NCBI GenBank assembly: GCA_020621965.1
Contig: JAHRYV010000007.1
Location: 37,718-88,095, forward strand
Direction: 5' to 3'
Origin: Curvibacter sp.
GTDB taxonomy: Bacteria; Pseudomonadota; Gammaproteobacteria; Burkholderiales; Burkholderiaceae_C
Length of the DNA stretch: 50,378 nt
Shown: one piece after another, positions 1 through 50,378 of the stretch
How positions within the stretch are numbered: the stretch's first letter is position 1
Layout of the letters: every line of letters begins with the position of its first letter
Made by a program: the position numbers and the translations under genes
Notes under the pieces: generated by a model
The model's database searches: none
What the model saw: the letters and a program-made list of their open reading frames with translations, nothing else
What the model was told of the DNA's origin: nothing

Positions 1-1
1 C

Positions 2-1164
2 ATGCACTTAAACGAACTCAAGGTACTGCACGTATCTGAAATCCTCAAGCAGGCCGAAGAGCTTGAGATCGAGAACACCGGCCGCATGCGCAAGCAGGAA
101 CTGATGTTCGCCATCATCAAGAAGCGCGCCAAGACCGGCGAGCAGGTGTTTGCCGACGGCGTGCTGGAGATCCTGCCCGACGGTTTCGGTTTCCTGCGCA
201 GCCCGGATTCGAGCTACACGGCCAGCACCGACGACATCTACATCTCCCCCAGCCAGGTGCGTCGTTTCAACCTGCACACCGGCGACATGATCGAAGGCGA
301 GGTGCGCACGCCCAAGGATGGCGAGCGCTACTTTGCCTTGAACAAGCTGGAGAAGGTCAACGGCGGCTCGCCCGAGACCAACAAGCACAAGGTGATGTTC
401 GAGAACCTGACGCCGCTGTTCCCCAAGGTGCAGATGAAGCTGGAACAGGACATCAAGGGCGAAGAAAACATCACCGGCCGTGTCATCGACATCATCGCCC
501 CCATCGGCAAGGGCCAGCGCGCCCTGATCGTGGCGCAGCCCAAGAGCGGCAAGACGGTGATGATGCAGCACATCGCCCACGCCAGCCGCAAAGCGTACTG
601 ATGGTGCGCTGATCGACAACGCCCGGAAGAATGAAATGATGAAGGGCAGATCGCCTCCACTTCGAGGCGGCCGCCCGCCACCACGGCCGAGATGGTGATC
701 ATTGCCAAGCGCAGTCGAATAAGAAGACGTGGTGATCTGCTGGACTCCATCACGCCTGTTTGCGCCTACAACAACGTCGTGCCCTTGTAAGGTGTCCGTG
801 GTGTCCGCCGCTGCGCCCAAGTGCCAGATGCCGCCCGCAACAGGAAGAAGGCGGTTCCTGCATCATCGCCACCGCGCTGGTCGACACCGGCAGCCGCATG
901 GACGAGGTGATCTTCGAGAGTTCAAGGGCACCGGCAACTGAAATCCACCTGACCGTCGTCTTTATGAAAGCTGTCTTTCCTCCATCCAGCTCAACAAGTG
1001 GTACCCGCCGCGAAGGCTGCTGCTGGCCCGGAAATCCTGCAGAAGACCCGCATCCTGCCAGTTCCTCTACAACATGGACGAGATCGAGGCCATGGAATGG
1101 TGCTCAAGCAGATGCGGCCACCAAGAACAACAACGAGTTCTTCGACATGATGCGTCGCGGCGGC
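2..1164 (+). pseudogene. rho: Transcription termination factor Rho, disrupted by many indels
   Basis: Rho is the RNA-dependent ATPase helicase that ends transcription. The first 199 codons read cleanly: the N-terminal RNA-binding region (MHLNELK start, DGFGFLR and DIYISPSQVRRF of the cold-shock-like fold), then the Walker A segment PKSGKTVMMQHIAHA near residue 185. From about 590 onward the frame is lost repeatedly. Recognisable Rho pieces still follow in order but in shifting frames: LLDSITR near 740, EEGGS-IIATALVDTGSRMDEVIF near 850-920, MDEIEAMEW near 1075, and [13 protein letters not shown] ending near 1164. The span is about 100 bases shorter than a normal ~420-codon rho, so deletions dominate. 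Rho is rarely dispensable in this group and rpmE follows intact. Consensus error at a contig end is therefore likelier than a true pseudogene (inference). Confidence 0.85.
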
Positions 1165-1250
1165 TATCTCGCCGGAAATCTGCCAAGTCCTTGATTTACT
1201 TGTATAACTGCTCCGGGTTCTGGCGGTCCACCGCGCACCGGAGGAAGATC

Positions 1251-1508
1251 ATGAAAGAAGGCATCCACCCGAACTACCGCGAAGTCTGCTTTATGGACCT
1301 GTCCAACGGCTTCAAGTTCGTGACCCGCTCCTGCGCCAACGCCAAGGAAATGATCAAGATGGAAGACGGCCGCGAGCTGCCGCTCTTCAAGCTGGACACC
1401 TCCAGCGAGTCGCACCCCTTCTACACCGGCACGCAGAAATCCGTGGACAACATGGGCGGCCGCGTGGAGAAATTCCGCAACCGCTTCGGCAAGACCGCTG
1501 CCAAGTAA
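1251..1508 (+). CDS. rpmE: 50S ribosomal protein L31, type B
   Basis: This 85-residue protein of the large ribosomal subunit begins [10 protein letters not shown] and carries the family signature [10 protein letters not shown] followed by [11 protein letters not shown]. It lacks the paired CxxC zinc ligands of type-A L31, which makes it the zinc-independent type B form. The start is fixed by a GGAGG at 1240-1244, six bases upstream of ATG. Its place directly after rho is the usual betaproteobacterial order. An intrinsic terminator follows at once. Confidence 0.95.
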
Positions 1509-1530
1509 TTCGGCCGCAGTTTTCCGTCCA

Positions 1531-1561
1531 GGGCAGCCCGGTACGCCGCGCTGCCCTTTTT
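1531..1561 (+). terminator. Intrinsic terminator after rpmE
   Basis: A 7-bp stem (GGGCAGC at 1531-1537, GCTGCCC at 1550-1556) with a 12-base loop is followed by five T. It lies 23 bases after the rpmE stop and ends the rho-rpmE transcript. Confidence 0.85.
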
Positions 1562-1600
1562 CATTCCGGCCCCCTACTGCCCTCCGGCATCATCCAGACC

Positions 1601-3322
1601 GTGAATCGCCCCAGCCCCGCCATCGTCGCCCAAGGCGCCGTGCGCCGATTGCCGCACCTGGCCCTCTGGCTTTTTGCCCTGGCCTATGTGCTGCCTGGTT
1701 TCATCGGGCGCATGCCCTGGCGCAGCGCCGACATCACGGCCTACGGCTACATGGCCGAACTGGCCGCCGGCCACACCGACTGGTTCGCACCCACCCTGCT
1801 GGGCATGCCCCCGGATGTCGACGGCCTGCTGCCCTACTGGCTCGGCGCCTGGGCCATGCTGCTGGCGCCGTCCTGGATTCCGCCCGACTTTGCCGCCCGG
1901 CTGCCCTTCATCGGCCTGCTGGCCCTGACCCTGATCTGCGTCTGGCAGGGCATCTATTACCTGGCGCGCAGTCCGCTGGCGCAGCCGGTGGCCTTCGCCT
2001 TCGGTGGCGAGGCCCGCCCCAAGGACTACGCGCGCGCCATGGCCGACGGCGGCCTGCTCGCTTTCATCGCCTGCCTGGGCCTGGCCCAGCTCTCGCATGA
2101 GACCACGCCGGCCGTTGCCCAGCTGTGTTTTGTCGCGCTGAGCTTTTACGCCTTTGCCGCCCTGCCTTACCGGCGCTGGACGCCGGCCCTCTCGGCCCTG
2201 GTCGGCCTGACCGGCCTGACGCTCTCGGGCGGCCCGTCGATGGCGCTGCTGCTGGCGCTCGGCGGCATCCTGACCCATCTGCTGGATCGCAGCCAGGCGA
2301 CGGAAAATCCGCGCGGCCATCGACGCGGCCGCAATCGGCTGATCGCACTGACCGTGCTGCTGGCCGTGCTGGCCAGCGCGCTCAATCTGTGGCGCTGGCG
2401 CATAACCCTGCCGCCGCCGACCTGGCACGCGTGGGAAGGCCTGGCCAGCCTGCTGCTGTGGTTCACCTGGCCGGTCTGGCCGCTGGTGTTGTGGACGGTG
2501 TGGCGCTGGCGCCGTCAGCTGTTCGGCCGCCGCCCCAGCCGCCATCTGTCCTTGCCGCTCTGGTACACGCTGATCACCGTGGGCGCCACCCTGATCACGC
2601 CGGCCGGCGACCGCGCCCTGTTGCTGGCGCTGCCGGCGCTGGCGACCCTGGGCGCCTTCGCCCTGCCCACCCTGGGCCGCAGCGTGGCGGCCCTGGTGGA
2701 CTGGTTCACGCTGCTGTTCTTCACCGGCTGCGCCATCATCATCTGGGTGGTGTGGATCGCCATGTTGACCGGTTTCCCGCCCCAGCCGGCCGCCAACGTG
2801 GCCCGGCTGCTGCCGGGCTTCGAACCGCGTTTTGTCATCCTGCCCTTCGTTTTTGCCGCGCTCGCCACACTGGCCTGGGGCTGGCTGGTCAGGTGGCGCA
2901 TCGGCCGCCACCGCGCCGCCATCTGGAAAAGCATGGTGCTGCCGGCCGGCGGTGCTGCCCTGTGCTGGTTGCTGCTGACCACGCTGTGGATGCCGGCCCT
3001 GGACTATGCCCGCAGTTATGTGCCGTGGGTGCGTCGTATTCAGGCGGTGATCCAGCCGTCCGACTGCGTCGCTCACTTCGGGCTCTCGCGCAGCCAGCTG
3101 GCCGCGCTGCAGGTGCACAGCCCGCTGCGGCTGGAGCCGGAGTCCGACAGCGCCCGCTGCGACTGGCTGCTGATCGACCACGGCGTGGTCGCCCAGACCC
3201 CGGAGATCGTCAACCCCGAGCTGTGGCAACGGCACAGCGAGCTGGGCCATCCGCATCCGGGCGAAGAAGGCATCGTGATCTTCCGCCGCGTCAGCACGGC
3301 CTTGGCAGGCTCGACGCGCTGA
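1601..3322 (+). CDS. Polytopic membrane protein, ArnT/GT39-like glycosyltransferase candidate
   Basis: This 573-residue protein starts with GTG. It has about ten to twelve hydrophobic segments up to roughly residue 460, then a soluble C-terminal part of about 110 residues. The early loop after the first membrane segment contains W-R-S-A-D-I-T-A-Y-G-Y-M, the position where lipid-linked sugar transferases of the GT-C/ArnT type carry their acidic motif. Such enzymes move a sugar from a polyprenyl phosphate carrier to lipid A or protein at the periplasmic face. I recognise the overall look rather than a defined subfamily, so the function is an inference. It sits four bases before the MATE gene and is probably co-transcribed with it. 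The substrate is unknown. Confidence 0.65.
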   Translation: MNRPSPAIVAQGAVRRLPHLALWLFALAYVLPGFIGRMPWRSADITAYGYMAELAAGHTDWFAPTLLGMPPDVDGLLPYWLGAWAMLLAPSWIPPDFAARLPFIGLLALTLICVWQGIYYLARSPLAQPVAFAFGGEARPKDYARAMADGGLLAFIACLGLAQLSHETTPAVAQLCFVALSFYAFAALPYRRWTPALSALVGLTGLTLSGGPSMALLLALGGILTHLLDRSQATENPRGHRRGRNRLIALTVLLAVLASALNLWRWRITLPPPTWHAWEGLASLLLWFTWPVWPLVLWTVWRWRRQLFGRRPSRHLSLPLWYTLITVGATLITPAGDRALLLALPALATLGAFALPTLGRSVAALVDWFTLLFFTGCAIIIWVVWIAMLTGFPPQPAANVARLLPGFEPRFVILPFVFAALATLAWGWLVRWRIGRHRAAIWKSMVLPAGGAALCWLLLTTLWMPALDYARSYVPWVRRIQAVIQPSDCVAHFGLSRSQLAALQVHSPLRLEPESDSARCDWLLIDHGVVAQTPEIVNPELWQRHSELGHPHPGEEGIVIFRRVSTALAGSTR

Positions 3323-3326
3323 GGCC

Positions 3327-4670
3327 GTGTCCGAGTTCAAGACCATCACGCGCCACGCCGGCACCGTGCTGGTGGGCCAGCTGGCCACCATGGCCTATGG
3401 CGTGACCGACACCATCGTCGCCGGCCGTTATGCCGAGGCCTCGCTGGCCGCGCTCTCGGTCGGCTCGGCCATCTACATGAGCGTCTACGTCGGGCTGATG
3501 GGCGTGCTGCAGGCCCTGCTGCCGGTCTGGTCCGAACTGCATGGCGCCCGGCAGCCCGCGCAACTCGGACACTCCTTCCGTCAGGCGCTGTACCTGTGGC
3601 TGGCGCTGGTGCTCGTGGGCATGGCCGTGCTGCTGCAGCCGAACCTCCTACTGAACTGGGCCGACGTACCCGCCGCGCTGCGCGGCGAGGTGCTGGCCTA
3701 TCTGGGCGTGCTCGCCCTGGCCCTGCCCGCGGCCCTGATGTTCCGCCTCTACAGCACGCTCAACCAGAGCCTGGGCAAGCCGCAACTGGTGACCTGGCTG
3801 CAACTGGGCTCGCTCTTCCTCAAGGTGCCGCTGTCGATCTGGTTTGCCTTCGGCGGTCTGGGATTGGAGGCGCAGGGCGCCGCGGGCTGCGCCTGGGCCA
3901 CGCTGGCGGTGCACCTGGGCATGCTCGCGCTGGCCTTGTGGCTGCTGCGCACGCGGCCCCTCTATCAACCGTACCGGCTGTGGCGCTGGCCCGGCACCCC
4001 CGACTGGAAGGTCATCGGCGGCTTTGCCCGCCTGGGTCTGCCCAGCGGCCTGACCATCCTGGTCGAGGTGACCTCCTTCACGCTGATGGCGCTGTTCGTG
4101 GCCCGCCTGGGCACCGCCGCCGCCGCCAGCCACCAGATCGCCGCCAATCTGGCCGCCGTGCTCTACATGGTGCCACTGGCCATCGGCATCGCCACCAGCG
4201 CGCGCACCAGCTACTGGCTGGGCGCCGGCCAGCCGGCCCGCGCGCGCCATGCCGTGGGCCTGGGCTTCGGGCTGGTGTTGGGCAGCGCGGTGCTGTTGGC
4301 CCTGACCCTGATCCTGGTGCGCGCCCCGCTGGCTGGCCTGTACGCCAGCAGCCCCGAAGTGGTGGCGCTGGCCGTGCCCCTATTGCTGTGGACGGCCGTC
4401 TTCCACCTGTTCGATGGCCTGCAGGCGCTAGGAGTGTTCATCCTGCGCTGTTTCCGCGTCACGCTGGCGCCCTTCCTGATCTACGGCGTGCTGCTCTGGG
4501 GCCTGGGCCTGTACGGCGGCTACCGGCTGGCCTACCGGGGTCTGGGGCCGTGGCCGGCACTGCAGACACCGGCCGCCTTCTGGATGGCGGGCGCCACGGC
4601 GCTGGCGCTGGCCGCGCTGGTGTTCTGGTGGATGATCTGGCAACTGCTGCAGCGCGAGCGCCGGCCCTGA
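3327..4670 (+). CDS. MATE-family multidrug/metabolite exporter
   Basis: This 447-residue inner-membrane protein has about twelve hydrophobic segments arranged as two similar halves, as in NorM/DinF transporters that expel cationic compounds in exchange for sodium or protons. Supporting segments are the N-terminal GTVLVGQLATMAYGVTDTI and the second-half LGLPSGLTILVEVTSFTLMALFVARLG, which correspond to the conserved first helices of each half. The start is GTG at 3327, four bases after the preceding stop. It converges on phoR with a nine-base gap and no visible terminator. The substrate cannot be told from sequence. Confidence 0.85.
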   Translation: MSEFKTITRHAGTVLVGQLATMAYGVTDTIVAGRYAEASLAALSVGSAIYMSVYVGLMGVLQALLPVWSELHGARQPAQLGHSFRQALYLWLALVLVGMAVLLQPNLLLNWADVPAALRGEVLAYLGVLALALPAALMFRLYSTLNQSLGKPQLVTWLQLGSLFLKVPLSIWFAFGGLGLEAQGAAGCAWATLAVHLGMLALALWLLRTRPLYQPYRLWRWPGTPDWKVIGGFARLGLPSGLTILVEVTSFTLMALFVARLGTAAAASHQIAANLAAVLYMVPLAIGIATSARTSYWLGAGQPARARHAVGLGFGLVLGSAVLLALTLILVRAPLAGLYASSPEVVALAVPLLLWTAVFHLFDGLQALGVFILRCFRVTLAPFLIYGVLLWGLGLYGGYRLAYRGLGPWPALQTPAAFWMAGATALALAALVFWWMIWQLLQRERRP

Positions 4671-4679
4671 AGTCGCAGT

Positions 4680-6014
4680 TCAGACCACGCGCACCCGGCT
4701 GGCCGGGAACACCAGAGCAAAACGCGAGCCCTTGCCCAGCACGCTCTCGATCTTGAGCTCGGCGCCGTGGCGTTGCGCCACGTGCTTGACGATGGCCAGG
4801 CCCAGGCCGGTGCCCCCGGTGTCGCGCGAGCGGCTGCGGTCCACGCGGTAGAAGCGCTCGGTCAGGCGCGGGATGTGCTCCGGCGCAACGCCGGGCCCGC
4901 TGTCCTGCACAAAGAATTCGCCCCGGCCATCGGCATGCTGCAGCCAGCCGCAGCGCACCTCGCCGCCGGCCGGGGTGTAACGCACGGCGTTGCTGACCAG
5001 GTTGGACAGCGCGCTGTGCAGCTCGGAGGCGGTACCGGCCAGTTCGCAGCGCGGGGCCGGCTCGAACACCAGCTGCTGCGCCGGACCGGCCATGGGCGGA
5101 TTGAGCACGGCCGACAGCGCGCGCGCCTCCTGCTCCAACTGGCTCATCAGCATGGGCACTGAGGAGCACTCGGCCGCGCCGGGCAGCGGACTGCCCTCCA
5201 GGCGCGAGAGCATCAGCAGGTCGCTGACCAGCGACTGCATGCGGCTGGCCTGCTGCGCCATCAGGTCGAGGTAGCGGGCCCGCTCGCTGGCCTCCAGCGG
5301 CAGGGTCTGCAGCGTCTCGACAAAACCGGAGAGCACGGTCAGCGGCGTACGGATCTCGTGCGAGACATTGGCCACGAAGTCACGCCGCATGGCCTCGGCC
5401 TGCTCGAACATGGTGATGTCACGCGACAGCAGCAGGCGCCGGCCATCACCATAGGGATGCAGATGCACCGACAGCCGCACGGGGTGTGCGGTGCTGTGGC
5501 CTCGTCCCGGCATGGTGATACTGGTTCTGAAGTCGCCCGCGGCCACATAGGCGGCGAAACCCGGATCGCGTACCAGGTTCACCAGGTGCTGCAACTGGTC
5601 GCGCTCAGGGTCCAGACCGAAGTGGGTGGCGGCCATCTGGTTGAACCATTCGATGCGACCGCTGGCGTCGAGCAGCACCACGCCGTTGGGCGAGGCCTGC
5701 AGCGCGGCCAGAAAATCCTGCAGCCGGCGGTCGCTCTCGCGCGTGGCCTGCTCGCGCAGGCGCACCATGCGGCGCACCCGCTCGGCCACGACGCCCCACA
5801 GGCCCAGCTTGAGCGGCACGTCGGACACATCGTCCTGGCGCAGCCACTGCAGCACGCGCAGCCCGCGGGTGAAGTCGACCAGCACCCACAGCAGGCCGGC
5901 GGCCAGCATGCCGGCCAGGCCGCCGCGGATCTGCAGCTCCTGCGGCGTCAGCCAGATGCCGAGCAGACCGCCCAGTCCCTGGAGCAGCAGGAAGGAAATC
6001 AGGCGCAGCAACAT
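4680..6014 (-). CDS. phoR: Phosphate regulon sensor histidine kinase PhoR
   Basis: This 444-residue membrane sensor kinase phosphorylates PhoB when phosphate is scarce. Two hydrophobic segments cover about residues 1-50, a PAS domain lies near 100-200 (NGVVLLDASGRIEWFNQMA), and the H-box is VSHEIRTPL with the phospho-accepting His219. The N-box is NLVSNAVRYTP (Asn342), G1 is DSGPG at 371-375 and G2 is GGTGLGL at 400-406, so the kinase core is complete. As in E. coli PhoR, there is no large periplasmic domain, in keeping with sensing through PhoU and the Pst transporter. It lies 31 bases after phoB, at the 3' end of the pst-pho set. Confidence 0.96.
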   Translation of the reverse strand: MLLRLISFLLLQGLGGLLGIWLTPQELQIRGGLAGMLAAGLLWVLVDFTRGLRVLQWLRQDDVSDVPLKLGLWGVVAERVRRMVRLREQATRESDRRLQDFLAALQASPNGVVLLDASGRIEWFNQMAATHFGLDPERDQLQHLVNLVRDPGFAAYVAAGDFRTSITMPGRGHSTAHPVRLSVHLHPYGDGRRLLLSRDITMFEQAEAMRRDFVANVSHEIRTPLTVLSGFVETLQTLPLEASERARYLDLMAQQASRMQSLVSDLLMLSRLEGSPLPGAAECSSVPMLMSQLEQEARALSAVLNPPMAGPAQQLVFEPAPRCELAGTASELHSALSNLVSNAVRYTPAGGEVRCGWLQHADGRGEFFVQDSGPGVAPEHIPRLTERFYRVDRSRSRDTGGTGLGLAIVKHVAQRHGAELKIESVLGKGSRFALVFPASRVRVV

Positions 6015-6045
6015 GGACGAGACTATCCCGCGGTGTGGACGGGAC

Positions 6046-6759
6046 TCAGCCCCGCGCGGCGGGCACGCTGGTCATGGCTTGTGCGGAAAAGCGGTAACCG
6101 GCCCCGCGCACCGTCTCCACCATGGCGGCGGCCTCACCCAGCGCCTCGCGCAGGCGCTTGATGTGCACGTCGACCGTGCGCTCCTCGATGAACACGTGGT
6201 CACCCCAGACCTTGTCGAGCAGCTGGCCACGGCTGTGCACCCGCTCGGCATGGCCCATCAGGTACTGCAGCAGCTTGAACTCGGTGGGCCCGAGCTTGAG
6301 CGGCTGTTCGGCATAGGTCACGCGGTGAGTGGCGGTATCGAGCTTCAGAGCGCCGATCTCCAGGGCCACGGCGCCCTGCTCGGGCGCGCGCCGGCGCAGC
6401 ACGGCACGGATGCGCGCCAGCATCTCCTTGGTGGAAAAAGGCTTGGCCATGTAGTCGTCGGCACCGGCATCCAGGCCGGCCACGCGGTCGGTCTCGTCGC
6501 CGCGCGCCGTCAGCATGATGATGGGCACGGCCTTGGTCCGCGGGTCACTGCGCCAGCGGCGCGCCAGGCTCAGGCCGCTCTCGCCGGGCAGCATCCAGTC
6601 CAGCAATACCAGATCGGGCAGCACGGCGTCGATCTCGCGCTGCGCGGTGCTGCCGTCGGGCGCCACCGTGGGCTGGAAACCGTTGTGGCGCAGGTTGACG
6701 GCTATCAGCTCGGCGATGGCCGGCTCGTCCTCCACCACCAATACAGCAGGTTGCTTCAT
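6046..6759 (-). CDS. phoB: Phosphate regulon response regulator PhoB
   Basis: PhoB (237 residues) is the DNA-binding regulator that activates phosphate-starvation genes at tandem CTGTCAT-type repeats. The receiver domain shows Glu10-Asp11, the phospho-acceptor Asp54 in VLLDWMLPG, Thr84 and Lys106. The C-terminal half is an OmpR-type winged helix with LGPTEFKLLQYLM, RTVDVHIKRLREAL and GAGYRF. A GGAGG precedes the start. It is separated from phoU by 148 bases holding a repeat element but no evident PhoB site. Several PhoB-like sites elsewhere in this window are presumably its targets. Confidence 0.97.
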   Translation of the reverse strand: MKQPAVLVVEDEPAIAELIAVNLRHNGFQPTVAPDGSTAQREIDAVLPDLVLLDWMLPGESGLSLARRWRSDPRTKAVPIIMLTARGDETDRVAGLDAGADDYMAKPFSTKEMLARIRAVLRRRAPEQGAVALEIGALKLDTATHRVTYAEQPLKLGPTEFKLLQYLMGHAERVHSRGQLLDKVWGDHVFIEERTVDVHIKRLREALGEAAAMVETVRGAGYRFSAQAMTSVPAARG

Positions 6760-6810
6760 TTCTGTAAATCCTCCACTCCCGACATAACCGTGGCGGGTAA
6801 ATCATCCAGC

Positions 6811-6907
6811 CAAGGAACGCCGTGGAACCGGCTTTGCCGGGCCACTGGCGTTGCCCCCTTGAGGGGGGTGGCGCAGCGACACGCAGTGCGCATAGCCTGG
6901 GGGTGTT
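6811..6907. repeat. Hairpin-rich intergenic element between phoU and phoB
   Basis: Two stem-loops lie close together: CCGGC-TTT-GCCGG at 6828-6840, and a C-run/G-run pair (CCCCCT at 6854-6859, AGGGGG at 6862-6867). The sequence style (GGCTTTGCCGG, then GTTGCCCCC...GGGGG, then CACGCAGTGCG) resembles short elements I recall scattered between genes in Comamonadaceae, but I cannot verify copy number here. It may cut read-through from pst-phoU into phoB-phoR. The rest of the 148-base gap (6760-6810) shows only the phoB ribosome site. Confidence 0.5.
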
Positions 6908-7609
6908 TCACTTCAATACCGATTCAATCTCTTCGATGGAGGCGTGGCGCACGTCTGCCCCCTTGACGATGTAGATGATGAGTTCGGCGATGTTCTTGGC
7001 ATGGTCACCGACGCGTTCGATCGCCTTGGCCAGGAACAGCAGGTCCAGGCTGGTGGAGATGGTGCGCGGGTCCTCCATCATGTAGGTGATGAGCACACGC
7101 ACGAAGCTGTCGAACTCCTTGTCGATCAGATCGTCCTCGCGCAGGATGGCCACGGCCGTGGTCGTGTCCAGGCGCGCGAAGGCATCCAGCGCCTTGCGCA
7201 GCTGGCCCGAGGCCAGGTCGGCCGCGGTGCGCAGCTCGGACGCCGGCAGTGCCCGCGGCGCCCCGCTCTGGATGATGGAAAGCACCATGCGCGCCATCTT
7301 CTCGGCCTCGTCGCCAGCGCGCTCCAGATTGGCGGTGGCCTTGGAGACGGCGATGAGCAGGCGCAGGTCGCGCGCGGTGGGCTGACGACGGGCGATGATG
7401 GACGAGATTTCGTGGTCGAGCTCGATCTCCATCGTGTTCACACGACGCTCCAGCTCGATGACCCGGCGGGCCTCGTCGGCATTGAACTGGCTGAGCGCCT
7501 GCACGGCCTGCTGGACCTGGGCTTCGACCAGGCCGCCCATCTCCATGACGCGGCTGGAGACGGTGCTCAGTTCGCTGTCGAACTGGGTGGATAGGTGTTT
7601 TTCGGGCAT
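6908..7609 (-). CDS. phoU: Phosphate signalling protein PhoU
   Basis: This 233-residue all-helical cytoplasmic protein links the Pst transporter to PhoR and restrains Pho activation when phosphate is plentiful. It has the two repeated three-helix bundles of the family. The recurring acidic signatures are in the first repeat (ERRVNTMEIELDHE) and the second (DDLIDKEFDSFVRVL with KAIERVGDHAKNIAE). It starts 12 bases after pstB, so the two are one transcript. Confidence 0.96.
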   Translation of the reverse strand: MPEKHLSTQFDSELSTVSSRVMEMGGLVEAQVQQAVQALSQFNADEARRVIELERRVNTMEIELDHEISSIIARRQPTARDLRLLIAVSKATANLERAGDEAEKMARMVLSIIQSGAPRALPASELRTAADLASGQLRKALDAFARLDTTTAVAILREDDLIDKEFDSFVRVLITYMMEDPRTISTSLDLLFLAKAIERVGDHAKNIAELIIYIVKGADVRHASIEEIESVLK

Positions 7610-7621
7610 GTCGTTTCCTCC

Positions 7622-8401
7622 TTAACCGAAGCGGCCGGTAATGTAGTCCTCGGTCTCCTTGCGCGTGGGCTTGAAGAACATCTGCTCGGTCGAGCCGAAT
7701 TCCACCAGATCACCGAGGTACATGTAGGCGGTGTAGTCGCTGCAACGCGCCGCCTGCTGCATGTTGTGCGTCACGATGACCACCGTGTAGTCGTCCTTGA
7801 GCTCGACGATGAGCTCCTCGATCTTGCCGGTGGAGATCGGGTCCAGCGCCGAGCAGGGTTCGTCCAGCAGGATGACCTCGGGCTTGATGGCGATGCCGCG
7901 CGCGATGCACAGGCGCTGCTGCTGGCCGCCCGACAGGCTGGAGCCGCTCTGCTTGAGCTTGTCCTTGACCTCGTTCCAGAGGGCCGCCTTGCGCAGCGCC
8001 CATTCGACCCGCTCCTCCAGATCGGTGGTGCTGAGCGATTCGAACAGCTTGATGCCGAAGGCGATGTTGTCGAAGATGGACATCGGGAACGGCGTCGGTT
8101 TCTGGAACACCATGCCGACCTTGGCGCGCAGCAGGGCCACGTCTTCCTTGCTGGTCAGCAGGTTCTCGCCGTCGAGCAGCACCTGACCTTCGGCGCGCTG
8201 GTCCGGATACAGCTCGTACATGCGGTTGAACACGCGCAGCAGCGTGGACTTGCCGCAGCCCGAGGGGCCGATGAAGGCGGTGACCTTGTTCTGCGGAATG
8301 TCCAGGTTGATGCCCTTGAGGGCGTGGAACTTGCCGTAGTAGAAATTCAGGTCGCGCACCGAGAGCTTGGGAGCGGGAGCCGGAGCGGAAGAGTTTTCCA
8401 T
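7622..8401 (-). CDS. pstB: Phosphate ABC transporter ATP-binding protein PstB
   Basis: PstB (259 residues) is the ATPase of the high-affinity phosphate importer, working with PstA and PstC. Walker A is GPSGCGKST, the ABC signature is LSGGQQQR and Walker B is [13 protein letters not shown] with a following switch histidine (VIVTHNM). I start at the ATG giving MENSS. The frame remains open further upstream, but that part overlaps pstA and reads as non-coding in style. It lies 50 bases after pstA. Confidence 0.97.
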
Positions 8402-8451
8402 GGTGGTCTTTGCAGAGTATTCGCTGGCGTACACGACGTCGGTCCCGGGCC

Positions 8452-9309
8452 TCAGCCCTTGTTGCGCGTCAGCACGCGCGCGATGATGTTGAGCCCGAGC
8501 ACGGTGACGGTGATCAGCAGCACGCCGGCCCAGGCCAGCTGCTGCCAGTTCTCGTACGGGCTCATGGCGAACTTGAAGATGGTGACCGGCAGGCTGGCCA
8601 TCGGGTCCCCGAGGTTCGAGGTCCAGAACTGGTTGTTCAGCGCCGTGAACAGCAGCGGCGCGGTTTCGCCCGAGATGCGCGCCACGGCCAGCAAAACGCC
8701 GGTGACCACGCCAGCGCGCGCCGCGCGCAGGGTGATCAGCAGGATCACCTTCCACTTGGGCGTGCCCAGCGCGTAGGCCGCCTCGCGCATGGCGGCGGGC
8801 ACCAGCTGCAGCATGTTTTCCGTGGTGCGGATCACCACCGGGATCACGATCAGCGCCAGCGCCATGACACCGGCCCAGCCGGAGAAGGACTTGAAGCGCG
8901 CGACCACCACCGCATAGACGAACAGGCCGATCACGATGGAGGGCGCCGACAGCAGGATGTCGTTGACGAAACGCGTCACCTCGGCCAGCCAGCCCCGGGT
9001 GTCGTACTCGGCGAGGTAGATGCCGGCCATGATGCCGATGGGTGTGCCCACGAAGGTCGCCAGCAGCACCATCAGGAAGGAGCCGTAGATGGCGTTGGCG
9101 ATGCCGCCGGCCTCGTTGGGCGGCGGCGTCATCTGGGTCAGCGTGGCCCAGGCCAGACCGCCGATGCCCAGCATCAGCGTCTCCCAGAGGATCCAGAACA
9201 GCCAGAACAGGCCGAAGGACATGGCGAACACCGAAAGCGCCAGGGCGATGAAGTTGATGCGCTTGCGCCGGCCGAAGGCGGCGCGGCGGATATCGTCCTG
9301 CTGGCTCAT
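8452..9309 (-). CDS. pstA: Phosphate ABC transporter permease PstA
   Basis: PstA (285 residues) is one of the two membrane channels of the Pst importer. Six hydrophobic segments are visible. The cytoplasmic coupling loop carries the EAA-type motif ([24 protein letters not shown]), which docks on PstB. Its ATG overlaps the pstC stop as ATGA, which fixes the start and implies translational coupling. Confidence 0.96.
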
Positions 9310-10271
9310 GATTTGGCGCCCTCGTTCTTTTTGAGTTGCTGCAGCAGCAGCTTGGACAGGGCCAGCACCACGAAGGTGATGAAAAACAGCACCAGGCCCA
9401 GGTAGATCAGCGAGGCCTGGTGGATGCCAGCACCGGCCTCGGCGAATTCGTTGGCCAGGGCCGAGGTGATGCTGTTGGCGGCGTCGAACAGGCTGAGCGT
9501 GTCGAGCTGGTTCATGTTGCCGATGACGAAGGTGACGGCCATGGTCTCGCCCAAGGCGCGGCCCAGGCCCAGCATGATGCCGCCGATGACGCCGGTCTTG
9601 GTATAAGGCAGCACCACCTTGGAGACCACCTCCCAGGTGGTGGAGCCCAGGCCGTAGGCCGACTCCTTGAGCAGGGGCGGCGTGACCTCGAACACATCGC
9701 GCATGACGGAGGCGATGAAGGGGATGATCATGATGGCCAGGATGATGCCGGCCGACAGGATGCCGATACCCACCGGCGGCCCCGACACCAGGGCCCCCAG
9801 GTAGGGAATGCCGCTGAACAGCGATTGCAGCGGCGTCTGCACGTACTGGGCCAGGATGGGGCCGAACACCAGCAGGCCCCACATGCCGTAGACGATGGAG
9901 GGCACGGCCGCCAGCAGTTCGATGGCGGTACCCAGCGGGCGCTTGAGCCAGGCCGGGCACATTTCCGTGAGAAAGAGCGCGATGCCGAAACTCACCGGCA
10001 CCGCGATCAGCAAGGCAATGGTGGAGGTGGCCAGCGTGCCGTAGATCATGACCAGGCCGCCGAAATTCTCCTGCACCGGATCCCACACCGCATTGGTGAG
10101 GAAACCGAAGCCGTAGCGCTCGATGGCCGGCCAGGCGCCGACCACGAGCGAGGCGATGATGCTGGCCAGCAGCGCCAGAGTCACCCAGGCCGCCCCTTGG
10201 GCAAGCCAGCCGAACAGGGCGTCGACCCAGGGGCCGGAGCGGGATACGTTGACTGGGACAGGTGAACTCAT
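9306..10271 (-). CDS. pstC: Phosphate ABC transporter permease PstC
   Basis: PstC (321 residues) pairs with PstA. Six membrane segments follow a short N-terminal tail. The coupling loop is [22 protein letters not shown], and [18 protein letters not shown] is the conserved stretch near the channel exit. It overlaps pstA by four bases and begins 27 bases after pstS. Confidence 0.96.
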
Positions 10272-10298
10272 GGGCGGGCGCTGGTCGGGCTGGCTGGC

Positions 10299-11342
<1,044 letters not shown>

Positions 11343-11393
11343 CAAAAGCTCCTTAAGAGTTGGTTGGAGATGGGCAAACTTTAAGAAGCTTTT

Positions 11394-11411
11394 ATGTCAG
11401 CGATGTGACAA
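11394..11411 (-). promoter_or_regulatory. Pho box upstream of pstS
   Basis: On the minus strand TTGTCAC-ATCG-CTGACAT matches the two-heptamer PhoB site (CTGTCAT-N4-CTGTCAT) at 5/7 and 6/7 positions with exact spacing. TTAAAG, nine bases downstream, could serve as the -10. The location 52 bases before the pstS ATG is as expected for a PhoB-activated promoter. Confidence 0.75.
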
Positions 11412-11435
11412 GTCCGTGGTGGGCATGGAAATCGC

Positions 11436-11486
11436 CTGACGCAATTTTGTCATGAAACAGACCGTTTGAATTCACGAAACCGTCAC
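11436..11486 (+). promoter_or_regulatory. Weak phased array of PhoB-like half sites, divergent side
   Basis: Five heptamers fall exactly 11 bases apart on the plus strand: CTGACGC (11436), TTGTCAT (11447), CAGACCG (11458), AATTCAC (11469) and CCGTCAC (11480). Their matches to CTGTCAT are 4, 6, 3, 3 and 5 of 7. Only the second and fifth are good alone; the constant phase is what makes the set notable. It faces the orphan binding-protein gene starting at 11543. Confidence 0.4.
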
Positions 11487-11542
11487 GATTCCGACCTAAG
11501 CTGAGCCGGACCCGGCCCTCTCCCGCCGCTGCCTCACCGTCT

Positions 11543-12694
11543 ATGCGCACCATGCCCCTGCCCCCCATCCCCCGCCGCCAGCTATTGCTGGGCGTGACCG
11601 CGTCCGCACTGCTGGCGAGCCTGCCCGCCCGCGCCCAACCCTCGAAAACGGCCGCCACCGCCCGCAGCCCGGAAATCGTCCAGATCGTGGACTCCTCGAC
11701 CGGCCAGCTCGACGTCTCGCGCGACTTCATGATCGGCTCGCGCGCCGCCTGGCAGGATTTCAATACCCGCGGCGCCGGTCGCAGCCGGCCGGTGCAGCAC
11801 ACCGTGATCGAGGTGGACGGCACCCCGGCCAGCCTGCACCGGGCCCTGGACACCGTGCGCCATCTGCCGCAGTGCGTGGCCTTGTGCGGCACGGCCGGCG
11901 ACCGCACGGCCGCCCAGCTGGCGACCCTGCTGCGGCAGGACCCGCTGGAGATCGCCCACGTCGCGCCCTGGCTGCACAACGACAGCGTGGCCAGCCCGGA
12001 ACGCACCTTCTCCATCTTCGCCTCGCGCCAGGAGCAGATCGGCCATGCCCTGCGCTCGCTGTCGGTGATCGGCGTCACGGAGCTGGGAGCCGTCTACGCC
12101 TCGGCCCAGGAGTACGCGCAGTACCACGCGGAAGTGGCGCGCATCGCGGCGGACCTCAAACTGCGCCTGCTGCCCTACACACCCACGGACACGCTGCAGC
12201 AGCTCGGCCAGCGCCTGACGCCGCAGACGCCTGCCCTGCTGCTCTTCGTCGGCGGCACACCGGAGCTGGCCCAGTTCACGCTGGGACTGGAAAAGCAGGC
12301 CCGTCAGCGTTATGTCGTCGGCCTGGCCGACGTCAACCTGCAGATCCTGAACCAGCTGGGCCAGTCGCGCAACACCGCGGTGATGGCCACCCAGGTCGTG
12401 CCCATGGTCACCGCCGGCCTGTCCATCGTGCGCAACTACCGCGAGACGCTGGCGCGCCTGTTCGACGAACCGCCCACGCCGCAGAGCCTGGCCGGCTACA
12501 TCGCCGCGCGTTATGCGCAGGAGGTGCTGCAGACCGTCGAAGCCGGCGCCACGCGGGCCCAGGTGCTGCAAGCGTTCCAGAAACGCAGCGCGCTCGACCT
12601 GGGCGGCTTTCGCATCAGCTACCAGGCGCAGCGGCGCACCGGCGCCTACGTGACGCAGAGCATGCTGAGCGCCGATGGCCGCATCCTCGGCTGA
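11543..12694 (+). CDS. Periplasmic-binding-protein-like protein (type 1 fold), Tat-like signal
   Basis: This 383-residue exported protein has an N-terminal PRRQLLLG followed by a hydrophobic core and ARAQ, resembling a Tat signal. The rest looks like the LivJ/type-1 solute-binding fold: IVQIVDSSTGQLDVSRDFMIGSRAAWQDFN at the start, a central ALCGTAGDRTAAQLATLL, and ELGAVYASAQEY opening the second lobe. No permease or ATPase gene accompanies it, so it may be a sensor or an orphan binder rather than an importer part. It is divergent from pstS and shares its control region, so a phosphate-related role is an inference. No good Shine-Dalgarno site is visible at this ATG; one nine bases later is also possible. 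Confidence 0.7.
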   Translation: MRTMPLPPIPRRQLLLGVTASALLASLPARAQPSKTAATARSPEIVQIVDSSTGQLDVSRDFMIGSRAAWQDFNTRGAGRSRPVQHTVIEVDGTPASLHRALDTVRHLPQCVALCGTAGDRTAAQLATLLRQDPLEIAHVAPWLHNDSVASPERTFSIFASRQEQIGHALRSLSVIGVTELGAVYASAQEYAQYHAEVARIAADLKLRLLPYTPTDTLQQLGQRLTPQTPALLLFVGGTPELAQFTLGLEKQARQRYVVGLADVNLQILNQLGQSRNTAVMATQVVPMVTAGLSIVRNYRETLARLFDEPPTPQSLAGYIAARYAQEVLQTVEAGATRAQVLQAFQKRSALDLGGFRISYQAQRRTGAYVTQSMLSADGRILG

Positions 12695-12835
12695 AACTTG
12701 TGAATAAATCTACTGCGCGGCCCGATCGCCGCGTTGGGCGGTGCTCGCCATCCTCACGTACAGGAAGTACGTTCCGGTGGCTGCGCTCCGTCCGCCTTGC
12801 GCTCGGGCCGCTCGCTACGATTTCTTCACAAGTTT
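12694..12835. repeat. 142-bp imperfect palindromic intergenic element
   Basis: The outer arms are AACTTGTGAATAAATC (12695-12710) and its near-perfect reverse complement (12819-12834, one mismatch). Inner arms contain matching GCGGCCCGA/TCGGGCCGC blocks. The centre is ACGTAC-AGGAA-GTACGT at 12756-12772. The element starts on the last base of the preceding stop codon and fills most of the gap before ppx. I recall similar GC-rich elements with an ACGTAC...GTACGT core in Comamonadaceae genomes. It carries no ORF of its own. Confidence 0.7.
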
Positions 12836-12878
12836 GGGAGCCGGGTACCATCACCCCGACTCAGCTTTCGTCTCGCGC

Positions 12879-14375
12879 ATGAAAAACGGAACCGAACTCG
12901 CCGCCATCGACCTGGGCTCCAACAGCTTTCGCCTGGAAATCGCGCAGCTCGACCACGGCCTGCTCAAGCGCCGCGAATACCTGAAGGAAACCGTGCGTCA
13001 GGGCAGCGGCCTGGACGCCGACCGCAACCTCACGGCCGAGGCCATGCAACGCGGCTGGGACTGCCTGGGCCGCTTCGCCGAACGGCTGGCCGGCTTCAAG
13101 AAGATCCAGGTGCGCGCCGTGGCCACCCAGACCCTGCGCGAAGCGCGCAACCGCGAGGTCTTTCTGGCGCGCGCCCAGCAGATCCTGGGGTTCCCCATCG
13201 AGGTAGTCTCCGGGCGCGAAGAAGCGCGCCTCATCTACCAGGGCGTGGCCCACCTGCTGCCGCAGTCGGACGAGCGCCGCCTGGTGGTGGACATCGGCGG
13301 GCGCTCCACCGAACTGATCCTCGGCCAGGGCTACCGCGCGCGTTTCATGGACTCCTACCGCGTGGGCAGCGTGGCCTGGTCCATGCGCTATTTCGCCGAC
13401 GGCAGCTTCACGCCCCAGGCCTTCGAGACGGCCGAGGTGGCGGCCAAGGCCGTGCTCGACGAGGCCCTCAACAGCTGCCGCCCGCAGGACTGGGACGTGG
13501 CCTATGGCTCGTCCGGCACGGTCGGTGCGGTCGGCGATGTGCTGCAGGCCGCCGGCTGGCCGGCCGGCGTGGTCAGCCGCGACGCCCTGGACTGGCTGCT
13601 CGAGCGCCTGCTCAAGGCGCAAAGCGCCGAGCGCCTGCGCATGGACGGCATGAAGGACGACCGCCGCGCCGTGATCGGCGGCGGTGTCAGCGTGCTGCGC
13701 GCCGTCTTTGGCCTGCTGGGCATCAGCGAAATGCATGTGGCACAAGGCGCCTTGCGCCATGGCGCCCTGCACGACCTGCTCGATCGCGAGCACGCGCAGA
13801 CCGACCAGCGCAGCGCCAGCGTGCAACGCCTGGCCCACAACTTCAATGTCGATCCGACCCAGGCCCAGCGTGTGAGCAAGGTGGCGCGCCACCTGCTGCG
13901 CCAGCTGGCCGCCCAGGCCGAGCCGGCCGAGCTGGAGCGCCACTTGTGCAAGCTGGGCTGGGCCGCCCAGTTGCACGAGATCGGCAGCCTGATCTCGCAC
14001 AGCGACTACCACAAGCACGGCGCCTACATCCTGGACAACGCCGATGCGGCCGGCTTCACCATGAACGAGCTGCACCGCCTGGGCCAGCTCGTGCTGGGCC
14101 ACCGCGGCAAGCTGCGCAAGCTGGACCTGGAGCTTGGCGACGAGGCTTTCGTGCTGCAACTGCTCGCCCTGCGCCTGGCCGTCATCCTCTGCCACGCCCG
14201 GCGCGACCCCGACCTGCAGGACCTGGCTGTGTCATGGGACGGGGACTGCGAAGTACGGTTGCGCCATCCCGCTGCCTGGGGCGCGAGCTACCCGCAGTCG
14301 GCCTACTTGCTGCGCGAAGAGGAGCAGGCCTGGTTGAAGACGGCCTGGGTACTCAAGGTGCGGGAAACGGGCTGA
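12879..14375 (+). CDS. ppx: Exopolyphosphatase (Ppx/GppA family)
   Basis: Ppx (498 residues) removes terminal phosphates from polyphosphate, and GppA relatives act on pppGpp. The sugar-kinase-like ATPase fold shows AIDLGSNSFRLEI at residues 8-20, VDIGGRSTELILG near 140 and GSSGTVGAVGDVL near 210. A C-terminal HD-like helical domain contains QLHEIGSLISHSDYHKHGAYIL. The length suits Ppx with its extra C-terminal domain. The ATG giving MKNGTELAAIDLG is chosen because the upstream open frame only covers the palindromic element. With ppk in the same region it completes the polyphosphate cycle. Confidence 0.92.
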   Translation: MKNGTELAAIDLGSNSFRLEIAQLDHGLLKRREYLKETVRQGSGLDADRNLTAEAMQRGWDCLGRFAERLAGFKKIQVRAVATQTLREARNREVFLARAQQILGFPIEVVSGREEARLIYQGVAHLLPQSDERRLVVDIGGRSTELILGQGYRARFMDSYRVGSVAWSMRYFADGSFTPQAFETAEVAAKAVLDEALNSCRPQDWDVAYGSSGTVGAVGDVLQAAGWPAGVVSRDALDWLLERLLKAQSAERLRMDGMKDDRRAVIGGGVSVLRAVFGLLGISEMHVAQGALRHGALHDLLDREHAQTDQRSASVQRLAHNFNVDPTQAQRVSKVARHLLRQLAAQAEPAELERHLCKLGWAAQLHEIGSLISHSDYHKHGAYILDNADAAGFTMNELHRLGQLVLGHRGKLRKLDLELGDEAFVLQLLALRLAVILCHARRDPDLQDLAVSWDGDCEVRLRHPAAWGASYPQSAYLLREEEQAWLKTAWVLKVRETG

Positions 14376-14406
14376 GCCCGGCGCACCAGACCCACGCACC
14401 GCCGCG

Positions 14407-16278
14407 TCACGCCAGCGCCAGGGCGCGCGCGGGCAGGACGTAAAGCCCCTCCCCGGCCATCTTGGCCTCGCGCTTGGCCAGCGCGGCCTGGGTCGCCACG
14501 TCTTCGGCCTCGCAGCAGGCTGCGCGGCCCACCTCTACCGCGCCGATCGACACCGTGGTGCAGGGAAAGAAGCGCATGACGCCATGCCTGTCCTCGGCAT
14601 GGATGCCGCCGGCCTGCCGCGCCGGCGCGTCATACAGCTCGGCGGCCTGGGTGGCGAACTCGCCGATGATGCGCTCACAGCGCGCCCGCCAGTCGCTGCT
14701 CTGGAACAGGATCAGGAAATCGTCGCCGCCCACATGACCCACGAAGTCACGCTGCGGGTCGCTGTGCGCCACGGTCAGGCGCGCCAGCAGGCGGATCATC
14801 TCGTCGCCGTGCCAGTAGCCGTAGTGGTCGTTGAAGGGCTTGAAGCTGTTCATGTCGATGTAGCAGGCCACGAACTCGCCCTGGCTCTGCAGCAGGCGCT
14901 TGAGGTGCAGGCTGATCGGTATGTTGCCCGGCAGGAAGGTCAGCGGGTTGGCGTGGCGCGCCGCTTCCAGGCGCAGCTCGGTCACCGAGCGCACCAGCTG
15001 CTCGCCGGTGCCCAGGCCGACATAACGCCCGCTCTCGATGACGATGAAGCCGTCGCTGAGGTAGCGCTGGTCCTGCGAGGTCAGGATGCCGATCAGCTCG
15101 TCGATGTCGTGGTTGCGCTCGATCAGCCGCGGCTCCATGTTAGCATGCAGCAGGCAGGACTTCTTGCCGAAGATTTCCCTGAAATACAGGGTCGCGTAAT
15201 GGTCCATGAACTGCTGGCGGTTGATGATGGCCACGGGCCGCAACTCGTCGGCGACCGCCAGCGCGTGCAGTTCGGGCCGCGCGAGAAAGATGGTCGCCAC
15301 GTCGTCGTTGCTCGCGGCGGGCGCCACGGCCGGGGCATGGATCAACGACAGGTGTCGCAGCTGCCCCATGCGGGCCATGTGGCGCTGCTCGGGCATGACC
15401 GCCACCCGCGAGTCGCGCAGGACCGCGGCAGCCTCGGCGGCGACTTCGGCCTGCACCGGCGCGCCCGGGCAGCCGAGAAAGTAACCCTGCCCGTAGCTGA
15501 TGCCCAGATCGCGGATGACACGCAGATCCGCCTCGTTCTCGATACCCTCGGCCACCAGCGAGGTCCCGAAGACATCGGCAATCTGCAGCAGCGCCTGCAG
15601 GGTTTTGAGCTTGTCGGCGCTGCTGCTGATGTCGCCGCTGAAGTACTTGTCGATCTTGACGATGTCGGGCCGGATCTGCGACCACAGCCGCAGGCTGGAG
15701 CGCCCGTCACCGAAATCGTCGAGCGCCAGCGACAGGCCCACGGCATGCAGCGCCCGGGCCACCTCGACCAGCGCCTCCATGTCGTGCACCCGCTCGTGTT
15801 CGGTGATCTCCAGCACCACCAGCCGTGGCGGCACGTCCAGACCGCGCATGGCCCGCGCCAGGGCGTCCGTCCCACCCACGGCCACCAGGCGCTCCAGCGC
15901 GTGCGCACTGATGTTGAGAAACAGGCGCCCGGGCTGTCGTCGCTGCCCCCACTCGCGCAGCGCGAGGTAGACACAGTACAACTCGAATTCGTACAGCAGG
16001 CCCTCGGCCTGCGCGGCCCGCAGCAGCGTCTCGGCCGACTGCAGGGGCCCGTCATGCGGCCCGCGGATCAGGGCCTCATGCGCGTGGACGGTGGCGTCCT
16101 TGAGATCGACGATGGGCTGGAACACGGGATACAGCACATCCTGGCGCATCAGGCGCACCAAGGGTCCGTCGCGCCCGTTCAAGGCGGCCCATAACTCGGC
16201 GGTGAAAAGGCGGACATGGTCGATCATCACTTGCAGGGCGAACACTTGCTCCAGGCCCGCCGGCAGGACATGCGGCAT
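14407..16278 (-). CDS. EAL-CBS-GGDEF protein, probable c-di-GMP phosphodiesterase
   Basis: This 623-residue cytoplasmic protein has an EAL domain (about residues 45-290), a CBS pair (about 300-440) and a GGDEF domain (about 465-615). The EAL domain keeps the metal and catalytic residues: EAL at 68-70, N122, EITE at 157-160, DDFG at 187-190, K208, EGIE at 244-247 and QG at 264-265. It should therefore be able to cleave c-di-GMP. The GGDEF site reads GGDDF at 517-521, with Asp in place of the catalytic Glu, so cyclase activity is doubtful and it may only bind GTP. The CBS pair could sense adenine nucleotides. No clear ribosome site marks the ATG; an alternative ATG lies at 16227. Nothing links it directly to phosphate except position. 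Confidence 0.9.
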   Translation of the reverse strand: MPHVLPAGLEQVFALQVMIDHVRLFTAELWAALNGRDGPLVRLMRQDVLYPVFQPIVDLKDATVHAHEALIRGPHDGPLQSAETLLRAAQAEGLLYEFELYCVYLALREWGQRRQPGRLFLNISAHALERLVAVGGTDALARAMRGLDVPPRLVVLEITEHERVHDMEALVEVARALHAVGLSLALDDFGDGRSSLRLWSQIRPDIVKIDKYFSGDISSSADKLKTLQALLQIADVFGTSLVAEGIENEADLRVIRDLGISYGQGYFLGCPGAPVQAEVAAEAAAVLRDSRVAVMPEQRHMARMGQLRHLSLIHAPAVAPAASNDDVATIFLARPELHALAVADELRPVAIINRQQFMDHYATLYFREIFGKKSCLLHANMEPRLIERNHDIDELIGILTSQDQRYLSDGFIVIESGRYVGLGTGEQLVRSVTELRLEAARHANPLTFLPGNIPISLHLKRLLQSQGEFVACYIDMNSFKPFNDHYGYWHGDEMIRLLARLTVAHSDPQRDFVGHVGGDDFLILFQSSDWRARCERIIGEFATQAAELYDAPARQAGGIHAEDRHGVMRFFPCTTVSIGAVEVGRAACCEAEDVATQAALAKREAKMAGEGLYVLPARALALA

Positions 16279-16325
16279 CGTGTGGCAGAGCGTCGCCCCT
16301 CCAGCGGGGAACTATGCGGCGCCAA

Positions 16326-16365
16326 GATGGCAGTTGCGTGACGGCTGGATGGCAGTTGCGTGACG
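16326..16365. repeat. Two 18-bp direct repeats, 22 bp apart
   Basis: GATGGCAGTTGCGTGACG occurs twice without mismatch, at 16326-16343 and 16348-16365. The 22-base period places both on the same DNA face. They lie between the divergent EAL gene and the small RHH-like gene, as expected for a tandem regulator-binding site. Confidence 0.8.
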
Positions 16366-16405
16366 ACGCCATGACGCGTGCCGCGCTGCGCCATTGCCCG
16401 CGATC

Positions 16406-16429
16406 TGGAAACTATATAAACTGTTTCCA
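16406..16429 (+). promoter_or_regulatory. Operator-like inverted repeat overlapping a -10 box
   Basis: TGGAAAC (16406-16412) and GTTTCCA (16423-16429) form a perfect 7-bp inverted repeat. It brackets TATATAAACT, which contains a TATAAA -10 candidate at 16415-16420; TTGCCC at 16394 is a possible -35 with short spacing. A repressor bound here would block the promoter of the gene starting at 16456. Confidence 0.55.
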
Positions 16430-16455
16430 TCATCACTGTGTCGAGCACCCACACC

Positions 16456-16854
16456 ATGGCAGTCACCGTCAAGCCAGCGGCCCCGCGCCGCGCCGCCAAA
16501 CGCGCATCCACCGTCACCCGGCCGGCCGGCACCAAACCCGCGACGGGCAAGGCCAGCCGCAAGACGAGCGGCGCCGCCCCGTCGAGCCCGGCGTCCTCCG
16601 TCGCCAAGGCACCGGCCAAGCCGGCCAAGGCCAAGAAACCCAAGCTGGTGCGTGACAGCTTCACCATCCCCAAGGAAGAGTACGCGGTGCTGGTTGAGCT
16701 CAAGCAGCGCTGCGCGGCGCTGGCCCACCCGGCCAAGAAGAGCGAACTGCTGCGCGCGGGCATCAAGGCCATGGCCGGCCTGAACGACAAGGCGCTGCTG
16801 GCCGCACTGCTCACCGTGCCCTCGATCAAGACCGGGCGCCCGAAAGAGGCCTGA
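16456..16854 (+). CDS. Small protein with Lys/Ala/Pro-rich tail and RHH-like C-terminus
   Basis: This protein of 132 residues has two parts. About the first 65 residues are a low-complexity basic tail rich in Ala, Lys, Pro and Ser, like histone-H1-like tails. The remainder (VRDSFTIPKEEYAVLVELKQ, then AKKSELLRAGIKAM) has the strand-helix-helix pattern of ribbon-helix-helix DNA-binding proteins. I infer a DNA-binding role; no family was recognised with certainty. ATG at 16456 is used rather than an in-frame GTG 18 bases earlier; neither has a clear Shine-Dalgarno site. The inverted repeat over its promoter would suit autoregulation. Confidence 0.65.
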   Translation: MAVTVKPAAPRRAAKRASTVTRPAGTKPATGKASRKTSGAAPSSPASSVAKAPAKPAKAKKPKLVRDSFTIPKEEYAVLVELKQRCAALAHPAKKSELLRAGIKAMAGLNDKALLAALLTVPSIKTGRPKEA

Positions 16855-16872
16855 GCGGCCCCGCGCGCGGCG

Positions 16873-17334
16873 CTACAGGATGTCGGGGGACTGCACCGAC
16901 ATCAGCGTGGTCTGGGAGACACCGTCGCGCAGGCGGTGACGCAGCCACCAGACCGCACCCTTTTTCACATTGCACTCGCTGCCGTGGATGGCCAGCAGCC
17001 GGGCGATGGCCTGTCCCAACACCGGCTGGTGGCCCACGAGCAGGGTGACACCACGGCCTTGCGGCCAGTGGGCCACTTCGAGCAGTTGTTCCACCGTGGC
17101 GCCGGGGGCGAGTTCCTCACGCAGCTTGTACTTGCGGCCCAGGGCCAGTGCGGTCTGCTCGGCCCGGCGCGCCGGGCTGACCAGAATGCGGGCGCTGTCG
17201 GGCAACTGGCGGTCCAGCCAGGCCGCCATGCGCGCGGCCTGCTTCTCGCCGCGCGAGGTCAGTGCGCGTTTGAGGTCGTCGCCGCCCGGCTCCGCCTCAT
17301 GGGCTTCCGCATGGCGCCAAAGCAGCAGGTCCAT
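16873..17334 (-). CDS. sixA: Phosphohistidine phosphatase SixA
   Basis: This 153-residue member of the histidine phosphatase superfamily has the catalytic RHA motif at residues 7-9 (LLWRHAEAHE) and the second histidine in LLVGHQPVLGQ. SixA removes phosphate from histidine phosphotransfer proteins, for example in the nitrogen PTS. It begins one base after the ppk stop and so forms a ppk-sixA transcript. Confidence 0.9.
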   Translation of the reverse strand: MDLLLWRHAEAHEAEPGGDDLKRALTSRGEKQAARMAAWLDRQLPDSARILVSPARRAEQTALALGRKYKLREELAPGATVEQLLEVAHWPQGRGVTLLVGHQPVLGQAIARLLAIHGSECNVKKGAVWWLRHRLRDGVSQTTLMSVQSPDIL

Positions 17335-17335
17335 G

Positions 17336-19432
17336 TCAGCCCCCTCGCGCGTCGCCCAGGCCGTAACGCTCCATGAGCGCCGCCTGTGCGCTGAGCGGCG
17401 GCTGGCCCGCCGCGGCCTGCACCCGCTGGTACTGGCCGTCGGGCTGCAGCTCCCAGCTGCCCAGGGTGTCGTGCAGTCCTGCCACCAGACACTCGTCGAT
17501 GATGCGCTGGCGCAGCAGCGGGTCCAGCACCGGCCAGGCCAGTTCGACCCGGCGCAGCATGTTGCGGTTCATCCAGTCGGCGCTGGAGAGGTAAAGCTCC
17601 TCCTCGTCGCCGGCGCGGAAATAGAACACCCGGGCGTGTTCGAGGAAACGCCCGATGAGCGAGCGCACGCGGATGTTGTCGGTCTGGCCCGGCACGCGCG
17701 CCGGCAGCATGCAGGCGCCGCGCACGATGAGGTCGATCTTCACGCCCTGGCGGCCGGCGGCGATCAGGGCCCGGATCAGGGCCTCGTCGGTCAGCGCATT
17801 CATCTTGGCCACCAGGCGCGCGGGCCGGCCGGCGGCAGCGGCGGCACCCAGCGCCTCGACTTTCTCCAGCAGCCGGCGCTGCAGCTGCAAGGGCGCCATC
17901 CACAGGCGGTTCAGCCGCGGCAGGCGGCTCTGGCCGGCCAGGTGCACGAACACGTGCTCGATGTCGGTGGTCAGCGCGGCGTCGGCCGTCAGGTGGCTGA
18001 GGTCGGTGTAGAAGCGCGCCGTCGCCGGGTGGTAGTTGCCGGTGGACAGGTGCGCGTAGCGTTTGAAGTGCCGGCCCTCGCGCCGCGTCACCAGCATCAT
18101 CTTGGCGTGGGTCTTGAGCCCGACCACGCCGTAGAGCACCTGCACGCCGATGGACTCCAGCTGCTCGGCCCAGTTGATGTTGACCTCTTCGTCGAAGCGG
18201 GCCTTGAGTTCGAGCACCACGGTGACTTCCTTGCCCTGGCGCACCGCCTCGCGCAGCAGCTCCATCAGGGCCGAATTGGCGCCCGTGCGGTAGATGGTCT
18301 GCTTGATGGCCACCACCTGCGGATCGCTGGCCGCCTCGCGCAGGAAATCCAGCACGGCGTCGAAGCTCTCGTAGGGCTGGTGGATCAGCACGTCGCCACT
18401 CTTGAGCCGCTCGAAGATCGACTGCCCGGGCAGCAGCTGGGCCGGGTAGGACGGCTTGTAGACGGGAAAGCGCAGGCGCGGCTCGTCCACCAGGTCCACC
18501 AGCTGGTTCAGCCGCACCAGGTTGACCGGGCCGTGCACGCGGAACAAGGCGCCTTCGGGCAGCTCGAACTGGCGCAGCAGGAAGTTGGCCAGATATTCGG
18601 AGCAGCCGGCCGACACCTCCAGCCGCACTGCCTGGCCGTAGTGCCGGTGCTGCAGCCCCTGGCGCAAGGCCGTGCGCAGGTTGGTCACGTCTTCCTCGTC
18701 CACGGCCAGGTCCGAGTGCCGGGTGACGCGGAACTGGGAGAACTGCCCCACCTCGCGGCCGGGAAACAGCTCGTACAGATGGGCGCGGATCACGCTGGAG
18801 AGGGAGACGAACAGCCGGCGCTTGCCGCACAGCGACTCGGGCAGGCGAATCAGGCGCGGCAGTGCGCGTGGCACCTTGACGATGGCGATGTCGTTCTCGC
18901 GGCCGAAGGCGTCGTGCCCGCTCAGGCGCACGATGAAGTTGAGCGACTTGTTGGCGACCTGCGGGAAGGGATGCGAGGGGTCCAGACCCACCGGGATCAG
19001 CAACGGGCGCACCTCCTGCTCGAAGTACTGCTTGACCCAGCGCCGCTGCGCCGCATTGCGCTCGCCGTGTGAAAGTATCCTGATGCCTTGTTTCTCGAAG
19101 GCGGGCATCAGCTCGTCGTTGTACAGCGCGTACTGGCGTTCCACCAGATCGTGGATGGCCACGGACAGGGCGTCGAAGGAGGCAGCGGTGTAGAGGCCCT
19201 GCTGCTCCTGCCCGAGCTTGGCGCTCAAGTGCAACTCCGCCCGCACCTCGAAAAATTCGTCGAGATTGGACGAGACGATGCACAGGTAACGCAGGCGCTC
19301 GAGCAAGGGCACGTCGCGGCGGCAGGCCCAGTCGAACACGCGCCAGTTGAAGGCCAGAATGCTGTGATCCCGACCCAGCAAAGGCAAGTCGCCGGTGCTC
19401 GCGCCGGGGCTGGAAGGATGCTCAGCAGACAA
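17336..19432 (-). CDS. ppk: Polyphosphate kinase 1
   Basis: Ppk (698 residues) makes polyphosphate from ATP. The N-terminal domain has SILAFNWRVFDWA and SSNLDEFFEVR. The catalytic part has the autophosphorylated histidine in GLKTHAKMMLV and the later IVRGACMLPARVPG with LIGRFLEHARVFYF. The start is a TTG at 19432, chosen because GGAG lies six bases upstream and the protein then aligns from its normal beginning; there is no usable ATG. A PhoB-like array lies just upstream and overlaps the end of the preceding gene. Confidence 0.95.
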   Translation of the reverse strand: MSAEHPSSPGASTGDLPLLGRDHSILAFNWRVFDWACRRDVPLLERLRYLCIVSSNLDEFFEVRAELHLSAKLGQEQQGLYTAASFDALSVAIHDLVERQYALYNDELMPAFEKQGIRILSHGERNAAQRRWVKQYFEQEVRPLLIPVGLDPSHPFPQVANKSLNFIVRLSGHDAFGRENDIAIVKVPRALPRLIRLPESLCGKRRLFVSLSSVIRAHLYELFPGREVGQFSQFRVTRHSDLAVDEEDVTNLRTALRQGLQHRHYGQAVRLEVSAGCSEYLANFLLRQFELPEGALFRVHGPVNLVRLNQLVDLVDEPRLRFPVYKPSYPAQLLPGQSIFERLKSGDVLIHQPYESFDAVLDFLREAASDPQVVAIKQTIYRTGANSALMELLREAVRQGKEVTVVLELKARFDEEVNINWAEQLESIGVQVLYGVVGLKTHAKMMLVTRREGRHFKRYAHLSTGNYHPATARFYTDLSHLTADAALTTDIEHVFVHLAGQSRLPRLNRLWMAPLQLQRRLLEKVEALGAAAAAGRPARLVAKMNALTDEALIRALIAAGRQGVKIDLIVRGACMLPARVPGQTDNIRVRSLIGRFLEHARVFYFRAGDEEELYLSSADWMNRNMLRRVELAWPVLDPLLRQRIIDECLVAGLHDTLGSWELQPDGQYQRVQAAAGQPPLSAQAALMERYGLGDARGG

Positions 19433-19452
19433 GATCGGCTCCGCTCTATCAG

Positions 19453-19493
19453 ATGACTTGATGATGACGGATTGTTTACAGTTTTGATGACAG
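19453..19493 (-). promoter_or_regulatory. PhoB-site array upstream of ppk
   Basis: Reading on the minus strand: a perfect CTGTCAT (19487-19493), then CTGTAAA (19475-19481), CCGTCAT (19464-19470) and AAGTCAT (19453-19459). The last three are exactly 11 bases apart; the first is 12 bases from the second. Matches to CTGTCAT are 7, 5, 6 and 5 of 7. The first two overlap the stop region of the upstream glycosyltransferase gene. TGATAG just downstream could be a -10, giving a very short leader. Confidence 0.75.
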
Positions 19494-20564
19494 AGATGTG
19501 ACGGTTTCGTGCAAGCGCTCCCCGGCCGCCTCCCGGGCCGGCCGGGCGGGGACCAACTGCGCCAGGAACTGCCGGCTGGCCTGTTCCCAGCTGAAGGCCA
19601 TCGCCCGTTGCCGGGCCGCCTCGCGCGGGACCGCCTGGGCACGATACCACGCCTGTTGCAGATCAGCGTCGAGCGCCCCGCCCTGCACCCGGCCCTCGTG
19701 CTGGCCCAGCACTTCCAGCGGACCGTCGACCGGATAGGCCGCCACCGGCGTGCCACAGGCCATGGCCTCCAGCATGACCAGGCCGAAGGTCTCGGCGCGG
19801 CTGGGCATGACAAACACGTCCGCCGCCGCGTAGACCTTGGCCAGCTCCGCGCGCGGCAGGATGCCCAGCCAGTGCACCCGCGGATAACGCTCCTTGAGCG
19901 CAGCCTCCAGCGGGCCGACGCCGCAGACGATCTTGCTGCCCGGCGCATCGAGCTGCAGGAAGGCCTCAATGTTCTTCTCGTAGGAAATGCGGCCGACGAA
20001 CAGCGACACCGGCCGCGCCAGCCGGCCCAGCGGCGCGTACGGCCGGACCTCGTCCTGGTGGGGGAACAGTCCCAGATCGACCCCGTGTGTCCAGGGTTTC
20101 AGGTTGCGAAAGCCGCGCTGCTGCAGCAGGCGCAGCACACCCTGGGTCGGCACCAGCACACCCGAGGAGGGGCGGTGGAAATGGCGGAACAGGGCGTAAC
20201 CCCAGGAGAGCGGGACGTGCAGCGCGGCCTGCAGGATTTCCGGAAACCGGGTGTGGAAGGCCGTGGTGAAGGCCAGGCCGCGCTTGAGGCAGTAGGCCCG
20301 CGCGGCCCAGCCCAGCGGCCCTTCGGTGGCGATGTGGATGGCCTGGGGTGCCAGCGCATCGAGCCGCTGCGCCAGCACCTTGCGCGGGCGCACCGCCAGG
20401 TCGATGCCGGCATAACCGGGGCAGGGGCGCGTGCGGAACTGGCCGGGATGGATGACCTCGACCTCGTGTCCCGCGGCGCGCACCTCGCGCACCAGTTCGA
20501 CCAGCGTGGTGACCACGCCGTTGACCTGGGGCTCCCAGGCATCGGTGACGAGTGCGATCTTCAT
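19476..20564 (-). CDS. GT4 glycosyltransferase, Agt-like (diacylglycerol glycolipid synthesis)
   Basis: This 362-residue family-4 retaining glycosyltransferase has the N-terminal donor/acceptor loop ALVTDAWEPQVNGVVTTL, the acceptor-side AFHTRFPEI, and SRAETFGLVMLEAMACGTPV containing the EX7E sugar-nucleotide motif. In rhizobia, marine roseobacters and SAR11, an Agt enzyme of this family sits beside plcP and adds sugar to diacylglycerol under phosphate limitation. The same pairing here, with ATGA overlap to the plcP-like gene, supports that role (inference). Its sequence also resembles GT4 mannosyl- and glucosyltransferases, so the sugar is not defined. Confidence 0.75.
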   Translation of the reverse strand: MKIALVTDAWEPQVNGVVTTLVELVREVRAAGHEVEVIHPGQFRTRPCPGYAGIDLAVRPRKVLAQRLDALAPQAIHIATEGPLGWAARAYCLKRGLAFTTAFHTRFPEILQAALHVPLSWGYALFRHFHRPSSGVLVPTQGVLRLLQQRGFRNLKPWTHGVDLGLFPHQDEVRPYAPLGRLARPVSLFVGRISYEKNIEAFLQLDAPGSKIVCGVGPLEAALKERYPRVHWLGILPRAELAKVYAAADVFVMPSRAETFGLVMLEAMACGTPVAAYPVDGPLEVLGQHEGRVQGGALDADLQQAWYRAQAVPREAARQRAMAFSWEQASRQFLAQLVPARPAREAAGERLHETVTSLSSKL

Positions 20565-21421
20565 GCCGACACCGCCTGCAGTGCTGCCCGCCGCGCCGGG
20601 CCGGAGGTCGACGCGCCCCAGTGCAGGAGTTCCAGCCGCCCATCGTGATGCTCCACCAGCGCGGTGCGGCTCTCGACCCAGTCGCCGTCGTTGCAGTAGA
20701 GGATGCCCTCGATCTCGCGCATCTCGGCCCGGTGGATGTGCCCGCAGACCACGCCCTGGTGACCGCGGCGGCGTGCCTCGTGGGCGACGGCGACTTCGAA
20801 GTCGCTGATGAAGTTGACCGCCTTCTTGACCTTGTGCTTGAGGTAGGCCGAGAGCGACCAGTAGGGCAATCCGAACCTCGCGCGCAAGTGGTTCAGGTAG
20901 CGGTTGAGCTTGAGCGTGAACTCGTACAGGTTGTCGCCCACGTAGGCGAGCCACTTGGCGCACTGGATCACGCCGTCGAAGTAGTCGCCGTGCGTGACCC
21001 ACAGGCGCCGGCCGTCGGCCGTCACGTGCACGGCCTCGTCCACCACCTCGATGCCGCCGAACTGGTGGCCGATGAAACCGCGCGCGAACTCGTCGTGGTT
21101 GCCCGGCACGAAGACCACGCGTGTGCCCTTGCGCGCACCGCGCAGCAGCTTCTGCACCACGTCGTTGTGCGCCTGCGGCCAGTACCAGCGCCGGCGCAGC
21201 TGCCAGCCGTCGATGATGTCGCCCACCAGGTAGAGGTGGTCGCAAGGACTGGCCTTGAGGAAGGACAGCAGCTGTGTGGCCTGGCAGCCGGGTGTGCCCA
21301 GATGCAGGTCGGAGATGAAGACGGCACGGTAGCGGTGGGTAGCGACCGCCTCATCGTCGTGGTGCTCGTGCGACATGCTCTGGCCCAGCCAGGAGGCGGC
21401 CTGGTCGGCGGGCGTCTTCAT
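20561..21421 (-). CDS. plcP: PlcP-like metallophosphoesterase (phospholipase C for lipid remodelling)
   Basis: This 286-residue calcineurin-fold phosphoesterase has the metal-binding series DLHLG, VGDIIDGW, PGNHDEF, THGDYFD and GHIH. It belongs to the group often labelled UDP-2,3-diacylglucosamine diphosphatase-like (LpxH-like). The long WYWPQAHNDVVQKLLRGARK and LPYWSLSAYLKHKVKKAVNF segments are those I associate with PlcP. That enzyme in Sinorhizobium splits phospholipids to diacylglycerol when phosphate is limiting. Neighbours olsB and a GT4 glycosyltransferase fit that use. It overlaps olsB by one base (TGATG) and the glycosyltransferase by four (ATGA). A lipid A role (LpxH) is the alternative, but it lies outside the lpx cluster. 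Confidence 0.8.
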   Translation of the reverse strand: MKTPADQAASWLGQSMSHEHHDDEAVATHRYRAVFISDLHLGTPGCQATQLLSFLKASPCDHLYLVGDIIDGWQLRRRWYWPQAHNDVVQKLLRGARKGTRVVFVPGNHDEFARGFIGHQFGGIEVVDEAVHVTADGRRLWVTHGDYFDGVIQCAKWLAYVGDNLYEFTLKLNRYLNHLRARFGLPYWSLSAYLKHKVKKAVNFISDFEVAVAHEARRRGHQGVVCGHIHRAEMREIEGILYCNDGDWVESRTALVEHHDGRLELLHWGASTSGPARRAALQAVSA

Positions 21422-22245
21422 CAGGCCCCGAGGAAATGCTTGCGGTAACGCGCCGGCAGGTCCTCGATGCGCATCAGCATGGGCAGGTCGGCGCTGTTGA
21501 AGTCCGGATCCCAGGCCGGCGCACCCAGCACCTTGGCGCCCAGGCGCAGATAACCCTTGATCAGCGCCGGCGGCTCCACGTCCAGGCTGCTGTCGAGCTC
21601 GTCCACCGGCAGCGCCAGGCGCGGCCAGACCTGGTGCTCGATGGGTGCCAGATGCGTCTCGCGCACCTGGCGCCAGATGCTGGCTGCCACATCGCCGCTG
21701 ACCACACCGTTGTGCAGCATGGGAATGCTGGCGCAGCCGATCATGGTGTCGAGTTTGTTGCGCACCATGAACTCGGCCAGGGCGCCCCACAGCGCCATGA
21801 TGACGCCGCCGTGGCGATGGTCCGGGTGCACGCAGCTGCGGCCCAGCTCGACCATGCGCTCACGCAGGCCGCGCAGACGGGTGAGGTCGAACTCCAGATC
21901 GCTGTAGGTGCTGCCCACGCGCTGTGCCTGCTCAGGTGTCAGCACGCGATAGGTGCCGATGACCTGCTGCGTGTCCTGGTCGCGCACCAGCAGATGCTCG
22001 CAGTAGTCGTCGAACAGGTCGACGTCGTGGCCCGGCACCGTGGTGGCCAGGCGCGCGCCCATCTCGCCGGCGAAGATGTCGTGCCTCAGGCGCTGGGCGG
22101 CGCGGACTTCGTCGTGGTGGCGCGCCCACGAAACCTCAATGCCGCCGCGCGCCGGCGCAGGGAGCGGCTGATCCGCTCGGTGAAGCGACCCCCGGGGCAG
22201 CGATACGGGTGACAGCGGGAAGGTCGGGTTGGGCAGTTCTTTCAT
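21421..22245 (-). CDS. olsB: Ornithine N-alpha-acyltransferase OlsB-like (GNAT fold)
   Basis: This 274-residue protein is of the putative-hemolysin/OlsB type. OlsB transfers a 3-hydroxyacyl chain from acyl carrier protein to ornithine, the first step to phosphorus-free ornithine lipids. Characteristic segments are RLRHDIFAGEMGA, VDLFDDYCEHLLV, VIGTYRVL and MVELGRSCVHPDHR, followed by LMRIEDLPARYRKHFLG at the C-terminus. An AAGGAG six bases before ATG fixes the start. It leads a tightly overlapping trio with plcP and agt. The partner O-acyltransferase OlsA is not in this window. Confidence 0.82.
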   Translation of the reverse strand: MKELPNPTFPLSPVSLPRGSLHRADQPLPAPARGGIEVSWARHHDEVRAAQRLRHDIFAGEMGARLATTVPGHDVDLFDDYCEHLLVRDQDTQQVIGTYRVLTPEQAQRVGSTYSDLEFDLTRLRGLRERMVELGRSCVHPDHRHGGVIMALWGALAEFMVRNKLDTMIGCASIPMLHNGVVSGDVAASIWRQVRETHLAPIEHQVWPRLALPVDELDSSLDVEPPALIKGYLRLGAKVLGAPAWDPDFNSADLPMLMRIEDLPARYRKHFLGA

Positions 22246-22282
22246 TTTGTACTCCTTGTTATCGGTTCATCGAATTCGGTTT

Positions 22283-22310
22283 AAAAAAAAGGCCCCGACG
22301 CAGCGGGGCC
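22283..22310 (-). terminator. Intrinsic terminator between the 170-aa gene and olsB
   Basis: On the minus strand a perfect 7-bp stem, GGCCCCG-CTGCGT-CGGGGCC (22310-22291), is followed by eight T. It sits 10 bases after the stop of the 170-aa gene and about 38 bases before olsB. It therefore separates the PhoB-array promoter from the lipid operon unless there is read-through or anti-termination. Confidence 0.85.
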
Positions 22311-22320
22311 CTACTTCCAC

Positions 22321-22833
22321 TCATGTGAGGACAGCGCCTCCATCCTTGCGTCGCTCCACCACGGCGCAAGTCCCCCCTTCGCGCAGCGCGTTGAAGAACA
22401 CATAACGACGGTCGGGTGTCGCCGCCGTGCTGGCGCGCGGCGCGGGGGCGGCGCCAGGCCGCGCCAGCAGCTGGTTCCCCAGCAGCCGGGCCCGGCGCGG
22501 GTCCGGCATCACCAGCCATCGGCCCTGCCGCTCCAGAATCTCGACGGCGTCCAGAAAGTCCGGCCGGCCGGCTGGAAACAGCCCCAGCACCCCATGACGC
22601 GGATTGCCGTCCAGCGGCAGAAAGACCATTCCGGCCACGGATACACCGGCAGGAATGCGCCAGCGGTAGAGGATCGGCGCACCGACCGGGTGACCGCCGC
22701 TGCCCTGGGACGGCCGCCCCTCGGCATCACGCAGCCGGCCCTCATATCCCGGAGCCGCCAACGACCCCGGCCCGGCGAGGCCGGGCGCAAGGCATGGGAG
22801 GGACCTGGGGGCTTGCATGGTGTGTGACAGCAT
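22321..22833 (-). CDS. Unknown 170-aa protein under a PhoB-site array
   Basis: I do not recognise this protein. It is coding in style (strong G/C at third positions, from about codon 50 on). The N-terminal 45 residues are rich in Pro, Gly and Ala. A more structured part (LYRWRIPAGVSVAGMVFLPL, then LDAVEILERQGRWLVMPDPRR) and RYVFFNALREGGTCAVVERRKDG at the end follow. No membrane segment or clear signal peptide is visible. ATG candidates lie at 22866, 22833 and 22818 with no strong ribosome site. I choose 22833 because the PhoB array ends 32 bases upstream of it. A terminator follows the stop. Confidence 0.55.
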   Translation of the reverse strand: MLSHTMQAPRSLPCLAPGLAGPGSLAAPGYEGRLRDAEGRPSQGSGGHPVGAPILYRWRIPAGVSVAGMVFLPLDGNPRHGVLGLFPAGRPDFLDAVEILERQGRWLVMPDPRRARLLGNQLLARPGAAPAPRASTAATPDRRYVFFNALREGGTCAVVERRKDGGAVLT

Positions 22834-22864
22834 CTTGTTGATGCCGTCAGTGTGCGGGCCCTGC

Positions 22865-22904
22865 ATGACGGCTTTATGGCGGCGGCATGACAAAACAATG
22901 ACAT
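22865..22904 (-). promoter_or_regulatory. Four tandem PhoB heptamers at exact 11-bp spacing
   Basis: On the minus strand: ATGTCAT (22898-22904), TTGTCAT (22887-22893), CCGCCAT (22876-22882) and CCGTCAT (22865-22871). Matches to CTGTCAT are 6, 6, 5 and 6 of 7, each separated by four bases. This is the best PhoB-type array in the window and points at the 170-aa gene. A -10 is not obvious; CACACT, 10 bases downstream, is a weak candidate. Confidence 0.75.
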
Positions 22905-22935
22905 GGGGCCTGGCGTCAGGCCGTGGTTCCAAATA

Positions 22936-22959
22936 TTCAATATTTCAAGTATCATTGAA
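22936..22959. promoter_or_regulatory. Candidate ArsR operator
   Basis: TTCAAT (22936-22941) and ATTGAA (22954-22959) form a 6-bp inverted repeat with a 12-base gap in an AT-rich stretch just before arsR. It overlaps a TATCAT -10 candidate at 22950-22955. That -10 would place the transcript start near the ATG itself, so a leaderless message is possible. ArsR proteins usually repress their own operon from such sites. Confidence 0.5.
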
Positions 22960-22961
22960 GC

Positions 22962-23315
22962 ATGAAGAAGCAGAAATACGCTGAGTCGGATGCCGTGCGC
23001 TCCCTGGCCGCGCTGGCTCAGCCCCAGCGCCTGCGCGCCTTTCGCGCCCTGGTGGCCGCCGGCCCCGAGGGAATGACACCGGGCGTGCTGGCGGTGGCGC
23101 TGGATATCAGCCCCAGCGCCCTGTCCTTCCATCTCAAGGAGCTGGTGCATGCCGGACTCGCGTACAGCGAACCCGATGGCCGGCACCTGGTCTATCGCGC
23201 CGACTTCACCCGCATGGATGGCTTGCTGGCTTATCTGACCGAGCATTGCTGCCAGGGCGCGGCCTGCGAGGTCAAACCGCGCCGCAGCAAGGCCGCCGAC
23301 TGCGTCAACTGCTGA
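22962..23315 (+). CDS. arsR: ArsR-family arsenite-responsive repressor
   Basis: This 117-residue winged-helix repressor has the recognition region MTPGVLAVALDISPSALSFHLKELVHAGL. It lacks the ELCVCDL arsenite site of E. coli ArsR. It instead has Cys96-Cys97-Cys102 near the C-terminus plus Cys114 and Cys117, matching the C-terminal triple-cysteine arrangement known from Acidithiobacillus ferrooxidans ArsR. It heads arsR-arsC-acr3 and probably represses them until arsenite binds. Confidence 0.9.
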   Translation: MKKQKYAESDAVRSLAALAQPQRLRAFRALVAAGPEGMTPGVLAVALDISPSALSFHLKELVHAGLAYSEPDGRHLVYRADFTRMDGLLAYLTEHCCQGAACEVKPRRSKAADCVNC

Positions 23316-23355
23316 ACCGCCTGCCGCCCAGTCCCGCCATTTTTCTGGAACCGAC

Positions 23356-23862
23356 ATGAACCACAAGACCCCCCTGAACGTCCTCTTCCTCTGCACGCAC
23401 AACTCGGCACGCAGCATCCTGGCCGAGGCCACGCTGAACCACATCGGCGGCGGCCGCTTCAAGGCCTATTCGGCCGGCAGCAGCCCGCGCGAGAACCAGC
23501 AGCCCAATCCGCTGGGCCTGCGGGCGCTGCAAGCCGCCGGCATCTCGACCGACGGTCTCTACAGCAAGAGCTGGGACGCGTTCGCCGGCGCCGACGCCCC
23601 GCAGATGGACCTGATCATCACGGTCTGCGACAACGCGGCCGGCGAGGTCTGCCCCGTCTGGCCCGGCCACCCCGCCACGGCCCACTGGGGTTATGCCGAC
23701 CCGTCCGAAGTGCAGGGAACGGAAGAGCAGCGGATGGACGCTTTCCGCCAGACCTTGCAGGCAATCAAGCGCCGCCTGGACCTGCTGGTCAACCTGCCGC
23801 CGCAGAAGCTGGCCAGCCAGCTGATCCAGACCACGGCCCGCAACCTCGCCAAGGAAGCCTGA
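23356..23862 (+). CDS. arsC: Arsenate reductase, low-molecular-weight phosphatase type
   Basis: This 168-residue enzyme reduces arsenate to arsenite. The phosphate-binding loop CTHNSARS (Cys13 to Arg19) has the CX5R pattern. The redox pair lies in VCDNAAGEVCP, typical of the LMW-phosphatase ArsC group. WPGHPATAHWGYADPS is the conserved acid-loop stretch. It sits 40 bases after arsR and one base before the exporter gene. Confidence 0.93.
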   Translation: MNHKTPLNVLFLCTHNSARSILAEATLNHIGGGRFKAYSAGSSPRENQQPNPLGLRALQAAGISTDGLYSKSWDAFAGADAPQMDLIITVCDNAAGEVCPVWPGHPATAHWGYADPSEVQGTEEQRMDAFRQTLQAIKRRLDLLVNLPPQKLASQLIQTTARNLAKEA

Positions 23863-23863
23863 G

Positions 23864-24937
23864 ATGAGCGCGCAGTGCGAAGTGAACGCCAAGCAGGCCG
23901 CGGGCGCGCCCATGAGCGTGTTCGAGCGTTACCTGACAGTCTGGGTCTTCCTGTGCATCGTGACCGGCATCGCGCTGGGCCAGTTGCTGCCCGGACTGTT
24001 CCAGGCCATCGGCCGCATGGAGCTGGCGCAGGTCAACCTGCCGGTGGGGCTGCTGATCTGGGTCATGATCATCCCCATGCTGGTCAAGGTGGACTTCCGA
24101 GCCCTGCACGAGGTAAGACTGCATGTGAAGGGCATCGGCGTCACGCTGTTCGTCAACTGGCTGGTCAAGCCCTTTTCCATGGCGCTGCTGGGCTGGTTCT
24201 TCATCCGCCATCTGTTCGCGCCGCTGTTGCCGGCCGAGCAGATCGACAGCTACATCGCCGGGCTCATCCTGCTGGCCGCGGCCCCCTGCACCGCCATGGT
24301 TTTCGTCTGGAGCCGCCTGACCGGCGGCAACCCACTGTTCACGCTGACCCAGGTGGCGCTGAACGACAGCATCATGGTGTTTGCCTTCGCGCCGCTGGTG
24401 GCACTGCTGCTCGGTCTGTCCGCCATCATCGTGCCCTGGGACACGCTGCTGACCTCGGTCGTGCTCTACATCGTGGTGCCGGTGATCATCGCCCAGCTCT
24501 GGCGCCGCGCCCTGCTCGCGCGTGGCCAGGCCGCCTTCGACGCGGCCATGGCCCGCATCGGCCCCTGGTCCATCGCCGCGCTGCTGGCCACGCTGGTGCT
24601 GCTGTTCGCCTTCCAGGGCGAGGCCATCCTGCGCCAGCCGCTGATCATCGCCCTGCTCGCCGTGCCCATCCTGATCCAGGTCTTCTTCAACTCGGCGCTG
24701 GCCTACTGGCTCAACCTGGTGCTGGGCGAGAAGCACGAGATCGCCGGCCCCTCGGCCCTGATCGGCGCCTCCAACTTCTTCGAGCTCGCCGTGGCGGCCG
24801 CCATCAGCCTGTTCGGTTTCCACTCGGGCGCCGCGCTGGCCACCGTGGTGGGCGTGCTGGTGGAAGTGCCGGTGATGCTGGCCGTGGTGGCGGTGGTCAA
24901 CCGCACCGGCCACTGGTTCAAGCCCGCGCCACGCTGA
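23864..24937 (+). CDS. acr3: ACR3-family arsenite exporter
   Basis: This 357-residue inner-membrane carrier with about ten membrane segments expels arsenite made by ArsC. The conserved cysteine lies in AAPCTAMVFVWSRLTGG, and the second conserved region is GASNFFELAVAAAISLFG. It follows arsC with a one-base gap (TGAGATG). An internal ATG 16 codons in (MSVFERYLTVWVF) would also give a full transporter. Confidence 0.94.
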   Translation: MSAQCEVNAKQAAGAPMSVFERYLTVWVFLCIVTGIALGQLLPGLFQAIGRMELAQVNLPVGLLIWVMIIPMLVKVDFRALHEVRLHVKGIGVTLFVNWLVKPFSMALLGWFFIRHLFAPLLPAEQIDSYIAGLILLAAAPCTAMVFVWSRLTGGNPLFTLTQVALNDSIMVFAFAPLVALLLGLSAIIVPWDTLLTSVVLYIVVPVIIAQLWRRALLARGQAAFDAAMARIGPWSIAALLATLVLLFAFQGEAILRQPLIIALLAVPILIQVFFNSALAYWLNLVLGEKHEIAGPSALIGASNFFELAVAAAISLFGFHSGAALATVVGVLVEVPVMLAVVAVVNRTGHWFKPAPR

Positions 24938-24958
24938 ACGCACGGCCACACGGACACC

Positions 24959-26224
24959 ATGCACACACCGCCCGCCCCCCTGAGCACGGCCGAGCTCCTG
25001 AACCAGGCCTGCTATTGCCGCTCGCTCGACACCCAGCGCCTGCGCCAGGAACTCGACGCCGGCACCGGCATGCCCGGGCTGGCGGCCAGCCTCGAACAGA
25101 CCCGGCCCCACCTGTTCGCCTCGACCGCGGTGTTCCTGGCGCGCCCGACCTACCAGGCCATTGCCGACTCGATCGCCGCCATCGAGGACGTCGTGGCACG
25201 GCCCGCCTACCGCGCCCTAGCGCTGGCACGCGCCCCCGCCATCGCGCAGCGCGCGCCGGGGGCGGCCAGTGTTTTCATGGGTTATGACTTTCATCTCGGC
25301 CAGAGCGGTCCGCAGCTCATCGAGATCAACACCAATGCCGGCGGCGCCTTGCTCAACACCGCGTTGGCGCGCGCGCAATTCACCTGCTGCGACGTGATGC
25401 CGGCGGTCTTTCGCCCCGATGCGCTGGAGCAGGTCTTCATCGACATGTTCACCAGCGAGTGGCGCGCACAGCGCGGCGACGCGCCCATGGGGCGGGTGCT
25501 GATCGTGGACGATGCGCCCGACCAGCAATACCTGGCGCCGGAGTTCGCCCTGTTCGAGCGCATGTTCCAGCGCTTCGGCATCAGCGCCGGCATCGCCGAC
25601 GCCCGGCAGCTCGAATGGCGCGACGGCAGGCTCTGGCACGAGGGCGCCGCAGTCGACCTGGTCTACAACCGCCTGACCGATTTCTACCTGGCCGAGCCGC
25701 AGCACCAGGCCCTGCGCCAGGCCTATGAAGCCGATGCGGTGGTGCTGACGCCGCACCCGCAGGCCCATGCCCTGTACGCCGACAAGCGCAACCTGGTCAC
25801 GCTCAGCGACGAGACCTTGCTGGAGGGCTGGGGTGTATCGCCGCAGGCGCGCGCCACGCTGCGCGCCACGGTTCCGCGCACCCGGCTGGTCAGTCCGCAG
25901 CAGGCCGCCGCCTTGTGGGAACAGCGGCGCCAGCTCTTCTTCAAGCCGGTCGCAGGTTATGCCAGCAAGGCGGCCTACCGCGGGGAGAAGCTGACGCGCC
26001 GGGTCTGGGACGAGATCCTGGCGGGCGACTTCGTGGCCCAGGAACTGGTCCCGCCCAGCGAACGGGCCATCAAGGTCGACGGGGTCGCGACAGAGCTGAA
26101 GTTCGATCTGCGTGCCTATGTCTATGCGGGGCGCATCCAGTTGCTGGCCGCACGCATGTACCAGGGGCAGACCACCAACTTCCGCACCCCCGGGGGCGGT
26201 TTCGCCCCCGTGCTGGTGGTCTGA
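24959..26224 (+). CDS. ATP-grasp-fold protein at the end of the arsenic operon
   Basis: This 421-residue soluble protein is of unknown substrate. It shows ATP-grasp features: FMGYDFHLGQSGPQLIEINTN (residues ~103-123), FFKPVAGYASKAAYRG with the ATP-contacting lysine (~327), FVAQELVPPSER, ELKFDLRAYVY with metal-binding acids (~380), and a terminal NFRTPGGGF with the metal-binding Asn. Such enzymes join a carboxylate to an amine or thiol using ATP. It begins 21 bases after acr3 on the same strand, so it is probably in the ars transcript. Whether it acts in arsenic chemistry, for example making a thiol or peptide conjugate, is speculation. Confidence 0.7.
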   Translation: MHTPPAPLSTAELLNQACYCRSLDTQRLRQELDAGTGMPGLAASLEQTRPHLFASTAVFLARPTYQAIADSIAAIEDVVARPAYRALALARAPAIAQRAPGAASVFMGYDFHLGQSGPQLIEINTNAGGALLNTALARAQFTCCDVMPAVFRPDALEQVFIDMFTSEWRAQRGDAPMGRVLIVDDAPDQQYLAPEFALFERMFQRFGISAGIADARQLEWRDGRLWHEGAAVDLVYNRLTDFYLAEPQHQALRQAYEADAVVLTPHPQAHALYADKRNLVTLSDETLLEGWGVSPQARATLRATVPRTRLVSPQQAAALWEQRRQLFFKPVAGYASKAAYRGEKLTRRVWDEILAGDFVAQELVPPSERAIKVDGVATELKFDLRAYVYAGRIQLLAARMYQGQTTNFRTPGGGFAPVLVV

Positions 26225-26234
26225 GAGCGCGCCG

Positions 26235-27566
26235 TCAGGTGCGCAGGGTCAGCGCCAGGCGCTCGGCGCAGGCCTGGGCCTGGGCCGCATCACGCGCCTC
26301 CACCATCACACGCACCAGCGGCTCGGTGCCGCTGGCGCGGATCAGCACACGGCCGGCCTCACCCAGTTCCGCCTCGACCGCCTTGGTCTCCGCGCTCAGA
26401 CGCGTATTGGCCTTCCAGTCCTGGCCGGGCTGCAGGCGCACGTTGATCAGCGTCTGCGGGTACAGCGTCACGCCGGCCAGCAGCTGGGCCATGCTGCGGC
26501 CGCTGCGCACGCAGGTCTGCAGCACCTGCAGCGCCGACACCAGGCCGTCGCCGGTGGTCTGCTTGTCCAGTGCCAGCAGGTGGCCCGAGCCTTCGCCGCC
26601 GAGCAGCCACTTGTGCTTGTACAGCTCCTCCAGCACGTAGCGGTCGCCGACCTTGGCGCGCACGAACTGCACACCGCGTTTTTTCAGCGCCACTTCCACC
26701 GCCATGTTCGTCATCAGCGTGCCCACCACGCCGGGCACATGCTCGTCGCGGCCCAGGCGGTCGTCGGCCATCAGGTAGAGCAGCTCGTCGCCGTTGTACA
26801 GGCGGCCGGTGGCGTCCACCATCATCAGGCGGTCGGCGTCACCGTCCAGCGCCACACCGTAGTCGGCATGGTGGGCCTGCACCGCGGCCACCAGCGCGTC
26901 GGTGTGGGTGGCACCGACGTCGCGGTTGATGTTCAGGCCGTCGGGCGCGCAGCCGATGGCCACCACCTCGGCACCCAGCTCATGGAAGACCTTGGGGGCG
27001 ATGTAGTAAGCCGCGCCGTGGGCGCCGTCGACCACGATCTTCAGGCCCTTGAGGGTGAGGTCGTTGGCAAAGGTGCTCTTGCAGAACTCGATGTAACGAC
27101 CGGCCGCATCGTCGAGCCGGCGCGCGCGCCCCAGGCTGGCCGAGTCGACCCAGGCCGGCGGCTCGTCCAGTGCCGCCTCCACCGCCAGCTCCCACTCGTC
27201 GGACAGTTTGCTGCCCTGGGCGCTGAAGAACTTGATGCCGTTGTCCGGGTAGGGGTTGTGGCTGGCGCTGATGACCACGCCCAGCGAGGCGCGCTGCGCG
27301 CGTGTCAGGTAGGCCACGCCCGGCGTGGGCAGCGGGCCCAGCAGCACCACCTCGACCCCGGCGGAGTTGAAGCCGGATTCCAGCGCGCTCTCCAGCATGT
27401 AGCCGGAGATGCGCGTGTCCTTGCCGATCAGCACCACGGGCTTGTCTTCCGTGCGCTTGAGCACACGGCCCACCGCGTGCGCCAGGCGCAGCACGAAGTC
27501 GGGGGTGATGGGGGACTGCCCCACCGTGCCGCGGATGCCGTCGGTGCCGAAGTATTTCCTGCTCAT
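26235..27566 (-). CDS. glmM: Phosphoglucosamine mutase
   Basis: GlmM (443 residues) converts glucosamine-6-phosphate to glucosamine-1-phosphate for peptidoglycan and lipopolysaccharide. Visible are [13 protein letters not shown] at the N-terminus, the phosphoserine loop [18 protein letters not shown] with Ser102, the metal loop DGDADR, GEGSGH, and [14 protein letters not shown] at the C-terminus. It is the last gene of the rlmE-ftsH-folP-glmM set and converges on the ATP-grasp gene. Confidence 0.97.
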
Positions 27567-27615
27567 CGTGTCTGTCCCTGTCGTTCCGTTTGTTGTCGAA
27601 TGCTACTTATTTTAT

Positions 27616-27776
27616 GGCGACGCTGAATGAGTCCTGGCGATGGGCCGCGCCTAGCATCGGGATGAGCTGCAAGACGCGAACCGCAGCCATAGCCCAAGCC
27701 ATGGCAAGGATTTGCAGCGCCGCAGATCGCCCGAGGCCGGGATGCGGTACGCGCTGAGGACTTGTTCAGCGTTGCC
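27616..27776. repeat. 161-bp palindromic intergenic element overlapping the folP 3' end
   Basis: The outer arms, 27616-27635 and 27757-27776, are inverted repeats matching at 17 of 20 positions. Nested inside are GCTGCAA/TTGCAGC and CCATAGC/GCCATGG pairs. The right arm supplies the last codons and stop of folP. It has no ORF. It fills nearly the whole glmM-folP gap; the remaining 27567-27615 shows nothing clear. Confidence 0.65.
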
Positions 27777-28635
27777 CTATCGCTGCCAGCACCTTCAGGG
27801 CCTGCACGGTTTCCCGCACATCATGCACCCGCACGACGGCCGCGCCGCGCTCCACCGCCAGCAGCGCGGCCGCCACGCTTGGCGCCATGCGCTCGTGCAC
27901 GCCGGCCGGCGCCGTGCTGCCGGGGGGCAGGCCCGCCACCGCGCCCAACGAGGACTTGCGCGACCAGCCGGCCAGCAGAGGATACCCGGCCGCCAACAGC
28001 TCGCCCTGGCGCGCCAGCAGGGAGAAGTTCTGCGCCACCGTCTTGCCGAAGCCGATGCCGGGGTCGAGCACGATGCGCTCCTGCGCCACGCCGCGCGCGC
28101 GCAGCTCCTGCGCCGCCTCTTGCAGGAAGGCCGACACGGCCGGCAGCACGTCGCCCTCCATGGGGCGGATCTGCATGGTGCGCGGCTCGCCGTGCATGTG
28201 CATGAGACAGACGCCGCAGCCCGGGTGGCGCGCCACCACCTCGCGCCCGTCCAGCGGATCGGCGGCGTCCTGCCAGCGCAGGGCCCAGATGTCGTTGACG
28301 ATGTCGGCGCCCAGCTCCAGCACCGCGCGCATCACCTGCGGCTTGTAGGTGTCGATGGAAAGCGGCACGCCCAGTTTCAGGGCCTCGCGCAGCACCGGCA
28401 GCAGACGCGCCAGTTCCTGCTCCAGCGGCACCGGCACGGCGCCCGGGCGGGTGGATTCGCCCCCGAGGTCCAGGATGTCGGCCCCGTCCTTCAGCAGTTG
28501 CTCGCAATGCGCCAGTGCTGAACGGGTGTCGGCATGGCTGCCGCCGTCGGAGAAGGAGTCCGGGGTGACGTTGACGATGCCCATGACCTGCGGCCGGGAC
28601 AGGTCGATCGAGAAGCGGGTGGTCTGCCAGATCAT
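27766..28635 (-). CDS. folP: Dihydropteroate synthase
   Basis: FolP (289 residues) condenses p-aminobenzoate with the pterin diphosphate in folate synthesis and is the sulfonamide target. It carries MGIVNVTPDSFSDGG, DILDLGGESTRPG, SIDTYKPQVM, NDIW, LMHMHGEPRTMQ and AGWSRKSSLG, the full TIM-barrel motif set. The ATG giving MIWQTTRFSIDL is preferred; an upstream GTG would add 12 residues. Its final codons lie inside a palindromic element. Confidence 0.95.
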   Translation of the reverse strand: MIWQTTRFSIDLSRPQVMGIVNVTPDSFSDGGSHADTRSALAHCEQLLKDGADILDLGGESTRPGAVPVPLEQELARLLPVLREALKLGVPLSIDTYKPQVMRAVLELGADIVNDIWALRWQDAADPLDGREVVARHPGCGVCLMHMHGEPRTMQIRPMEGDVLPAVSAFLQEAAQELRARGVAQERIVLDPGIGFGKTVAQNFSLLARQGELLAAGYPLLAGWSRKSSLGAVAGLPPGSTAPAGVHERMAPSVAAALLAVERGAAVVRVHDVRETVQALKVLAAIGQR

Positions 28636-28702
28636 GCGGGTACAGGCGGGGAACAAAGCAAAACGGGGCACCAGGCCCCGTCTGCAATTATCCGGTCAAA
28701 AC

Positions 28703-30619
<1,917 letters not shown>

Positions 30620-30671
30620 GTGCAGCTCCAGTAGGGACAGAAATGCCGGGCAATACCTGGGTAGCCCTAGC

Positions 30672-30696
30672 TTGTGGCCATTTTAGGCGTTTCAAG
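30672..30696 (-). promoter_or_regulatory. Candidate sigma-32 promoter for ftsH
   Basis: On the minus strand CTTGAAA (30696-30690) matches the heat-shock -35 exactly. After a 12-base spacer comes CCACAA (30677-30672), a partial match to the CCCCAT-type -10. It lies about 55 bases before the ftsH start in the 170-base rlmE-ftsH gap. The rest of that gap shows no other strong signal. Confidence 0.4.
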
Positions 30697-30789
30697 CCAT
30701 CGGCCCCTTGATTTTGCCCGCTACAGCCATTGAACTTGCATGGGATTTGCGGGCAATTTCACGCTTAATCGCCAGCATTCTCCGGCGAT

Positions 30790-31467
30790 TCATTCACTTG
30801 CAGTGACGGTTGCGTTCTTCAGACCCAGGCCGACGAGAAAGGTTTCCGACGAGCGGTCGCGCGAAGCCTTGGGCTTGAACGGCTTGACCGTCTGGAAATG
30901 CGCGCGGAACAACTGAATGACCTCTTCGTAACCACGACCGTGGAAGACCTTGGCCACCAGGGCTCCCGAGGGCTTGAGATGGTGCTGGCAGAAGTCGATG
31001 GCCAGTGCGATCAGTTCCTCCACCCGGGCCGAGTCGACGGAGGCCACACCGGACAGGTTGGGCGCCATGTCCGATACCACGACATCGGCCTGACGGCCCT
31101 GCAGCAGCGCCTGCAGCTGCTCCAGCACCTCGGGCTCGCGAAAGTCGCCCTGGATGAACTGCACCCCCTCGACGGGCTCCATGGGCAGCAGGTCGAGCGC
31201 AATGATGGTGCCCTTGAGTTCGCCCACCGCCGCCCCGCCGGGCGCCATGCGGCGGCGCAGGTACTGGCTCCAGGCGCCGGGCGCGCTGCCCAGGTCCACA
31301 ACCACCTGGCCCGGCTTGACCAGGCGCAAGGTCTCGTCGATCTCCTTGAGCTTGTAGGCCGCACGCGCGCGATAGCCTTCCTTCTGCGCCAGCTTGACGT
31401 AGGTGTCGTTGACATGGTCGTTGAGCCAGGCCTTGTTGACCTTCTTGCTCTTCGTATTGACTTTCAT
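30790..31467 (-). CDS. rlmE: 23S rRNA 2'-O-methyltransferase RlmE (FtsJ)
   Basis: RlmE (225 residues) methylates U2552 of 23S rRNA in the 50S subunit. It has the SAM-binding stretch [15 protein letters not shown] and the catalytic K-D-K-E set in [20 protein letters not shown] and SSETFLV. It is divergent from yhbY and leads the rlmE-ftsH-folP-glmM order. Confidence 0.95.
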
Positions 31468-31486
31468 TTCTTCCTTTTAGGGACAA

Positions 31487-31547
31487 CCTGCGACGCCGGT
31501 TGCGTCGCAGGCTAACTTTGCAACGCAAAGTTAAGGCGCAAAGCGCC
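31487..31547. promoter_or_regulatory. Three consecutive perfect hairpins between rlmE and yhbY
   Basis: The first is CCTGCGACG/CGTCGCAGG (31487-31495, 31503-31511). The second is TAACTTTGC/GCAAAGTTA (31513-31521, 31525-31533). The third is GGCGC/GCGCC (31535-31539, 31543-31547). They fill the divergent promoter gap. In the plus direction they precede a GGAG at 31552 and the yhbY ATG. They could be operators or 5'-leader structure. Confidence 0.6.
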
Positions 31548-31568
31548 GGCCGGAGACATAATACTCAC

Positions 31569-32042
31569 ATGCCCGCCATCCAACTGACTCCTGCAGAACG
31601 CAAGGAATTCCGCGCCGAAGCCCATCACCTCGATCCGGTCGTGATGATCGGCGGCGACGGCCTGACGGCCGCCGTCAAGAAGGAAACCGACGCCGCCCTC
31701 AAGGCCCACGGCCTGATCAAGGTGCGGGTCTTTTCCGACGACCGCGCCGAGCGCGAGACCATCTTCCAGACCCTGGCCGACGAACTCGACGCCGCCCCGA
31801 TCCAGCACATCGGCAAACTGCTGGTGCTGTGGCGCCCGAAACCGGACAAGGAACGCACCGAGGACGAGGACCGCAAACCCGGCCCGCGCGACGTCAAGGT
31901 GCTCAAGTTCAGCAAACGTGGGGGCCAGCGCCCGGAAGTCAAGATGCTGCGTGTGCTGGGCAACCAGCGCCTGACGCCCGGCGGCAAGGTCAAGCGCGCC
32001 AAACCCAAGCAGACCAGCGTCAAGAAACGCAGCCAGACCTGA
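31569..32042 (+). CDS. yhbY: CRS1-YhbY (CRM) domain RNA-binding protein, 50S assembly factor
   Basis: This 157-residue protein has a CRM domain in about the first 90 residues (LTPAERKEFRAEAHHLDPVV, then IGGDGLTAAVKKETDAALK, KVRV, IQHIGKLLVLWRP). The family associates with pre-50S ribosomes. Unlike the ~97-residue E. coli protein it has a ~60-residue basic tail rich in Lys and Arg, as often in betaproteobacteria. ATG at 31569 gives the normal beginning. Confidence 0.9.
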   Translation: MPAIQLTPAERKEFRAEAHHLDPVVMIGGDGLTAAVKKETDAALKAHGLIKVRVFSDDRAERETIFQTLADELDAAPIQHIGKLLVLWRPKPDKERTEDEDRKPGPRDVKVLKFSKRGGQRPEVKMLRVLGNQRLTPGGKVKRAKPKQTSVKKRSQT

Positions 32043-32053
32043 GTCCGCCCCCG

Positions 32054-32085
32054 CCTGAGCCGCAGCTCAGGCCTTGCGGCTCAGG
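32054..32085. terminator. Convergent hairpin between yhbY and the DUF4149-like gene
   Basis: CCTGAGCCGCA (32054-32064) and TGCGGCTCAGG (32075-32085) form an 11-bp perfect stem. A competing short stem, CCTGAGC/GCTCAGG (32054-32060, 32065-32071), uses the same left arm. There is no T run, so termination is uncertain. It overlaps the last codons of the minus-strand gene. Confidence 0.4.
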
Positions 32086-32486
32086 CGCCAGAAGGTGGCC
32101 GCGGCGCACAGCCACTGCACCACGTACATGGCCGTGCCAAGCCGGTGCCACAACGCCAGGTTCTCGCGCGCCACGATGCGCGGGGCCAGCGCAAACTCCA
32201 GCAGCAAGGCCAGCAACAGGCCGCCCACAATGAACAGCCGGGCGCCGTGCAGTGCATCCGGCTCCTCCTCCTCGTCCCGCGGGCGCGAGGCCAGCAACAG
32301 CAGCACGGTGCAGACCACCGACACCCAGGTCTGGGCGGTGAACAGCCGGGCCGCCATGGCCCCGGCCATGGCCTTGCTGGGCAGGTGCACGAAGAGCAGC
32401 GGCACCACCAGGAAACCGATGGTGCTCAGGCTGCCCCACCAGAGGGCGGCCGCCCACAGCGGCAACTTGGTCCGTACCGCGTTCAT
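32067..32486 (-). CDS. DUF4149-like membrane protein
   Basis: This 139-residue protein has four hydrophobic segments (about 8-33, 47-66, 82-101 and 113-133). The features WWGSLSTIGFLVVPLLF, ARLFTAQTWVS and LWHRLGTAMYVVQW match the small DUF4149/TMEM205-like family. Its function is unknown. It follows greA by 17 bases on the same strand, as is common in this order. Confidence 0.75.
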   Translation of the reverse strand: MNAVRTKLPLWAAALWWGSLSTIGFLVVPLLFVHLPSKAMAGAMAARLFTAQTWVSVVCTVLLLLASRPRDEEEEPDALHGARLFIVGGLLLALLLEFALAPRIVARENLALWHRLGTAMYVVQWLCAAATFWRLSRKA

Positions 32487-32503
32487 GGCCTGGCTGACGC
32501 GCT

Positions 32504-32980
32504 TCAGCGGTAGCTGACGGCCACGATCTCGTAGCGCTTGACGCCACCGGGCGCCTGCACTTCGGCCGTGTCGCCCTCTTCCTTGCCGATCAGGGCGCGT
32601 GCAATCGGCGAGCCGACGTTGATCAGGCCGAGCTTGAGGTCGGCCTCGTCCTCGCCCACGATCTGGTAGGTCACGCTGTCGCCGCTGGCTTCGTCTTCCA
32701 GCTCCACGGTGGCACCGAACACCACCTTGCCGCCGGCGTCGATGGAGGTCGGATTGATGACCTGGGCCGCCGAGAGCTTGCTCTCGATTTCCTGGATGCG
32801 GCCTTCGATGAAGCCCTGGCGGTCCTTGGCGGCGTCGTATTCGGCGTTCTCGCTCAGGTCGCCCTGGGCGCGCGCCTCGGCGATGGCGTTGATCACCGCG
32901 GGGCGATCCACCGTCTTCAGACGGTGCAATTCCGCCTTGAGCTTCTCGGCGCCGCGGGTGGTAATCGGAATGGTGGCCAT
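32504..32980 (-). CDS. greA: Transcription elongation factor GreA
   Basis: GreA (158 residues) rescues backtracked RNA polymerase by stimulating transcript cleavage. The N-terminal coiled coil carries ARAQGDLSENAEYDAAKDRQ, with the acidic tip residues. The C-terminal FKBP-like domain has VGEDEADLKLGLINVGSPIARALIGKEEGD. It follows carB; the intervening terminator makes it partly independent. Confidence 0.97.
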   Translation of the reverse strand: MATIPITTRGAEKLKAELHRLKTVDRPAVINAIAEARAQGDLSENAEYDAAKDRQGFIEGRIQEIESKLSAAQVINPTSIDAGGKVVFGATVELEDEASGDSVTYQIVGEDEADLKLGLINVGSPIARALIGKEEGDTAEVQAPGGVKRYEIVAVSYR

Positions 32981-33013
32981 GTCTCTCGTCTTGATTTCTG
33001 GGAGTAAAAGTAA

Positions 33014-33050
33014 CGGGGGCAGACCGGCGCCTGGCGCGGGTCTGCCCCCG
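33014..33050 (-). terminator. Strong intrinsic terminator after carB
   Basis: A perfect 12-bp GC-rich stem (33014-33025 with 33039-33050) lies about 14 bases after the carB stop. On the minus strand it is followed by GTTACTTTTACT, a broken U tract. Confidence 0.75.
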
Positions 33051-33063
33051 AAGGTTTGGAAGA

Positions 33064-37284
<4,221 letters not shown>

Positions 37285-37407
37285 TGGGTACTCCGTTGGT
37301 TACGGGCGCGCCCACGCATCTACAGGAAACGAGTCCTGGCTGCTGCTTTGAAGAGGGGTTGTTCGGCCTGAAATGCGCTGGGGCGGCTGGATTTCTGAAC
37401 AGTTCGA

Positions 37408-37413
37408 ATTATA
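37408..37413 (-). promoter_or_regulatory. Candidate -10 box for carAB
   Basis: A perfect TATAAT on the minus strand lies 124 bases before the carA GTG, leaving a leader of roughly 115 bases. No good -35 is seen at 17 bases. The remaining parts of the 199-base gap show only a short GC-rich inverted repeat near 37431-37446. Confidence 0.5.
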
Positions 37414-37483
37414 GCCGAGGGGGGATTACCCTGAGGCCTGCTCAGGCTACACCGATGCGCCAAATCGCGAAATAAACGCGGCG

Positions 37484-38257
37484 TCAGACCGTCGCCAGCG
37501 CGCTCGCATGCAGGCAGATGGCCGCGGCGGCGGCGACGTTGAGCGACTCCTCCCCGCCCGGCTGCGCAATGCGCACCGACAGCGTCGCGCGCGCCATCAA
37601 TTCGGCCGATACGCCCTGCCCTTCATGACCCAGCGCCCAGGCGCAGGGCCAGGGCAGCTGCTGGTGGTGGATCAGCGCGCCCTGGTGCGAACTGGTGACG
37701 ATGATCGGCACGGTCAGGGCATCGAGTGCGGCCGGCTCGGCGCCCTCGATCAGACGCAGGCCGAAATGCGCCCCCATGCCGGCACGCAGCACCTTGGGAC
37801 TCCAGAGCGCGGCCGTGCCCTTGAGCGCGATCACCTGCTTGAAGCCGAAGGCGGCGGCGCTGCGCAGGATGGAGCCCACGTTGCCGGCGTCCTGCACGCG
37901 GTCCAGGATGACCGAGGCCACCCCGGCTTGCAGCGTGGCTTCGGCCGGCAGGTCGAAGACCAGACCCAGGCGCGTCGGCGCTTCCAGGCCGCTGATGCCG
38001 TCGAACAAGGCGTCGGGCAGCAGCACCGTCTTGGCCGCCACGGCGCCGAACTCGGCCCCGAAGGCCGCCCAGGCGGATTCGGCCAGCACGGTTATGGCCG
38101 GCCGTTGACCGCGCAGCAAGGCCGCGCGCCCCAGATGGTCACCCTCGACCCAGAAGCGCCCGGCCTTGCGATAGGCGGTGCTGTCCTGGCTCAGACGGCG
38201 CAACTCCTTGAGCAGCGGGTTGTCGCGCGAGGTGATGAGTGTCGGCTGCGTGCTCAC
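37484..38257 (-). CDS. TrmH/SpoU-family RNA 2'-O-methyltransferase
   Basis: This 257-residue SPOUT enzyme methylates a ribose in rRNA or tRNA; the target site cannot be assigned. An N-terminal substrate-binding part ([19 protein letters not shown], then [13 protein letters not shown]) precedes motifs 1-3: [37 protein letters not shown] and [20 protein letters not shown]. It starts at GTG with GGAGG seven bases upstream and overlaps the rnhB stop as GTGA. Confidence 0.9.
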
Positions 38258-38868
38258 CGCAAGACCTCCGTCACCGGCGCGAAAGTCTTGCGGTGTTGCG
38301 GGCAGGCGCCGTGTGCGCGCAAGGCGGCCAGATGTTCGGCCGTGCCGTAGCCCTTGTGGGCGGCGAAGCCGTACTGCGGGAACTCGCGGTCGTAGTCGGC
38401 GCACCAGCGGTCGCGGTGCACCTTGGCCAGGATGGAGGCGGCCGAGATCGCCGGCACGGTGGCGTCGCCTTTGACGATGGCCTCGGCCAGCACGTCGAGC
38501 ACCGGCAGGCGGTTGCCGTCCACCAGCACCTTTGCCGGCTTGAGGCGCAGGCCCTCGACGGCGCGCCGCATGGCCAGCAGCGTGGCCTGCAGGATGTTGA
38601 GCCGGTCGATCTCCTCCACACTGGCCTCGGCGATGAGCAGCACAGCGCCTTGGCGCGGATTTCGTCGTAGAGCTTCTCGCGTCGGGCCGCCGTGAGCTTT
38701 TTGAATCGGCCAGCCCCTCGATGGGTGCAGCTCGTCCAGGATGACGGCAGCAGCCACCACCGGGCCGGCCAGCGGGCCGCGACCGGCCTCGTCCACCCCG
38801 GCCACCAGACCCGGGGTGTCCCACAGCAACGTGGTCTGCTCAGCCAACAAGAACTTGCGCGATCGCAT
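38254..38868 (-). CDS. rnhB: Ribonuclease HII, with an internal frameshifted stretch
   Basis: RNase HII cleaves RNA in RNA-DNA hybrids. [22 protein letters not shown] near the start, [28 protein letters not shown] and [14 protein letters not shown] are intact. Between them the residues read as nonsense. Adding one base at each of three points (near 38722, in the T run 38698-38702, and near 38634) restores [15 protein letters not shown]...LYDEIRAKA, the conserved DSK region. Three single-base losses that cancel suggest sequencing error. ATG at 38868 gives MRSRKF and overlaps lpxB by 29 bases. Confidence 0.88.
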
Positions 38869-39979
38869 CGGCCGCCAGTCGGGGGGTGTCACGCCGCAGC
38901 TCGGCGTGCAGCGCGGTGAAGGTCTGCTCCAGCGCCGTCACACGCGCCGGGTCGTCGAGCCACTGCAGGGTCGCCGTCGCCAGCTTCTTCGGCGTCGCGT
39001 CCTGCTGGATCAACTCAGGCACCACGAAGTCGCGACACAGGATGTTGGGCAGGCCAATCCAGGGCTGCAGGTGTTTGCGTTTCATGAGCTGGTAGGTCAG
39101 CCAGTTCATGTTGTAGGCGATCACCATCGGGCGCTTGAACAGTGCCGCTTCCAGCGTGGCGGTGCCGCTGGCAATCAGCGTCACGTCGCAGGCCGCCAGC
39201 ACCGCGTGCGACTGGCCATTCACGATCTGCACCTTCTCCAGCATGCCGGCGGCGCGTGCCGCGCGCTCGATGGCAGGACGCAGCGCCGGGATGGCGGGCA
39301 CGACGAACTTGAGCTGCGGCCGGCCGCGCTGCATCAGCGCCGCGGCACGGAAAAAAGGCTCGGCCAGGTACTTGACCTCGGACGCCCGGCTGCCGGGCAG
39401 GATAGCCACCACCGACTCCTCGGGCCCCAGGCCGAGCGCCGAGCGCGCCGCCGCCCGGTCCGGCACCAGCGGGATCACGTTGGCCAGCGGGTGGCCGACG
39501 TAGGTGGCGGCAATGCCGTGCTGCGCCAGCAGTTCCACCTCGAACGGGAAGATGCACAGCACGTGGTCGACGCTGGCCTTGATCTTGTGCACGCGCTCGG
39601 GCCGCCAGGCCCAGATGGAGGGGCAGACGAAATGCGCGGTCTTCACACCCGCGGCCTTGAGGTCGCGCTCCAGATCGAGATTGAAGTCGGGCGCGTCGAC
39701 GCCGATGAAGACGTCCGGCTTGTCCTGCAGCAGTCTGTTTTTGAGCTGCGCGCGGATGCCGACGATCTCGCGGTAGTGGCGCAGCACCTCGACATAACCG
39801 CGCACGGCCAGCTTCTCGCTAGGCCACCAGGCCTCAAAACCGCGCCGGACCATCTGCGGCCCGCCGATGCCCTGGGTCCGGACCGCGGGCCAACGGCTCT
39901 TCAGCCCATCCAGCAGCAGGCCGGCCAACAGGTCACCGGAGGTTTCCCCGGCAACCATGGCTACTCGGGGGTCAGTCAT
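38840..39979 (-). CDS. lpxB: Lipid-A-disaccharide synthase
   Basis: LpxB (379 residues) is a GT19 enzyme that joins UDP-diacylglucosamine and lipid X to make the lipid A disaccharide. It carries [12 protein letters not shown] at the N-terminus, [23 protein letters not shown], and the C-terminal [26 protein letters not shown]. It sits six bases after lpxA and overlaps the rnhB start. Confidence 0.96.
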
Positions 39980-39985
39980 GGTGGA

Positions 39986-40780
39986 TCAGCGGACGATGCC
40001 GCGCTGCGGCGTGGTCTGGGCCAGGAAGTCCTGCATCATGGCCACGTCGGGCGCCGCCTCGGGGTAGCGTTGTGTCAGCGCGGCGATCTGCGCCTGCGCC
40101 TGCTCCAGCGTGAGGCCGTCGCGGTACAGGGCCTTGTGCATGGCCTTGACGGCGCTGATGCGCTCGGGCGTGAAGCCGCGCCGGCGCAGGCCCTCGAAGT
40201 TCATCGAGCGTGCTTCGGCCGGCTGGCCCTGGCACATGACGAAGGGCGGCAGGTCGCCGAACAGCAGCGAGCACATGGCGCTCATGCTGTGGGCGCCGAT
40301 GCGCACGAACTGGTGCACCACCGTGTAGCCGCCCAGGATGACCCAGTCGCCCACCACCACGTGGCCGGCCAGCTGCGCGTTGTTGGCGAAGATGCAGTGG
40401 TCGCCCACCAGGCAATCGTGCGCCAGGTGGGTGTAGGCCATCATCCAGTTGTCGTTCCCCAGCCGGGTCACGCCGCCGCCCTGCACCGTGCCGATGTGGT
40501 AGGTGCTGTACTCGCGGATGGTGTTGCGCTCGCCGATGATCAGCTCGCAAGGCTCACCCTGGTATTTCCGGTCCTGGTTGTCCGAGCCCAGCGAGACGAA
40601 CTGGAACACCCGGTTGTCGCGGCCGATGGTGGTGTGCCCTTCGACCACGCAGTGCGAGGCGATGCGGGTGCCGGCGCCGATCTTCACATGCGGGCCGATC
40701 ACCGTGTAGGGACCGACCGTGACCGTGCTGTCGAGCTCGGCCTTGGGATCGACGAGGGCGGTCGGATGGATGCGCGTCAC
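39986..40780 (-). CDS. lpxA: UDP-N-acetylglucosamine O-acyltransferase
   Basis: LpxA (264 residues) performs the first step of lipid A synthesis. Left-handed beta-helix hexapeptide repeats run from [26 protein letters not shown] to about residue 185, with the catalytic histidine in AYTHLAHDC, and a C-terminal helical part follows. The start is GTG at 40780 with GGAGG seven bases upstream, preferred over a longer open frame. Confidence 0.96.
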
Positions 40781-40794
40781 GCTGGCGCCTCCGC

Positions 40795-41238
40795 TCAGGC
40801 GATCTTGCGCATGGTGCACATGAGCTCGGCTTCCACCGCCAGCTCACCGCCCACCAGGGCCTGGGCCTTGAACTTGAAGATGCCGGCCTTCATGCGCAGG
40901 AGCTCGACTTCCAGGATCAGCTGGTCGCCCGGCTCCACCGGCCGCTTGAAGCGTGCGCCGTCGATGCCGGCGAAGTAGTAGACGGTGTTGTCATCGGGCA
41001 CGCTGTCCAGCGTCTCGAAGGACAGCAGCGCGGCGGCCTGGGCCAGGGCTTCGAGCATCAGCACACCGGGCATGACCGGGCGGTGCGGGAAGTGGCCGTT
41101 GAAGAACTGCTCGTTGATGGTGACGTTCTTCAGCGCCTTGATGCGCTTGCCCTTCTCCACTTCCAGCACACGGTCCACCAGCAGGAAGGGGTAGCGGTGC
41201 GGCAGTTTCTTGAGAATCTCGTGGATGTCCATCATCAT
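40795..41238 (-). CDS. fabZ: 3-hydroxyacyl-ACP dehydratase FabZ
   Basis: FabZ (147 residues) is a hot-dog-fold enzyme dehydrating 3-hydroxyacyl-ACP in fatty-acid synthesis. The catalytic histidine is in [22 protein letters not shown] and the glutamate lies in the same helix. The N-terminus is [23 protein letters not shown]; three successive ATG codons are possible starts. The first overlaps the lpxD stop as ATGA. FabZ competes with LpxA for the same acyl-ACP, which fits its place here. Confidence 0.96.
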
Positions 41239-42218
41239 GTTTTCGTTTCCTTCAGTTCTTTCTCGAGCGCGCGCACGCGCTCGCGCAGTGTCGACAGCTG
41301 CTTGAGGGTGGCGGCGTTCTTCTCCCAGGAGGAATTCTCTTCCAGGGGGTAGAAGCCGGTGTAGTGGCCCGGTTTGTTGAGCGAGCGGGTGACCAGCGAG
41401 AACGAGGACACGTTCACGCCGTCGGCGATGTTCAGGTGCCCCAGCACGCCGGCGCTGCCGCCGATGGTGCAGTTGGCCCCGATGGTGGCGCTGCCGGCCA
41501 CGCCGACGCAGCCGGCCATGGCGGTGTTGCGGCCCACGCGCACGTTGTGGCCGATCTGGATCAGGTTGTCGAGCTTGACGCCGTCCTCGATCACCGTGTC
41601 CTGCAGGGCGCCGCGGTCGATGCAGGTGTTGGCGCCGATCTCGACGTCATTGCCGATGCGCACCGCCCCGAGTTGCTCGATCTTCTCCCAGCGCTCGCCG
41701 TCCTTGGCGAAGCCGAAGCCGTCGGCCCCGATCACCACCCCCGGATGCAGGATGCAGCGCTCGCCGATCACGCAGTCCGCGCTGACGGTCACGCGCGACT
41801 TGAGCACGGTGTGGGCGCCGATGCGCGCGCCGCGCTCGACCACACACAAGGGCCCGATCTGCGCCAGCGGATCGATGTGGGCGCCCGGGTCGATCACGGC
41901 GCTCGGATGGATGCGGGGCCCCGCCGGCAAGGCGCGGGCGCGCTGCCAGAGCTGGGTCACGCGGGCGAAGTAGAGGTAGGGGTTGTCGGCCACGATGCAG
42001 GCGCCGCGCGCCGTGGCCTCGGCCTGCATCTGCGGACCGACGATGACACAGCCGGCGCGCGAGGCGGTCAGCTGCTGACGGTATTTGGGATTGCTGAGAA
42101 AGCTCAGCTCCTGGGGGTTGGCCGACTCGAGCGGCGCGAGGGCCTGGATCTCGAGCGCGGGGTCACCATGCAGCTCGCCCCCGAGCTGCTCGACGATGGT
42201 ACCTAGACGCAAAACCAC
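41235..42218 (-). CDS. lpxD: UDP-3-O-acylglucosamine N-acyltransferase
   Basis: LpxD (327 residues) adds the amide-linked acyl chain in lipid A synthesis. A uridine-binding N-terminal domain ([32 protein letters not shown]) precedes hexapeptide repeats from about 105 to 290, with the catalytic histidine in [12 protein letters not shown]-terminal helix ([18 protein letters not shown]) follows. The start is GTG. It overlaps fabZ by four bases. Confidence 0.96.
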
Positions 42219-42248
42219 ACGCGATCTGCCCGCAAGTGCCGTGCGGCC

Positions 42249-42761
42249 TTACTTGGCCACCGTGGCGTTCAGGGCCTTGATCACCTTGTCGGTGATGTCG
42301 TGCCGGGGATTGACGTAGACCGCCTCCTGCAGGATCAGGTCGTATTTCTCGGCATCGGCCACCTGCTTGACGACGCGGTTGGCGCGCTCGAACACCTGCT
42401 GCAACTCCTCGTTGCGGCGGGCATTGAGCTCTTCCTGGAAGTCACGGCGCTTGCGCTGGAAATCGCGGTCCAGCTCAACCAGCTGCTTCTGGCGTGCCGC
42501 GCGCTGGCTCTCCGACAGGGTCGGGGCCTCGCGCTCCAGTTGATCGGCCATGGCCTTGATGCTGGCACCCTGGGCCTGGAGCTCCTTCTCGCGCTTGGAG
42601 AACTCCTGCTCCAGCTTGGCCTGTGCATTCTTGGCCGGCTGCGCCTCCTTGATGATGCGATCCAGGCTGACGAAGCCGAGCCTGAATTCCTGCGCCAGCG
42701 CCGGGGCGGCGAGCAGGAAACAGCCCAACAGTACGCCGGTAATGCGAGTGAGGTAATTCAT
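42249..42761 (-). CDS. ompH: OmpH/Skp-family periplasmic chaperone
   Basis: This 170-residue protein has a Sec signal peptide (cut near ALAQ). A long charged helical region rich in Lys, Glu, Gln and Arg forms the coiled-coil arms, and the C-terminal ...YDLILQEAVYVNPRHDITDKVIKALN is typical of the family. Skp holds unfolded outer-membrane proteins on the way to BamA, its immediate upstream neighbour. The start overlaps the bamA stop by one base (TGATG). Confidence 0.94.
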   Translation of the reverse strand: MNYLTRITGVLLGCFLLAAPALAQEFRLGFVSLDRIIKEAQPAKNAQAKLEQEFSKREKELQAQGASIKAMADQLEREAPTLSESQRAARQKQLVELDRDFQRKRRDFQEELNARRNEELQQVFERANRVVKQVADAEKYDLILQEAVYVNPRHDITDKVIKALNATVAK

Positions 42762-45052
42762 CAGAAGGACGTCCCGATCTGAAATTGCAGATTCTGGATT
42801 CTATCGCCTTCAAAGGTGCGGATCGGGGTGGCAAAAGCCAGGCGCAGCGGCCCCATCGGCGAGATCCAGCTGATGCCGACACCGCCGGCCGCACGGAAGG
42901 TGCCGACCGCCATCGGCTCGCCCGGCCCGAAGACGTTGCCGGTGTCGACGAAGGCATAGATCCGCAGGGTGCGGTCATTGCCCGCGCCGGGGAACGGGGC
43001 CTGGAGCTCGAAGTTGACATTGACCTTCTTGTTGCCGCCGTAGGTCAGGCCCGTGAGCGTGTCACGCGGCCCCAGGCTGCCGGCCTCGAAACCGCGCACG
43101 GAGCCCAGACCGCCGCCGTAGAAGTTCTTGAACAGCGGATAGGGCCGGCCGTCGATCCCCTTGCCCGCCCCCAGATCGGTGTTGAACGCGAAGGTGTACT
43201 GCTTGGTCAGGGGGAAATAGTGCTGGTACTGGTAGGTGCCGCGGACATAACGCACTTCGCCGCCGGTGCTCCATTCGCCGGTCAGGCGCTGGAAGTTGCC
43301 GGCCGTCGGCACCAGGGCGCTGTCGCGATTGTCCCGTCCCCAGCCCAGGGTGAGCGGCACCGCCGTGCTGGTGTAACCGAACTGGTCGGCATAACTCTGG
43401 TAGGCCGCCGGCAGGTAGGTGCCGGGCTGGATGGTGGTGCTCTCGAAGCCGCCGCCGATGTACACCGTGTCGCGCTCGGTAAAGGGAATGCCGAAACGCA
43501 GGCTGGTACCCATGGTCTCCAGCGCGTAGCTGCTCGTATCCGTGTAGGGTCGCGACACCCGCTGGTACAGGTCGATGGTACGCGACACGCCGTCCTGCGT
43601 GAAATAGGGATCGGTCGTGTTCAGCACGATGACACGGTTGATCTTGCTGGTATTGACCTGCACGCCGAGCGAGTGACCGGTGCCGAAGGCATTCTGCTGG
43701 TTGACGCCAAACGTCAACCCCAGGCCCTCGTTGCTGGAGAAACCCGCGCCCAGGTTCAGGCTACCGGTCGGACGTTCGGTGACCTTGAGGGTCAGATCGA
43801 CCTGATCGACCGTGCCCGGCACCTCGCTGGTCTCCATCGACACGTCGGTGAAGTAACCCAGACGGTCAACGCGGTTGCGCGAGAGCCGGATCTTGTCGCC
43901 GTCGTACCAGGACGCCTCGAACTGGCGGAACTCGCGCCGGATCACTTCGTCGCGCGTGCGGTTGTTGCCGGCCACGTTGATGCGGCGCACATAGGCGCGC
44001 CGCGAGGGCTCGGCCTGTAGCACGACCGTCACGCGATTGGTGCTGCGGTCGATGTCGGGCACCGGCTGCACGCGGGCAAAAGCGTAGCCGAAACGGCCGA
44101 AGTGTTCGGTGAAGGCCTTCACCGTCTCGGCCACCTGGTCGGCGTTGTAGGCCTGCCCGGGCTGGATCGTCACCATGGCCTTGAATTCGTCGTCACGGCC
44201 CAGGTAGTTGCCGGCCAGGCGCACACCGGCCACCACGAAACGCTCGCCCTCGGTGACGTTGATGGTGATGGACATGTCCTGCTTGTTCGGGGCCATGGCC
44301 ACCTGCGTCGAGTCGACGCGGAATTCCAGGTAACCGCGCGCCAGGTAATAGGACTTCAGGGTTTCCAGGTCGGCATTGAGCTTGGCGCGCGCATATCGGT
44401 CGGACTTGGTGTACCAGCTCATCCAGTTGCCGGTGTCCAGATCGAACAGGTTGCGCAGGGTCGACTCGGAGTAGACCTTGTTGCCGACGATGCGGATCTC
44501 GCCGATCTTCGCCGGCTCGCCTTCGTTGACGGTGAAGACCAGGCTCACGCGGTTGCGCTCGTTGGGCGTGACCGTGGTCACCACTTCGGCCGCGTACAGG
44601 CTGCGGTTGATGTACTGGCGCTTGAGCTCCTGCTCGGCGCGGTCGAGCAGCGCCTTGTCGAAGGGCCGGCCCTCGGCCAGACCGATGTCGCGCAGGGCCT
44701 TGAGCAGCACCGTCTTGTCGAACTCGCGGGTGCCGACAAAGTCGATGCCGGCCACGCTGGAGCGCTCCTCGACCACCACCACCAGCACGTCGCCGTTGAT
44801 CTCCAGCCGGACATCGGTGAACAGGCCCAGAGCGAACAGGGCCCTGATCGAAGCCGTGCCCTTGTCGTCGCTGTAGGTATCGCCCACGCGCAGCGGAATG
44901 GACGCAAACACCGTGCCGGGCTCGACACGTTGCAGGCCCTCGACCTGGATGTCCCTGATCTTGAAAGGCTCGGCCGCCCAGGCGGCAGGCGCCGCCAGCA
45001 GCAGGGCCATCACCACGGAAACGAGGCCCAGGCTTAAACGTTTGAATTGCAT
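42761..45052 (-). CDS. bamA: Outer-membrane protein assembly factor BamA
   Basis: BamA (763 residues) is the central pore of the BAM complex that inserts beta-barrels. A signal peptide (cut near AAWA|AEPF) is followed by five POTRA domains to about residue 420 and a 16-strand barrel. The barrel carries FGIPFTERDTVYIGGGFE, the GSVRGFEAGSLGPRD loop with the conserved VRGF motif, and a C-terminal strand ending in Phe. ATG at 45052 gives a proper signal peptide; an upstream GTG would add nine residues. Confidence 0.97.
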   Translation of the reverse strand: MQFKRLSLGLVSVVMALLLAAPAAWAAEPFKIRDIQVEGLQRVEPGTVFASIPLRVGDTYSDDKGTASIRALFALGLFTDVRLEINGDVLVVVVEERSSVAGIDFVGTREFDKTVLLKALRDIGLAEGRPFDKALLDRAEQELKRQYINRSLYAAEVVTTVTPNERNRVSLVFTVNEGEPAKIGEIRIVGNKVYSESTLRNLFDLDTGNWMSWYTKSDRYARAKLNADLETLKSYYLARGYLEFRVDSTQVAMAPNKQDMSITINVTEGERFVVAGVRLAGNYLGRDDEFKAMVTIQPGQAYNADQVAETVKAFTEHFGRFGYAFARVQPVPDIDRSTNRVTVVLQAEPSRRAYVRRINVAGNNRTRDEVIRREFRQFEASWYDGDKIRLSRNRVDRLGYFTDVSMETSEVPGTVDQVDLTLKVTERPTGSLNLGAGFSSNEGLGLTFGVNQQNAFGTGHSLGVQVNTSKINRVIVLNTTDPYFTQDGVSRTIDLYQRVSRPYTDTSSYALETMGTSLRFGIPFTERDTVYIGGGFESTTIQPGTYLPAAYQSYADQFGYTSTAVPLTLGWGRDNRDSALVPTAGNFQRLTGEWSTGGEVRYVRGTYQYQHYFPLTKQYTFAFNTDLGAGKGIDGRPYPLFKNFYGGGLGSVRGFEAGSLGPRDTLTGLTYGGNKKVNVNFELQAPFPGAGNDRTLRIYAFVDTGNVFGPGEPMAVGTFRAAGGVGISWISPMGPLRLAFATPIRTFEGDRIQNLQFQIGTSF

Positions 45053-45097
45053 CGGTAGATCTGAAATGAGGCTCGTCACGCCACCATGGAACGTGGC

Positions 45098-46459
45098 TCA
45101 GCCCAGAAGACGGGTCAGGTCATTGAACAGCGCAATCGCCATCATGAGCGCCAGCACGGCGACACCGGCACGCTGCAAGCGCTCCAGCCACGCCTCCGAG
45201 ACCGGTCTGCCCGTGACACCCTCCCAAAGATAATACATCAGGTGTCCGCCATCGAGCACCGGCAGCGGCAGCAGGTTGAGCACGCCCAGGCTGACACTGA
45301 TCAGGGCCAGGAACACCAGGTATTGCGTCAGGCCCATGCTGGCCGAACGCCCGGCGTAGTCGGCAATCGTCAGCGGGCCGCTCAGGTTCTTCAGCGAGGC
45401 CTCACCGACCACCATGCGGCCCAGCGTGCGCAGCGTCAGCAACGACACATCCCAGGTCTTCGCGATGCCCTGCCACAGGCCCTCGACCGCGCCGTACTGC
45501 ACCGTCACCATCTCGGGCGCCGTGCCCACATAGGCGCCGATGCGGCCGACCGCCACCCCGCCCTCCTGCTGTACCTCGGGCGTCACGTCGAGCGTGAGCA
45601 GCGCGCCCTGGCGCTCCACCCGCCAGTTGGACACCACGGCCCGCCCCTCGTGCACGGAGGCCCGGATCATCTCGCGCAACTGGCGCCCGTCCGCCACGGC
45701 CTTGCCACCGAAGGTCAGCACCAGGTCGCCCGGACGCAGTCCGGCGCGCTCGGCCGGACCGTCGGGCGTGAGCTCGCCGATCTCCGGCCGGCTCAGCGGC
45801 GTCACGAGGCCGATCCGCTCGAACAGTTTTGCGTCGGCATCGCTCGCCGCCAGGGCCGCCAGCGGCAGCAGCACCTCGGCGCCTGCGCCGCCGCGCTCAC
45901 CGGCCAGCGCCAGGCGCAGGTCGCGGCTTTCCAGCGCCCCGCGGGTCAACAGCCAGCGCAGGTCCTCGAACGAGCGCACCGGCTCCAGTTCGGCGCCGTC
46001 GAAGCCGGCACGCTCGACACGCTCGCCCCCGACCAGACCGGCACGCTCGGCCACCGAGCCGGCCACCGGCGGCCCCAGCAGCGGGCTGGCCATCTGCACG
46101 CCGCTCCAGTTGACCGCCGCATACAGCAGCACCGCCAGCAGCAGGTTGGCCACCGGTCCCGCGGCGACGATCAGCGCGCGCGCGCGCAGCGGCTGGGTGT
46201 TGAAGGCCAGGTGCCGCTCGGCCGGATCGACCGGCGCCTCGCGCTCGTCCAGCATGCGCACATAACCGCCCAGAGGAAATGCGCACAAGGTGAACTCGGT
46301 GGGTGAACCCTTGGGCTGCCAGCGCAGCAGGGTCTGGCCAAAACCGATGGAAAAACGCAGCACCTTGACGCCACAGGCCACGGCCATGCGGTAGTGGCCG
46401 TATTCATGGATGGCGATCAGCAGCCCGAGGGCCACGATGAAAGCGACAACCGTCAGCAT
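45098..46459 (-). CDS. rseP: Intramembrane site-2 protease RseP
   Basis: RseP (453 residues) cuts RseA within the membrane to release the envelope-stress sigma factor and also clears signal-peptide remnants. The zinc motif HEYGH lies in the first membrane segment and the second metal site is LPLPVLDGGH near the C-terminus. PDZ regions lie between them (PAERAGLRPGDLVLTFGG). ATG at 46459 (MLTVVAFIVALG) is chosen over a longer open frame. Confidence 0.96.
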   Translation of the reverse strand: MLTVVAFIVALGLLIAIHEYGHYRMAVACGVKVLRFSIGFGQTLLRWQPKGSPTEFTLCAFPLGGYVRMLDEREAPVDPAERHLAFNTQPLRARALIVAAGPVANLLLAVLLYAAVNWSGVQMASPLLGPPVAGSVAERAGLVGGERVERAGFDGAELEPVRSFEDLRWLLTRGALESRDLRLALAGERGGAGAEVLLPLAALAASDADAKLFERIGLVTPLSRPEIGELTPDGPAERAGLRPGDLVLTFGGKAVADGRQLREMIRASVHEGRAVVSNWRVERQGALLTLDVTPEVQQEGGVAVGRIGAYVGTAPEMVTVQYGAVEGLWQGIAKTWDVSLLTLRTLGRMVVGEASLKNLSGPLTIADYAGRSASMGLTQYLVFLALISVSLGVLNLLPLPVLDGGHLMYYLWEGVTGRPVSEAWLERLQRAGVAVLALMMAIALFNDLTRLLG

Positions 46460-46470
46460 CACCCGCCCCT

Positions 46471-47667
46471 TCAGGCCGCCAGCCGCTGGACGCACTGCTG
46501 TGCCGCCGCGCGCACTTCAGCATCCAGAGCCAGCAGATCGGCCAGGCTGGCCGGGGACGAAGGCACGATGGTCGACAGCGTCTGCAGATTGACCGCATGG
46601 ATCTGGTCGAAGCGGATGCGGCGCTCCAGGAAGGCCGCCACCGCCACCTCGTTGGCCGCATTGAGCACGGCCGTGGTGCCCGCGGGAGCGCGCAAGGCGT
46701 CCCAGGCCAGGCGGATGCCGGGGTAGCGTTGCGCATGGCCGGGGGCGTCCATCGGCTCGAAGGTCATGGCCGCCAGTGCATGGAAGTCCAGCGCCGCCGC
46801 ACCCGAGCTCATGCGCTCGGGCCAGGACAGGCCGTAGGCGATCGGCACGCGCATGTCGGGCGTGCCCAGCTGCGCCACCACCGAGTGGTCGGTGTACTGC
46901 ACCATGGAATGGATCACGCTCTGGGGATGGATCACCACCTCGAGCTGCTCCGGACCCAGGCCGAACAGATGGCGGGCCTCGATCACTTCGAGCGCCTTGT
47001 TCATCATGGTGGCCGAGTCGACCGAGATCTTGCGCCCCATCACCCAGTTCGGGTGGGCGCAGGCCTGCTCGGGCGTGACCTCGCGCAGGCTGTGCGGGTC
47101 GCGCGTGCGAAACGGACCGCCGGAGGCCGTCAGGATGATCTTGTCTACGCGTTGCGCCCAGGTCGCCGGGTCGTCCGGCAGGGACTGGAAGATGGCCGAG
47201 TGTTCGCTGTCGATGGGCAGCAGCGTGGCGCCGCCGGCGCGCACCGTCTGCATGAAGAACTCGCCGCCCACCACCAGCGCTTCCTTGTTGGCCAGCAGCA
47301 GGCGTTTGCCGGCCGCCGCGGCCGCCAGGCAGGGCGCCAGGCCGGCGGCCCCCACGATGGCCGCCATCACGGCGTCGACCTCCTCGTGCGCGGCGACCTC
47401 GGCCAGCGCCTGCGCGCCACCCAGCACACGCGTGGCCGAGCCGCTGGCGGCCAGACGTTGGGAGAGTTCGGTGGCGTGCGCCACGCTGGCCATGACGGCA
47501 AAACGCGGCCGGTACTGCAGGCACTGCTGCTGCAACAGGTCGACCTGCGTGGCCGCGGTCAGGGCAAAGACTTCAAAGCGTTCCGGATGGCGCGCCAGCA
47601 CGTCCAGCGTGTTGGTGCCGATCGAACCGGTGGAGCCGAGGATGGCGACACGCTGTTTGTGTTTCAT
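46471..47667 (-). CDS. dxr: 1-deoxy-D-xylulose 5-phosphate reductoisomerase
   Basis: Dxr (398 residues) commits carbon to the MEP isoprenoid pathway using NADPH. The NADPH loop is ILGSTGSIGTNTLDV, followed by LLANKEALVVGG, LPIDSEHSAIFQ, ASGGPFR and GRKISVDSATMMNKALEVIEA with the metal and substrate residues. It starts on a TGATG overlap with cdsA and supplies precursors used by UppS in the same cluster. Confidence 0.97.
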   Translation of the reverse strand: MKHKQRVAILGSTGSIGTNTLDVLARHPERFEVFALTAATQVDLLQQQCLQYRPRFAVMASVAHATELSQRLAASGSATRVLGGAQALAEVAAHEEVDAVMAAIVGAAGLAPCLAAAAAGKRLLLANKEALVVGGEFFMQTVRAGGATLLPIDSEHSAIFQSLPDDPATWAQRVDKIILTASGGPFRTRDPHSLREVTPEQACAHPNWVMGRKISVDSATMMNKALEVIEARHLFGLGPEQLEVVIHPQSVIHSMVQYTDHSVVAQLGTPDMRVPIAYGLSWPERMSSGAAALDFHALAAMTFEPMDAPGHAQRYPGIRLAWDALRAPAGTTAVLNAANEVAVAAFLERRIRFDQIHAVNLQTLSTIVPSSPASLADLLALDAEVRAAAQQCVQRLAA

Positions 47668-48521
47668 CAGGCAAGCAAGGTATAGAGCATCATGGCCAGA
47701 GGCAGCGTGGGCAGCAAGGCATCGACGCGGTCGAGCACGCCGCCATGCCCGGGCAGCAGGCGGCTGCTGTCCTTGGCACCGGCGCTGCGCTTGACCAGGG
47801 ACTCCACCAGATCGCCCACCACGCTCATGGCGGCCAGAAACAGGCAGGCCAGCAGCAGCAGGAACCAGCCGCCGCGCGTCTGCAGGTGACCGTAAAGACT
47901 GGGTGGCGGCAGCACGCCGGCGCGCTCCAGCCCCAGCCAGACCAGGGCCAGCACCACCACCCCCACCATACCGCCCCAGACACCTTCCCAGCTCTTGCCC
48001 GGGCTGATGGCCGGCGCCAGCTTGCCGTGGCTGAAACGCCCGCCGAAGGCCTTGCCGGCAAAGTAGGCCGCGATGTCCGCCATCCAGACCAGCACCAGGA
48101 TGGACAACAGGAAGGCGATGCCGACCTCGCGCGCCTGCACCACGGCCAGCCAGGTCAGCCACAGCGCCAGCAGCCCGCCCGGCACCCGCAGGGCGCGCGG
48201 CAGTTGCCCCCAGCGGGCCACACCGGCCCTGAGCAGGGCCGCGCCAGCCAGGACCCAGGCCCCGCCGGCGAGTATCCAGAGCAGCGGCTGGCGGCTGGCC
48301 AGCAGGCCCAGATCCCAGGCCATGACGCAGGACACCAGGCAGGCGAAGGCGCCGAGCCAGGCGCCGAACTGGCCCAGGCCATTGAGCCGGCCCCATTCCC
48401 AGGCCGCGGCGGCGATCAGCAGCAGCGTGACCAGGCGCCAGGCCAGGGTATCCGGATAAAACAGCGCCGGCAGCAGGAGCAGCAGCAGGACGAGGGCCGT
48501 GATGATGCGCTGCTTGAGCAT
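47667..48521 (-). CDS. cdsA: Phosphatidate cytidylyltransferase
   Basis: CdsA (284 residues) makes CDP-diacylglycerol, the branch point for all phospholipids. About eight membrane segments are present. The family signature near the C-terminus is SLVKRSAGAKDSSRLLPGHGGVLDRVD, with the essential acidic residues. It lies ten bases after uppS. Confidence 0.96.
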   Translation of the reverse strand: MLKQRIITALVLLLLLLPALFYPDTLAWRLVTLLLIAAAAWEWGRLNGLGQFGAWLGAFACLVSCVMAWDLGLLASRQPLLWILAGGAWVLAGAALLRAGVARWGQLPRALRVPGGLLALWLTWLAVVQAREVGIAFLLSILVLVWMADIAAYFAGKAFGGRFSHGKLAPAISPGKSWEGVWGGMVGVVVLALVWLGLERAGVLPPPSLYGHLQTRGGWFLLLLACLFLAAMSVVGDLVESLVKRSAGAKDSSRLLPGHGGVLDRVDALLPTLPLAMMLYTLLA

Positions 48522-48530
48522 GATGTCCTC

Positions 48531-49259
48531 TCAGGCCGCTTTCTGGCCGCTGTCGGCCGCCACTTGGGCGGACGTCTGGCCGTAGCGGCGTTCACGGCCG
48601 GCGAATTCGGCGATGGCGCGGTCGAGTTCGGCCTCGTCGAAATCCGGCCACAGCTTGTCGCTGAACACGAGTTCGGAATAGGCGGCCTGCCAGAGCAGAA
48701 AGTTGCTCACGCGCATTTCGCCGCCGGTGCGGATGATGAGATCGGGGTCGGCCACATGGGCCAGCGCCATGGCGCCGTTGAGCGCGAGTTCGGTGATGGG
48801 CTGCCCCTGGCTTGCCAGCCGGGCCGCCGCCTGGGCGATGTCCCAGCGGCCGCCGTAGTTGAAGCAGACATTGAGCACCATCTTGCTGTTGCCGGCCGTA
48901 GTGGCCTCGGCGGCATCCAGCCCGGCGCGCACCTTGTCGGACAGACCGGAGCGCTCGCCGACGAAATGCACCTGCACGCCGTCGGCGTGCAGCCGGGGGA
49001 TCTCCTTGCCCAGCGCCATCGCCAGCAGTTCCATCAGACCGGAAACCTCGTCGGCCGGACGGTTCCAGTTCTCGGAGGAGAAGGCGAAGACGGTCAGCAC
49101 GCCCACCCCGCGGTCCAGGCAGGCCCGGATGCAGCGGCGCAGGCTCTCCATGCCCTGGCGGTGCCCCGCCAGGCGCGGCAGGAAACGCTTGGTGGCCCAG
49201 CGGCCATTGCCATCCATGACGATGGCGATGTGGTGCGGCAAGCCGCCAGGCGAGGTCAT
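48531..49259 (-). CDS. uppS: Undecaprenyl diphosphate synthase
   Basis: UppS (242 residues) is a cis-prenyltransferase that builds the lipid carrier for cell-wall and LPS sugars. It carries IAIVMDGNGRWA with the catalytic Asp, FAFSSENWNRP, and the C-terminal DLIIRTGGEMRVSNFLLWQAAYSEL. ATG at 49259 gives the usual short N-terminus; a TTG nine codons upstream is possible but would nearly abut the frr stop. Confidence 0.96.
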   Translation of the reverse strand: MTSPGGLPHHIAIVMDGNGRWATKRFLPRLAGHRQGMESLRRCIRACLDRGVGVLTVFAFSSENWNRPADEVSGLMELLAMALGKEIPRLHADGVQVHFVGERSGLSDKVRAGLDAAEATTAGNSKMVLNVCFNYGGRWDIAQAAARLASQGQPITELALNGAMALAHVADPDLIIRTGGEMRVSNFLLWQAAYSELVFSDKLWPDFDEAELDRAIAEFAGRERRYGQTSAQVAADSGQKAA

Positions 49260-49282
49260 GGGCGACAACAGGAAGCCTGGCC

Positions 49283-49843
49283 TCAAACGGCCATCACTTC
49301 CTGCTCCTTGGCCGCGACCAGCTGGTCGATGGTCGCGACATGCTTGTCGGTCAGCTTCTGGATATCGGCCTCGGAGCGTTTCTGCTCGTCTTCGGACGCG
49401 GTCTTGTCCTTGACCAGCTTCTTGACGGCCTCGTTGGCGTCGCGGCGCAGGTTGCGCACGGCGATCTTGGCGTTCTCGCCCTCGGTGCGCACCAGCTTGG
49501 TCATTTCCTTGCGGCGCTCTTCGCTCATGGGCGGCATGGGCACGCGGATCAGGTCACCCATGGAGGCCGGGTTCAGGCCGAGGTCGCTCTCGCGGATGGC
49601 CTTCTCGATCTTGGCGCCCATGCCCTTCTCCCAGGGCTGCACGCTGATGGTGCGGGCATCCAGCAGGTTCACATTGGCCACCTGGCTCAGCGGGACCGTG
49701 GAGCCGTAGTACTCGACCTGCACCGAGTCCAGCAGCGAAGGGTTGGCACGGCCGGTACGGATCTTGGACAGGTGGCTCTTGAGCGCCTCGATGGACTGGT
49801 CCATCTTGGTTTCCATGTTCTTCTTGATGTCTGCAATCGTCAT
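49283..49843 (-). CDS. frr: Ribosome recycling factor
   Basis: Frr (186 residues) splits post-termination ribosomes with EF-G. The long three-helix bundle shows [65 protein letters not shown] and [19 protein letters not shown] six bases before ATG fixes the start. Confidence 0.97.
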
Positions 49844-49875
49844 GTTGTACTCCTCTGCGGTCGCGGCAGCTGCGC

Positions 49876-50378
49876 TCAGGCGTAGACCAGCGTGCCCTCG
49901 TCCTCACCCATCACCACGCGCTTGAGCGCCCCGTGCTTGAAAATGGAAAACACCTTGATCGGCAGTTTCTGGTCACGGCACAGGGCAAAGGCCGTGGCAT
50001 CCATGATGCCGAGATTCTTCGAGATCGCCTCGTCGAAGGAGATCTTGCTGTAGCGGGTGGCCTTGGGATCCTTCTTCGGATCGGCCGTGTACACGCCGTC
50101 CACCTTGGTGGCCTTGAGCACCAGCTCGGCCCCGATCTCGGCGCCGCGCAGCGCGGCGGCGGTGTCGGTGGTGAAAAAGGGATTGCCGGTGCCGGCCGCG
50201 AAGATCACCACCTTGCCCTCTTCGAGGTACTGCAGGGCCTTGGGGCGGACATAGGGCTCGACCACCTGCTCGATGGCGATCGCCGACATGACGCGGGCGG
50301 TGAGGCCGGCCTTGTTCATGGTGTCGGCCAGGGCCAGCGCGTTCATCACGGTGGCCAGCATGCCCATGTAGTCGGCGG
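49876..50378 (-). CDS. pyrH: UMP kinase, C-terminal part (runs off the right edge)
   Basis: About 167 residues of the C-terminal part of UMP kinase (UMP to UDP) are present. [16 protein letters not shown] is at the cut edge, followed by [36 protein letters not shown] and [15 protein letters not shown] of the amino-acid-kinase fold. The true start lies beyond base 50378. The order pyrH-frr-uppS is standard. Confidence 0.95.

Follow-up and report, generated by a model that had tools for sequence, protein, structure and literature searches.

A short PhoX-derived protein under putative Pho-type control at the head of a probable lipid-remodelling operon in a Curvibacter/Hylemonella-like genus

Among the bacterial enzymes that scavenge organic phosphorus, PhoX is a major one. 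D292 and R385 are given as active-site residues of the enzyme in passages of one published source (PMC11098088). Clusters in which plcP is accompanied by agt and Pho boxes are described in a second (PMC4796936), and a third deals with propeller fragments, in which engineered two-bladed WD40 pieces form tetramers and two-blade tachylectin pieces form pentamers (PMC6805158). Among the open-licence papers listed for these subjects, we found no description of a PhoX-derived mini protein, or of an operon, such as the one reported here.

The locus lies in a stretch of 50,378 nucleotides from Curvibacter sp., the whole of which is referred to below as the window, and its product is referred to as mini-PhoX. 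With PhoX (PF05787; Pseudomonas fluorescens, PDB 3zwu) it shares an almost certain descent, a Pho-type promoter, the site that PhoX occupies in relatives and strand segments from the N- and C-terminal parts of the chain. Unlike PhoX, it is a quarter of the length, lacks the leader region, the middle of the propeller and all of the putative Fe, Ca and phosphate positions that were checked, and is invisible to the Pfam model. As in Pho-regulated lipid-remodelling clusters (olsB; plcP-agt), an array precedes olsB, a PlcP-like phosphoesterase and a GT4 glycosyltransferase, whereas the arrangement here differs from those clusters in its first gene, PhoX or mini-PhoX, which a conserved terminator separates from the rest. 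Mini-PhoX would also resemble self-assembling propeller fragments in holding roughly two blades, by our own assignment, although mini-PhoX is natural and its oligomer hypothetical.

The reading frame occupies 22321..22833 on the minus strand and encodes 170 amino acids from the ATG at 22833. The second ATG, at 22818, is probably the true start and would give 165 amino acids; it is preferred because the resulting MQAPRSLP resembles the N-terminal MQERSLP of the relatives. Across the ten genomes that carry it the mini form spans 165-170 residues, and the nine relatives, at 166 residues each from the starts chosen, align with one another without a gap. An intrinsic terminator lies between mini-PhoX and olsB (22283..22312, minus strand), with a nine-pair stem at 22312-22289 and a run of eight T at 22290-22283, two T of which the scan counted into the stem; the closing terminator that the original prediction had named is therefore present. 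A stem and T run are found at this place in all 15 loci in which olsB comes after PhoX, the mini form or a 34-residue remnant.

Taken alone, the window protein matched no family in Pfam, NCBIfam or PHROGs, and it had been described as a protein that could not be placed. The lack of a family match is explained by the related genomes. Sixteen of 199 related genomes matched the window protein. In ten of these, all of the same genus and with the window's own included, the homologue lies in an open frame of 173-207 codons. The remaining six (G002, G004, G024 and G025 of the genus, and G027 and G072 of the family) matched over parts of a longer protein, whose frame has 641-671 codons, or 413 in G072, where the contig ends inside PhoX. 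The long protein of G004 is PhoX by its match to PF05787 (E 1.3e-175) and to P. fluorescens PhoX, 3zwu (E 1.4e-187).

The relationship of the mini form to PhoX rests on short blocks, a lineage motif and synteny, because family-level searches miss it: none of the ten minis matched the Pfam PhoX model (PF05787) or any other Pfam family at E up to 1, and a ten-sequence profile searched against the PDB did not recover 3zwu at E up to 10, its sole match being an unrelated chain (E 1.9). Profile-profile comparison of the mini form with PhoX gave E 4.3e-7 (probability 92.7) over a single N-terminal block of 61 columns. In identity, each of the ten minis is closer to the five PhoX proteins at this site than to any PhoX paralog among nine from the genus, by a margin that is sometimes small. 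A one-residue insertion producing the motif GNPRHG occurs in 10/10 minis and 6/6 PhoX proteins of the lineage (the five at the site and that of G072, whose site is unseen) and in 0/9 paralogs. Among 55 invariant mini columns, 39 match at least four of the five site PhoX proteins and 23 match at least seven of the nine paralogs. The C-terminal match comes from the multiple alignment and one weak tblastn piece (E 8.5e-4), and the first ~50 residues have no clear counterpart in PhoX. Taken together, the profile-profile match, the identity ranking, GNPRHG and the synteny make descent of the mini frame from the PhoX at this site close to certain in our judgement, and the product can now be placed.

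A different affiliation was also considered. Searched as a single sequence with phmmer, the window protein hit RES-type toxin chains at E 0.0012 and 0.0021; the match was gone with the ten-sequence profile, and similarity to RES domains was found neither in Pfam at E up to 1 nor in the PDB profile search. That the frame encodes an unrelated orphan or a RES-type toxin is next to inconceivable.

The relatives show what else can occupy this position. The 26 genomes of the genus comprise ten with the mini form, one with a remnant (G023), four with PhoX at the site, three with olsB directly behind the array and eight without an olsB match; the site itself was compared in 18 of the 26, those eight being left out. 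A full 638-residue PhoX stands at exactly this site in 4/26 (G002, G004, G024 and G025), in the order divergent arsR, Pho array, PhoX, terminator, olsB, PlcP-like gene, glycosyltransferase and ppk. The arsR neighbour is common to the mini, remnant and PhoX loci of the genus; in G027, of another genus, PhoX, terminator and olsB follow one another, and an arsR match is absent from the 13 kb compared. OlsB is encoded directly after the mini form in nine of ten genomes, and in the tenth, G006, the contig ends past the terminator and a fragmentary OlsB lies on a separate contig. Eight named records, all falling among the same ten genomes, have the mini form: Curvibacter sp. PAE-UM, Curvibacter sp. 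UBA7973, two Hylemonella MAGs and four Burkholderiales/Burkholderiaceae MAGs. Outside the genus, no mini form was found among 199 relatives, 399 family genomes and 399 order genomes, samples that overlap, cover their groups incompletely and, in the family and order scans, were scored on at most nine initial candidates per genome. The six out-of-genus matches among the 399 family genomes covered short stretches of frames with 641-663 codons, or with 354 (G392) and 413 (G072).

Measured against the 638-residue PhoX of G004, 472 residues are absent from at least eight of the ten minis, the large segments being 28, 24, 21, 359 and 27 residues long. The positions checked as putative metal or active-site residues (3zwu numbering) were D292, R385, C179, which we take to be such a position, and E90, E194, E273 and E387, which were selected as conserved acidic residues; all seven lie in deleted segments. 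Mini-PhoX has a PhoX ancestry and a Pho-type promoter, as a minimal phosphatase that is still active might, yet the loss of all seven positions makes that reading barely credible, and with the putative catalytic positions gone PhoX-type catalysis cannot be its function. By its sequence, mini-PhoX appears to be a PhoX-derived pseudoenzyme. PhoX residues 21-48, which carry RR and a hydrophobic stretch (19-residue mean 1.54), are likewise missing from at least eight of ten minis; the highest 19-residue hydropathy mean in the minis is 0.95-1.22, and no Tat export leader was recognised in them by inspection and hydropathy.

What is retained are the ends of the PhoX chain, namely the strand preceding blade 1, both blade-1 hairpins and the final strand segments. 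In a propeller these ends would meet, if our assignment of the blades is right, and the blade-1 hairpins, GNPRHG and ERQGxW, are among the best-kept parts of the minis. AlphaFold models of two members, both of low depth (nine sequences), show a four-strand meander and a helix with an N-terminus of low confidence; blocks reach pLDDT 75-92 over residues 51-150 of the window protein and 73-83 over residues 51-120 of the second member, whose model is weaker (pLDDT 58.7). Foldseek searches of the two models against the PDB gave no match under E 0.001 (best E 0.048 and 0.11); 3zwu ranked 15th for the first (E 0.43, TM 0.26) and was absent from the best 50 matches of the second. It is conceivable that, of a six-bladed propeller, mini-PhoX has kept the first blade and the last (Velcro) one and reassembles as a cytosolic homo-oligomeric ring. 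We consider this decidedly unlikely, and the 3zwu results leave the two-blade idea without support from the monomer models. If true, it would be a natural case in which internal deletion has made, out of a propeller enzyme, a self-assembling binder that serves a Pho-controlled change of membrane lipids.

The original prediction depended on homologues with a conserved frame in related genomes. These exist, and the frame is open in all ten, without a stop or frameshift; nine of the ten proteins have 166 residues. Pairwise omega was 0.15-0.52 in 45/45 pairs, and maximum likelihood gave 0.155 overall (window protein with its nine relatives), 0.091 for the core and 0.311 for the N-terminus. An omega of 1 was rejected (2dlnL 371.6), the omega-1 fits having been made at three set kappa values without optimising kappa. 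Among five frame controls, the forward shifts gave omega 1.4 and 3.6 and the reverse frames 1.4, 0.258 and 4.3; the low value belongs to the reverse frame with shift 1 and is probably an effect of shared third positions. OlsB, for comparison, has omega 0.047 in nine of the same genomes. Mini-PhoX is under purifying selection and is not decaying.

This bears on the idea of a pseudogene, in which PhoX became redundant given other copies and its remnant is disappearing. Elsewhere in the genome, PhoX is indeed matched strongly in six of the ten mini carriers and weakly in a seventh, and G023 has lost still more of the gene. The intact frames, the likelihood difference and the higher omega of the shifted forward frames nevertheless speak against decay, as do three of the ten carriers that have no PhoX match elsewhere, one of them in a genome that is 98% complete. 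The omega test largely refutes this reading, which we regard as very improbable.

The remnant of G023 is a 34-residue in-frame piece at the same site (locus L086, 6102-6206, minus strand), which retains the array, the start, the final 15 codons, the stop and the terminator. In an unrooted OlsB protein tree of 18 loci (G006, with its fragment, left out), the mini and remnant genomes stand apart from the rest with 95% support, and G023 groups with four mini genomes at 91%; the other inner nodes are weak (40-64%). A nucleotide tree of olsB and downstream DNA was set aside as distorted, since its 2-kb stretches probably reach different genes. On the groupings of the OlsB tree, the simplest order of change would be from PhoX to the mini form to the remnant. 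Nested with the mini clade and left with the remnant only, G023 also indicates that the mini protein is dispensable there.

Such a remnant is what would be expected if the locus were a translated leader only, in which the cell needs the Pho promoter and an unbroken frame before olsB, to keep Rho-dependent polarity away and to govern how far the terminator is read through, and does not need the protein. The conservation of array and terminator across the examined loci fits this as well. Against it stand the omega values of the core and of the whole frame, the gapless alignment of nine of ten minis and the 55 invariant columns; given this amino-acid conservation, we hold a mere leader to be unlikely. 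Since the G023 remnant keeps promoter, frame and terminator, a role as leader in addition to that of the protein is favoured.

The promoter region itself bears out the array that had been predicted. Four heptamers on the minus strand, ATGTCAT, TTGTCAT, CCGCCAT and CCGTCAT, run from 22904 down to 22865 (22865..22904) in steps of exactly 11 bp and match CTGTCAT at 6, 6, 5 and 6 of 7 positions. Their sum of 23/28 is the top four-heptamer score of the window on either strand, against a maximum of 20/28 in 40 simulated first-order Markov windows of equal length. The array scores 20-23/28 in 10/10 genomes with the mini form, where an ACACT box resembling a -10 element follows at the same offset. In the window this box is CACACT (22849..22854, minus strand), 10 nt past the array; ACACT keeps a constant offset from the array in 18/18 loci of the genus and in 0/2 outside it (G027 and G072), and is a putative -10 box. 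No sigma-70 consensus promoter was found within 21500-23600. Putative Pho-type control of the mini-PhoX frame, as originally proposed, is therefore well supported by an array conserved at promoter position among relatives and by the ACACT offset. The gap from array to ATG is 31 nt in the window (46 nt to the second ATG) and 23 nt in nine of ten minis, versus 47-48 nt in the four site PhoX genes of the genus; this spacing suggests that the 5' leader is very short or absent in nine of the ten minis.

Other Pho-related features were seen in the window. A phosphate-regulation cluster, phoR, phoB, phoU, pstB, pstA, pstC and pstS in a row, lies at 4680-11345 (minus strand). The second-best array (16327-16377, minus strand) has five heptamers, the best four scoring 21/28, and precedes a frame at 14407-16278 whose product matches models of EAL-type c-di-GMP phosphodiesterases below their cut-offs; phosphate starvation may lower c-di-GMP here. 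Pho-like heptamers at 19475-19515 (minus strand) score 17/28, in the range of chance, and lie just before the likely start of a polyphosphate kinase (~19387, placed from the PPK match within its open frame).

Downstream of the terminator, the lipid-remodelling genes that had been noted as neighbours are supported by family matches. An OlsB-like ornithine N-acyltransferase of the GNAT type (21421..22245, minus strand) matches PF13444 (2e-34) and, below cut-off, the NCBIfam OlsB model (4e-45). It is followed on the same strand by a calcineurin-like phosphoesterase (20561..21790; PF12850, 1.9e-11; LpxH-type models below cut-off), presumably PlcP by context, and by a GT4 glycosyltransferase (19476..21245; PF00534, 9.7e-21), possibly a glycolipid synthase of the Agt type, whose best NCBIfam match, below cut-off, is N-acetylglucosaminyl phosphatidylglycerol synthase. 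The coordinates of these last two are longest open frames, and the true starts are probably further in.

The original prediction had regarded mini-PhoX as a self-contained transcription unit, which now seems unlikely. The olsB ATG follows the T run by 31-44 nt in 15/15 loci (37 nt in the window), and within up to 600 nt before olsB in these loci the best internal Pho array scores 13-15/28, under the random-window maxima. In G003, G008 and G011, whose site has neither PhoX nor the mini form, an array of 19-21/28 with ACACT at the same offset stands directly before olsB. The short gap, the lack of a second array and the latter arrangement point to olsB, the PlcP-like gene and the glycosyltransferase probably being read through from the mini-PhoX promoter. 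The terminator looks strong, and read-through is assumed here. In both layouts the remodelling genes appear to be transcribed from a single Pho promoter, by way of a terminator where PhoX or the mini form intervenes.

On the other side of the array lies the divergent arsR (22962..23315, plus strand), by family models the first gene of an arsenic resistance cluster with arsC and acr3. Between array and arsR, at 22936-22959, is an imperfect inverted repeat, TTCAATATTTCAAGTATCATTGAA, with similar sequence seen by eye in relatives; it is probably the ArsR operator, which would bring arsenic and phosphate control together in one intergenic region. Past acr3 in the window is a 421-residue frame (24959-26224, plus strand) without a good family match, whose relatives in five other genomes (L066, L068, L069, L070 and L086) are placed between arsR and arsC.

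The explanation that we favour, and hold to be probable, is that mini-PhoX heads a lipid-remodelling operon as a PhoX-derived binding protein that is cytosolic, is induced through the Pho system and has no catalytic activity. First, phoX would have headed a Pho-controlled phoX-olsB-plcP-glycosyltransferase unit and lost ~470 of its 638 codons through several deletions that kept the frame, probably in an ancestor shared by one clade within this Curvibacter/Hylemonella-like genus. Second, PhoB would induce mini-PhoX in phosphate starvation, and some transcripts would continue past the terminator to take in olsB and the rest of the operon. Finally, the product would remain in the cytosol, because the leader has been lost, and could act as a small non-catalytic binder through the blade-1 hairpins; as its partner, an enzyme of the co-transcribed pathway for lipid remodelling, or one of the lipids concerned, is likeliest.

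A binder of PhoX descent could also be a regulator or chaperone of a full-length PhoX paralog, and the strong PhoX match elsewhere in six of ten carriers would suit such a role. However, no PhoX match was seen elsewhere in G005, G009 or G016 (G005 is 80% and G016 88% complete), that of G006 is weak, and PhoX has an export leader, the region that the minis have lost. We give this reading a very slim chance; the four genomes make it less likely than a binder of enzymes of the same unit, and mini-PhoX is most plausibly a binding or adaptor protein for these.

In summary, a PhoX gene in this genus appears to have been turned into a short, selected and apparently non-catalytic protein while keeping its promoter. 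The genus offers a natural series at one site, of 638, 166 and 34 codons and none, which could show what an enzyme stripped of its active site keeps, be it a protein or no more than a leader for the operon. The terminator inside the Pho operon suggests, in addition, that the amount of the first product relative to the enzymes of lipid remodelling may be set at this point.
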